Assembly (NCBI GenBank): GCA_902515155.1
Contig: CABXTT010000009.1
Span: 1-42,075, forward strand
Direction of reading: 5' to 3'
DNA: 42,075 bases
Origin: an uncultured SAR86 cluster bacterium
Lineage (GTDB): Bacteria; Pseudomonadota; Gammaproteobacteria; Magnimaribacterales; D2472
The notes under the pieces were generated by a model, which worked only from the letters and a program-made list of their open reading frames with translations, had not been told where the DNA came from and did not search any database. The position numbers and the translations under genes were made by a program. Positions 1 through 42,075 of this stretch are shown one piece after another (within the stretch, counting starts at the first letter, position 1; each line of letters opens with the position of its first letter).

Positions 1-231
1 AACTTTTGCATAATCATAGAGCAATCTATTTCCTTCAATGCATAAGGTACTTTTTAATGAGCCTGTGGGGTAATAAATGCCTGCATGAATTACACCAGAA
101 TTTCTGGAGGAGACACCCTCTCCTGATCTTGATTCTTTTTCAAGAAGTACAACTGATTTCCCTATTTCACTATAAAATTTAGCAATAGATAGTCCAACAA
201 CCCCTGCTCCTATAATAACTGCGTCAAAAAT
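1..231 (-). CDS. FAD-dependent oxidoreductase, L-2-hydroxyglutarate oxidase (LhgO) type, partial
   Basis: Only the N-terminal ~77 residues lie in the window; the gene runs off the left edge. The translated minus strand shows a Rossmann dinucleotide motif (VIIGAGVVGLSIA) followed by SSRNSGVIHAGIYYP, which is typical of the DAO/L-2-hydroxyglutarate dehydrogenase family that oxidises 2-hydroxy acids with FAD. No ATG is available at the start: an AGGAG-like site precedes an ATT codon at 231, and a CTG at 246 is another in-frame option, so the exact start is uncertain. It follows the stop of the membrane hydroxylase gene by about 20 bases on the same strand and is probably cotranscribed with it. 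The family is clear; substrate specificity cannot be judged from the fragment. Confidence 0.8.
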   Translation of the reverse strand, partial: MFDAVIIGAGVVGLSIAKFYSEIGKSVVLLEKESRSGEGVSSRNSGVIHAGIYYPTGSLKSTLCIEGNRLLYDYAKV

Positions 232-250
232 TATCTTCTCCTGCAGCCAA

Positions 251-1480
251 TTAAGTTTGTTGAGCCTCTGGCATTTCTTGCGAACTATTTATAAGTGGTA
301 AAACTAGTAAATTAATTACCGAGTATGTTAGAACGCTAATAGCAATTGGTATCAAAGAAATTTCATGGTAAGCATACATACCAATAAATAAACATAAGGC
401 CAGCCGTATTATTTCAATTCTAGTTATTTCTTTTCCATCAAACCACATAGTTGTGCAATACATGGTAAACGTCATCATAGTAATTGTTATCCATAGTTGT
501 AGATAATTTAAATAGCCGCTTTGTATAAAAGCTAGAAAAATATAAGTTATAAATAAATACTGAAAAAGTGCATATATTTTATGGCGCTTACTAATAACTG
601 GATTATATTTTTGAAAAGTTTTAGGATTGAAATTATCTTTAGGAGCTTTTATAGGAAGACTTTCTGGGGACCAGTTTGTTCTAGCAAATGGAGCATATAG
701 CTTATCTTTCCAGTCTCTAGATAACCACATCTCTTTTATTATTTTTACATAAACATGGAGATTTGCCCAAACAGGATTGAAAGTGTTTAGAGTACTTCTA
801 ATCCCATATATACAAGCTTCGTTTTCATCTTCTACTTTATGAGTTCCAAACATTCTGTCCCATATAATAAATACTCCGCCATAATTTTTATCAATGTATT
901 GCTCGTTTTGAGCATGATGCACCCTGTGATTTGATGCAGTTACAAAATAATTTTCATACCATCCAAGCTTTGGGATATGCTCGCTGTGTACCCAAAATTG
1001 GTAGATAAGGTTTAAAGAAGCAACGCTAACAAAAATATAAGAAGGTATTCCTATTGCAAACATTGGTATATAGAAAACCCAACTTACAAATGCTCCAGTT
1101 CCCGTTTGTCTTAAAGCAGTACTTAAATTGTAATCTTCGCTTTGATGATGTGCTGCATGTGATGCCCAAAAAATTTGTCTTTCATGACTAATTCTATGAA
1201 ACCAATAGTAGAAAAAATCATAGATAACAAAAGCAAAAATCCAGGTGAATGCTGAGGTTGCATCCATGCGCCATAATGCAAATTTAGTTTCAACAATATA
1301 AAAAACATAACCTGCAGCACCAATAATAATTAGTTTATTTGCAGTTCGAAGGGTTCCCATAAATAAATTACTAATAGCATCATTTAATCTATAGGTATTC
1401 TTTTTTATTGCTATTCCATAGGCTAGCTCTATTAGCAAGGCCAATAGGAAGAAAGGAACAGCATAAGTAATGTAATCCAT
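251..1480 (-). CDS. Fatty acid hydroxylase / sterol desaturase superfamily membrane protein
   Basis: A 409-residue integral membrane protein with hydrophobic segments near residues 5-24, 44-64, 78-94 and 130-160 and in the C-terminal third. It carries the di-iron histidine motifs of the superfamily: HRISH (His95, His99), HAAHH (His108, 111, 112), a HSEH and a later HRVHH. These enzymes use a non-haem di-iron centre and O2 to hydroxylate or desaturate lipid tails. The extended C-terminal membrane part resembles alkylglycerol monooxygenase (TMEM195)-like members, but the substrate is not decidable here. It lies just upstream of the FAD oxidoreductase on the same strand, which is consistent with one operon. 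Start ATG at 1480. Confidence 0.85.
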   Translation of the reverse strand: MDYITYAVPFFLLALLIELAYGIAIKKNTYRLNDAISNLFMGTLRTANKLIIIGAAGYVFYIVETKFALWRMDATSAFTWIFAFVIYDFFYYWFHRISHERQIFWASHAAHHQSEDYNLSTALRQTGTGAFVSWVFYIPMFAIGIPSYIFVSVASLNLIYQFWVHSEHIPKLGWYENYFVTASNHRVHHAQNEQYIDKNYGGVFIIWDRMFGTHKVEDENEACIYGIRSTLNTFNPVWANLHVYVKIIKEMWLSRDWKDKLYAPFARTNWSPESLPIKAPKDNFNPKTFQKYNPVISKRHKIYALFQYLFITYIFLAFIQSGYLNYLQLWITITMMTFTMYCTTMWFDGKEITRIEIIRLALCLFIGMYAYHEISLIPIAISVLTYSVINLLVLPLINSSQEMPEAQQT

Positions 1481-1517
1481 GGTTCATATTACCTTATTAA
1501 CGAAATATTTTTAATAA

Positions 1518-1544
1518 GCTGGCTCGAGAGATCTCGAGCCTAGC
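1518..1544 (-). terminator. GC-rich hairpin between two minus-strand genes, possible terminator
   Basis: GGCTCGAGA at 1521-1529 is followed after two bases by its exact reverse complement at 1532-1540. The stem can extend by three pairs (1518-1520 with 1542-1544) across one bulged base. Read on the minus strand it lies just past the stop of the methyltransferase gene and is followed by a loosely T-rich stretch rather than a clean U-tract. It stands out in this AT-rich sequence; function as a terminator or attenuator is inferred. Confidence 0.5.
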
Positions 1545-1571
1545 AATAGAGAATTATTCTAGTTTCAGGTT

Positions 1572-2876
1572 CTAATCAGCAAAGTCTAAGCCTTTTGCAG
1601 CCTGAACTTCTCGTTTATTAGGATTTACTGACTCTCTAAATGGAACTTCAACAATTTCTGCCTCGACAGGAACTCCAGATGTTATGGAATACTCATCAGG
1701 CAGCCTGACTAATAATTTAGTTCCAACCTCAGAGGAAGCCCATGGAACCCATGCAAGGGCAATATTTGTTGCCAACTCTGGAGACCACCATGGAGAAGTA
1801 ACATAACCCATATCATTTCCGTCAGTGTCAGCTACTAACCAAAAATCAGGAGCATAGTCAGTTATTTCTTTTCCGCCAAGTGTAATTCCAACCATTTTCA
1901 TTTTAAATGGATGCTTGCCTTCATCTATCATCGAGCGTTGTCTTTCAAGCTCTTCTTTTCCAATATAGTCAGCTGTTTTATTACGAGGAACTTGGTAACT
2001 TAAATTAACTTGAAAAGGAGATGTTTCATGGTCAAGGTCTTGACCCCAAGATAAGATGCCAGCTGCAATTCGACGATGATGAGCGGGTGCAATGACCATT
2101 AAACCAAATTCTTCACCTGCTTCAAGGACAGCATTCCACATTTTTTCAGCATTTTCATGTGCATCACGAACATAAATCTCGTAACCTTTTTCGCCTGTAA
2201 ATCCAGTTTGACTTATTACACAATCAGCACCACCAATTTTAGTTTCTAAGATTCCATAATAAGGAACATCTCTGAGCTTTTCGCCTGCAAGCTTTGCCAT
2301 AAGATCTTCAGAAAGTGGTCCCTGAATTTGAACAGGGCAAGCATCAATCTCATCTATGATTACATCAAATTTCTTGGTGACGTTAACTCCTTGAAGCCAG
2401 AATAATAAGTCGCTGTCTGAGATAGAAAACCAAAATTCATCATCGGTTAGTCTTAATAAAACAGGATCATTAAGCAATCCACCTTTTTCGTTACATAAAA
2501 TTGCATATTTACCATTACCAGGCTCAATTTTAGTTGCATCACGAGTTATAACGTAATCAGTAAAAGCTTCTGCATCAGGACCTTTAACTCTGATCTGTCT
2601 TTCAACAGCAACGTTCCACATAGTTACTCGATTCACAAGCGCCTCGTACTCAACCATTGCTCCGCCGTCTTCAGGCCTCACATATCCTCTAGGATGATAA
2701 ATACGGTTATAAACAGTTGCTCTCCAGCAACCAGCTTCATGTGAAAGATGCCAAAATGGTGATTTTCTTACACGAGTAGAAATTAGTAACTCAGTAGGAG
2801 TTCGGCCACTTTGCCTTAGATTTATTGGAACAACGCGATCGCTTTGATCAACATTAGGATGATTTGGATTTGTCAT
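1572..2876 (-). CDS. GcvT-superfamily methyltransferase, DmdA-like
   Basis: A 434-residue protein of the glycine-cleavage T-protein fold (tetrahydrofolate-dependent methyl or aminomethyl transfer). The N-terminus (RVRKSPFWHLSHEAGCW, then TVYNRIYHP and WNVAVERQIRVKGPDA near residue 90) has the arrangement I recall for DMSP demethylase DmdA and its relatives rather than classical GcvT. VQIQGPLSEDLM and FTGEKGYEIYV are the expected folate-domain motifs. It is longer than typical DmdA (about 370), so it may be a related clade acting on DMSP, dimethylglycine or another methylated substrate. The start is well supported: GGGGGAG lies five bases before the ATG. No gcvH or gcvP neighbours are present, arguing against the glycine cleavage system. 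Family sure, substrate not. Confidence 0.75.
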   Translation of the reverse strand: MTNPNHPNVDQSDRVVPINLRQSGRTPTELLISTRVRKSPFWHLSHEAGCWRATVYNRIYHPRGYVRPEDGGAMVEYEALVNRVTMWNVAVERQIRVKGPDAEAFTDYVITRDATKIEPGNGKYAILCNEKGGLLNDPVLLRLTDDEFWFSISDSDLLFWLQGVNVTKKFDVIIDEIDACPVQIQGPLSEDLMAKLAGEKLRDVPYYGILETKIGGADCVISQTGFTGEKGYEIYVRDAHENAEKMWNAVLEAGEEFGLMVIAPAHHRRIAAGILSWGQDLDHETSPFQVNLSYQVPRNKTADYIGKEELERQRSMIDEGKHPFKMKMVGITLGGKEITDYAPDFWLVADTDGNDMGYVTSPWWSPELATNIALAWVPWASSEVGTKLLVRLPDEYSITSGVPVEAEIVEVPFRESVNPNKREVQAAKGLDFAD

Positions 2877-2912
2877 ATTTACTCCCCCGTAATTTGTAAC
2901 TTATAACTGCTT

Positions 2913-2941
2913 TATATATCTATTTATATTAAGCTTTTCAA
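2913..2941 (-). promoter_or_regulatory. Sigma70-type promoter of the DmdA-like gene
   Basis: On the minus strand TTGAAA (2936-2941) and TATATA (2913-2918) are separated by 17 bases, about 40 bases upstream of the strong GGGGGAG ribosome site. The surroundings are very AT-rich, so chance matches are possible. Confidence 0.45.
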
Positions 2942-3084
2942 TAAATTTACGCCTTTTTTTTCAATTTGTAAATCAAAATTTTACGCACTTAAAAGAGATA
3001 TTTAAAATAGTAATTTCACAAAATATATATGATTTTTTAATCTTAAATAATGGAAGTAAACTGATTAATTTTTTTTTAATTATT

Positions 3085-3112
3085 TTGATATTCTTGCGCA
3101 ATTAGAGATAAT
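3085..3112 (+). promoter_or_regulatory. Sigma70-type promoter of the DUF411 gene
   Basis: TTGATA (3085-3090) and GATAAT (3107-3112) with a 16-base spacer lie 24 bases upstream of the ATG at 3137. The rest of the 260-base divergent gap (2877-3136) is AT-rich with poly-T runs and shows no other structure I can support. Confidence 0.45.
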
Positions 3113-3136
3113 ATCAGAACTTATAACTTAACAAAT

Positions 3137-3610
3137 ATGAATATAAAATATCTACTTATAATAATTTACTCATTAGCAATTCCAGTATTTTCTTCTGGGC
3201 TAGAAAATGAAAATTCTAACTCTGGAACTATGCTACTTGTTCATAAAACTCCTACTTGTGGTTGTTGCAAGATGTGGATGGAGCATCTTGAAGAAAATGG
3301 GTTCAATCCCTACCCACAAGACCATCAAAATCTTAAAGAAATTAAGGATATGTATAACATCGATCAGAAATATCGATCATGTCATACTGCAGTGTCCTCT
3401 GATGGCTTTGTCTTTGAGGGACATATTCCGAGTAAATTTATAACTCAATTTCTTTCTGAAGATCACCCAAATGCTATAGGTTTATCGGTTCCTGGAATGC
3501 CGCTTGGCTCACCTGGAATGGATGCTGGAGATCTCTTTATGCCTTATGAAGTTCTTATTCTATATAAGGATGGGACTAGTAAGGTCTATGCAGAAGTTAA
3601 TAAAAAATAA
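3137..3610 (+). CDS. Secreted DUF411 metal-associated protein
   Basis: A 157-residue protein with an N-terminal signal-like hydrophobic stretch (residues 4-19) and then the DUF411 domain. The key motif is PTCGCCKMWMEHL with Cys41, Cys43 and Cys44, followed by a later conserved Cys in YRSCHTAV and by GHIPSKFI and VPGMPLGSPGMD. DUF411 proteins are frequent beside copper-resistance genes and are thought to bind metal in the periplasm or at the membrane; their activity is not established. Here it stands alone on the plus strand between two minus-strand genes, with its own promoter candidate, so metal specificity is inference. Confidence 0.85.
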   Translation: MNIKYLLIIIYSLAIPVFSSGLENENSNSGTMLLVHKTPTCGCCKMWMEHLEENGFNPYPQDHQNLKEIKDMYNIDQKYRSCHTAVSSDGFVFEGHIPSKFITQFLSEDHPNAIGLSVPGMPLGSPGMDAGDLFMPYEVLILYKDGTSKVYAEVNKK

Positions 3611-3633
3611 TCTTTGGGAAGAAATGCATTAGA

Positions 3634-4935
3634 TTAGTTCTCAAGATAATCTTTTATCGCAAGTTTATCGGCTTTAGAGTCAGCTCGAAATGCATTAAAA
3701 AGTTTCTGTTTAAGGTTTGGCATATTACCTTTTGCCATCTGTTTAATTTGTTGATAAAACCAGGCCATAGCTCCAAAGGCATTTATTGCTTGAATAATAG
3801 TTACGGGGCTTGAGGGAGAAAGAATCCACGGGCCTAACGATAAAGTTTTTTCATAACTGGGCAATGTTTCTATCTCACCATCAATCATTTTTTTGATACA
3901 AAAAGGATCTGCACATAAAGGTCTTCCTACTCCGACAATCTGGCAAACATGACTCTCGAGTGCGTTCTCAATTCCTTGCTTACTTCTAAAACCACCAGTA
4001 ACCATTAAAGGTAAAGATACTGCTTCTCTAATATTTTTTGCATATTCAAGAAAATAAGCTTCTCGTGCAATAGTGCTTTCTTTTCTTATCTCACTTCGTT
4101 TTGGGTTGATGCTAATATTGTCGACTCCAATCAACCTAGGTTGTTCGTATGTGCCACCAGATATTTCTATAAGATCTAAGCCTGCACTCTCGACCATTTT
4201 TGCTACTTGAATACTTTCATCTGCACTAAATCCACCTTTTTGAAAATCAGCTGAATTTAACTTCATTGAGATAGGAAAATCTGATCCCACTTCTGCCCTA
4301 CACCTTTTAATAATCTCTAAATGAACTCTTGCTCTATTTTCTATACTGCCTCCCCAAGCGTCATTGCGAGTATTAATATCTGGAGATAAAAATTCAGATA
4401 AAAGATATCCATGTGCTGAATGAAGTTGAATGCCTGTAAATCCTGTTTCTCTGGCAATTTTTGCTGTAAAAACGAATCTTTCAATTAAATCTAAGATATC
4501 TTCCTCAGTCATAGGCTTTGGGATTCCATATTTTTTTCCAGGAATTTTTAACCTCACATTGGAGGGCGCTAATGGAGATGAGTTGACTTCACCTGGAGTT
4601 TGACGACCAGCATGAGAAATTTGCATCCATAATTGAGTATGATGATTAGTACCAGCAGCAGACCAAGCCTTGAGAGTTTCAAGTTGCTGTTTATAATTTC
4701 CCTCCTCGATCACAACATTTGCAGGACCTTCAACATATCGACGATCAACTTGAACATTTCCTGTAAGTGAGATTCCAATATTACCTTCTGCCCATTTTTT
4801 ATATAAATTAGCGTGGCCTTGATGGGCTAAGTTATTACCTTTGGCAATCCTTTCTGTCATTGCAGCTTTGCAAATGCGATTTTTAATAGTTTGCCCGCAA
4901 GACAAAACAAGAGGTTGGTTCATAAGATTAGACAT
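3634..4935 (-). CDS. NADH:flavin oxidoreductase, old yellow enzyme family
   Basis: An FMN-binding TIM-barrel enzyme of about 433 residues. Visible family motifs are the N-terminal AAMTER, QISHAGRQ, the active-site HSAHGYLLSEFLSP, NTRNDAWGGSIENRAR, and the C-terminal phosphate-binding GGFRS and VGVGRP. Members reduce activated C=C bonds using NAD(P)H. A hydrophobic tail of roughly 60 residues follows the barrel. I chose the ATG at 4935 because GGAG is nine bases upstream; the longer frame begins at a TTG at 4950 that overlaps this ribosome site. It converges on the DUF411 gene with 23 bases between the stops. The physiological substrate cannot be inferred. Confidence 0.85.
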   Translation of the reverse strand: MSNLMNQPLVLSCGQTIKNRICKAAMTERIAKGNNLAHQGHANLYKKWAEGNIGISLTGNVQVDRRYVEGPANVVIEEGNYKQQLETLKAWSAAGTNHHTQLWMQISHAGRQTPGEVNSSPLAPSNVRLKIPGKKYGIPKPMTEEDILDLIERFVFTAKIARETGFTGIQLHSAHGYLLSEFLSPDINTRNDAWGGSIENRARVHLEIIKRCRAEVGSDFPISMKLNSADFQKGGFSADESIQVAKMVESAGLDLIEISGGTYEQPRLIGVDNISINPKRSEIRKESTIAREAYFLEYAKNIREAVSLPLMVTGGFRSKQGIENALESHVCQIVGVGRPLCADPFCIKKMIDGEIETLPSYEKTLSLGPWILSPSSPVTIIQAINAFGAMAWFYQQIKQMAKGNMPNLKQKLFNAFRADSKADKLAIKDYLEN

Positions 4936-4973
4936 AAGTATGTACTCCAAAGATTAACTACTTAGATTTTACT

Positions 4974-5519
4974 CTAAAGATCTTGATGAGTTTTATTATT
5001 TATTGGCGCAAGTTTTGAAACTCTACTTGATGGAGAAATATCATTTAATCTGCCAATTCCACTTAATATTCTCTTCTTCTTATATTTATTGAAAAATTCA
5101 AACAGTAAGTAAAACCAGACACCATTTATTATAGGCTCAACAAATGCATCTATGACCGCAAGATTCAAAGGTGCCCCTGTGAGCAATCTATTGCATGTCA
5201 TAGCAATAAGAATATGCCCAATCGTGTAGAAAAATGCTAATAAAAGACCAATCTGATTAACATTTATGAATGTCGAATTAGTAGATTCAATTTTATTAAC
5301 AAATATTTTTTTTAAATAAACTAATAAAAAATAAAACCAAAATCCGTTAATTATCGGTTCCACAAATGCATCAGCTGCTGCCATATCCAAAGAAGCACCA
5401 GTAATAATTCTGTTACATGTCATGGCAACAAATATATGGCCAATGGTATATATTATTGATAAATAAAGATTTTCATACTTGAAAATTTTTACATCATCAT
5501 ATTTTAAGTAGTTTTTCAC
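4974..5519 (-). CDS. Tandem DUF2061-like inner membrane protein, candidate manganese transporter (MntX-like)
   Basis: A 181-residue membrane protein made of two nearly identical halves. The unit YTIGHI..AMTCNR..TGA.L..A..DAFVEPIING.WFY.L occurs at residues 24-64 and again at 98-138, each giving two membrane helices. The halves resemble the DUF2061 domain (TG....A......E......Y pattern). His28/102, Met33/107, Cys35/109, Asn36/110, Asp50/124 and Glu54/128 are repeated in or beside the hydrophobic segments, as expected for a metal path. It diverges from mntR, and a MntR-box-like repeat overlaps its promoter. Marine bacteria are reported to use a small manganese importer, MntX; I suspect this is one but cannot verify it. 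The start is GTG at 5519, six bases after the -10 element, so the mRNA may be leaderless. Confidence 0.7.
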   Translation of the reverse strand: MKNYLKYDDVKIFKYENLYLSIIYTIGHIFVAMTCNRIITGASLDMAAADAFVEPIINGFWFYFLLVYLKKIFVNKIESTNSTFINVNQIGLLLAFFYTIGHILIAMTCNRLLTGAPLNLAVIDAFVEPIINGVWFYLLFEFFNKYKKKRILSGIGRLNDISPSSRVSKLAPINNKTHQDL

Positions 5520-5525
5520 GAAATA

Positions 5526-5554
5526 AATGTAGCAATGGCTACGGATGATGTCAA
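5526..5554 (-). promoter_or_regulatory. Sigma70 promoter of the tandem DUF2061-like gene
   Basis: On the minus strand a perfect TTGACA (5549-5554) and TACATT (5526-5531) are separated by 17 bases. The -10 element ends six bases before the GTG start at 5519, so transcription would begin at or next to the start codon. No ribosome site lies upstream of the GTG. Confidence 0.6.
5530..5541. promoter_or_regulatory. MntR-box-like operator
   Basis: The inverted repeat TAGC-AATG-GCTA lies between mntR and the divergent membrane gene. The E. coli MntR box, as I remember it, has the same core TAGC-N4-GCTA in a longer palindrome; over 22 bases (5525-5546) I count 16 matches. The site covers the -10 end and spacer of the membrane-gene promoter and lies where the mntR -35 would be. 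Manganese-loaded MntR could therefore shut off both genes. The operator role is inferred from position and core match. Confidence 0.6.
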
Positions 5555-5557
5555 GGG

Positions 5558-5563
5558 TATAAT
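5558..5563 (+). promoter_or_regulatory. mntR -10 element
   Basis: A perfect TATAAT lies 34 bases before the GTG start at 5598. The -35 region 17 bases upstream (5535-5540) is poor and sits inside the inverted repeat, which suggests a weak, autoregulated promoter. Confidence 0.45.
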
Positions 5564-5597
5564 TTATTTAAGGTTAATTTTTAAGAAAGGGAGAGAA

Positions 5598-6008
5598 GTG
5601 AAAGATAAGGTTAAAGCGCGTTCGGTACCCTTTTCACAAACTAGATCGCGTCATGCCAGTGAAACAGCTGAGGATTATGTTGAAGCTGTTATGGAATTAA
5701 TTGAAGAGCTAGGCGAATGCCGGGTACTTGACCTAGCAAGATATTTTAACGTTAGCCACGTCACTGTTTCTCGGATTGTAAAAAGGTTACATGATGAAAA
5801 GTTTTTATATACTCAACCCTACAAACCAGTAGAGCTTACTGCTAAAGGCACTAAACTCGCAAAGCGAGTTAAAGAGCGTCATGAGGTTGTTTTAGCCTTT
5901 TTAATTGCGCTTGGTGTTGATAAAACTAATGCTGAAATTGATAGTGAAGGCATTGAGCATCATGTAGGATCAAAAACACTCACTGCTATGAAGCGATTTT
6001 TAAAATAA
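5598..6008 (+). CDS. mntR: Manganese-responsive transcriptional regulator MntR (DtxR family)
   Basis: A protein of about 136 residues closely resembling E. coli MntR: ETAEDYVEAVMELIEELGE, a winged-helix DNA-binding region (VLDLARYFNVSHVTVSRIVK), and the metal-binding and dimer part ending ERHEVVLAFLIALGV and EGIEHHV. It lacks the SH3-like domain of longer DtxR proteins, as MntR does. I chose GTG at 5598, preceded by AAGGGAGAG. The longer frame from ATG at 5535 would start inside the operator and upstream of the TATAAT at 5558-5563, so it is unlikely to be translated. The regulator binds Mn(II) and represses uptake genes; the adjacent divergent membrane gene is the obvious target. Confidence 0.88.
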   Translation: MKDKVKARSVPFSQTRSRHASETAEDYVEAVMELIEELGECRVLDLARYFNVSHVTVSRIVKRLHDEKFLYTQPYKPVELTAKGTKLAKRVKERHEVVLAFLIALGVDKTNAEIDSEGIEHHVGSKTLTAMKRFLK

Positions 6009-6052
6009 TTTTTTAAGTATAAAATTGAATATATTATTAGTTATTAATTGAT

Positions 6053-8086
6053 ATGAAAATTTACTCTAAACTTTTTTTACTTACATTTTTTATACTAACG
6101 ACAAGGGCTGAAGAAAATCTAAATCTTTTTGATCCTATGGATGTATTTGAACTTGAGTGGGCTTCTGATCCGCAAGTTTCACCAGACGGTAAAAAAATAG
6201 TGTACGTTCGTAAGTCAAACGACATTATGAAAGATCGAGTTAGTTCAAGTCTTTGGCAAATAGATATTACTGGAAAAAATCATCGTCCTATAAACTCTGG
6301 TTTGAAAAATTCGTATTCTCCACGATGGTCTCCTGATAAGCAAAAACTTGCTTTTGTTTCAAATATCTCTGGATCAACGCAGATTCATATGCATTGGCTT
6401 AAAAGTGGAGAAACTGCAGTAATATCTCAATTACAAGAGTCGCCTTCAAGTTTATCTTGGTCACCGGATGGGAAATGGCTAGCATTTACTATGAACGTCA
6501 AGGCAGAGAGTGAATCAATAGCTGAAGAACGTGAAAAGCCTGACGGAGCTTCATGGGCAAAAAAACCTGTAACAGTAACGACAACACAATACCAATACGA
6601 TGGACGTGGAATTGTTGAACCATCCTACCGTCATATATTTATTGTGCCTTCTGAGGGTGGTTCTGCTCGTCAATTAACAGAAGGAAATTTTAATCATTAC
6701 GGAAGTCTTTCATGGTCTCCAGAAAGTCAAAATATTTTCTTTTCAGCTCACCGTTCCAATAATTGGGAACTTGTTAGTGATGAAGCGGATATTTATAAAT
6801 TAAATATTGCATCAAGAACACTTAAACAAATTACAAATCAATCGGGTGAAGAAAGTTCACCAATGATTTCACCGAATGGAAAAATGATTGCTTTTAATTT
6901 AAAGGAACGTCGCCCTCTTGCATATACTCCAAAAAGAATTGCTGTAATGAATGTCAGCGGAAAAAATATCCGAATTCTCACAAATGATTTGGACGGAGAT
7001 GCTGAAAATATAATTTGGTCACAAGATAATCAATCTATTCATTTTACATACGATCAAAGAGGTATTAGAAAAATTGGCAAGGTTGGCTTAAATGGCGATA
7101 TTAAAATTATTGCATCTAATATTGGTGGCACGACAATAGGAAGGCCTTATATTTCAGGAGATTATCATACCGAATCAGATACGATTGCTTTTACCCAAAG
7201 CTCTCCTGACAGACCTGCTGATATTGCAGTCGTTAACGGGGATGAATTAAAAGTTTTAACTAATCTTAATGAAGACCTGCTTGCACATAGAAAACTTGGT
7301 GAAGTTAATGAGATTGTCTATAAATCATCATTTGATGGTCAAGAAATACAAGGATGGTACATCACACCACCTGATTACGATTCTTCTAAAAAATATCCGT
7401 TAATTCTTGAAATTCATGGCGGGCCTCATCTTGCCTACGGACCTCATTTCTCTGCTGAGCTTCAAATAATGGCAGCTGCTGGATATATCGTGTTCTATGA
7501 TAACTATCGGGGGAGTAAATCTTACGGAGAAGACTTTGCTCTACTTTTGCAATACAAATATTCTAGTCCTGAAGATTTTGCTGATCATATGTCAGGAATT
7601 GATACTTTAATAAACAAAGGTCTAATCGACGAAAAGAATCTATTTATAGCTGGTGGTAGTGCAGGTGGCATTGCTACTGCATATGCCATAGGTTTAACCG
7701 ATCGTTTTAATGCAGCTGTTGCTTCTAAGCCTGTTATTAATTGGTTAAGTAAGCCTTTGACTGCTGATTCAATGGTTGGTCAGATTTATCATCAGTTCCC
7801 TGGACCTCCATGGGAGCATCTTGATCATTATTGGGAACGTTCTCCCCTCTCTTTAGTTGGCAACGTAACTACTCCTACAATGTTAATTACTGGGGTGGAT
7901 GATAGACGAACTCCAATATCTGAAACGGAACAATTTTATCAAGCTTTAAAGCTAAGGGGTGTTGATAGTGCAATGATCAGAATCCCTGATACTTCTCATG
8001 GTATAGCGAGTAGACCATCAAACCTTATAACAAAAGTTGATCATATAGTTGCATGGTTTGAAAAATATAAAAGGGAAAATAATTAA
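6053..8086 (+). CDS. Secreted S9-family (prolyl oligopeptidase-like) peptidase
   Basis: A 677-residue enzyme with an N-terminal signal peptide (residues 1-18), a beta-propeller region built of repeats such as SPDGKKIVYVR, SPRWSPDKQKLAF and LSWSPDGKWLAF (residues ~45-380), and a C-terminal alpha/beta hydrolase domain. The nucleophile is in GGSAGG (Ser536), the acid in GVDDRRTP (Asp616 or 617), and the His in DTSHGI (His649). This is the S9C acylaminoacyl/dipeptidyl-peptidase type, which cleaves short peptides, probably in the periplasm. Start ATG at 6053. It follows mntR by 44 bases but no functional link is evident. Peptide scavenging would suit a marine heterotroph. Confidence 0.88.
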   Translation: MKIYSKLFLLTFFILTTRAEENLNLFDPMDVFELEWASDPQVSPDGKKIVYVRKSNDIMKDRVSSSLWQIDITGKNHRPINSGLKNSYSPRWSPDKQKLAFVSNISGSTQIHMHWLKSGETAVISQLQESPSSLSWSPDGKWLAFTMNVKAESESIAEEREKPDGASWAKKPVTVTTTQYQYDGRGIVEPSYRHIFIVPSEGGSARQLTEGNFNHYGSLSWSPESQNIFFSAHRSNNWELVSDEADIYKLNIASRTLKQITNQSGEESSPMISPNGKMIAFNLKERRPLAYTPKRIAVMNVSGKNIRILTNDLDGDAENIIWSQDNQSIHFTYDQRGIRKIGKVGLNGDIKIIASNIGGTTIGRPYISGDYHTESDTIAFTQSSPDRPADIAVVNGDELKVLTNLNEDLLAHRKLGEVNEIVYKSSFDGQEIQGWYITPPDYDSSKKYPLILEIHGGPHLAYGPHFSAELQIMAAAGYIVFYDNYRGSKSYGEDFALLLQYKYSSPEDFADHMSGIDTLINKGLIDEKNLFIAGGSAGGIATAYAIGLTDRFNAAVASKPVINWLSKPLTADSMVGQIYHQFPGPPWEHLDHYWERSPLSLVGNVTTPTMLITGVDDRRTPISETEQFYQALKLRGVDSAMIRIPDTSHGIASRPSNLITKVDHIVAWFEKYKRENN

Positions 8087-8118
8087 ACTAAAATATCATT
8101 GAATAAATCGGAGAAATT

Positions 8119-8748
8119 ATGAAAGGTTACTGGGTTGTTGCTGTTCAAGATGTACTTAAACCAGACGCATGGGGTCAAGTTCTATCTGCTTTTGAAAATT
8201 ATGTAGAAGAATCTGATGGGATATGTAAACCGATTTCATTTGCGCCACCTGCAGCAGTTTATGAATCTGGTATTTCTAAAACTACTGCTGTAATCGAGTT
8301 TCCATCTCTTGACGAGGCAGTTCATGCAAGAACTAAAGATTCAAGCTATTTCCAAGGAGTCATAGAAGCTGATGGAACACCAGTTGAAAATAAGGCAATA
8401 AGAGACTTTAGAATAATCGAAACTGAAGGTGGCTGGATGAAACCAGGTCATGGATATTGGCTAGTATGGGTAAGAGAATTCATTGATAAAGATAATTGGA
8501 TTGGTAAAGTAATGCCTGCTTGGCAAGAATACGTTGCTTCGGGTGCATGTAAAGTTCATCATCTCAAGCCACCACATATGGTACTTGAAGACGGCAGAAT
8601 GTTTCCCTTTGCTCTTTGTGAATTTCCTTCTTTGCAGGCTGCAATTGATGCCAGAGAAAGTGATGAATACAACATAGATGTACTTGGCGCTGCTGGAAAG
8701 CCAGTTCATGAAATGGTTACGAGAGATTTTAGAATTATCGAAGGATAA
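8119..8748 (+). CDS. Tandem DUF1330 protein
   Basis: A 209-residue cytosolic-looking protein of two DUF1330 (dimeric alpha-beta barrel-like) domains: residues 1-102 begin KGYWVVAV and end RDFRIIE, and residues 113-208 begin HGYWLVWVREF and end RDFRIIEG. Each has the EFPSL segment typical of the family. DUF1330 units are normally single and form dimers, so this gene probably encodes a covalent dimer. No enzymatic role is established. A GGAGAAAT ribosome site precedes the ATG at 8119, 32 bases after the peptidase stop. The stop codon is only two bases from the 3' CCA of the oppositely oriented tRNA gene. Confidence 0.8.
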   Translation: MKGYWVVAVQDVLKPDAWGQVLSAFENYVEESDGICKPISFAPPAAVYESGISKTTAVIEFPSLDEAVHARTKDSSYFQGVIEADGTPVENKAIRDFRIIETEGGWMKPGHGYWLVWVREFIDKDNWIGKVMPAWQEYVASGACKVHHLKPPHMVLEDGRMFPFALCEFPSLQAAIDARESDEYNIDVLGAAGKPVHEMVTRDFRIIEG

Positions 8749-8750
8749 TA

Positions 8751-8827
8751 TGGTGGGCCCGGGAGGACTCGAACCTCCGACCAATGGATTATGAGTCCAC
8801 TGCTCTAACCAACTGAGCTACAGGCCC
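8751..8827 (-). tRNA. tRNA with CAT anticodon, probably tRNA-Ile2 (lysidine-modified)
   Basis: A complete 77-base cloverleaf on the minus strand with encoded CCA. Acceptor GGGCCTG pairs with CGGGCCC; the D arm is GCTC/GAGC; the anticodon stem GTGGA/TCCAT encloses CTCATAA (anticodon CAT); the T arm is GGAGG-TTCGAGT-CCTCC. It is not an initiator tRNA. The sequence looks more like bacterial tRNA-Ile2(CAT), read as AUA after lysidine modification, than elongator tRNA-Met, but this is by resemblance only. It begins six bases after the rpoD stop and is surely cotranscribed with rpoD. Confidence 0.92.
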
Positions 8828-8833
8828 TGAAAC

Positions 8834-10648
8834 TTATTCGTCTAAGAAACTTTTTAAATGACTAGACCTACTAGGATGTCTCAACTTTCTTAAAGCTTTT
8901 GCTTCTATCTGACGTATTCTTTCTCTAGTGACATCAAACTGCTTACCTACTTCTTCTAAAGTATGATCAGTATTCATGCCGATACCAAATCTCATTCTAA
9001 GAACCTTGGCTTCTCTTGCTGTAAGAGATCCAAGAACGTCATCGGTTGCGAAGTGTAGACTATCTTCAGTAGCGTTTTCAAGTGGAGATTCTATTACAGT
9101 ATCTTCAATGAAATCACCTAAGCTTGAATCTTCGTCATCACCTATTGGAGTTTCTGTTGAAATTGGTTCTTTTGCTATCTTAAGAACTTTTCTTACTTTA
9201 TCTTCAGGCATATCCAGTTCTTTACTCAATTCTTCTGGTGTAGGCTCCCTGCCCATATCCTGCATCATTTGTCTTGAAACTCTATTAAGCTTATTAATAG
9301 TTTCAATCATATGAACCGGTATTCTGATAGTTCTTGCTTGGTCAGCAATTGATCTAGTTATAGCCTGTCTAATCCACCATGTAGCATATGTAGAGAATTT
9401 GTAGCCTCTTCTATACTCAAATTTATCAACAGCTTTCATTAAACCAATATTTCCTTCTTGAATAAGGTCAAGAAATTGAAGGCCTCTGTTGGTATATTTT
9501 TTTGCAATTGAAATAACAAGTCTTAAGTTAGCTTCAACCATATCTTTCTTAGCACGTCTCATTTTGGTTTCACCCATGGACATGTTTCTGTTGATTTCTT
9601 TTATCTCTTTTACGCTTAAGCCAACTCTTTGCTCAAGTTCAATTATGTCTTTTTGAGCAATGACTACATCTTGTTTAACTTCTTCGAGTAGATCTTTTTT
9701 ATACTTCTTCTCTTTCATTAATGAATCTACCCATCTTACTTTTGTAAGATTATCGGTATAAGTTGCTAAGAAATCTTTTCTTGGCATGCGCGCATTTCTT
9801 ACAAGTTGCTCAAGAATAAATTTTTCTCTTTCTCTTATAGTTGCAAGTCCTTCTCTGGCAATAGATGCAATATCATCAAACATTCTCGGACTAAATTTTA
9901 GAAACTGAAAAATATCTCCGACTTTTTTAAACTCTGCATTTGCCTCTTTTGAATGACGTCCTTTAGATTCGATTACTTTTAAAGTTTTATTGTATTGACG
10001 TTTAAGATTAGTCATTCTTCTTTGAACTTCGACCATATCTGGCCCTGACGGAGCATCATCATCTGATTCCTCAGCGGCTTCTGCTTCTTCTTTCGCTCTT
10101 TGACTTCCTGGACCAGCTGATGGAACTTCTTCCATTTCTTCTAAGAAACCAGTTAAAAAGTCATTAATTTTCTTTTCTCCATCTTTGACCATCTGATGGT
10201 AGTGAATAACAAACTCAACTGTTTTTGGGTACAGAACACTGGCTGCAAGAAGATCTCTCATTCCTTCTTCAATTCTTTTTGCAATTTCTATCTCGCCTTC
10301 TCGAGTTAAAAGATCAACAGTTCCCATTTCTCGCATATACATTCTGACCGGATCAGTAGTTCTTCCGGTTTCATTTTCAACAGCAGCCAATGCTTCTGCC
10401 GCTTGCTCAAGCGCAATATCATCTGATTCTTCTGAGTTAGCTAATAATAAATCATCTGCATCTGGTGCAGTTTCGTGTACTTGAAGGCCTAAATCATTGA
10501 TCATTCCAATAATTTCATCAACTTGATCTGGATCTGATATATCTTCTGGTAAATGATCATTTACATCAGCATATGTTAAATAGCCCTGTTCTCTGCCTTT
10601 CTCAATGAGTTCAGCTATCTTAGAACCTTTTTTGCTTAATTTATCCAC
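8834..10648 (-). CDS. rpoD: Primary sigma factor RpoD (sigma70)
   Basis: A 604-residue primary sigma factor. Region 1.1 is at the N-terminus, region 1.2 begins near [12 protein letters not shown], an acidic non-conserved region spans ~150-370, region 2 contains [18 protein letters not shown] and [17 protein letters not shown], region 3 is [12 protein letters not shown], and region 4 contains the [23 protein letters not shown]. It directs RNA polymerase to housekeeping promoters. The start is GTG at 10648 with GGAG 11 bases upstream; the 58-base gap after dnaG is the largest in this operon. The gene ends six bases before the tRNA. Confidence 0.97.
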
Positions 10649-10706
10649 GAAATCATGTACTCCAAATATGTTTACTCTATGTAGTGATTAAATGCACAAA
10701 TTCAAT

Positions 10707-12482
10707 CTATTTAGAGCTTAAATTCTTCAATAAAATCTGATCTTCTTCGGACATATCGTCTTTCTTGAGAATAATTTGTTGTAACTCTCTTTTTTCAGCA
10801 GATAATATTTCTTGCATATTATACTTTTCTTTTAGAATTTCCTCTCTATCTTTTTCAGATTTCGATATTAGGTCAATACAATCTTCAATCATTGCTTTTG
10901 CATCTTCAATTGATAATTTGATTTCGGAGACTAATGCTTCACCAAATAAGTTCTTTATTTTTTCATTATCAATTTGTTCAAAAATGATTGAAGGAGCAAC
11001 TTCAGGATTTTGTTCGTAAGAGTTTTTTATATCGTTTAGAAATAAGAATCTTGAATCCTTTCCAATTAAATCAAAGACCCTATCTTTCGCAAGCTTAGGA
11101 TGTTGAATTAAAGCAGTAAAAACTCCAAGCACTGATTTTTTGATAACCGAACTTGAGCTTCTTTTTACTTCCTCTTTTTTTTCATTACTCTTTTTTATAA
11201 ATTGATTGCTGCCGTTTAACAATTTAACAAAGTCTAAATCGCATATATTGCCTATTTCACTTGTATAAGCTTCTTTGAGTGTTGGATTAGCAATTTTGTT
11301 AACTAAAGGTATAGCAAACTGAGCAACCATAGATCTTCCTTCAATAGTTGAGAGATCGTCCTGATCTTTTATTGTTTTTAAAAAGTAATCTGAGAATGAA
11401 GTTGCCTCATCTGCAAGTTTTAAAAAAGCGTCTTTGCCTTTTTCTTTTATAAAACTATCTGGATCCTCTCCAGGCTTTAGGAAGATAAAACTCATTCTAA
11501 TATCTTCTCTTAGAAGCGGTAAAGCATTTTCAACAGCTCTCCATGATGCTTTTTGCCCTGCTTCATCACCGTCAAAAACAATAAAAATATTATTTGTATA
11601 CCCTAATATTTTTCTGAGTTGTTCTTGAGTAAAAGCTGTCCCAGAGGATGCAACCGAGTTTTTAATGCCGTGTTGATGTAATCCGATAACGTCCATATAA
11701 CCCTCTACAAGAAATAAAGACTCAGGACGTTTCTCTTGCAACCTTGCTTCATATAAACCGTACAACTCATATTTTTTCTTATAGGTCTTAGTTTCAGGAG
11801 AATTCAAATACTTAGCTTGATCTTTTTTATCTTTAATTAGCCTTCCACCAAAAGCAATATGGTCGCCTTTGACATTCCTAATTGGGAACATAAGTCTGTC
11901 GCGAAAACGATCGTACATATCTCCGTTATCATTAGCTCCAAACAATCCAGAGTCTTCTAGATCAACTTTTTCATAATTTGGTTTTAAAATTGAATACAAA
12001 GAAGGACTTCTTTCCATTGAATAGCCTAGTTCAAATAATTTTGCTGTTTCTCCAGTAATTCCTCTTGCTTTCAAATATTCGATGGTGTCTTTTCCAGCTT
12101 GAGATTTAAGTTGCTCTATAAATATCTCTTTAGCTTTTGTATTTATATTTATTGCATCAGAAATATCGATAGATTTTTCTTGCTTAGGCACTTCCATGCC
12201 TGCATAAGAAGCCAATAACTCAACGGCCTCCATAAAGTCTAGGCCGTCATGTTTTCTTAAAAAGTGAATGGCGTTACCAGATTCTTTGCAACCAAAGCAA
12301 TGATAAGTACCTGTGTCCTCATAGACTTTAAAGGATGCAGTTCTTTCTTCTCCAGACCCGTGAAATGGGCATTTAGCCCAATAAGCCCCGCCCCTTCTTT
12401 CAAGCTGAAGTCTTCTACCAATAATATCAACGATATTAATAGAGGTTATCAATCGATCTATAAAACTAGAGGGTATAGACAT
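10707..12482 (-). CDS. dnaG: DNA primase DnaG
   Basis: A 591-residue primase. The N-terminal CHC2 zinc finger is visible as CPFHG and CFGCKES (residues ~38-64). The Toprim catalytic core has LFLVEGYMDVI and VFDGDEAGQKA, and there is a C-terminal helicase-interaction region rich in charged residues. It makes RNA primers for the lagging strand with DnaB helicase. It starts at ATG 12482, two bases after the ruvX stop, and precedes rpoD as in the classic operon, but rpsU is not upstream; ruvX takes that place. Confidence 0.97.
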   Translation of the reverse strand: MSIPSSFIDRLITSINIVDIIGRRLQLERRGGAYWAKCPFHGSGEERTASFKVYEDTGTYHCFGCKESGNAIHFLRKHDGLDFMEAVELLASYAGMEVPKQEKSIDISDAININTKAKEIFIEQLKSQAGKDTIEYLKARGITGETAKLFELGYSMERSPSLYSILKPNYEKVDLEDSGLFGANDNGDMYDRFRDRLMFPIRNVKGDHIAFGGRLIKDKKDQAKYLNSPETKTYKKKYELYGLYEARLQEKRPESLFLVEGYMDVIGLHQHGIKNSVASSGTAFTQEQLRKILGYTNNIFIVFDGDEAGQKASWRAVENALPLLREDIRMSFIFLKPGEDPDSFIKEKGKDAFLKLADEATSFSDYFLKTIKDQDDLSTIEGRSMVAQFAIPLVNKIANPTLKEAYTSEIGNICDLDFVKLLNGSNQFIKKSNEKKEEVKRSSSSVIKKSVLGVFTALIQHPKLAKDRVFDLIGKDSRFLFLNDIKNSYEQNPEVAPSIIFEQIDNEKIKNLFGEALVSEIKLSIEDAKAMIEDCIDLISKSEKDREEILKEKYNMQEILSAEKRELQQIILKKDDMSEEDQILLKNLSSK

Positions 12483-12484
12483 AT

Positions 12485-12877
12485 TTATTCATTATTATTA
12501 AACCATTGATCTATTAAGATTTTTGCAGCGTGAGCATCAATCAAATCTTTTTTTATTTCTGTAAGACTTTCTCTTGCTTCAAAGCTTGTTAATCTTTCAT
12601 CAACATATTCACATGGAATTTTAGATATTTTTTCTAATTTTTTATAAAAAATATCTACTTTTTCCATCATATCACTATCCGAACCATCCATATTTAATGG
12701 CTTACCTACAAGAATTAAATTTGGCTTCCATTCATTTACAATGGATTCGATTTCATCCCAATTTACCGAATTATTCTTGCTAAAAACTATTTGAAGCGGC
12801 GAAGAAGTCTTGGTTTCAGTTTGTCCCACCGCAACACCAATTTTCTTTGTTCCAAAGTCAAACGATATTACTTGCAT
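12485..12877 (-). CDS. ruvX: Putative Holliday junction resolvase / pre-16S rRNA nuclease RuvX (YqgF)
   Basis: A 130-residue RNase H-fold protein with the N-terminal FDFGTKKIGVAVGQ, the central NLILVGKPLNMDGSDS and the C-terminal VDERLTSFEA motifs of YqgF. The family processes the 5' end of 16S rRNA and has been proposed to resolve Holliday junctions. The start ATG directly abuts the tonB stop. Pseudomonas has gshB-tonB-yqgE-ruvX; yqgE is missing here. dnaG follows after two bases. Confidence 0.93.
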   Translation of the reverse strand: MQVISFDFGTKKIGVAVGQTETKTSSPLQIVFSKNNSVNWDEIESIVNEWKPNLILVGKPLNMDGSDSDMMEKVDIFYKKLEKISKIPCEYVDERLTSFEARESLTEIKKDLIDAHAAKILIDQWFNNNE

Positions 12878-13504
12878 TTATTTAGGTGAAAAATTCCAAT
12901 CTCTTACTATTTCTAAAACACTATATTCATTTAACATCTTTTGGTCAAAAGGAGCAAAAGGAGCTGCTTCTATGAGAATATTTAATGCCATTTTATCCAA
13001 AGCAATATTTCCAGAGGATATAAGCACCTCTGATTTAATTAAATTCCCAAAGGAATCTATTGTAGCCATAACTTGAACTTTGCTATCGATGTATTCGATA
13101 TCAGCAGAAGCAATAATCTCATCACCAATCGATTCAATATTTCTTTGCCATAAATTTAAATAGACAGCCTCTTCGGTATTTACTAAAGAGTTCGATTCTA
13201 ATTTTTTTACTTTTCTAGCTTGATAAGTATTTTTCTGAGGAACAATATTTTGCATAGATTCTAAACCTTCCTCAACAGGTAAAGATTCATTTTGTTGAAA
13301 ACCGTCATACCCAATAACGTCTTGAGATGAATTAGCAAACTTTACATTAATAATTGGAGAGTTTTCTAAAACAGGTATTGTGTAAAAAGTAGTAAAGGTA
13401 ATGCCAAAAACCAAAAACAAATGAAAAGTTAAAGATAAAATAAAAGATTTATTTAGTGTTAGAGATCTTTTACTTACTTTTTGTTTTGCTAGTATTGAAG
13501 TCAT
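12878..13504 (-). CDS. tonB: TonB-family energy transducer
   Basis: A 208-residue protein with a short cytoplasmic N-terminus, one membrane anchor (residues ~21-43), a periplasmic linker without the usual proline-rich stretch, and a TonB C-terminal domain (VQVMATIDSFGNLIKSEVLI, then a conserved final DWNFSPK). TonB proteins couple the proton gradient, through ExbBD, to outer-membrane receptors. The assignment rests on the anchor, the C-terminal domain and the gshB-tonB-ruvX order of gammaproteobacteria. Its ATG overlaps the gshB stop as ATGA. The low proline content is unusual and means a shorter reach or a different span. Confidence 0.82.
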   Translation of the reverse strand: MTSILAKQKVSKRSLTLNKSFILSLTFHLFLVFGITFTTFYTIPVLENSPIINVKFANSSQDVIGYDGFQQNESLPVEEGLESMQNIVPQKNTYQARKVKKLESNSLVNTEEAVYLNLWQRNIESIGDEIIASADIEYIDSKVQVMATIDSFGNLIKSEVLISSGNIALDKMALNILIEAAPFAPFDQKMLNEYSVLEIVRDWNFSPK

Positions 13505-14427
13505 AGTCCTTTTAGATATTCAGTTATTGGATTTTCACCTGACTGATCAAAAATTTCTCTTGCGCAAGTAGGACTGGTTATATTTATTTCAGTTAAGCGA
13601 CTTCCAATCATATCTATACCCGCAAAGTTAACTCCTTTAGTAATAAGATATTTTCCAATAGTTTCTGCAACCTTTAGTTGCACAGGCGTTATATCTTTTA
13701 CAACTCCTTTTCCTCCAGCTGCTAAATTTCCTTTAAAGCTTTCTCCTTGCGGAATCCTCGCCAAAGTTTTTCTAAAAGGTTTTCCATGGATAATTAATAT
13801 TCTAAAATCTCCATCATAAATTTCTGGCAAAAACTCTTGGACTATTATTTGAGTGGCTTCATCTGTTGTCATTTCTAACAAAATATTTATATTATCTTCA
13901 TCGATATTATCAAACTTATAAATAGAGGCTCCACCCATACCATCGAGAGGTTTCACTATTATGGTTTGGTGTTTTTCTTGAAATTCTTTGATTTTATTTA
14001 TATTTGAAGTTACTAGAGTTTTTGGAATAAATTCTTTAAAGTGAATTGCAAATATTTTCTCATTGAATTCTTTTATTGAGTTGGGTTTGTTAAAAACTGT
14101 CGCGCCCTGTTTTTCAGCTAATCCCAACAAATGTAAAGCATTTATGTAATCTGAGTCCACTGGAGGATCTTTTCTCATAAAGCTGTAAGTGAACTCAGAA
14201 ACTTGAAGTGATTCTTTTGCTATTCCCTCTACTTGATGTTCTCCTACTTCAATAATGCTTCTGCAGTTAGCATGAACAATACCACCTGCAATAAATAAAT
14301 CTTTCATTTCACACTGAAAAACTTTATACCCTATAGAAATAGACTCTTCCATCATAAATATAGATGTATCTTTTTTAGGTTTTAAACCTTTCATAGAGTC
14401 TGTAATAAATAAAAGTTTCTCAGTCAT
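13501..14427 (-). CDS. gshB: Glutathione synthetase
   Basis: A 308-residue ATP-grasp enzyme that joins gamma-glutamylcysteine and glycine. Motifs include the N-terminal FITDSMKGLKPKKDTS, RKDPPVDSDYI, VKPLDGMGGASIYKF (ATP binding) and the C-terminal NITSPTCAREI, matching GshB. The length is usual for the family (about 315). It is second in the rsmE-gshB-tonB-ruvX-dnaG-rpoD unit, two bases after the rsmE stop, and overlaps tonB by four bases. Confidence 0.96.
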   Translation of the reverse strand: MTEKLLFITDSMKGLKPKKDTSIFMMEESISIGYKVFQCEMKDLFIAGGIVHANCRSIIEVGEHQVEGIAKESLQVSEFTYSFMRKDPPVDSDYINALHLLGLAEKQGATVFNKPNSIKEFNEKIFAIHFKEFIPKTLVTSNINKIKEFQEKHQTIIVKPLDGMGGASIYKFDNIDEDNINILLEMTTDEATQIIVQEFLPEIYDGDFRILIIHGKPFRKTLARIPQGESFKGNLAAGGKGVVKDITPVQLKVAETIGKYLITKGVNFAGIDMIGSRLTEINITSPTCAREIFDQSGENPITEYLKGL

Positions 14428-14429
14428 TA

Positions 14430-15170
14430 TTAAATGTTACCAAATTGATTTTGTACTAATGAAGCTATAACAAGTGGAGCTGTTTCTGCTCTTAAAGTAT
14501 TTTTCCCAATTAATCTTATCTTTATGTTTCTTTTATTTAATAATTCTAACTCAGAATCTGAAAATCCTGATTCTGGTCCAGTTATTAAACAAACTTTTGA
14601 TTCGGAACTTAATTCTTTTATGTTAAATGAATTTTTTGCACCTAAGTCAAACAAAAAGGAATCTGTTTTGGCTTCAATGCTATCAAAGGCATCGATTATA
14701 TTTTCGAATAAGTTTAATTGGGGAATGAAATTAGACCCACATTGTTTGCAAGAACTTATTACCACTTCTAAACATTTCTCTATCACTTTACGGTGGTCTT
14801 TTTTTGCAATGCTTTGATCAATGAGATCAGGCTTATAAAAAATAAGCTCAGAGATACCTATTTCAGTCAGCTTTTGCACCATGAAATGTAAATTTTCTTT
14901 TTTTATTACAGGGATGACCATTACAATTTTTTCTTTTGGAGCATCAGAAAATATAACTTCTGAAATTCTTTTAAGGGAAGTCATTTTTCTGTCAATTGAA
15001 GTAATTAGGCATAAAGCTGAAGCGCCATTTCCATCAAATACTTCTACTTCATCATTCACTTGTAATCTAAGAACTTTTGATAAGTGAGATGATTGAGATT
15101 GGTCTAACTCAAAATTACTGTCTTCTCCTGATACTGATTTACAATATAATCTATGAATTCTCATTCTCAC
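14430..15170 (-). CDS. rsmE: 16S rRNA m3U1498 methyltransferase RsmE
   Basis: A 246-residue SPOUT (trefoil knot) methyltransferase. An N-terminal PUA-like part (residues 1-75) precedes the knot region with LITGPESGFSDSELELL and IGKNTLRAETAPLVI, the AdoMet-binding signature of RsmE. It methylates U1498 of 16S rRNA. GTG at 15170 or the in-frame ATG at 15164 could be the start. A TATAAT ends exactly before the GTG and six bases before the ATG, so the ATG may be used on a leaderless message. It is first gene of the operon and diverges from the histidine phosphatase. Confidence 0.93.
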   Translation of the reverse strand: MRMRIHRLYCKSVSGEDSNFELDQSQSSHLSKVLRLQVNDEVEVFDGNGASALCLITSIDRKMTSLKRISEVIFSDAPKEKIVMVIPVIKKENLHFMVQKLTEIGISELIFYKPDLIDQSIAKKDHRKVIEKCLEVVISSCKQCGSNFIPQLNLFENIIDAFDSIEAKTDSFLFDLGAKNSFNIKELSSESKVCLITGPESGFSDSELELLNKRNIKIRLIGKNTLRAETAPLVIASLVQNQFGNI

Positions 15171-15201
15171 ATTATAGCTATAGCTGGAATATAAATGTCA
15201 G
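15171..15201 (-). promoter_or_regulatory. Promoter of the rsmE-gshB-tonB-ruvX-dnaG-rpoD operon
   Basis: On the minus strand CTGACA (15196-15201) and a perfect TATAAT (15171-15176) are separated by 19 bases (18 if the hexamer is read as TGACAT). The -10 ends six bases before the ATG at 15164, so the transcript would begin at or near the start codon. The -35 overlaps the start of the divergent gene. A perfect 10-base palindrome TATAGCTATA (15173-15182) lies between. Confidence 0.5.
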
Positions 15202-15758
15202 AGATAACTCTAATATTAATAAGACATGGTGAGGCTTCTCAAGCTTGGGGAGATAACTTGGATCCTGGTCTAAGTATTGAAGGAATGAAACAATCCGAAT
15301 TATTAACAGAAAATAATAAACTTCAATCACTTAAAGATTTCACTTTCATATCAAGTCCTAAATCAAGAGCGTTAATGACAGCGGCCCCTTTAGTAAATAT
15401 ATATAAAAAGGATTTAATAATAGATCCTATTTTTTCTGAAATACCTTCAGATGATATTGAGTTAGCAGATAAAAGACGGTGGCTTACTGATATTATGAAA
15501 ATGGATATTAATAGTCTTCCTACTATGGTGAGCGTCTGGAGAGATGAAATATTGTCTAAGGCGCTAACTTTAAATAAAGATTCAATAATATTTACTCATT
15601 TCATGGTTATAAATTCTATTATTGGTAAATTAGTGGGCAATCCTACTTTGTTATATTTTTACCCTGATTACACCTCAATAACAAAAATAATAATTGAAGA
15701 CGGAATAGTAAAAGAGTTTTATGTGGGCGGAGAGAAAAAAACACCTATAAATCTTTAA
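15195..15758 (+). CDS. Histidine phosphatase family protein (phosphoglycerate mutase / SixA-like)
   Basis: A 187-residue protein with the phosphohistidine motif LIRHGEAS near the N-terminus, an SSPKSRALMTA segment that supplies the second conserved Arg, and a later FTHF motif with the second catalytic His. Members dephosphorylate small metabolites or phosphohistidine proteins; the specific substrate is unknown. It occupies the site upstream of fis where many gammaproteobacteria have dusB. The start ATG at 15195 lies inside the divergent rsmE promoter, leaving no room for an own leader of normal size. Confidence 0.8.
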   Translation: MSEITLILIRHGEASQAWGDNLDPGLSIEGMKQSELLTENNKLQSLKDFTFISSPKSRALMTAAPLVNIYKKDLIIDPIFSEIPSDDIELADKRRWLTDIMKMDINSLPTMVSVWRDEILSKALTLNKDSIIFTHFMVINSIIGKLVGNPTLLYFYPDYTSITKIIIEDGIVKEFYVGGEKKTPINL

Positions 15759-15765
15759 AAACCTA

Positions 15766-15793
15766 TTGAGCAATTTTTAAACAACTGTAAACT
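15766..15793 (+). promoter_or_regulatory. Possible promoter of fis-purH-purD
   Basis: TTGAGC (15766-15771) and TAAACT (15788-15793) with a 16-base spacer lie in the 63-base gap before fis. The -10 match is only moderate. Confidence 0.35.
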
Positions 15794-15821
15794 GATATTT
15801 CTCTTTAATTATTGATTCATT

Positions 15822-16088
15822 TTGGCAAATAAGAAAAATTCATTCGATAGCTACTCAAAAAAACCACTAAAAGATGAGGTTAGGAAAGCCATGAAAAGAT
15901 ACTTTTCTCAACTCGATCAAAAAAATATGCCTATAGATGTATATCAGCTAGTGCTAAATGAAGTGGAACCTCCGTTGCTAGATTCTGTGATGAGATTTTC
16001 TAATGATAATCAATCTAAAGCTTCAAGGATATTAGGCATTAATCGAACAACTCTCAGAACTAAGCTAAAAAAATATAATATAAAATAG
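15822..16088 (+). CDS. fis: Fis-family nucleoid-associated DNA-binding protein
   Basis: An 88-residue protein aligning with E. coli Fis over the last ~75 residues: [32 protein letters not shown] and the [22 protein letters not shown]. Fis bends DNA and modulates rRNA, recombination and replication sites. The start must precede KPLKDEV, and the only in-frame candidates are TTG at 15822 and ATT at 15819; an in-frame stop lies just upstream. The N-terminus is about ten residues shorter than E. coli Fis. Its stop overlaps the purH GTG (TAGTG). Confidence 0.9.
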
Positions 16089-17629
16089 TGAATTCAATCA
16101 AACCAAAAACAGCTCTAATCAGTGTTTCAGATAAATCAGGATTGAGTGAGCTTGTAACTTTTCTAATTTCACAAAACGTAAAAATACTATCAACTGGTGG
16201 CACCTTTAAAGTTATAAAAGAAATAACATCTGATGTAATCGAGGTTTCTGACTTTACTGGCTTTGAAGAGATGATGAACGGAAGAGTAAAGACATTACAT
16301 CCAAAAATTCATGCAGGGATTCTTGCACGAAGAGATACAGACATGGATGTTTTAAAAGATAGAGGATATGAGCCAATTGATCTTGTGGTAGTAAACTTAT
16401 ATCCATTTAAAGAGACTATTGCTGATGGTTGTTCTTTCGAAGAAGCAATTGAAAAAATAGATATCGGCGGCCCAACTATGATTAGATCAGCGGCTAAAAA
16501 TTTTAAAGACGTTGCTGTAGTATCAAACCCCAATGACTATGCAAGACTAATTGAGGAATGGGAAGATTCAGATGGTATCTCATACGAATTTAGGAAAGAA
16601 CTATCACAAAAAGTTTTTGACCTAATGGCTGACTATAACCTTTCAATATCAAATTATCTTGATGGCAACTCAAATAATCAGTTACCTCAGTACAATATTA
16701 AAAAAACAACTTCACTTAGATATGGTGAAAATCCTCATCAATCTGCAGATTTACTAACTTTTGATAATTTAAAACATACGAATATTGCTAATGCAGAAAT
16801 TCTACAAGGAAAGGAACTTTCTTATAATAATATTGTTGATGCAGATGCTGCTTGGGAGTGCGTGAGGGCTTTTAACGAACCTGCATGTGTCATTGTTAAA
16901 CATGCTAATCCATGTGGTGTTGCAGAATCAGAATCTATAGGCTCAGCATATGATCTAGCTTTTAAAACGGATCCTACTTCTGCATTTGGAGGAATCATAG
17001 CTTTAAATAGAAAACTCGATGCGAAGACAGCTGAAGAAATAAATACTCGTCAATTTGTTGAAGTCATTATTGCTACCGGTTATGAAGATGGCGCATTGAC
17101 CGAGTTTGCAAAGAAAAAAAATGTTAGAGTTTTAAGAGTAGATTTAGAACAAGACAATCCCTACCCTGGCACAATTAAAAAAGTTTCTGGAGGAATATTA
17201 ATTCAAAGCGATGATTCCTTTTCAGTATCTAAAGAAGGTTTAAAGTGTGTAACAAAAAGACAACCTTCTGAAGAGGAAGTTAATGATTTGATGTTTGCTT
17301 GGAGGGTTGCTAAGTTTGTAAAAAGCAATGCAATCGTATACGTCAAAAATAAACAAACAATTGGAATTGGTGCCGGTCAGATGAGTCGAGTAATAAGTGC
17401 TGATATTGCAAATTTAAAAGCAAAAGAGGAAGGTCTAGAGGTTCAAGGTGCTGTAATGGCTTCGGATGCCTTTTTCCCATTTAGAGATGGAATTGATAAA
17501 GCTGCTTCAAGCGGTATAGCAGCAATTATCCAACCAGGTGGCTCTATGAGAGACGATGAAGTAATAGCTGCTGCTGACGAAAATAATATAGCTATGTTAT
17601 TTACTTCAACAAGGCATTTTAGGCACTAA
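16088..17629 (+). CDS. purH: Bifunctional AICAR transformylase / IMP cyclohydrolase PurH
   Basis: A 513-residue bifunctional enzyme for the last two steps of IMP synthesis. The N-terminal MGS-like cyclohydrolase domain ([37 protein letters not shown]) is followed by the transformylase domain ([33 protein letters not shown], and a final TSTRHFRH). Length and domain order are standard. The start is GTG, overlapping the fis stop by one base, and its TAA overlaps the purD ATG, so fis-purH-purD are translationally coupled. Confidence 0.98.
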
Positions 17630-18897
17630 TGAAGGTTCTCATAATTGGCTCAGGTGGAAGAGAACATGCGCTTGCATGGAAATCTGCTCAAGACGAATCA
17701 GTAACTGATATTTTTGTTTGTCCGGGTAATGCTGGGACTGCGCTTGAAAGCAAAGTAACTAATATTTCTTTAGATAAGAATAACTTTGAAGCTGTTGAAG
17801 ACTTTTGTAAACAAAATAATATAGGTTTAGTAATAATTGGTCCTGAACAACCCTTAGTAATGGGAATGACTGATTATTTGCAAAGCAAAGATATAAAAAC
17901 TTTTGGTCCATCTCAGGCAGCAGCTCAGTTAGAAGGGTCAAAAACTTTTTCGAAAGACTTTTTTGTAAAGTACAAAATTCCAACTGCAGGATATGCTTCT
18001 TTTAATGACTATGATTCTTCAAAAAGCCATCTAGATACTATTGAATATCCCACAGTTGTAAAAGCAGACGGTTTAGCAGCTGGAAAAGGTGTAATTATTT
18101 GTGAGAATAAAGAAGAAGCAATAAAGGCGCTTGAGAGTATTTTTATGGATCAAGCTTTTGGTGAGGCAGGTAGCAGAGTTGTCATAGAGGAATTTCTTGA
18201 AGGAGAAGAAGCTTCGTTTATTGCTGTTGTTAGTAAAGATAAGATTATTCCATTAGCAACAAGCCAAGATCATAAAGCAGTTGGTGAGGGAGATGTTGGA
18301 TTAAACACAGGTGGAATGGGAGCTTATAGCCCTGCTCCAATTGTTGATGAACGTATTCATCAAAAAATTATTGATGAAGTTATGAAGCCAACCATGGATG
18401 GACTTATTTCTGAAGGCTCGCCTTATTTAGGATTTCTTTATGCAGGATTAATGATTAAAGATGGAGAGCTTAAAGTTCTTGAATTTAATTGTAGATTTGG
18501 AGATCCAGAAACTCAGCCTATTTTACTCAGACTCCAATCAAGTTTAGTTGAACTATGTCTTGCTGCAATTAATGATGATATGGATTCCTATAATATTGCA
18601 TGGACTGACAAGCATGCCTGCGGGGTAGTTATAGCAGCTGAAGGATATCCAGAAAGTTATGAATCTAATAAACAGGTAACTCTTCAAGAAACGTTAGATC
18701 AAGATATGAAACTGTTTCATGCAGGAACAAAATTGATAGACAATAATGTTGTAACTTCTGGTGGAAGAGTTTTTTGTGCAACAGCTCTTGGTGATGACTT
18801 GAAATCTGCACAATCCAAAGCATATAATCTCGTCGACAGCGTCAATTTTGACGGTGCTTTTCATAGAAGAGATATAGGTTTTAAAGGAATAAAATGA
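17629..18897 (+). CDS. purD: Phosphoribosylamine-glycine ligase PurD
   Basis: A 422-residue ATP-grasp ligase that joins glycine to phosphoribosylamine in purine synthesis. Motifs include IGSGGREHALAWK, VIGPEQPLV, VKADGLAAGKGVII, GEGDVGLNTGGMGAYSP and EFNCRFGDPETQ. Usual length. ATG overlaps the purH stop and its TGA overlaps the coq7 ATG. Confidence 0.98.
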   Translation: MKVLIIGSGGREHALAWKSAQDESVTDIFVCPGNAGTALESKVTNISLDKNNFEAVEDFCKQNNIGLVIIGPEQPLVMGMTDYLQSKDIKTFGPSQAAAQLEGSKTFSKDFFVKYKIPTAGYASFNDYDSSKSHLDTIEYPTVVKADGLAAGKGVIICENKEEAIKALESIFMDQAFGEAGSRVVIEEFLEGEEASFIAVVSKDKIIPLATSQDHKAVGEGDVGLNTGGMGAYSPAPIVDERIHQKIIDEVMKPTMDGLISEGSPYLGFLYAGLMIKDGELKVLEFNCRFGDPETQPILLRLQSSLVELCLAAINDDMDSYNIAWTDKHACGVVIAAEGYPESYESNKQVTLQETLDQDMKLFHAGTKLIDNNVVTSGGRVFCATALGDDLKSAQSKAYNLVDSVNFDGAFHRRDIGFKGIK

Positions 18898-19529
18898 GCT
18901 TTTTAAATAATATTGTTAATGAATTTGATATCGCACTTAAGACGCTATCAAATAAAAAATCTGGAACAGGAAGAACATATCCGCCAGAGCCTGCAGAAAA
19001 AAATTCTGAAGAATTAACAGCTGAAGAAAAAAAACGTTCTATTCAAATGATGCGAGTTAACCTCGCTGGCGAAGTTGCGGCTCAAGCCCTCTATAGAGGT
19101 CAGTCACTAGTCTGCAAAGATCCTGAAATTAGAGAGCATCTTATTGAAGCTGGAGACGAAGAAACTGATCACTTAGTGTGGTGTAAAAAACGTCTTGATG
19201 AGCTCGATGGAAACGGTTCTGTTCTAAATCCTATTTGGTATGCTGGTTCCTTTGCTATTGGTGCAATCTTTGGAAGGTTTGGAGAAAAAGTTAGCTTAGG
19301 TTTTGTTGAAGAAACTGAAAAACAAGTAGTAGCTCATATCGATAGACACCTCGATAAGATTTCTCCTAAAGACAAAGAAACAATTGAAATATTAAGAACT
19401 ATGAAGGAAGATGAAGACCTTCATGCTCAACAAGCAGTTGATAAAGGTGGTGAAGAGCTAAATATTCCTGTTAAGCAAATTATGAAATACACTGCAAAAA
19501 TGATGACCTCTACAAGCAAATATGTATGA
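18894..19529 (+). CDS. coq7: Ubiquinone biosynthesis hydroxylase Coq7 (di-iron)
   Basis: A 211-residue carboxylate-bridged di-iron hydroxylase that adds the last ring hydroxyl in ubiquinone synthesis. Metal-ligand helices are visible as NLAGEVAAQALYRGQ, AGDEETDHLVW (ExxH), SLGFVEETEKQVVAHIDRH and MKEDEDLHAQQA. This version is found in aerobic proteobacteria, including Pseudomonas. The gene overlaps purD by four bases (ATGA) and its own TGA overlaps the next ATG, so it belongs to the fis-pur operon by position. Confidence 0.95.
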   Translation: MSFLNNIVNEFDIALKTLSNKKSGTGRTYPPEPAEKNSEELTAEEKKRSIQMMRVNLAGEVAAQALYRGQSLVCKDPEIREHLIEAGDEETDHLVWCKKRLDELDGNGSVLNPIWYAGSFAIGAIFGRFGEKVSLGFVEETEKQVVAHIDRHLDKISPKDKETIEILRTMKEDEDLHAQQAVDKGGEELNIPVKQIMKYTAKMMTSTSKYV

Positions 19530-20008
19530 TTCGATCATTATTCTTAATTTGTCTTCTTAGTTTTAATTTATCCGCAGAAAATAGCGAAAAAGCTCTACAA
19601 GATAGCCTTCTAAAATTTTGGGAAGCAAGAAACGCTCGTGATTTTGAAACGATTTTTTTCTACGAAAGCAAAATCGGAGCAATTACAGGCTCGTCATCTG
19701 AAAATCACTTTTATGAAGATCCTCCACCTGACTTCGAATCAGTTATAGACTATTACTCTAGAGTCGAATCAAATGTAGTTCCTTCAAATGTAAGAATTAT
19801 TAAGCTCTCTGAAAAAGTATATTTAACTTTGTACTACCTTACCGGAAGTTATAAATACTCGAATGGAAAAGTGAATAATGAATATCAGGCAAGGGTGTCG
19901 AATATTTGGTTATACGAAGATGATGGATTTAAGTTGTACTATAAGAACTTTAATAAGTTAAAAAAAGATCTCAAGCCGATGGACATCATTGCCTATCCAA
20001 TGGATTAG
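19526..20008 (+). CDS. Small secreted protein of unknown function, NTF2/SnoaL-like fold possible
   Basis: A 160-residue protein with a signal peptide (residues 1-17, cut after LSA). The segment LQDSLLKFWEARNARDFETI and the later VYLTLYYLTGSYKY and SNIWLYEDDGFKLYYKNF are arranged like a DUF4440/SnoaL-type NTF2-like protein, but I cannot name a family securely. It overlaps coq7 by four bases and is the last gene of the plus-strand unit. Its stop is two bases from the stop of the convergent helicase gene, leaving no space for a separate terminator. Confidence 0.6.
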   Translation: MIRSLFLICLLSFNLSAENSEKALQDSLLKFWEARNARDFETIFFYESKIGAITGSSSENHFYEDPPPDFESVIDYYSRVESNVVPSNVRIIKLSEKVYLTLYYLTGSYKYSNGKVNNEYQARVSNIWLYEDDGFKLYYKNFNKLKKDLKPMDIIAYPMD

Positions 20009-20010
20009 TT

Positions 20011-21177
20011 TTACTTCATTTTTTGCCATCTGATAGGAACGTTTTCTAGCTGATATCTATTAGATTCCTCTTTAAGTTTTACGTATTCAGTATTAGAGCT
20101 ATAAACGGTAACTATTAAAGCATTTTCTTTATTGGCAGTTATTCTAAGCACCCTTCCCATTCTCTGAATTCTTTGTCTTTTAGATGAAGAGGCGCTAAGT
20201 ATCATTGCTCCGTCTGCCTCTGGCATATCAAAACCTTCATCTAATGCAGTACAACTTACTAAAACGTTAAGATTTCCACTCTTAAAGTTATTCAGGTTTT
20301 CTTCTCGCTCAGCATTGTCTAAATCAGTATTATAAATTGCTGATTTATATCCTTTTTTGTTAATAATTTTATTGAATTCCTTGGCTTGCTTTTTATTTTC
20401 TGTAAATACTATCCAGCTGTCTCTTTCATGTTTTTGTAAAAGCTCTACTCCAAAAGGAATTCTATTCTTAGAATTTTTAACCATTCTTGCCCTATTAAAA
20501 ATTAGCATTTTAAGTGGATAATCATTCATATTATTTCCACCAATAGTTGCAGCTCTTCTTTGTATTTTTTTAGTGAAGTCTTTATATTTATTATTCTCAG
20601 CTTCTGTCATTTCTGCATAAGCATATAGAAGCTTAAAATTAACTATAACTTCATCTTCTCTTGCATCTATATAGTCATAATCAAAAATGATATCGCCTAA
20701 TATCTTTTTAATAATAATATAAAAATTATCATCGTAATCTCTTTCAGGCGTAGCAGAAAGACCAAGAGTTGCATGCCAATTCCCTGTTAACATCTCACCT
20801 CTTTTCTCAGTACCTATCTTGTGGCACTCGTCTACGATCAACAATGTATTATCTTGATCTACCTTACTAATTATATTTTTAAGAGAATCAATTGTTGTTA
20901 TGCATACTTTGGATAAATCAGTGATTTGTTCGCCACCGCCATTTAAAGCTATGTCTTTGCTTTTAAAGTTTAACGAAATTCCTTCATACCACTGATCTAA
21001 CAATGCAATAGATGGAACAACAATCAAAATTGATTTGTCAGGCTCTTCTTCAAGATATTTCTTAAGACAATGGATAGCGAAAACTGTTTTACCGCCACCG
21101 GTAACAACTTTTATGATGCCTCTTTTTTTGGCCCACCATAAAGGAAATGCATTTTCTTGCCACTCCCTTAATTTCAA
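20011..21177 (-). CDS. Superfamily 2 DEAD/DEAH helicase (compact, XPB/RecQ-like core)
   Basis: A 388-residue SF2 helicase that is little more than the two RecA domains. Visible are motif I TGGGKTVFA (Lys30-Thr31), motif II VDECHKIG (~116-119), motif III LSATPERD, motif V CTALDEGFDMPEADG and motif VI QRIQRMGRVLR. No nuclease, specificity or accessory domain is attached. It starts at TTG 21177 with GGAGA seven bases before, overlapping the trpC stop (TTGA), so it is translated as the last gene of the trp operon. The role could be DNA repair or RNA remodelling; neither can be decided from sequence. There are no restriction or defence genes around it. Confidence 0.8.
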   Translation of the reverse strand: MKLREWQENAFPLWWAKKRGIIKVVTGGGKTVFAIHCLKKYLEEEPDKSILIVVPSIALLDQWYEGISLNFKSKDIALNGGGEQITDLSKVCITTIDSLKNIISKVDQDNTLLIVDECHKIGTEKRGEMLTGNWHATLGLSATPERDYDDNFYIIIKKILGDIIFDYDYIDAREDEVIVNFKLLYAYAEMTEAENNKYKDFTKKIQRRAATIGGNNMNDYPLKMLIFNRARMVKNSKNRIPFGVELLQKHERDSWIVFTENKKQAKEFNKIINKKGYKSAIYNTDLDNAEREENLNNFKSGNLNVLVSCTALDEGFDMPEADGAMILSASSSKRQRIQRMGRVLRITANKENALIVTVYSSNTEYVKLKEESNRYQLENVPIRWQKMK

Positions 21178-21923
21178 ACAAAATCTCCTTTCATAAGACT
21201 CTCACCAATTAAGAAGACATGTATGTCATGCTCTTTTAGTGAATCAATATCGCTTTGATTTTTAATACCTGATTCTGCAACAAAAAGATTTTTTCCAGAA
21301 AATGAGCTCTTTAGATTAACTGAATTATTGAGATCAACTTCAAAAGTCTTTAGATCTCTATTGTTAACTCCAATAATTGCGTTTTCAAAATGCTCTACCC
21401 TTTTTAGCTCATCTTCATCATGAACTTCTATTAAATAATCAAGCTCAAGACTGTCAGCAACCTCAACAAATTGAGTAATTTCATCATCTGATAAAACGCT
21501 CACAATAAGTAAAATACAATCAGCACCCATTAACTTTGCTTCGAATATCTGATACTCATCTATCATGAAATCTTTTCTAATAATCGGGAGTTTAGAGACT
21601 GCCTTAACATCCATTAAAAATTGAGAACTTCCTTGAAAAAAATCTTCTTCGGTAAGAATAGATAAAGCTGATGCTCCAAAAGCTTCGTATTCTTTTGCTT
21701 TTTCAACTGGATTAAAATTTTCTGAAATAATTCCAGCGCTAGGCGATGCTTTTTTTATCTCAGCAATAATTGCCTGATCTTTATTGATAAGATTTTCTTT
21801 GAAGGCTCCCTTTGGAAGTTTAAGACTATCAAGCTGTAACTTTATTTTTTCTAAAGGAACTTCAATCTTCTTATGAACAAGCTTTTCTCGCGTATTTTGA
21901 ACTATGTCATTAAGAATAGTCAT
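21174..21923 (-). CDS. trpC: Indole-3-glycerol phosphate synthase
   Basis: A 249-residue TIM-barrel enzyme that closes the indole ring from CdRP. Motifs: AEIKKASPSAGII (phosphate and active-site Lys), EAKLMGADCILLI, GVNNRDLKTFEVDL and VAESGI. Length is normal for a monofunctional TrpC; trpF is not fused. The start overlaps the trpD stop. Downstream it overlaps the helicase gene. Confidence 0.97.
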   Translation of the reverse strand: MTILNDIVQNTREKLVHKKIEVPLEKIKLQLDSLKLPKGAFKENLINKDQAIIAEIKKASPSAGIISENFNPVEKAKEYEAFGASALSILTEEDFFQGSSQFLMDVKAVSKLPIIRKDFMIDEYQIFEAKLMGADCILLIVSVLSDDEITQFVEVADSLELDYLIEVHDEDELKRVEHFENAIIGVNNRDLKTFEVDLNNSVNLKSSFSGKNLFVAESGIKNQSDIDSLKEHDIHVFLIGESLMKGDFV

Positions 21924-22933
21924 TATAAATTTGAAACCCTCACATAAGCAGCTAATTTATCTGCAGCTTTACCATTATTCATCAAGGTAAATGCTAGTTC
22001 TACTCCATCAGCAATAGAATCTACTTTTCTAGCAATATACAAACCAGCACCAGCATTAAGAGCAATCATGTCTTGGACGGCTGACTTTTCGCCAGAAAAA
22101 GCAGCTCTAACTAGTTGTAAACTTTCTTCAGGAGTCTGAGCAGTTATTTCATCAAAATTACAATTGGAAAGGCCAAAATCGCTTGGTAATATTGAGTATT
22201 CATCAATTTTGTTGTTTTTCAATTCAGAAATTTGGGTAGGTCCTGTAATAGAAATCTCATCCAAGCCATCGTCTCCATGAACAACCATGACATGGTCCAT
22301 ATCAAGATTTTTAGCTACCGTTGAAAATGTTTTAAGTAATTTACTATCGTAAACACCAATAACTTGTCTTCTTGCTCCACAAGGATTGGTATGAGGTCCT
22401 AAAAGATTGAATATTGTTTTCTGGCCTATGCGCTGCCTAGCAGGCATTACGTATTTCATAGATTGATGATGAAGAGGAGCAAATAAAAAAATAAAACCAA
22501 CTTCTTCAAAAACCTTAATAAGCTTTTCTCTATCGTGAGAAATATCAGCACCTGCGGCTGTTAAAAAATCAGCACTTCCCGATTTGCTAGAAATTGCTTT
22601 ATTGCCATGTTTTGTAATTAAAGCTCCTCCAGCTGCAGCAACAAATGATGAAGCAGTAGAACAATTAAAAGTATGAAGCCCGGTTCCACCGGTACCACAC
22701 GTATCTATGTGTGTGCCATCTCCAATATCGAACTTTAAAGACTTATCTCTCATTACTGATGCAGCAGCAGTTATTTCAGGTTCTTTAATTCCTTTTTCAT
22801 TTAAAGCTAAAAGAAAAGTTTCAATGTCATTGTCTACAACTTCGCCAGTCATAATACTTTCAACAACACTCTGCATTTCTTCAGATTGAAGATCTTTTTT
22901 ATCTTTAAGTTTTATAAGAATATCTTCAATCAT
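21923..22933 (-). CDS. trpD: Anthranilate phosphoribosyltransferase
   Basis: A 336-residue enzyme joining anthranilate and PRPP. The PRPP loop HIDTCGTGGTGLHTFN and the anthranilate-binding KHGNKAISSKSGSADFL are clear, with the metal-binding DGLDEI later. Standard length. Overlaps trpG by four bases and trpC by one base. Confidence 0.98.
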   Translation of the reverse strand: MIEDILIKLKDKKDLQSEEMQSVVESIMTGEVVDNDIETFLLALNEKGIKEPEITAAASVMRDKSLKFDIGDGTHIDTCGTGGTGLHTFNCSTASSFVAAAGGALITKHGNKAISSKSGSADFLTAAGADISHDREKLIKVFEEVGFIFLFAPLHHQSMKYVMPARQRIGQKTIFNLLGPHTNPCGARRQVIGVYDSKLLKTFSTVAKNLDMDHVMVVHGDDGLDEISITGPTQISELKNNKIDEYSILPSDFGLSNCNFDEITAQTPEESLQLVRAAFSGEKSAVQDMIALNAGAGLYIARKVDSIADGVELAFTLMNNGKAADKLAAYVRVSNL

Positions 22934-23493
22934 AATTTTAAAAAGTTTTCTATTAGCTTCATTCCAAAATTAGTTTCAATAGATTCAGGATGAAATTGAA
23001 CGCCATATATTGGTTTTTCTTTGTGTTCAATAGCCATAATTACTTCTGGATTATCTTCCAACACACCTGTAATTTCCAACTCATTAGGTAAAGAATCTTT
23101 TTCTATAATTAAGCTATGGTATCTCACAACAGAATATGGGCTATCAATACCATTAAATATTTTTTTTTGATTGTGTTCGATTTTTGATAATTTTCCATGA
23201 AATATTTCTGGAGCTTTAATAATATTACCTCCGAATGCAGCACCAATAGCTTGATGACCAAGACAAACTCCTAAAATCGGAACAGAAGATTTTTTAATTA
23301 GCTCAATCGAAATACCAGCTTCATTTGGTGTACATGGCCCTGGAGAGATAACTATCTTTTTAGGATTGAGATCTTCAACTTGTGCTACTGTGATTTCATC
23401 ATTTCTTACAACCATAACTTCTTCACCACATTCGCCAATGTAATGAACTAAGTTATAAGTAAAACTATCGTAGTTATCTAGAACTAAAATCAT
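22930..23493 (-). CDS. trpG: Anthranilate synthase glutamine amidotransferase subunit
   Basis: A 187-residue class I glutamine amidotransferase with GPCTPNEAG, the nucleophile elbow LGVCLGHQAIG and the catalytic His-Glu in VQFHPESI. It delivers ammonia to TrpE. As in many bacteria it may also serve aminodeoxychorismate synthase; no separate pabA is seen in the window. It overlaps both trpE and trpD by four bases. Confidence 0.96.
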   Translation of the reverse strand: MILVLDNYDSFTYNLVHYIGECGEEVMVVRNDEITVAQVEDLNPKKIVISPGPCTPNEAGISIELIKKSSVPILGVCLGHQAIGAAFGGNIIKAPEIFHGKLSKIEHNQKKIFNGIDSPYSVVRYHSLIIEKDSLPNELEITGVLEDNPEVIMAIEHKEKPIYGVQFHPESIETNFGMKLIENFLKL

Positions 23494-24956
23494 GAAATCA
23501 TCTCCATGGCATCTAAAAAAACTTTAGCTTTTTGTTTACATTCAAGCCATTCATTTTCAGGAATAGAATCAGCTACAATTCCAGCTCCAGCGCCAACATG
23601 AATAATATTATCTTTTATGACTGCGGTTCTTATTGCAATTGCAGTATCAATATTTCCATTCCAAGATATGTAACCAATGGCTCCTCCATAAATGCCTCTA
23701 GAGCTAGGTTCTAATTCATTAATAATTTGCATGGCTCGTATTTTAGGAGCTCCTGATAAAGTACCTGCAGGCAAAGTTGCTTTGAGCGCGTCGATATAAT
23801 CTAAATCTTCAGATAGATTTCCCTCTACATTTGAAACGATATGCATTACGTGTGAGTATTTTTCTATTATCATTTTGTCTGTAACATTTACAGAGCCAAT
23901 TTCAGATACTCTGCCAACATCATTTCTTCCAAGATCAATTAACATCAGATGTTCAGCAATTTCCTTAGGATCGTTTAATAAATCTTTTTCGTTGGCTAAA
24001 TCTTCTTCGGGATTGGTGCCTCTTTTTCTGGTGCCAGCAATAGGTCTTAAAGTTACTTTATTTTCTTCAAGCCTTATTAATATCTCAGGAGATGCGCCAA
24101 CAACCTGACATTCCTCAAGATCAAGATAATACATATATGGTGATGGATTTAGTGCTCTTAGAGCTTTGTATAGATCAAACGGATTTTTATCAAATGGCAA
24201 AGAAAAATCTTGGGCCAGAACAACCTGCATGACGTCACCCTCTTTAATATATTTCTTTACTGTATCTACTGCATTAAGATAATCATCTTTTAAAAAATTA
24301 GAATCAAAAACTAGTTCTCCAGTGAGCTTGCTGAAGTTATCTTTAGAATCTTCTGAACTATTGCTTAATAATACTTCTAATTCTTTTATTGTTGCCTCTG
24401 CTTGATCATAAGAGCTATCTGATGGATTTGTATTCACAACTATTTGAATAGATTGATCAATATTGTCATAAACAATCAATTTTTCTGCTTTTACTAGATA
24501 GATCTCAGGCATATGTTCTTTAAACTTGGACCCTTTATTTTTAAGCTCGGCTATTCTCTTTTCTGCATACTGAGCACTTTCATATGCAAAAAAACCGACG
24601 TAACCTCCATAGAATCTTGGTAAATTATCAATTTGTGGTGATTTATATTCGCTGGTTAAATTCTTAATTTCTTGTAGAGGATTATCCGATTGAAAGGATA
24701 ATACCCTAGAGTCAACTCTGGTCTCTATAATGTCACCAGTAACTTTAATAGTATTAATACAATCAAGACCAATAATAGAATATTGAGCCCACTTTTCTCC
24801 TCCCTCGACTGATTCAAGCAAAAAAGTATTAGTTTTATTAGAAATTTTTGAATACAGATTTAGAGGAGTCGCTTGCTCTAAAGAGATATTCTTAGATACA
24901 GGAATCATGTTGTATCCCTGATCTACATAACTTTGAAATTCTTGTTTACTAATCAT
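23490..24956 (-). CDS. trpE: Anthranilate synthase component I
   Basis: A 488-residue chorismate-utilising enzyme. The N-terminal FLLESVEGGEKWAQYSIIG contains the LLES segment that binds tryptophan for feedback inhibition. The catalytic half shows LNPSPYMYYLDL, GASPEILIRL, PIAGTRKRG, LGRNDVGRVSE and LPAGTLSGAPKIRAM. There is no Trp-rich leader peptide upstream: the coding region overlaps the DUF192 gene by eight bases, so control by attenuation directly before trpE is excluded and feedback inhibition is the visible control. Confidence 0.98.
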   Translation of the reverse strand: MISKQEFQSYVDQGYNMIPVSKNISLEQATPLNLYSKISNKTNTFLLESVEGGEKWAQYSIIGLDCINTIKVTGDIIETRVDSRVLSFQSDNPLQEIKNLTSEYKSPQIDNLPRFYGGYVGFFAYESAQYAEKRIAELKNKGSKFKEHMPEIYLVKAEKLIVYDNIDQSIQIVVNTNPSDSSYDQAEATIKELEVLLSNSSEDSKDNFSKLTGELVFDSNFLKDDYLNAVDTVKKYIKEGDVMQVVLAQDFSLPFDKNPFDLYKALRALNPSPYMYYLDLEECQVVGASPEILIRLEENKVTLRPIAGTRKRGTNPEEDLANEKDLLNDPKEIAEHLMLIDLGRNDVGRVSEIGSVNVTDKMIIEKYSHVMHIVSNVEGNLSEDLDYIDALKATLPAGTLSGAPKIRAMQIINELEPSSRGIYGGAIGYISWNGNIDTAIAIRTAVIKDNIIHVGAGAGIVADSIPENEWLECKQKAKVFLDAMEMIS

Positions 24957-25395
24957 TTTGTAAAATTTTATCTAAATCTAAAATATCACCAACTTTGATA
25001 TTATTTCTTTTAAACCATCCTCGGTTAACCTCTAAAGCATACAAAGCAGGCCTATCAGAGCAAACCGAAATTTTAGATAATGGCACCATATCATAAATGT
25101 TAATTATTTTTCCGCTTCTATCCATATAAGCAACACTTAATGGTATGTAAGTATTTTTCATCCACATACATTGAACTTTTTTTGAATTCCAAATAAAAAA
25201 CATTCCATAGTTCTCTGGAATTGCTTTTTTATACATCAATCCTTTTTGTCTATCTTGAAATTTAGAGACCACTTCTATATCAGGCAGTATTTTTTCTAAT
25301 GAGATAGGTTCGGATGCACTTATGCCCGATGCAATTAAAAAAAAGATTAAAAAATTAAACGATTTTGGAACGAAGCGTTGTGATTGTCTGCTCAT
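24949..25395 (-). CDS. DUF192 secreted protein
   Basis: About 148 residues: a signal-like hydrophobic N-terminus ([17 protein letters not shown]) and a DUF192 domain with [40 protein letters not shown] and [10 protein letters not shown], the typical family layout. Function of DUF192 is unknown. I chose ATG at 25395 because it gives a sensible signal peptide; a longer frame reaches 25443 but lies deeper in the rpe coding region. Even so it overlaps the end of rpe by 41 bases. It sits between rpe and trpE, where Pseudomonas has gph. Confidence 0.85.
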
Positions 25396-26023
25396 AGTTA
25401 TCCGTATTGAAGATTGCAGACCCTGCAACAAAAGTATCGGCACCAGCAGCAGAAGCTAGTCCAATTGTGTCATTATTTATACCGCCATCAACTTCTAAGC
25501 GAATGTCCTTGCCTGAAGCATCGATCATTTTTCTTACTTCAGATATCTTATCAAGTGAACTATGGATAAATGATTGGCCACCAAATCCTGGATTTACACT
25601 CATTATTAAAACCAGATCCAAATCCTCTATTACATTTTCTAGGACATTTAGCGAACTAGCTGGATTAAAAACAAGTCCTGCTTTGCAGCCTTGATCTTTA
25701 ATCGCATGAATAGATCTATGAACGTGTTTTGAGGCCTCTGGATGGAAGCTAATTAAATCTGCTCCAGCTTTTATAAAACTTTGAGCCAGATCATCTACCG
25801 GATCTATCATTAAATGAACGTCTATAAATTCTTTTACGCCATAATCTCTCAATGACTTACACACCATGGGACCAATTGTTAAGTTTGGGACATAATGATT
25901 ATCCATAACATCAAAATGAACCCAGTCAGCTCCAGCACCCAGAACATTAACTACCTCTTCGCCTAAAGTAGCAAAATTAGAAGCCAGTATTGAAGGGGCA
26001 ATTATGTATTTTCCGTCACTCAT
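25355..26023 (-). CDS. rpe: Ribulose-phosphate 3-epimerase
   Basis: A 222-residue TIM-barrel epimerase of the pentose phosphate pathway. Visible are [38 protein letters not shown], the phosphate loop [11 protein letters not shown] and LEVDGGIN. Standard length. It heads the rpe-DUF192-trpEGDC run and follows murU by three bases. Confidence 0.97.
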
Positions 26024-26026
26024 AAG

Positions 26027-26698
26027 CTAATTTTCATCTTTATAAATATTATTAGCAAGTTCTAGACGCTCTATTGTTCCTGTATCTATCCAATTACTTT
26101 GGGTAACTTCTCCTGTTACATCGCTATTTTCTATATATTTTTTTAAAACTGAATTCCACATATCAAATGCACCCTCTTTTGATTTTATGTCATCAAAGAT
26201 ACAAGGATTAATTACAGATATGCCACTCCATGTGAAATCATTTTGGCCTTCTTTTATGACAACCGTATTACCGTTAAGTGAAAAATCTCCTTCAAGGTTG
26301 TGATCTGGGTTTGGAACTCCAACGATGTGTGCTTTATCAGTAACTTGTTTTAAATCATTAATAACAATGTTATGAAAAATGTCAGAATTTATCAGTAAAA
26401 AAGGACCTGTTCCAAGAAGGTCTAATGCTTTCATCACACCTCCACCAGTTCCGAGAGGATTTTCTTCTTTTGAAAACTTAATGTCGGCAGAAGGAAAGCA
26501 TTTTGTAACGTGCTCTATTATCATAGAACCCAAATAGGCTGTATTTATAACTATTTCATTGAAACCAGAATTTATTAGTATCTCTATATTTCTTTGTATT
26601 AAAGTCTTATTAGAGACTTTTAATAAAGGCTTTGGGGTCTCTTTAGTTATTGGTAACATCCTCTTACCATAACCTGCGGCTAGAATCATGACCTTCAT
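26027..26698 (-). CDS. murU: N-acetylmuramate-1-phosphate uridylyltransferase MurU-like
   Basis: A 223-residue nucleotidyltransferase with the N-terminal ILAAGYGKRMLPITKETPK signature and PLLKVSNKTLI, then GTGGGVMKAL and LLINSDIF (metal-binding Asp). Together with the preceding sugar kinase it matches the AmgK-MurU peptidoglycan recycling pair, which turns MurNAc into UDP-MurNAc and bypasses de novo synthesis. The two genes overlap as ATGA. The specific assignment relies on this pairing. Confidence 0.88.
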   Translation of the reverse strand: MKVMILAAGYGKRMLPITKETPKPLLKVSNKTLIQRNIEILINSGFNEIVINTAYLGSMIIEHVTKCFPSADIKFSKEENPLGTGGGVMKALDLLGTGPFLLINSDIFHNIVINDLKQVTDKAHIVGVPNPDHNLEGDFSLNGNTVVIKEGQNDFTWSGISVINPCIFDDIKSKEGAFDMWNSVLKKYIENSDVTGEVTQSNWIDTGTIERLELANNIYKDEN

Positions 26699-27654
26699 AT
26701 TTGACTTAGTTTCTTTAACAATTGTGGTTGAACCTCTTTGCTTAAGTAACTTTTAACAGATTCATATTTTTCTGGTATGAGATCTATTAAATTACTAAGA
26801 ATCATAGGTAAATCTTTTAATCTAAAAGTACGTTCGTTATCTAAATAAAGACTGCTTAAAGTTCCCAATATCCTCATATTTCTTTGAATTGCACCCCATC
26901 TAATCCATTCAAATATATCGCTTGAATCCAATTGAAATTCCATTAAATCAGAATAATGATCAAGACAATTTGCAATCGTGTCATCTGGATATTTTATATA
27001 GTGATCAATAATTAGTCCGGCAAGATCAATACCAATAGGCCCACTAGATAAATCCTGAAAATCTATTACAGCAATTTCATTATCAAATGCTATTAGATTT
27101 CTTCTTTCGAAATCAAAATGGCAATTCATCCACGGCTGCTCTGACAGTTTTTCAATTACTTCATCTTGTAATTCATTAAAATCATTATCAAAAGTAATAC
27201 CTAAAAAATCTTTTAAGAAGACATCAGTTAGTTTGTTCATTTGATCATTAAGATCATCTAATTCTAATTTAGGTATTTGTGGGATGTTTGCAGTTTGTAT
27301 TTTTGCTAGGAGCGCTACTGAATCTTTAAGCATCTCTTTATTAGAGACAGATAGCATGTCCAAATCTATTAAACATTTTTCACCTAAGTCCTCTTGAATA
27401 GTTACTCCTTCGTCGCTATTAGAGTAAAAAATTTCAGGTGATTTTATTTTTTCGTTAAAAAAGAAATTAGAAATATGAAGAAATTTATTGTGATTTCCTT
27501 TTTCTGGATTCAGATAACATAAAACTTTAGTTTCATCTGGGGTTAAATGCAGTCTGTAATACTCTCTTCCACTTGCCTCAAGTTTTAAGGCTTTAGCTTT
27601 AATTGATGGAAAACCACAATTCTTTGCTAATTGTATTACTTCAGATTCTTTCAA
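26695..27654 (-). CDS. amgK: N-acetylmuramate/N-acetylglucosamine kinase AmgK-like
   Basis: A 319-residue aminoglycoside phosphotransferase-fold kinase. The catalytic loop is CHFDFERRNLI and the metal-binding Asp is in AVIDFQDLSSGPIGIDL. It phosphorylates the anomeric carbon of MurNAc or GlcNAc in cell-wall recycling. The only reasonable start is TTG at 27654, one base after the stop of the SDR gene; no clear ribosome site is present, so it may depend on translational coupling. In Pseudomonas this gene pair diverges directly from lptD; here about 2.3 kb separate them. Confidence 0.87.
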   Translation of the reverse strand: MKESEVIQLAKNCGFPSIKAKALKLEASGREYYRLHLTPDETKVLCYLNPEKGNHNKFLHISNFFFNEKIKSPEIFYSNSDEGVTIQEDLGEKCLIDLDMLSVSNKEMLKDSVALLAKIQTANIPQIPKLELDDLNDQMNKLTDVFLKDFLGITFDNDFNELQDEVIEKLSEQPWMNCHFDFERRNLIAFDNEIAVIDFQDLSSGPIGIDLAGLIIDHYIKYPDDTIANCLDHYSDLMEFQLDSSDIFEWIRWGAIQRNMRILGTLSSLYLDNERTFRLKDLPMILSNLIDLIPEKYESVKSYLSKEVQPQLLKKLSQI

Positions 27655-27655
27655 A

Positions 27656-28513
27656 TTAGCTGTTCTTTACCTCTTCTGGAACTGGGGTATCGTCTGGCAC
27701 AAAAAAATCTGGCATCAGCTCTCCATAGGGTACCTCAGCATATTTTGTAAAATCCTTTACGCCAGCTTCATGAAGAACTAAATCATCTATACAGAAGTTT
27801 CCTGTAAAAGTTTTGGAATCTTTAGTCAAAATTTCATATGCAGCATCGGCCATGATATCTACATTTCGTGAAAGCTTCATAATCTCATCTCCACCAAGAT
27901 GATTTTGTACAGCAGCTGTAGCAATAGCAGTTCTTGGCCATAATGCGTTAACAGCAATTCCTCTATCAGCAAATTCAGCAGCCATTCCTAAGACACACAT
28001 ACTCATAGTATATTTTGCCATTGTGTAAGCTACAGTGCCTGAAAACCATTTAGGGTCCATGTCGAGTGGCGGTGATAAATTAAGAATATGTGGATTAGAT
28101 GCTTTAGTTAAATGAGGAAGACAATATTTACTCACCATATAGGTGCCTCTTCCATTAATTTGATGCATGAGGTCGTATCTTTTCATTTCAGTATCTACAA
28201 CATTTGTTAATTGAATAGCTGACGCATTGTTGATGCATATGTCGAGTCCACCGAAATGTTCTACAGATTTATTAATGGCATCTCTAACATTATCTTCATT
28301 TCTAATATCACATATCACAGGCAAAGCATCTCCACCAGCCTCAATGATCTCTTCAGCTGCTGTATAAATAGTGCCAGGAAGTTTTGGATGTGGCTCTGCT
28401 GTTTTTGCAGCAACAATTATCTTTGCACCATCCTGTGCAGCTTTTTTTGCCATAGCCAAGCCGATACCTCTGCTACCACCAGACATAAAAATAACTTTAT
28501 CTTTTAAACTCAT
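27656..28513 (-). CDS. Short-chain dehydrogenase/reductase, HSDL2-like
   Basis: A 285-residue SDR with the cofactor motif FMSGGSRGIGLAMAKKA, INNASA, and YTMAK as the YxxxK active site, preceded by a Ser in LNLSPPL. The insertion after the first strand (AKTAEPHPKLPGTIYTAA) and ALWPRTAIATAA are typical of hydroxysteroid dehydrogenase-like 2 proteins, thought to act in fatty acid metabolism. A clear AAGGAAA ribosome site precedes the ATG. It is immediately upstream of amgK and downstream of another SDR. Confidence 0.88.
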   Translation of the reverse strand: MSLKDKVIFMSGGSRGIGLAMAKKAAQDGAKIIVAAKTAEPHPKLPGTIYTAAEEIIEAGGDALPVICDIRNEDNVRDAINKSVEHFGGLDICINNASAIQLTNVVDTEMKRYDLMHQINGRGTYMVSKYCLPHLTKASNPHILNLSPPLDMDPKWFSGTVAYTMAKYTMSMCVLGMAAEFADRGIAVNALWPRTAIATAAVQNHLGGDEIMKLSRNVDIMADAAYEILTKDSKTFTGNFCIDDLVLHEAGVKDFTKYAEVPYGELMPDFFVPDDTPVPEEVKNS

Positions 28514-28539
28514 AATATTTCCTTATTTTTTTAAAATTT

Positions 28540-29280
28540 TTAGAACTTTTCCATATAGGGTCGTAAATCTAATTCTTGAGTCCATACACTTCTATGTTGA
28601 GAATGAACAAACCAATACGAATCCGCAATTTTTTCTGGTGATAGGATACCGTCTTTTTCTTTAAGAGCATACGTATCTGGAAAATTTTCTTTGATAAATG
28701 CAGTATCTATAGCTCCATCGATTATAAAGTGTGCTACATGAATTCCCTGAGGTCCTAATTCTCTAGCCATGCTCTGACTTAGAGCTCTTAGAGCAAATTT
28801 TGCACCCGCAAATGCTGAAAATCCTGAAGCGCCTCTTAATGAAGCGGTGGCACCAGTAAAGAAAATACTACCTGAGCCTCTTTTCTTCATATATTTTGCT
28901 GCCTCTCTTCCTGTTAAAAAACCTCCAAATGCAGCCATTTCCCATACTTTTCTATAAACCCTGGATGTAGTTTCTTCGATCGGAAAGTAGACATTAGCTC
29001 CAGGGTTAAAAATTACGACATCGATTGGGGCTATCTCCTCTTCAACTTCTTTAAAAAAGTTTGCAATAGAATCTTCATCACGTGCATCTACTCCAAAACC
29101 TTTTGCCCATCCCCCTGATTTATTTATTTCATCTGCAAGGGCATTTATTTTATCTTTACTGCCTGGCCTTCTAGCTGGACAAACTTTGTAACCATGACTT
29201 GCGAACTTTCGAGTTAAGGCAGAACCAGTTGCATCACCCGCACCAATAATAATTGCTGAATATTTTGAAAAATCTTTCAT
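28540..29280 (-). CDS. Short-chain dehydrogenase/reductase family protein, atypical active site
   Basis: A 246-residue Rossmann protein with the SDR cofactor motif IIGAGDATGSALTRKF and NPGA, but the active-site region reads FSAFAGAKFALRAL, so the catalytic Tyr of YxxxK is a Phe while the Lys remains; no Ser is found at the usual position 13 residues before. Related proteins with this FxxxK form exist in proteobacteria, so it is probably a subfamily trait. Activity as a classical dehydrogenase is doubtful. It diverges from the DsbA-like gene across 46 bases. Confidence 0.8.
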   Translation of the reverse strand: MKDFSKYSAIIIGAGDATGSALTRKFASHGYKVCPARRPGSKDKINALADEINKSGGWAKGFGVDARDEDSIANFFKEVEEEIAPIDVVIFNPGANVYFPIEETTSRVYRKVWEMAAFGGFLTGREAAKYMKKRGSGSIFFTGATASLRGASGFSAFAGAKFALRALSQSMARELGPQGIHVAHFIIDGAIDTAFIKENFPDTYALKEKDGILSPEKIADSYWFVHSQHRSVWTQELDLRPYMEKF

Positions 29281-29326
29281 AACAGTGTTTAATTGTTTTC
29301 TTAACTGTACAAAATTGTAGATACAA

Positions 29327-29932
29327 ATGAAAGTAGACTTTATATTTGATTTCGCTAGTCCTAACGCTTATTTTTGCCATAAATTGATACCAATAATAGA
29401 AAATAGAACTGACGTAAGTTTTAATTACATACCTTGTTTATTAGGTGGAATATTTAAATTATCAGGAAACCAGCCTCCTTTTATGGCATTTGCAGACATA
29501 CCAAATAAGAATGCATACCAAATGATTGAGATTGAAAGGTTTGTTAAACAACATGAATTAACAAAATATCAATTTAATTCTAATTTTCCAATTAATACCG
29601 TTCAAATTCAAAGAGGATCAATAGCAGCACAAGAATTAAATGTCTTTGATCAATATCTTAATGTTGTAATTACTGCAATGTGGGAAGATAACAAAAACTT
29701 AAATGACTTAGATATTCTTAAAGCTACACTCAATGAAAATAATATGGATGTTGAAGCAATTTTTAATATTGTGAACTCGCAAGAATGCAAAGATAAATTA
29801 ATAGCGAATACTAGTGCTGCTGTAGAACGAGGTGCATTTGGAGTACCTACATTCTTTTTAGATGACCAAATATTCTTTGGCAAAGATCATTTATACCAAT
29901 TAGAAGAGTATATAAATTCTAATCAAAAATAG
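29327..29932 (+). CDS. 2-hydroxychromene-2-carboxylate isomerase / DsbA-like thioredoxin-fold protein
   Basis: A 201-residue protein of the GST-kappa/HCCA isomerase family. DFIFDFASPNAYFCHK replaces the CxxC of DsbA by an SPNA motif as in the isomerases, and GAFGVPTFFLDDQIFFGKD supplies the conserved cis-Pro loop and C-terminal strand. Members catalyse glutathione-dependent isomerisation, classically in aromatic degradation, but many have other unknown substrates. No aromatic pathway genes are nearby. Its stop codon overlaps the -35 of the sigmaE-like promoter of lptD. Confidence 0.85.
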   Translation: MKVDFIFDFASPNAYFCHKLIPIIENRTDVSFNYIPCLLGGIFKLSGNQPPFMAFADIPNKNAYQMIEIERFVKQHELTKYQFNSNFPINTVQIQRGSIAAQELNVFDQYLNVVITAMWEDNKNLNDLDILKATLNENNMDVEAIFNIVNSQECKDKLIANTSAAVERGAFGVPTFFLDDQIFFGKDHLYQLEEYINSNQK

Positions 29933-29958
29933 AACTTTCTTGAAAATACGCTTTCAAA
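29931..29958 (+). promoter_or_regulatory. SigmaE (RpoE)-type promoter upstream of lptD
   Basis: AGAACTT (29931-29937) and TCAAA (29954-29958) are separated by 16 bases, matching the E. coli sigmaE pattern GGAACTT-N16-TCAAA/TCTGA except for the first G. The start of transcription would be near 29964, leaving an 18-base leader before the lptD ATG. lptD and surA are known members of the sigmaE envelope-stress regulon in E. coli. The site is seen; the regulation is inferred. Confidence 0.6.
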
Positions 29959-29981
29959 GCTAAGAGGTATAAAATATATCA

Positions 29982-32369
29982 ATGATAAGATTTTCTCTGA
30001 CGGCTTTGTTTTTTGTTACTTTGGTGTTACCAAACAAAATTTTTGGGCAATCTCTAGAAAATTCAATCCTAATAGCAGCTCCAGAATCAAATGTTAATTC
30101 ATGCATAATTTACAACCCAATAGCAGGAACAACAAAAGATGGTGAAAATCTAAAAGTTAATTCAGATAAATTTGAATTCACAGAAGATGAAAGACTTATC
30201 TTAAAAGGAAGTGTTGAATTAGATTTCCCAAACGGATTATTGAGAGCAAATAAAGCCGACCTTGATAGGAAAAACGGAAAAATAGAATTCTCTGGTGGTG
30301 GTGACATCTTCCTTGATCAATTTTATTTCAAATCAGATAGTGGTTTTTTTAATAAGGAAGATAAATCCATTTCACTGACAAAAGGTAAAGCATATTTAGA
30401 TGAAAGGAGTCTTATATTTAATTTTGATAAGCTTGATGGAAATTTAGAAAGTTTAATAAATCTTGAGAGTGCCTCAGTAACCTCTTGTGCAGATATCGCA
30501 TCTGGCTGGGTACTAGAAGCAAAAAATATTGAGCTTAATTCAGAAAAACAAAGAGGCTTAGCAAAAAAAGTTAGAGTTAAAGTTAAAGGAGCGACTGTAT
30601 TTGCTTTTCCAGTGGTGCCTTTTGCAACCTCTGAAAAAAGAATGACTGGATTTCTTGAGCCCTCGATTTCTTTCTCTTCTGATGGCCTTGATTTAATGAT
30701 TCCATTTTATAAAGTTTTATCCGAAAGATCTGATATAACAATAGCACCAAGAAACATAGCTAAGCGGGGTGCTGGTATAGAAGCTAATTATCGCTCAGTG
30801 CATGGACTAGAAAATAATTTTAGGAACATTGATCTTATTTATTTTGATAAGGATGATGAGTTTTTAAAACAGAACTTTGAAAAGCCCTCTTCTCGTTGGG
30901 CGTTTAATATTAAAGATAAATTTAATTTAAGAAATTCTTATATTGATATCAATTGGGCTAAAGCTTCAGATAGTTTAATTTTGAGAGACATACCTGGTGA
31001 TATAACTTCAATTGGACTTGAAAGAGCTCAAAATCTTAATCAAAATATTTCAATATCAACATCAACCACTAATGCTGTCATCAGATTAGAGCATCAAGGA
31101 TTCCAGTCGTTAAATCCAATTTTAACCAATGGTTACAAAAAATCTCCTGCATTAGATATTAAATATTCAAAAAGGTTCGGAAGTATATTTTTAACAGAGC
31201 GTATCAATATCTCCTCTTTCAAAGCGGATAGTATTCATGGTTATGTTGGTTATGAAAGTATGAACGGTCAATTCTTAAGAATTATAGAGAATCCACCTGA
31301 AGGGTTAAGAGTTTATAACGATATTAATTTATCTAAACACAATCATGTTAATGGATTTAATATAAATACAAACTTAGGAATCAAAACCATTAGTTACGAC
31401 CTATCAGATAAATCATCAAATACTAATAATGTAGTAGTCCCAAATATTCTTATTGATGTAAATTCTTTATTTATTAAAAGTAATAAAGCAAACAAATCTA
31501 GTATCGAGCCCAGATTGATCTTTGGCTATACCCCATATAAAAATCAAAATAATAATCCTGTTTTTGATAGTGACGATTTATCAATGAATAATGAGCTTTT
31601 TGTAAACAGAAGATTTTCTGGAATGGATAGAGTTGGTGATCAAAAGTTTTATACATTAAGTGTGAAATACAGCAAATTCCATATGAATATGGAAAAATTA
31701 CAAATAAGCATCTCTAAAAAATATTATCTTAAAGATAGAAAATTATTTCTAAGCTCTATGAGTAACCCGACAAATTCTATGGCTATGCATTCAATGAATA
31801 TGAACTCAATGATGATGGATGATATGCCTATGGATAGAGGGCCACTACTAATTATGTCTAAATGGATGCCAAATATGAGGACTATGGTAATGGCATACGG
31901 TGGATACTTTGATAGCAATAAAAAGGTCCCATTAGCTGGTATTACCTATAAACAAAAAATTAAGAACGGAACATTGGGATATGCGAAAAGATACAGGCGA
32001 ATGTCAGGAGATTTTCTATTTCCAATGAACTATTCAGAAATATTTGCTGATATTAATCTTAATAATAATTTTAAATTTATAGCGAGACTAAAAAGAGATA
32101 ATGAAAACGATATTAATATTGAAAATGTTGTTGGCTTTGAATACGAAAATTGTTGTTTTGCACTTCGATTAACTGGTTCTGATAAGAATCTTTCTAAGTA
32201 TGTGATGCATGATGAAAAAATTTATTATCCTTATTTAGCTGATGCATGGGATAATATTATCCAAATAGAAAACAAAGGCAGAATAAATTTTGAGTTTGAG
32301 CTTAAAGGTTTTAATTCTTCTTTAGATAAAGTGAACAGGTTTTTAAATAATTCACTTTTTAATTACTAA
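29982..32369 (+). CDS. lptD: LPS-assembly outer membrane protein LptD
   Basis: A 795-residue outer-membrane beta-barrel with a signal peptide (residues 1-22), an N-terminal OstA jellyroll (~45-200: LKGSVELDFPNGLLRANKADL) and a long barrel. It inserts lipopolysaccharide into the outer leaflet with LptE. Cys41, Cys169, Cys724 and Cys725 correspond to the four cysteines that form the non-consecutive disulphides. Residues ~600-637 hold 14 methionines, including MNMNSMMMDDMPMD, which is not a family feature. surA follows after six bases. The upstream sigmaE-like promoter supports envelope-stress control. Confidence 0.96.
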   Translation: MIRFSLTALFFVTLVLPNKIFGQSLENSILIAAPESNVNSCIIYNPIAGTTKDGENLKVNSDKFEFTEDERLILKGSVELDFPNGLLRANKADLDRKNGKIEFSGGGDIFLDQFYFKSDSGFFNKEDKSISLTKGKAYLDERSLIFNFDKLDGNLESLINLESASVTSCADIASGWVLEAKNIELNSEKQRGLAKKVRVKVKGATVFAFPVVPFATSEKRMTGFLEPSISFSSDGLDLMIPFYKVLSERSDITIAPRNIAKRGAGIEANYRSVHGLENNFRNIDLIYFDKDDEFLKQNFEKPSSRWAFNIKDKFNLRNSYIDINWAKASDSLILRDIPGDITSIGLERAQNLNQNISISTSTTNAVIRLEHQGFQSLNPILTNGYKKSPALDIKYSKRFGSIFLTERINISSFKADSIHGYVGYESMNGQFLRIIENPPEGLRVYNDINLSKHNHVNGFNINTNLGIKTISYDLSDKSSNTNNVVVPNILIDVNSLFIKSNKANKSSIEPRLIFGYTPYKNQNNNPVFDSDDLSMNNELFVNRRFSGMDRVGDQKFYTLSVKYSKFHMNMEKLQISISKKYYLKDRKLFLSSMSNPTNSMAMHSMNMNSMMMDDMPMDRGPLLIMSKWMPNMRTMVMAYGGYFDSNKKVPLAGITYKQKIKNGTLGYAKRYRRMSGDFLFPMNYSEIFADINLNNNFKFIARLKRDNENDINIENVVGFEYENCCFALRLTGSDKNLSKYVMHDEKIYYPYLADAWDNIIQIENKGRINFEFELKGFNSSLDKVNRFLNNSLFNY
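31779..31894 (+). other. Methionine-rich segment within lptD
   Basis: About 38 codons of the barrel domain (residues ~600-637) contain 14 Met codons, with SMAMHSMNMNSMMMDDM at its start. Met-x-Met clusters of this kind bind Cu(I) or Ag(I) in copper-handling proteins. It probably forms an extracellular or periplasmic loop, but I cannot fix topology by eye. Confidence 0.75.
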
Positions 32370-32375
32370 ATATAT

Positions 32376-33617
32376 ATGAAAAAAATATCAACAATTTTAA
32401 CTTTTTTGTTATCAGCGAATCTTTTTTCAGCTGTAGAGATTTTAGACAGAGTTGCCGTAATCGTTGATGATGGCTTAATCATGGAATCTCAAATAAAACA
32501 AAGTCTTTCAGATATCATTCAAAGATATGATCAACAGAATATTCCCAAGCCACCTCCAGAAACTCTTAAAGATCAGGTAATTGAAAGGCTTGTTATAGAA
32601 GAATTACAACTGCAGATGGCTAACAGAGCTGGAGTAAGAATCAGCGATACTGAATTAAATGAAGCCGTAACAAGAATAGCTACAAATAATAATATGCAAC
32701 TCCAAGAGTTCATTACTTTTATAGAGGACGATGGTGCCTCATATGAAGAACTTAGAGAACAAATAAAACGTGAAATGATTATTCAAAGAATTCAGAGAGG
32801 TAGAGTTGGCTCTGAAGTAGACATTACAGAAAAAGAATTTGATGCGTATTTGGCAACAGATGAATCACTTAATGCACTAGAACCAGAATTACTTGTAAAA
32901 CAAATATTAGTCAAAGAGCTCAGTCTGGCTGAAAAGGTTATTAGTAGAATAAATGCTGGTGAAGACTTTTCTCAATTAGCTACAGAATTATCCATTAGTA
33001 GTAATTCACAAAATGGCGGTCTAATGAATTGGAGAAAAGCAGAGGAAATGCCAAAACTATTTTCTGATGCTATAAATTTTAAAGAAGTAGGATATGTTAC
33101 TGACCCTTTAGAAAGTGGTGCTGGTTTCCATATCTTGAAATTAGAAGACAAAAGAGGTGACTTTGTTCAGTACCAAAATCAATGGTCTGCAAGACACATT
33201 CTATTAATACCATCAACTATTAGAAGTGAAGAAGAGACGGAAAATGAACTCAATGATATTCGACAAAGAATAATAGATGGAGAGGACTTTGGAGCACTTG
33301 CTGACGAATTTTCTGAAGATCCTGGATCAGCAAAAAAAGGTGGAGAATTAGATTGGCTTGGAAAAGGAGTACTTGCTCCAGAATTTGAACAAACTATGCT
33401 TGAAACAGAAATTGGAACCCTTTCTGATGTATTTCAAACTCAATTTGGCTTTCATTTTTTAGAAGTACTGGGTGCAAGAAATCATGATATGACTAGAGAC
33501 CTTATAGAAGATAGAGCTTATCAAATGCTTTACAGTAGAAAATATGACGAAGAACTCGAAAATACATTAAGATCTATGAGGGCTGAAGCATTTGTTGAAA
33601 TAAAAGACTTAGATTGA
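32376..33617 (+). CDS. surA: Periplasmic chaperone / peptidyl-prolyl isomerase SurA
   Basis: A 413-residue periplasmic chaperone with a signal peptide (1-18), the SurA N-terminal domain (EILDRVAVIVDDGLIMESQI), and two parvulin domains (residues ~172-270 and ~278-380: VKQILVKE...GGLMNWRKAEEMP and SARHILLIPS...GGELDWLGKG). It escorts outer-membrane proteins, including LptD, to the BAM complex. It lies directly after lptD. The stop overlaps the TTG start of pdxA. Confidence 0.97.
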   Translation: MKKISTILTFLLSANLFSAVEILDRVAVIVDDGLIMESQIKQSLSDIIQRYDQQNIPKPPPETLKDQVIERLVIEELQLQMANRAGVRISDTELNEAVTRIATNNNMQLQEFITFIEDDGASYEELREQIKREMIIQRIQRGRVGSEVDITEKEFDAYLATDESLNALEPELLVKQILVKELSLAEKVISRINAGEDFSQLATELSISSNSQNGGLMNWRKAEEMPKLFSDAINFKEVGYVTDPLESGAGFHILKLEDKRGDFVQYQNQWSARHILLIPSTIRSEEETENELNDIRQRIIDGEDFGALADEFSEDPGSAKKGGELDWLGKGVLAPEFEQTMLETEIGTLSDVFQTQFGFHFLEVLGARNHDMTRDLIEDRAYQMLYSRKYDEELENTLRSMRAEAFVEIKDLD

Positions 33618-34594
33618 AAAAAATACTTTATTCACCTGGTGAACCGTCAGGAATTGGTCCGGATTTAATTATCCAAATGTGTGCTTCTACCCTTTGGAGC
33701 AAAATTAAAACTCCTATTGTTTGTTTATCTGATCCTAAACTGATTGAAGACAGAGCAAAATCACTAAGTAAAAAAATTAGATTAAATGTTATTGACAACG
33801 TTGATCAGTCAAAAAAAAATGTTAAAAGCACTCTTCAAGTTATAAACATTTCAAAATGTCCCAATACTAATTTTGGAAAGCTTTATAAATCTAATGCATC
33901 ATACGTTTTAGAAAACTTAGACTACGGAATTTTAGAAGCTTTATCTAATAAAAATGTCGCTCTTGTTACGGGCCCAATAAGTAAAGAAAATATAATCTCT
34001 ATTAAAAAGAATTTTTCTGGTCATACTGAACATATTCAAAACCTAACAAAAAGTCAGGACGTTTTAATGCTTCTGGCATCAAAAGAATTAAAGGTTGCTA
34101 TTGCAACTACGCATATACCTTTAAAGAAAGTATCAAAATTAATAACAACTGAATTAATTATTAATAAAGTAACTATTTTAAATAACGAGCTTAAATCTAA
34201 GTTCAGGATTAAAAAACCTAAAATTAAAATTCTTGGACTCAATCCTCATGCAGGTGAAGGTGGGAAAATAGGTAGAGAAGAAAAAGATATTATGGTGCCA
34301 GCAATTAAAAAATTAAGAAAAAAGAAAGTAAATGTTTCTATGCCTATGTCAGCTGATACAGCTTTCACAAAAAAACTACTAAAAGAAACGGATGCATACT
34401 TAGGAATGTATCACGACCAAGTATTGCCAGTTTTAAAAGCTCTTAGCTTCGGTAACTCAGCAAATATTACATTAGGTGTTCCTATAGTAAGGACCTCCGT
34501 TGATCACGGCACAGCTTTAGACATAGCAGGCACAGGAAGGGCTGATTATTCGTCTTTAAAGGAAGCCATAAAAGTTGCAGAAGATATTTTGTAA
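33614..34594 (+). CDS. pdxA: 4-hydroxythreonine-4-phosphate dehydrogenase PdxA
   Basis: A 326-residue enzyme of pyridoxal phosphate synthesis, with GEPSGIGPDLI, VTGPISKENI, FSGHTEHIQ (metal His), LGLNPHAGEGGKIG and TSVDHGTALDIAG. The start is TTG at 33614, overlapping the surA stop as TTGA. Its last base region overlaps the rsmA ATG (TAATG). Order surA-pdxA-rsmA is the usual gammaproteobacterial one. Confidence 0.97.
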   Translation: MKKILYSPGEPSGIGPDLIIQMCASTLWSKIKTPIVCLSDPKLIEDRAKSLSKKIRLNVIDNVDQSKKNVKSTLQVINISKCPNTNFGKLYKSNASYVLENLDYGILEALSNKNVALVTGPISKENIISIKKNFSGHTEHIQNLTKSQDVLMLLASKELKVAIATTHIPLKKVSKLITTELIINKVTILNNELKSKFRIKKPKIKILGLNPHAGEGGKIGREEKDIMVPAIKKLRKKKVNVSMPMSADTAFTKKLLKETDAYLGMYHDQVLPVLKALSFGNSANITLGVPIVRTSVDHGTALDIAGTGRADYSSLKEAIKVAEDIL

Positions 34595-35364
34595 TGAATA
34601 ACAGAGATATAAGACGAAAATTTGGTCAAAACTATCTCTCTGATCCTGCAATCATCTTTGAGATGGGGCAATCAATATCTCCTAACAAGGGAGATAATTT
34701 TTTAGAAATTGGTCCTGGAATGGGAGCTCTTACTGATACTCTTAATTTATCAGGTATTAACATTAAAGCCATAGACGTTGATAAAAATAATGTTGAATTC
34801 TTATCTAAGAAGTTTAATGGTCCTGCAAGCTTTGAATTCATTCAAGATGATATATTAAAAACATCTTTAGAGTTTCTAAAAGGGAGAAGATATAGAGTTG
34901 TTGGTAACCTGCCCTATAATATTTCTACGCAAATTATTTTAATGTTTTCTAATTGGCATGAAGATATTCGAGATATGCATTTTCTAGTTCAAAAAGAGGT
35001 TGCAGAAAAAATATCTGGAAATGTTGGGACTAAAAACTGGGGGAAATTATCAATAAAACTCTCAGCTTTTTATAATACTCAAATTTTATTTAATGTGCCT
35101 CCTGAATCTTTTGATATCAAACCAAAGGTTGATTCAAGTTTTATTAGACTCTCCCCTAAAAAAATCATCGATATTGATATTGTTTTAAAGAAAAAATTTT
35201 ATGAAGTAGTTGATATGTCTTTTAGCTCAAGAAGAAAAAATATTCGGAATAATCTAAAGAAAGTGGCATTAAATTGGGATGAATTAGAAATTGATAGTAA
35301 TTTAAGGCCAGAAGATGTTTCTTTAGAAGAATATCTAAAATTAGCAAAAGCTCTAAAAGAATAA
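34594..35364 (+). CDS. rsmA: 16S rRNA dimethyladenosine transferase RsmA (KsgA)
   Basis: A 256-residue methyltransferase that dimethylates A1518 and A1519 of 16S rRNA. QNYLSDPAIIFEMG, FLEIGPGMGALTDTL (AdoMet loop), VVGNLPYNIS (the NLPY catalytic motif) and FDIKPKVDSSFIRL are all present. Standard length. apaH follows at once; the usual apaG gene between them is absent. Confidence 0.97.
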   Translation: MNNRDIRRKFGQNYLSDPAIIFEMGQSISPNKGDNFLEIGPGMGALTDTLNLSGINIKAIDVDKNNVEFLSKKFNGPASFEFIQDDILKTSLEFLKGRRYRVVGNLPYNISTQIILMFSNWHEDIRDMHFLVQKEVAEKISGNVGTKNWGKLSIKLSAFYNTQILFNVPPESFDIKPKVDSSFIRLSPKKIIDIDIVLKKKFYEVVDMSFSSRRKNIRNNLKKVALNWDELEIDSNLRPEDVSLEEYLKLAKALKE

Positions 35365-36171
35365 ATGGCACATTATGTAGTTGGAGATGTACAGGGTTGT
35401 TTTAGAGAGTTATTGAGTCTAATAAAAAAAATTAATTTCGATTCTAAAAAAGATACCCTAATTTTTGCAGGAGATTTGGTTAATAGAGGGAAAGAGTCTC
35501 TTGAAGTTATGAATTTTTGCATGCAAAACAAAAAATCTATAAAAGCCGTACTAGGTAATCATGATTTTTACTTACTTTATCTAATAGAGCATAAAGGAAA
35601 GGACAAATCCTTAAATAAAGTTTTAGAATCAAAAGATGCTAAGAAGTACTATAAGTGGCTAAAGAAATTACCGTTATTTATTGAAATTAAAATAAAAGAA
35701 ACTAATGAAACTTTCTGGATAACTCATGCTGGCATACCTTATTTATGGGATATAAAATTAGCAAAAAAACTATCGAAGGAAGTCCAAAAAGCATTGAAAG
35801 AGGATTCTTTTAATCTTTTAAATAATATTTGGGGAGATACTCCAAAAAGGTGGAGTACAAAGTTAAAAGGTTACAAAAGGTTAAGAACTATTATCAATTA
35901 TTTTACTCGAATGAGATTTTTAGGTAAAGATGGATCGTTAAGATTAAAGGCAAAAAACAATAAAGCAGAAAAAGGTGATTTACCTTGGTTTAGACAAACA
36001 GTAAAAAATTTAGATAATGGTGAGAATATTATTTTTGGTCATTGGGCTGCGCTAGAGGGCAAAACTCATTTAGATAATATAATTGGACTAGATACTGGTT
36101 GCGTTTGGGGAAATAAACTTACAGCTATAAGGCTTGAAGATAAAAAATTATTTAAAGTAAAGAAAAGATGA
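35365..36171 (+). CDS. apaH: Symmetrical bis(5'-nucleosyl)-tetraphosphatase ApaH
   Basis: A 268-residue metallophosphatase that splits Ap4A into two ADP. The metal-binding motifs are GDVQGC, FAGDLVNRG and LGNHDFYLLYL, followed by THAGIP and FGHWAALEG. The length agrees with E. coli ApaH. ATG at 35365 directly follows the rsmA stop, and the gene overlaps cca by four bases. Confidence 0.95.
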   Translation: MAHYVVGDVQGCFRELLSLIKKINFDSKKDTLIFAGDLVNRGKESLEVMNFCMQNKKSIKAVLGNHDFYLLYLIEHKGKDKSLNKVLESKDAKKYYKWLKKLPLFIEIKIKETNETFWITHAGIPYLWDIKLAKKLSKEVQKALKEDSFNLLNNIWGDTPKRWSTKLKGYKRLRTIINYFTRMRFLGKDGSLRLKAKNNKAEKGDLPWFRQTVKNLDNGENIIFGHWAALEGKTHLDNIIGLDTGCVWGNKLTAIRLEDKKLFKVKKR

Positions 36172-37187
36172 AAATATACGAAGTTGGAGGAGCAATTAGA
36201 GATAGCTTGCTTGGAAAAATTCCAAAAGATAAAGACTGGGTTGTAGTGGGTTCTTCACCTGAAGAAATGGTTAATAAGGGCTTTAAACCAATAGGAAAGG
36301 ATTTTCCTGTATTTTTACATCCCGAAACTAATGAAGAGTATGCACTTGCAAGAACTGAAAGAAAAACTGGTCATGGTTATCATGGATTTCACTTTTATTT
36401 TGGAAAAGAAGTTACTTTAGAAGAAGACCTTTCAAGAAGAGATTTAACAATTAATGCTATTGCAAAAGATGCAAAAGGAGATCTTATAGATCCTTTTAAT
36501 GGCCAAGAAGATATAAAAAATAAAGTTTTCAAACATGTGTCACCAGCTTTTTCTGAAGATCCTCTAAGAGCAATTAGATTGGCAAGATTTCATACCTATG
36601 AGCATCTAATTGATTTTGCTATTGATGGGGAAACTGCCGATCTTTTAAGAAAAATTGTTGCCTCTGGTGAAATAGCTAGTTTGTCAGCTAATAGGATTTG
36701 GGCAGAAACTCAAAGATCACTTGGATCATCTAATCCTAATATTTATTTTGAAGTTCTTTTAAGATTTAATCTTCACATACCACATCTAGAAAATCTTAAG
36801 AATTTTTCTTGTAACTCAAGTAAAGATATTCATGTGAGATGGTGTGAATTGCAAGCCAACAATGATTTTGTCATAAATGGAAAGCTTCCAGTACCAAATG
36901 ATTTTATAAATGCAGCAGAGACCTTAAAAAAACTCTTATCTATAAAGATAAATTCAGTTGATGAAGAATTAATAGATGTTCTTAATAATGTTGCTTTTGA
37001 GAGAAATGAAGAACTAATTAGAAAGCTAGTTTTGTTACCTCATCTTGAAAATACAAATAAATTTATTTTAAAACTATTGGATAACATTAAAGAAACAGAC
37101 TTTTCAAGTTTGGCTGAAGTTGCAAATGAGCAAATTAAAGAAGAAAAGTTTAAACTACTCGAAGAAGTTATTAAAAAATCTCTATGA
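36168..37187 (+). CDS. cca: tRNA nucleotidyltransferase Cca, without HD domain
   Basis: A 339-residue class II CCA-adding enzyme. The head domain matches E. coli Cca closely: IYEVGGAIRDSLLG, DKDWVVVGSSPEEM, ALARTERKTGHGYHGF, RRDLTINAIA, and SEDPLRAIRLARF. It adds or repairs the tRNA 3' CCA end. E. coli Cca is about 412 residues with a C-terminal HD phosphohydrolase domain; no HD motif is visible here, and the C-terminus (from ~220) is short and diverged. It overlaps apaH and the pteridine reductase gene by four bases each. Confidence 0.94.
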   Translation: MKIYEVGGAIRDSLLGKIPKDKDWVVVGSSPEEMVNKGFKPIGKDFPVFLHPETNEEYALARTERKTGHGYHGFHFYFGKEVTLEEDLSRRDLTINAIAKDAKGDLIDPFNGQEDIKNKVFKHVSPAFSEDPLRAIRLARFHTYEHLIDFAIDGETADLLRKIVASGEIASLSANRIWAETQRSLGSSNPNIYFEVLLRFNLHIPHLENLKNFSCNSSKDIHVRWCELQANNDFVINGKLPVPNDFINAAETLKKLLSIKINSVDEELIDVLNNVAFERNEELIRKLVLLPHLENTNKFILKLLDNIKETDFSSLAEVANEQIKEEKFKLLEEVIKKSL

Positions 37188-37912
37188 ATAAAACAATTTT
37201 AATTACAGGAGCTGCCAAAAGAATTGGAAAAGAAATAGCTCTTACCTACTCTGATTTAGGTTGGAATATTATTATTCATTACAATTCATCAAAAGATGAT
37301 GCAGAAGATCTTGCTCAAAAAATAAATTCAAAAAATCCAAACACTGCAAAAATTATTCAAGCTAATTTAGATATTGATACTGATGTAGAAAGATTAGTTC
37401 AAGAAACAAAAGATATGTTTAATTCAATAGATATTCTTGTCAATAACGCATCGACTTTTTATCCAACACCGATTGACGAAATTTCAAATGAACATTGGAT
37501 GAAATTAGTAGGATCAAATTTGAAAGGACCTTTGTTTCTGATAAGTGGTCTTAAAGATAAATTAAAGGAATCTAATGGCTCAATAATAAATATAACTGAT
37601 ACAAATTTGAGCAAAGGGGTTGCTAATTATTCTATATATTCAGCTGCAAAAGCTGGTTTGGAGTCTATTACAAAAGGTTTAGCCAGAGAACTTGCTCCAG
37701 AAATAACTGTAAATGCTATTGCACCAGGAGCAATGCTTGAGCCGCCAGATGTTGAATGGACCGATGAGCAAAAAGAAAAAGTTATTTCAAATATTCCTCT
37801 TAAACGGATGGGTTCAGAGAAAGACATTGCAAATGCTGTGAAATTTGTAGCTAGTTCTAAATATATGACGGGTCAAACTATTAAAGTTGATGGAGGTAGA
37901 TCATTGTCGTGA
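37184..37912 (+). CDS. Pteridine reductase-like short-chain dehydrogenase (FolM type)
   Basis: A 242-residue SDR with TGAAKRIGKEIAL (the Arg-containing TGxxxRIG motif of pteridine reductases), NNASTFYPTPIDE, and YSIYSAAKAGLES containing YxxxK. The final TGQTIKVDGGRSL is typical. Such enzymes reduce dihydropteridines (folate or monapterin). folB and folK lie close by on the other strand, supporting a folate or pterin role. ATG overlaps the cca stop and its TGA overlaps the next GTG. Confidence 0.85.
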   Translation: MNKTILITGAAKRIGKEIALTYSDLGWNIIIHYNSSKDDAEDLAQKINSKNPNTAKIIQANLDIDTDVERLVQETKDMFNSIDILVNNASTFYPTPIDEISNEHWMKLVGSNLKGPLFLISGLKDKLKESNGSIINITDTNLSKGVANYSIYSAAKAGLESITKGLARELAPEITVNAIAPGAMLEPPDVEWTDEQKEKVISNIPLKRMGSEKDIANAVKFVASSKYMTGQTIKVDGGRSLS

Positions 37913-38970
37913 CCCATGATGCTCAAATGTATGAAAAGATATTCTCTGGTACTAAAGAAGTTGCAGAAAATTTAAAAATTGATCCTTTAAAACTTCAGCC
38001 ATGGATTGATGCGCATGTTCCTGGAGCAGGCTTAATTCAAACTATCGAACAATTTAAAGGTGGTCAATCCAATCCAACTTATAAAATAATTACCGAAGGC
38101 AAGAACCTTGTTTTAAGAAGAAAGCCACCAGGTAAGCTTCTTCCTTCAGCTCATGCTGTTGATAGAGAATATAGAGTTATTACTGCACTTTATGAAACTG
38201 AAGTTCCAGTTCCAAAAACTTATGGATTATGTGAGGACGAGGATGTTGCTGGTACTGCATTCTTTATGATGGACTGCCTAGATGGACATATATATTGGGA
38301 TCCAATGTTGCCTTCTCTTTCCAAAGAGAGACGTATCAAAGTTTATAAAAATAAAAACAAGATCCTTGCTGCACTTCACAGTGTTGATTATAAAAAAGTT
38401 GGTTTAGAAGATTACGGCAAGCCTGGTAACTATGTTGCAAGACAAGTTTCAAGATGGTCAAAACAATATAGAGCGTCTGAAACAGATAATATCGAAGCGA
38501 TGAATAACCTTATAGAGTGGCTCCCCAATAATATTCCAGATGATGATGAAACTTCTATAGTTCATGGCGACTATCGTTTAGATAATATGATTATGAAAGA
38601 TCAAGAAGTTATAGGGGTCTTAGATTGGGAACTTTCTACGCTAGGTCATCCTGTTGCTGATTTCAGTTATCATTGCCTAACCTGGCGAACAGAACCGCTT
38701 TATTATGATTATGAAAAACTAAAGGAGCTTGGTGTTCCAAATGAAATGGAATACCGTGATATGTATTCAGAAGCTACGGGCAAAGATCTTTCCACTAACT
38801 GGGAATTTTATATGGCATTTAATATTTTTAAAGTCGCTGCAATTTGCCAAGGAATATTAGGAAGAGTTAGAGATGGCACAGCTGCAAGTAAACATGCTGA
38901 AGATAGAGGCATGAAAGTCTACCCACTATCTGAGGGAGCTTGGTCAATAGTTGAGAATAACTTTAAGTAA
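37909..38970 (+). CDS. Phosphotransferase family protein, ACAD10/11-like APH fold
   Basis: A 353-residue kinase-like protein. The ATP-binding region has FKGGQSNPTYKI and LVLRRKPPGKLLPSAHAVDREYRV. The catalytic loop is VHGDYRLDNMI and the metal site VLDWELSTLGHPVADFSYH. This pattern is that of the phosphotransferases found fused to acyl-CoA dehydrogenases in ACAD10/11, which phosphorylate hydroxy-acyl groups. No acyl-CoA dehydrogenase is fused or nearby in the window. The start is GTG at 37909, overlapping the reductase TGA. It converges on folK nine bases apart. Confidence 0.85.
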   Translation: MTHDAQMYEKIFSGTKEVAENLKIDPLKLQPWIDAHVPGAGLIQTIEQFKGGQSNPTYKIITEGKNLVLRRKPPGKLLPSAHAVDREYRVITALYETEVPVPKTYGLCEDEDVAGTAFFMMDCLDGHIYWDPMLPSLSKERRIKVYKNKNKILAALHSVDYKKVGLEDYGKPGNYVARQVSRWSKQYRASETDNIEAMNNLIEWLPNNIPDDDETSIVHGDYRLDNMIMKDQEVIGVLDWELSTLGHPVADFSYHCLTWRTEPLYYDYEKLKELGVPNEMEYRDMYSEATGKDLSTNWEFYMAFNIFKVAAICQGILGRVRDGTAASKHAEDRGMKVYPLSEGAWSIVENNFK

Positions 38971-38979
38971 TTTATATTT

Positions 38980-39354
38980 TTATAAAATTTCTTTTAAAGG
39001 CTCTGACACAAAAGAATATTTCTCAATCTCATCACTCTCAAAAATTATTTCATCTTCATCAATCTGAAGAACAATATCTATATCAAGAGTTCTTGCACTG
39101 AACTTGGGAACGTCTCTTTTTCGGCCTGATTGATCTTCAATTTCTTTTAACTTTAGATTTAAGTTTTCAAAAGATAACTCACAGTCGCCAGACATAACAA
39201 GATTAAGAAAATCATCACCTTCAAATCCTTCAGCTTTTGTTTGGTGAACTGAGGAATATTTAGTCTTTTCTAAAATTTTTTGTAATTTTTCTATAGCAAG
39301 GATTATATTTGCTTCTGCGTTTATATTGCTTCCAAGTGAAAGGTAATATTTCAT
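38980..39354 (-). CDS. folK: 2-amino-4-hydroxy-6-hydroxymethyldihydropteridine pyrophosphokinase FolK, short form
   Basis: A 124-residue HPPK that transfers pyrophosphate to the pterin in folate synthesis. YLSLGSNI, GFEGDDFLNLV, FSARTLDIDIVLQ and YSFVSEPLKEI are the family motifs. Typical HPPK is about 160 residues; this one ends right after the SEPL segment, so the usual C-terminal helix and HP motif are missing. It follows folB, its ATG overlapping the folB stop. Confidence 0.92.
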   Translation of the reverse strand: MKYYLSLGSNINAEANIILAIEKLQKILEKTKYSSVHQTKAEGFEGDDFLNLVMSGDCELSFENLNLKLKEIEDQSGRKRDVPKFSARTLDIDIVLQIDEDEIIFESDEIEKYSFVSEPLKEIL

Positions 39355-39701
39355 TATCTGTGAATAATTAGGCCAACGTCTTTTGAACCTCTAATGGCTC
39401 CAGGCTTAGAGACTCTTAATTTAATAGATTCAACTCCGTACTTCTCTTTAACTAAAGCTGCTATGCCCTCAGCAAGAGTTTCTTGAAGTTGAAATGAAGA
39501 TTCTTCTACAAATTTGATTACGCCTTTTGCAATAGCTTTGTAATCAACGGTATCCTCTATAGAGTCAGTTGCTGCAGCTTTCTTACAATCAAAAGGGAAT
39601 TCTAGATCAATACTGACTTCTTGCTTAACTTTTCTTTCCCAATCAAAAATACCAATGATTGTTTTTACTCTTAGGTCCTTTATATAAATAATGTCTTTCA
39701 T
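39354..39701 (-). CDS. folB: Dihydroneopterin aldolase FolB
   Basis: About 115 residues, beginning MKDIIYIKDLRVKTIIGIFDWER, with DYKAIAKGVIKFVEESSFQLQETLAEGIA and a final RGSKDVGLIIHR, which together are FolB. It cleaves dihydroneopterin in folate synthesis. I chose ATG at 39701, which overlaps the tsaD stop as ATGA. A longer frame from 39725 adds eight residues that align poorly. plsY, present between tsaD and folB in Pseudomonas, is absent. Confidence 0.93.
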   Translation of the reverse strand: MKDIIYIKDLRVKTIIGIFDWERKVKQEVSIDLEFPFDCKKAAATDSIEDTVDYKAIAKGVIKFVEESSFQLQETLAEGIAALVKEKYGVESIKLRVSKPGAIRGSKDVGLIIHR

Positions 39702-40702
39702 TTTGATAATTCGTTTAACGGCCACCTAGCTCTTACAGACGAAGCCTCTATGCTTATTTTATCATCTGATCGTAACGATCCAACAAAAGCAATCATAGCT
39801 GCATTATCACCACAATACTTCATATGCGGATAATATACTTTTATATTCAAGATATTTTCTAGTTTTTTAATAGCATCACGAAGAGCTTTATTAGCTGCGA
39901 CGCCGCCTGCAATGATCACCTCTTCTCTCCCAGTTAATTCAACAGATTTTTGTATTTTTTTAGATAAAACATCAATTACAGCTTGTTGAAAAGATGCTGC
40001 AATATCAGCTTTGATTTGATCATTTAAATCTACAATATTCCGAACTGTATAGAGAACTGATGTCTTTAGTCCACTAAAACTTAAATCTAAGTTATCGCTA
40101 TGGATCATAGGTCTTGGGAAGTCGTATGCCTTTGGATTTCCATCTCTAGCTATTTTTTCAATGAAGGGGCCTCCTGGATACGGTAATCCTAAAAGTTTGC
40201 CTACTTTATCAAAAGCCTCTCCAACTGCATCATCATGAGACTGACCTAATATTTCATAATCGCCCCTTTCCTTGACATCAACAATCATGCTGTGACCTCC
40301 ACTAACCAAAAGGGAGATATAAGGCACATTTATTTCAGGGAATTCCATTACTGGTGACATCAAATGTCCTTCAAGATGATTTATTGGTATTAAGGGAACA
40401 TCTAAAGCCATTGAGAGTCCTTGAGCAAAACTTTCACCTATTAATAATGCCCCTAAAAGTCCAGGTCCAGAAGTATATGCAACTTGATCTATAGAATTTA
40501 AGTCGATGTCTCCTAAAGCTTCTTCTAGTACAGTGATTATCTTTAAACAATGATCTCTTGAAGCCAATTCAGGTACAACTCCACCGTATTCCGCATGCAT
40601 TTTTATCTGACTATATATAGACTCTCCGATAATACCTCGCTCAGAATCGTATACAGCTATCGCTGTTTCGTCACAAGATGTTTCAATTCCTAAAGTTTTC
40701 AT
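39698..40702 (-). CDS. tsaD: tRNA N6-threonylcarbamoyladenosine transferase TsaD
   Basis: A protein of about 334 residues that makes t6A37 of ANN-decoding tRNAs together with TsaBCE. LGIETSCDETAIAVYD, YTSGPGLLGALLIG, INHLEGHL (metal His pair) and LLVSGGHSMIV are present, as are GGVAANKALR and DNAAMIAF. I chose ATG at 40702, since the family begins close to LGIETS; the longer frame begins at a TTG at 40726. It diverges from rpsU across 50 bases. Confidence 0.96.
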   Translation of the reverse strand: MKTLGIETSCDETAIAVYDSERGIIGESIYSQIKMHAEYGGVVPELASRDHCLKIITVLEEALGDIDLNSIDQVAYTSGPGLLGALLIGESFAQGLSMALDVPLIPINHLEGHLMSPVMEFPEINVPYISLLVSGGHSMIVDVKERGDYEILGQSHDDAVGEAFDKVGKLLGLPYPGGPFIEKIARDGNPKAYDFPRPMIHSDNLDLSFSGLKTSVLYTVRNIVDLNDQIKADIAASFQQAVIDVLSKKIQKSVELTGREEVIIAGGVAANKALRDAIKKLENILNIKVYYPHMKYCGDNAAMIAFVGSLRSDDKISIEASSVRARWPLNELSK

Positions 40703-40711
40703 AAAAATGTT

Positions 40712-40740
40712 TTGCAAAAATCCCAATTACAGCCTAAACT
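40712..40740 (+). promoter_or_regulatory. rpsU promoter
   Basis: TTGCAA (40712-40717) and TAAACT (40735-40740), spacer 17 bases, lie just upstream of rpsU. The -10 ends 12 bases before the ATG, giving a leader of only about six bases with no visible ribosome site. Confidence 0.45.
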
Positions 40741-40752
40741 ACGCCACTAATT

Positions 40753-40971
40753 ATGCCTTCAATTATAATAAAAGAAACAGAACATTTTGACATTGGTCTT
40801 AGAAAGTTCAAGCGTGCATGTGAAAAAGCAGCTATTGTTCCTGAAATCAGAGCAAGAGAATTTTATGAAAAGCCAACTGAAAAAAGAAAACGTCTTATGG
40901 CAGCCGCTGTAAAGCGTGCTAGAAAGTCTAATAGAAAGTATTCTTTTCCAAGACAAAGATCCTTCAGATAA
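40753..40971 (+). CDS. rpsU: Ribosomal protein bS21
   Basis: A 72-residue basic protein of the 30S subunit that matches bS21 throughout ([20 protein letters not shown]...). Many bacteria have rpsU-dnaG-rpoD as one operon; here it is followed by yqeY and then rph, while dnaG-rpoD lie ~28 kb away on the other strand. There is no ribosome-binding site in the short leader. Confidence 0.97.
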
Positions 40972-40973
40972 TC

Positions 40974-41420
40974 TTGTCCCTTCTCTCAGAAATTCAATCA
41001 GACCTTAAGCAAGCAATGCTAGATAAGGATGAGCTTACTCGCGACACTCTAAGGATGTTTAAATCAGAAGTTCAAAAATTTGAAATTGATAATAAAGAAA
41101 CAGCTGATGATGCAAAAGTCCTGCAAATCATTAATAAAATGATTAAACAAAGAAATGATTCCATTACGCAATTTACTAACGGTGGTAGATCTGATCTTGC
41201 AGAAAAAGAACAGTCAGAAGTTGATATTCTCTCAAAATATAAGCCTCAACAATTAAATGAAGCAGAGATAACTTCTAAAGTTAAGACAGCTATAACAGAA
41301 TCTGGAGCTGCTTCGATGCAGGATATTGGAAAAGTTATGGGAATACTAAAAACATCAATAGCCTCAGGCACTGCAGACATGGGAATAGTTAGTAAGATTG
41401 TTAAAGAACAATTAAGTTAA
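40974..41420 (+). CDS. GatB/YqeY domain protein
   Basis: A 148-residue protein with the YqeY domain found in the tail of the aspartyl/glutamyl-tRNA amidotransferase subunit GatB. LSEIQSDLKQAMLDKDELTRDTLRM, QRNDSITQFTNGGRSDLAEKE and the final GKVMGILKTSI...MGIVSKIVKE fit the family. It has a proposed but unproven tRNA-binding role. The start is TTG at 40974, two bases after the rpsU stop; no ATG precedes the conserved N-terminus. The rpsU-yqeY pair is conserved in proteobacteria. Confidence 0.92.
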   Translation: MSLLSEIQSDLKQAMLDKDELTRDTLRMFKSEVQKFEIDNKETADDAKVLQIINKMIKQRNDSITQFTNGGRSDLAEKEQSEVDILSKYKPQQLNEAEITSKVKTAITESGAASMQDIGKVMGILKTSIASGTADMGIVSKIVKEQLS

Positions 41421-41455
41421 TATTTATTGGATTATCAAATCCATAAGGTCAAAAC

Positions 41456-42075
41456 ATGCAAAGAAGTAATAACAGAAACCCAAACGAGCTCAGGGAAATA
41501 ACTATTGAACCAAATATAAACGTTCATGCAGAAGGCTCTGTATTAGTTTCTTTTGGTAATACAAAAGTGATCTGTACTGCATCTATCGATACAAATGTTC
41601 CAAGATGGATGAGAGGCAGTGATGAAGGATGGGTGACAGCTGAATATGGAATGTTGCCAAGATCAACAAATGAAAGGATGGGAAGAGAGGCAGCCAGAGG
41701 CAAGCAAAGTGGTAGAACTCAAGAAATTCAGAGATTAATAGGAAGATCTCTAAGACAGGCTGTAAACCTCAAATATATTAAAGGTAAAACCATTAATATA
41801 GATTGTGACGTTATCCAGGCTGATGGTGGAACAAGAACTGCATCAATAACAGGTGGCTGCGTAGCACTTTTTTTAGCTCTAAAGAATCATCATGATGATT
41901 ACAGAGCAATAAAATCTCATGTTGCGGCAGTTTCTCTTGGTATTCTAAACAATGAAGTGATTTTAGATTTAGACTACAACGAGGATAGTAGCGCTGAAAC
42001 AGATTTAAATTTAGTTATGACTGAAAATCTTGAGCTCATTGAAATTCAAGGAACTGGAGAAAAAGCTCCATTCAC
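41456..42075 (+). CDS. rph: Ribonuclease PH, 5' part (runs off the right edge)
   Basis: About 206 residues of a ~240-residue enzyme lie in the window. [55 protein letters not shown] and [18 protein letters not shown] are RNase PH signatures. It trims the 3' ends of tRNA precursors phosphorolytically. AAGG seven to ten bases upstream supports ATG at 41456. A small hairpin (TGGATT-ATCA-AATCCA, 41428-41443) lies between yqeY and this gene. Confidence 0.97.

Follow-up and report, generated by a model that had tools for sequence, protein, structure and literature searches.

Layout of the locus

The window, meaning the whole 42,075-nucleotide stretch analysed here, lies on contig C9 of a 1.02-Mb, 41-contig assembly that is 75% complete. 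We call it SAR86-type, since its genus and family include genomes that share reading frames with records named SAR86: those of L007, L004 and L006 have the length and MntR score of those of L076, L071 and L079. Within it, a gene for the manganese-sensing repressor MntR and a gene for a membrane protein of the DUF2061 family diverge from an intergenic region that holds a candidate MntR operator and promoter elements facing both ways. The features, in window positions, are these:

4974-5519, minus strand: tandem DUF2061 membrane protein, 181 amino acids, GTG start, four predicted membrane helices (PF09834 match, AlphaFold2); candidate Mn2+ importer
5067-5246, minus strand: repeat unit 2 of that protein, residues 92-151, with His102, Cys109, Asp124, Glu128-Pro129 and Asn132
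5289-5468, minus strand: repeat unit 1, residues 18-77, with His28, Cys35, Asp50, Glu54-Pro55 and Asn58
5526-5531, minus strand: TACATT, -10 element of the DUF2061 promoter, ending six bases upstream of the gene's GTG; present in 14 of 14 aligned loci
5529-5542, no strand: candidate MntR operator GTAGCAATGGCTAC, a 14-bp palindrome with core TAGC-N4-GCTA at 5530-5541
5549-5554, minus strand: TTGACA, -35 element of the DUF2061 promoter; present in 14 of 14 aligned loci
5558-5563, plus strand: TATAAT, likely -10 element of the mntR promoter, whose -35 position falls inside the operator
5587-5593, plus strand: AAGGGAG, ribosome-binding-like, before the mntR GTG start (by eye)
5598-6008, plus strand: mntR, DtxR-family manganese-sensing repressor, 136 amino acids from GTG; NF008273, PF01325 and PF02742 over cut-off

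The operator core, TAGCAATGGCTA, is the sole TAGC-N4-GCTA 12-mer in the window. The initial annotation had placed a palindrome between mntR and the divergent membrane gene, over the -10 end and spacer of a promoter, and this placement is confirmed at 5530-5541. The TTGACA and TACATT hexamers are separated by 17 bases on the minus strand, and the 12-base core spans two bases of the -10 element and ten of the spacer. The GTG start of the DUF2061 gene (5517-5519) follows the -10 element after six bases (5517-5531), so little or no leader is expected on its transcript. By eye, the leader spacing is similar in relatives with a single operator and longer in those with two. The listed mntR reading frame opens with an ATG at 5535, within the operator; translation likely starts instead at the GTG at 5598, which is preceded by AAGGGAG. 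An Rfam search returned one tRNA and no riboswitch over threshold.

The repressor itself matches the MntR equivalog model NF008273 at 160 bits (cut-off 153). Its EDYVE, RHE and SEGIEHH motifs supply D47, E50, H116, E138, E141 and H142 (numbered on the 157-residue reading frame), which correspond by eye to D8, E11, H77, E99, E102 and H103, the residues we take to be the manganese ligands of Bacillus subtilis MntR; all six are found.

Conservation of the operator and its association with mntR

Shuffled versions of the window contain the TAGC-N4-GCTA core 0.54 times on average, and 42 of 100 hold at least one, so a lone palindrome is not significant and the case rests on comparison. With one extra base per side, GTAGC-N4-GCTAC occurs twice in the 1.02-Mb assembly. 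The second site sits within a 407-codon reading frame (acyl-CoA-dehydrogenase-like, by eye), and the switch therefore looks local: the operator at DUF2061 and mntR is the only plausible target found in this incomplete genome. Seven other sites of this form occur across the eight SAR86-order genomes with MntR; the six examined, all but G031:C3:170067, lie in frames of at least 90 codons.

Fourteen SAR86-type loci, picked for the presence of mntR or the operator and in some cases close relatives of one another, were aligned from 60 bases before TTGACA. The fraction of the majority base is 0.98 in the operator and 1.00 in each of the -35 and -10 elements, against 0.57 elsewhere, a conservation that is partly by construction in that the anchor pattern included TTGAC and CCGTAGC. 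All 14 supplied loci fit the anchor and none was dropped, and the -10 element beyond its first two bases lies outside it. Conservation of the inverted repeat in related mntR/DUF2061 intergenic regions had been proposed as a check on the operator, and at 98% in these loci the repeat is indeed kept.

In five loci (L006, L007, L061, L082 and L126) a second palindrome stands 25 bp further on. Its arms are identical throughout while its centres differ (TTAT, AAAG, TTAA, TAAT and AATT), a pattern that points to the arms being under selection. L006 carries TAGCAAAGGCTA, which corresponds to the core of the Escherichia coli MntR box. The first palindrome has one mismatch in each of L006 and L061.

Association with mntR was measured across 120 DUF2061 loci, collapsed by identical protein core and scanned within 120 bases of the start; the long stretches L247-L250 and reading frames without a recognisable motif or enough upstream DNA were omitted. 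TAGC-N4-GCTA is present in all 12 distinct loci with mntR nearby (ten SAR86-type and two SAR11-type) versus two of the 108 without it (Fisher p 9e-15, inflated by relatedness), and 106 of the 120 loci have neither. The two operator-bearing loci without mntR nearby are L060 and L043. The L043 site, TAGCTAAGGCTA, is a single case, near-identical L044 differing there by one base, and MntR over cut-off was not found in the genome of either.

Two rearranged loci indicate which gene the operator belongs to. In L003, mntR runs in the same direction as DUF2061 and opens directly past its stop codon, and the operator still precedes DUF2061; in L060, the operator precedes DUF2061 on a 4.7-kb contig that carries no mntR. 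Both retain the DUF2061 promoter. Because the operator is kept in these loci without a divergent mntR, we assign it to the DUF2061 gene. The TATAAT facing mntR is, by eye, intact in all of the 12 aligned loci with divergent mntR except L061, where it is altered; it carries one change each in L003 and L060, a weak point given L061. The computation establishes that the operator exists, that it is conserved and that it goes with mntR and DUF2061. Judged on these comparisons, MntR very probably controls the DUF2061 gene of the window, and the claim that an MntR operator governs this gene is upheld by the SAR86-type conservation, by retention in L003 and L060, and by the two SAR11-type genomes described below.

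The L060 record is titled Opitutia, probably a binning error. In this locus a TonB-dependent receptor and a thioredoxin-like gene (L060:35-2692) precede the operator-bearing DUF2061 gene; the MntR of Stenotrophomonas maltophilia is reported also to control a TonB receptor module (PMC13217887).

Recurrence in SAR11-type genomes

A sample across the phylum (398 genomes, 59 with a DUF2061 match) yielded G805, a single-contig 1.2-Mb genome in which an MntR over the NF008273 cut-off is divergent from a one-unit DUF2061 gene. The same arrangement occurs in G863 (MntR by phmmer, E 3.5e-33). Both genomes carry TTTAGCCAAGGCTAAA between the two genes, and in G805 the operator AGTTTAGCCAAGGCTAAACT ends two bases before the DUF2061 ATG. 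Each of the two MntR proteins is identical to that of the window at 57 of 123 positions (46%). We take the order of these genomes to be SAR11, because a protein from G865, of the same family, is nearly identical to that of L097, a record named Pelagibacterales. DUF2061 relatives occur in 84 of 197 genomes of this order. Among 30 loci examined there, G805 and G863 have both mntR and the operator, and the other 28 have neither in the stretch fetched.

The DUF2061 gene of G863 (L259) encodes a paralogue without Cys35 and without the helix-2 Asp50, with the operator kept. It looks, from these sequences, as if the membrane gene has been exchanged beneath a retained switch. L259 and L200/L240 represent one SAR11-type genus with alike mntR, the same operator and different DUF2061 paralogues. 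In further SAR11-type loci, such as L257, L260 and L278, a one-unit DUF2061 gene closely follows, by eye, a stretch reading ...NNTKYHNFFNGGEQ.RIHLVACVL..., possibly in an operon.

The DUF2061 protein

The window protein matches PF09834 (DUF2061) at 26.6 bits in hmmscan, over the cut-off of 23.1 and through its first unit alone; a six-frame genome search gave 19.9 bits, below cut-off. This is its only domain match at E up to 0.01. The two units had been called near-identical and offset by 74 residues; the offset stands, while the likeness amounts to 35 identical positions of 60. Among 50 tandem sequences including that of the window (alignment A3), His28/102, Asp50/124, Glu54/128, Asn58/132 and Cys35 are present in all 50 and Cys109 in 49. 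The residues said to recur at the same positions of both units thus hold for His, Asp, Glu, Asn and Cys and fail for Met, which is found in 33 of 50 sequences at position 33 and in 38 at position 107. Every one of the 50 tandem and 26 one-unit forms aligned keeps the His, Glu, Pro, Asn and Trp, and Asp is present in both units of all tandem forms and in 25 of the 26 one-unit forms, the alignments (A3 and A4) covering the marine type alone. From these alignments, His, Glu-Pro, Asn and Trp form the core of the marine type.

AlphaFold2, run on the 50 A3 tandem sequences, predicts four helices (7-39, 44-80, 87-113 and 118-159) with a mean pLDDT of 76.9 and a pTM of 0.70; residues 157-181 fall under a pLDDT of 50. 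Positive residues sit at both termini and in the middle linker, a distribution that by eye and by the positive-inside rule would put the Asp/Glu end of helix 2 outside. No solved structure related by sequence was found. Of the 221 matches that Foldseek returned from the PDB with E up to 10, none reached 0.001, and the best VIA-align match (Z 7.7) is below the chance level for helical bundles. MgtE (2zy9, Z 6.4), also among the VIA-align matches, is not taken as evidence. The D-x-x-x-E-P motif might be likened to what we take to be the D-I-M-E-P (DIME) motif of MCU, an idea only: the spacing differs, and no MCU is among the fold matches listed.

Tandem two-helix units are also a feature of the PACE/BTP multidrug pumps such as AceI, proteins of about 150 residues, and in this respect the window protein resembles them. 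Among 26 family members, PF05232 (PACE/BTP) found no match with E of 10 or less, in a search whose filters drop weak matches.

Distribution in the SAR86 order and other manganese importers

Relatives of the window protein occur in 58 of 101 SAR86-order genomes and MntR over cut-off in eight, seven of which have a tandem DUF2061 gene adjoining mntR. The exception is G039, whose contig stops at base 5884, 26 bases past the second of two operators. We searched these genomes for the Nramp and ZnuA importer families. None of the seven with both mntR and DUF2061 has an Nramp over cut-off or a ZnuA match, each single absence being weak since the eight MntR genomes are 59-88% complete. Nramp (PF01566) was not found in the window's own genome; one of the seven, G048, has a weak match below cut-off, and G039 has a distant Nramp at 64 bits. 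The initial proposal that the DUF2061 protein takes the place of mntH thus holds as far as incomplete genomes allow.

Across the order, Nramp exceeds cut-off in 26 of the 101 genomes (24 at 54-74 bits, two at 193) and ZnuA is found in two. The two 193-bit proteins, from the same-genus genomes G006 and G012, were considered as MntH and rejected: the G006 copy adjoins a mannonate dehydratase-like reading frame (by eye). No MntR match was found in either genome. The SAR86A locus L064 has two tandem DUF2061 genes (3956-4468 and 6995-7555) about 2.5 kb apart, and G050 is arranged likewise.

The wider DUF2061 family

One-unit and tandem forms were found in named SAR86, SAR11, Marinimicrobia, Methylophilaceae and other records, in a survey that kept 80 of 157 loci found and took bin names as given. 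PF09834 recognises each of the 26 single-unit relatives in A4 when E values up to 10 are allowed (best 1.1e-8), and the form GHI...DA..EP..NG.W is a marine subtype of DUF2061. Gamma-proteobacterial relatives have the form IHF...EP..NT, and a further type reads W-R...E..TK. Tandem proteins of the Vibrio type and related ones run to 129-134 residues, apart from one of 169 that depends on its chosen start, and share 52-93% identity.

Fur-like sites at p 0.05 or less precede seven of ten IHF...EP..NT tandem loci, nine of the ten being from one Vibrio-type genus, against eight of 110 other DUF2061 loci at p below 0.05, which is near chance. The boxes lie in L230-L239, the best in L231, L232, L233, L236 and L239. 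In a sample of the class, Fur boxes on gamma-proteobacterial DUF2061 genes are mostly absent. A Caulobacter DUF2061 relative is listed in an iron-limitation and Fur table (PMC3751524), and Shewanella SO_4740 appears in a table of a Fur/SsoR study (PMC12442407).

Proposed function and alternatives

In the E. coli MntR/mntH system, as here, an NF008273-type MntR is paired with the TAGC-N4-GCTA core, but the controlled gene there is an Nramp, whereas here it is DUF2061, in most loci as a compact divergent pair. The window protein has no Nramp domain (PF01566), PF09834 alone matching. The MntR switch is thus of a known kind, and a DUF2061 membrane protein as its controlled gene is new. In the parts of the literature available to us that name DUF2061, none assigns transport to it, and MntR control of DUF2061 was not found among the matches listed, which cover papers outside subscription.

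Repression by manganese, transport, its direction, and manganese rather than iron as the cargo are steps that we infer. Manganese-loaded MntR would bind the palindrome at 5529-5542, where it would block RNA polymerase at the DUF2061 promoter, the operator lying over the -10 element and spacer, and also at mntR's own promoter, the operator covering its -35 position. As cell manganese falls, MntR would be released and the four-helix tandem protein made, which would import Mn2+ in place of MntH or SitABC. Each unit would fold as a hairpin of two helices, helix 1 carrying the His and helix 2 the Asp...Glu-Pro...Asn set close to its beginning. The path would be lined by the paired units of a tandem chain or by at least two copies of a one-unit protein. 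On balance we favour reading the locus as a self-contained manganese-uptake switch with an MntR-repressed importer of divalent metal, probably Mn2+. Metal import seems rather likely as the job of the DUF2061 protein, and, if it does import metal, manganese would quite likely be the main cargo.

SAR86 and SAR11 are among the most abundant surface-ocean bacteria, and to our knowledge the manganese uptake route of SAR86 and of many SAR11 has been largely unassigned to date. Through the conserved MntR operator on a DUF2061 gene, an uncharacterised family acquires a testable metal role. The MntR-linked forms of 77 and 81 residues, should they function on their own, would be among the smallest metal transporters. 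More tentatively, DUF2061 proteins with the EP..N motif might form a family of divalent-metal importers built from two-helix units, controlled by MntR for manganese in SAR86 and some SAR11, where they would replace MntH and SitABC, and by Fur for iron, or for manganese in iron shortage, in Vibrio-type bacteria and Caulobacter, with one-unit forms acting as homo-oligomers and tandems arising by fusion; we regard this wider scheme as possible, somewhat short of probable.

A different role under the same repressor has to be weighed against import. The DUF2061 protein may be MntR-repressed without being a transporter, serving as a small membrane helper in manganese shortage, for which MntS, a small E. 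coli protein made under manganese shortage, is a model, or as an envelope stress protein. The one-unit forms, at about 71-90 residues, have room for two helices, many DUF2061 carriers lack MntR, and PA3237, a DUF2061 protein of Pseudomonas aeruginosa, is reportedly raised under UV and H2O2 (PMC12632274). However, the seven genomes with both genes hold no Nramp over cut-off or ZnuA, the two families searched, for a helper to assist, and all 50 A3 tandem sequences keep the polar His, Asp, Glu and Asn that lie in predicted membrane helices. We consider such a role rather unlikely, and import the better reading.

A published marine importer offers another comparison. MntX is said to have been described by Green, Todd and Johnston (ISME J, 2013) as a small inner-membrane protein proposed for manganese import in ocean bacteria that lack the usual systems, and in Roseobacters it is regulated by Mur. 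It shares with the window protein its small size, inner-membrane location, habitat and proposed role, and the DUF2061 protein might be a member of this importer family of Roseobacters, Vibrios and SAR11. MntX is named as VP1164, VC_1688, ISM_02005 and SAR11G3_00277, with VP1164 and VC_1688 at 62.96% (PMC13274385), a value compatible with the 52-93% identity among the Vibrio-type tandems; VC1688 is also listed as MntX in a study where it is raised in an iurV mutant (PMC7600106). The passages on MntX in the accessible parts of these papers give no sequence or domain name for it.

The genomic position argues against this identity. In all three Vibrio-type loci inspected (L247, L248 and L249), rraB-like and arginine deiminase genes (by eye) come after DUF2061, and in two of the three the gene is preceded by mdh, argR, a TAXI-like (TRAP) protein, a large permease and uspA (by eye), L249 having different genes on that flank. 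A Vibrio taketomensis record is alike, with argR, a uspA-like reading frame, DUF2061 and arginine deiminase together, and in nine genomes of the Vibrio-type genus the arginine-deiminase locus is the sole DUF2061 match (E up to 0.001). The gene order and the V. taketomensis record together suggest that the genus is Vibrio. Given that mdh is VC0432 (PMC3014918), with VC0430 listed as an immunogenic protein (PMC5816637), the mdh/argR synteny would place the Vibrio DUF2061 gene at about VC0426-VC0428, far from VC1688, barring a second DUF2061 gene there that is more distant. Synteny of DUF2061 with the VC1688 region had been expected, but the Vibrio-type locus is the arginine-deiminase one; the fit of 62.96% to 85/135 was set aside for the same reason. 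A tblastn search of plasmids with marine DUF2061 forms gave nothing or one weak match. With the VC1688 locus in Vibrio and Mur regulation in Roseobacters both setting MntX apart, the suggested identity with MntX is unsupported, and we hold it to be improbable.

Equally improbable, in our estimate, is a manganese exporter activated by MntR at high manganese. B. subtilis MntR activates exporter genes (PMC11275975), and VP1164 rises about 12-fold with manganese (PMC13274385), the link between VP1164 and DUF2061 being the unsupported one above. The operator, however, lies over the -10 element and spacer, a repressing position, and relatives have been placed with iron limitation and Fur in Caulobacter or have Fur-like sites in Vibrio-type loci. 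That the palindrome serves mntR autoregulation alone, with DUF2061 a passive neighbour, is very improbable: mntR is nearby in 12 of 14 operator-bearing loci, but the operator stands before DUF2061 in L003 and L060 with no divergent mntR, and the DUF2061 promoter hexamers are identical in 14 of 14 aligned loci.

Other genes in the window

Near the mntR/DUF2061 module, positions 3137-3610 encode a DUF411 protein with a CGCC motif and a possible role in metal or copper handling. Positions 1572-2876 encode a GcvT-fold protein whose nearest match is DMSP demethylase, at 262 bits, well under the cut-off of 410.
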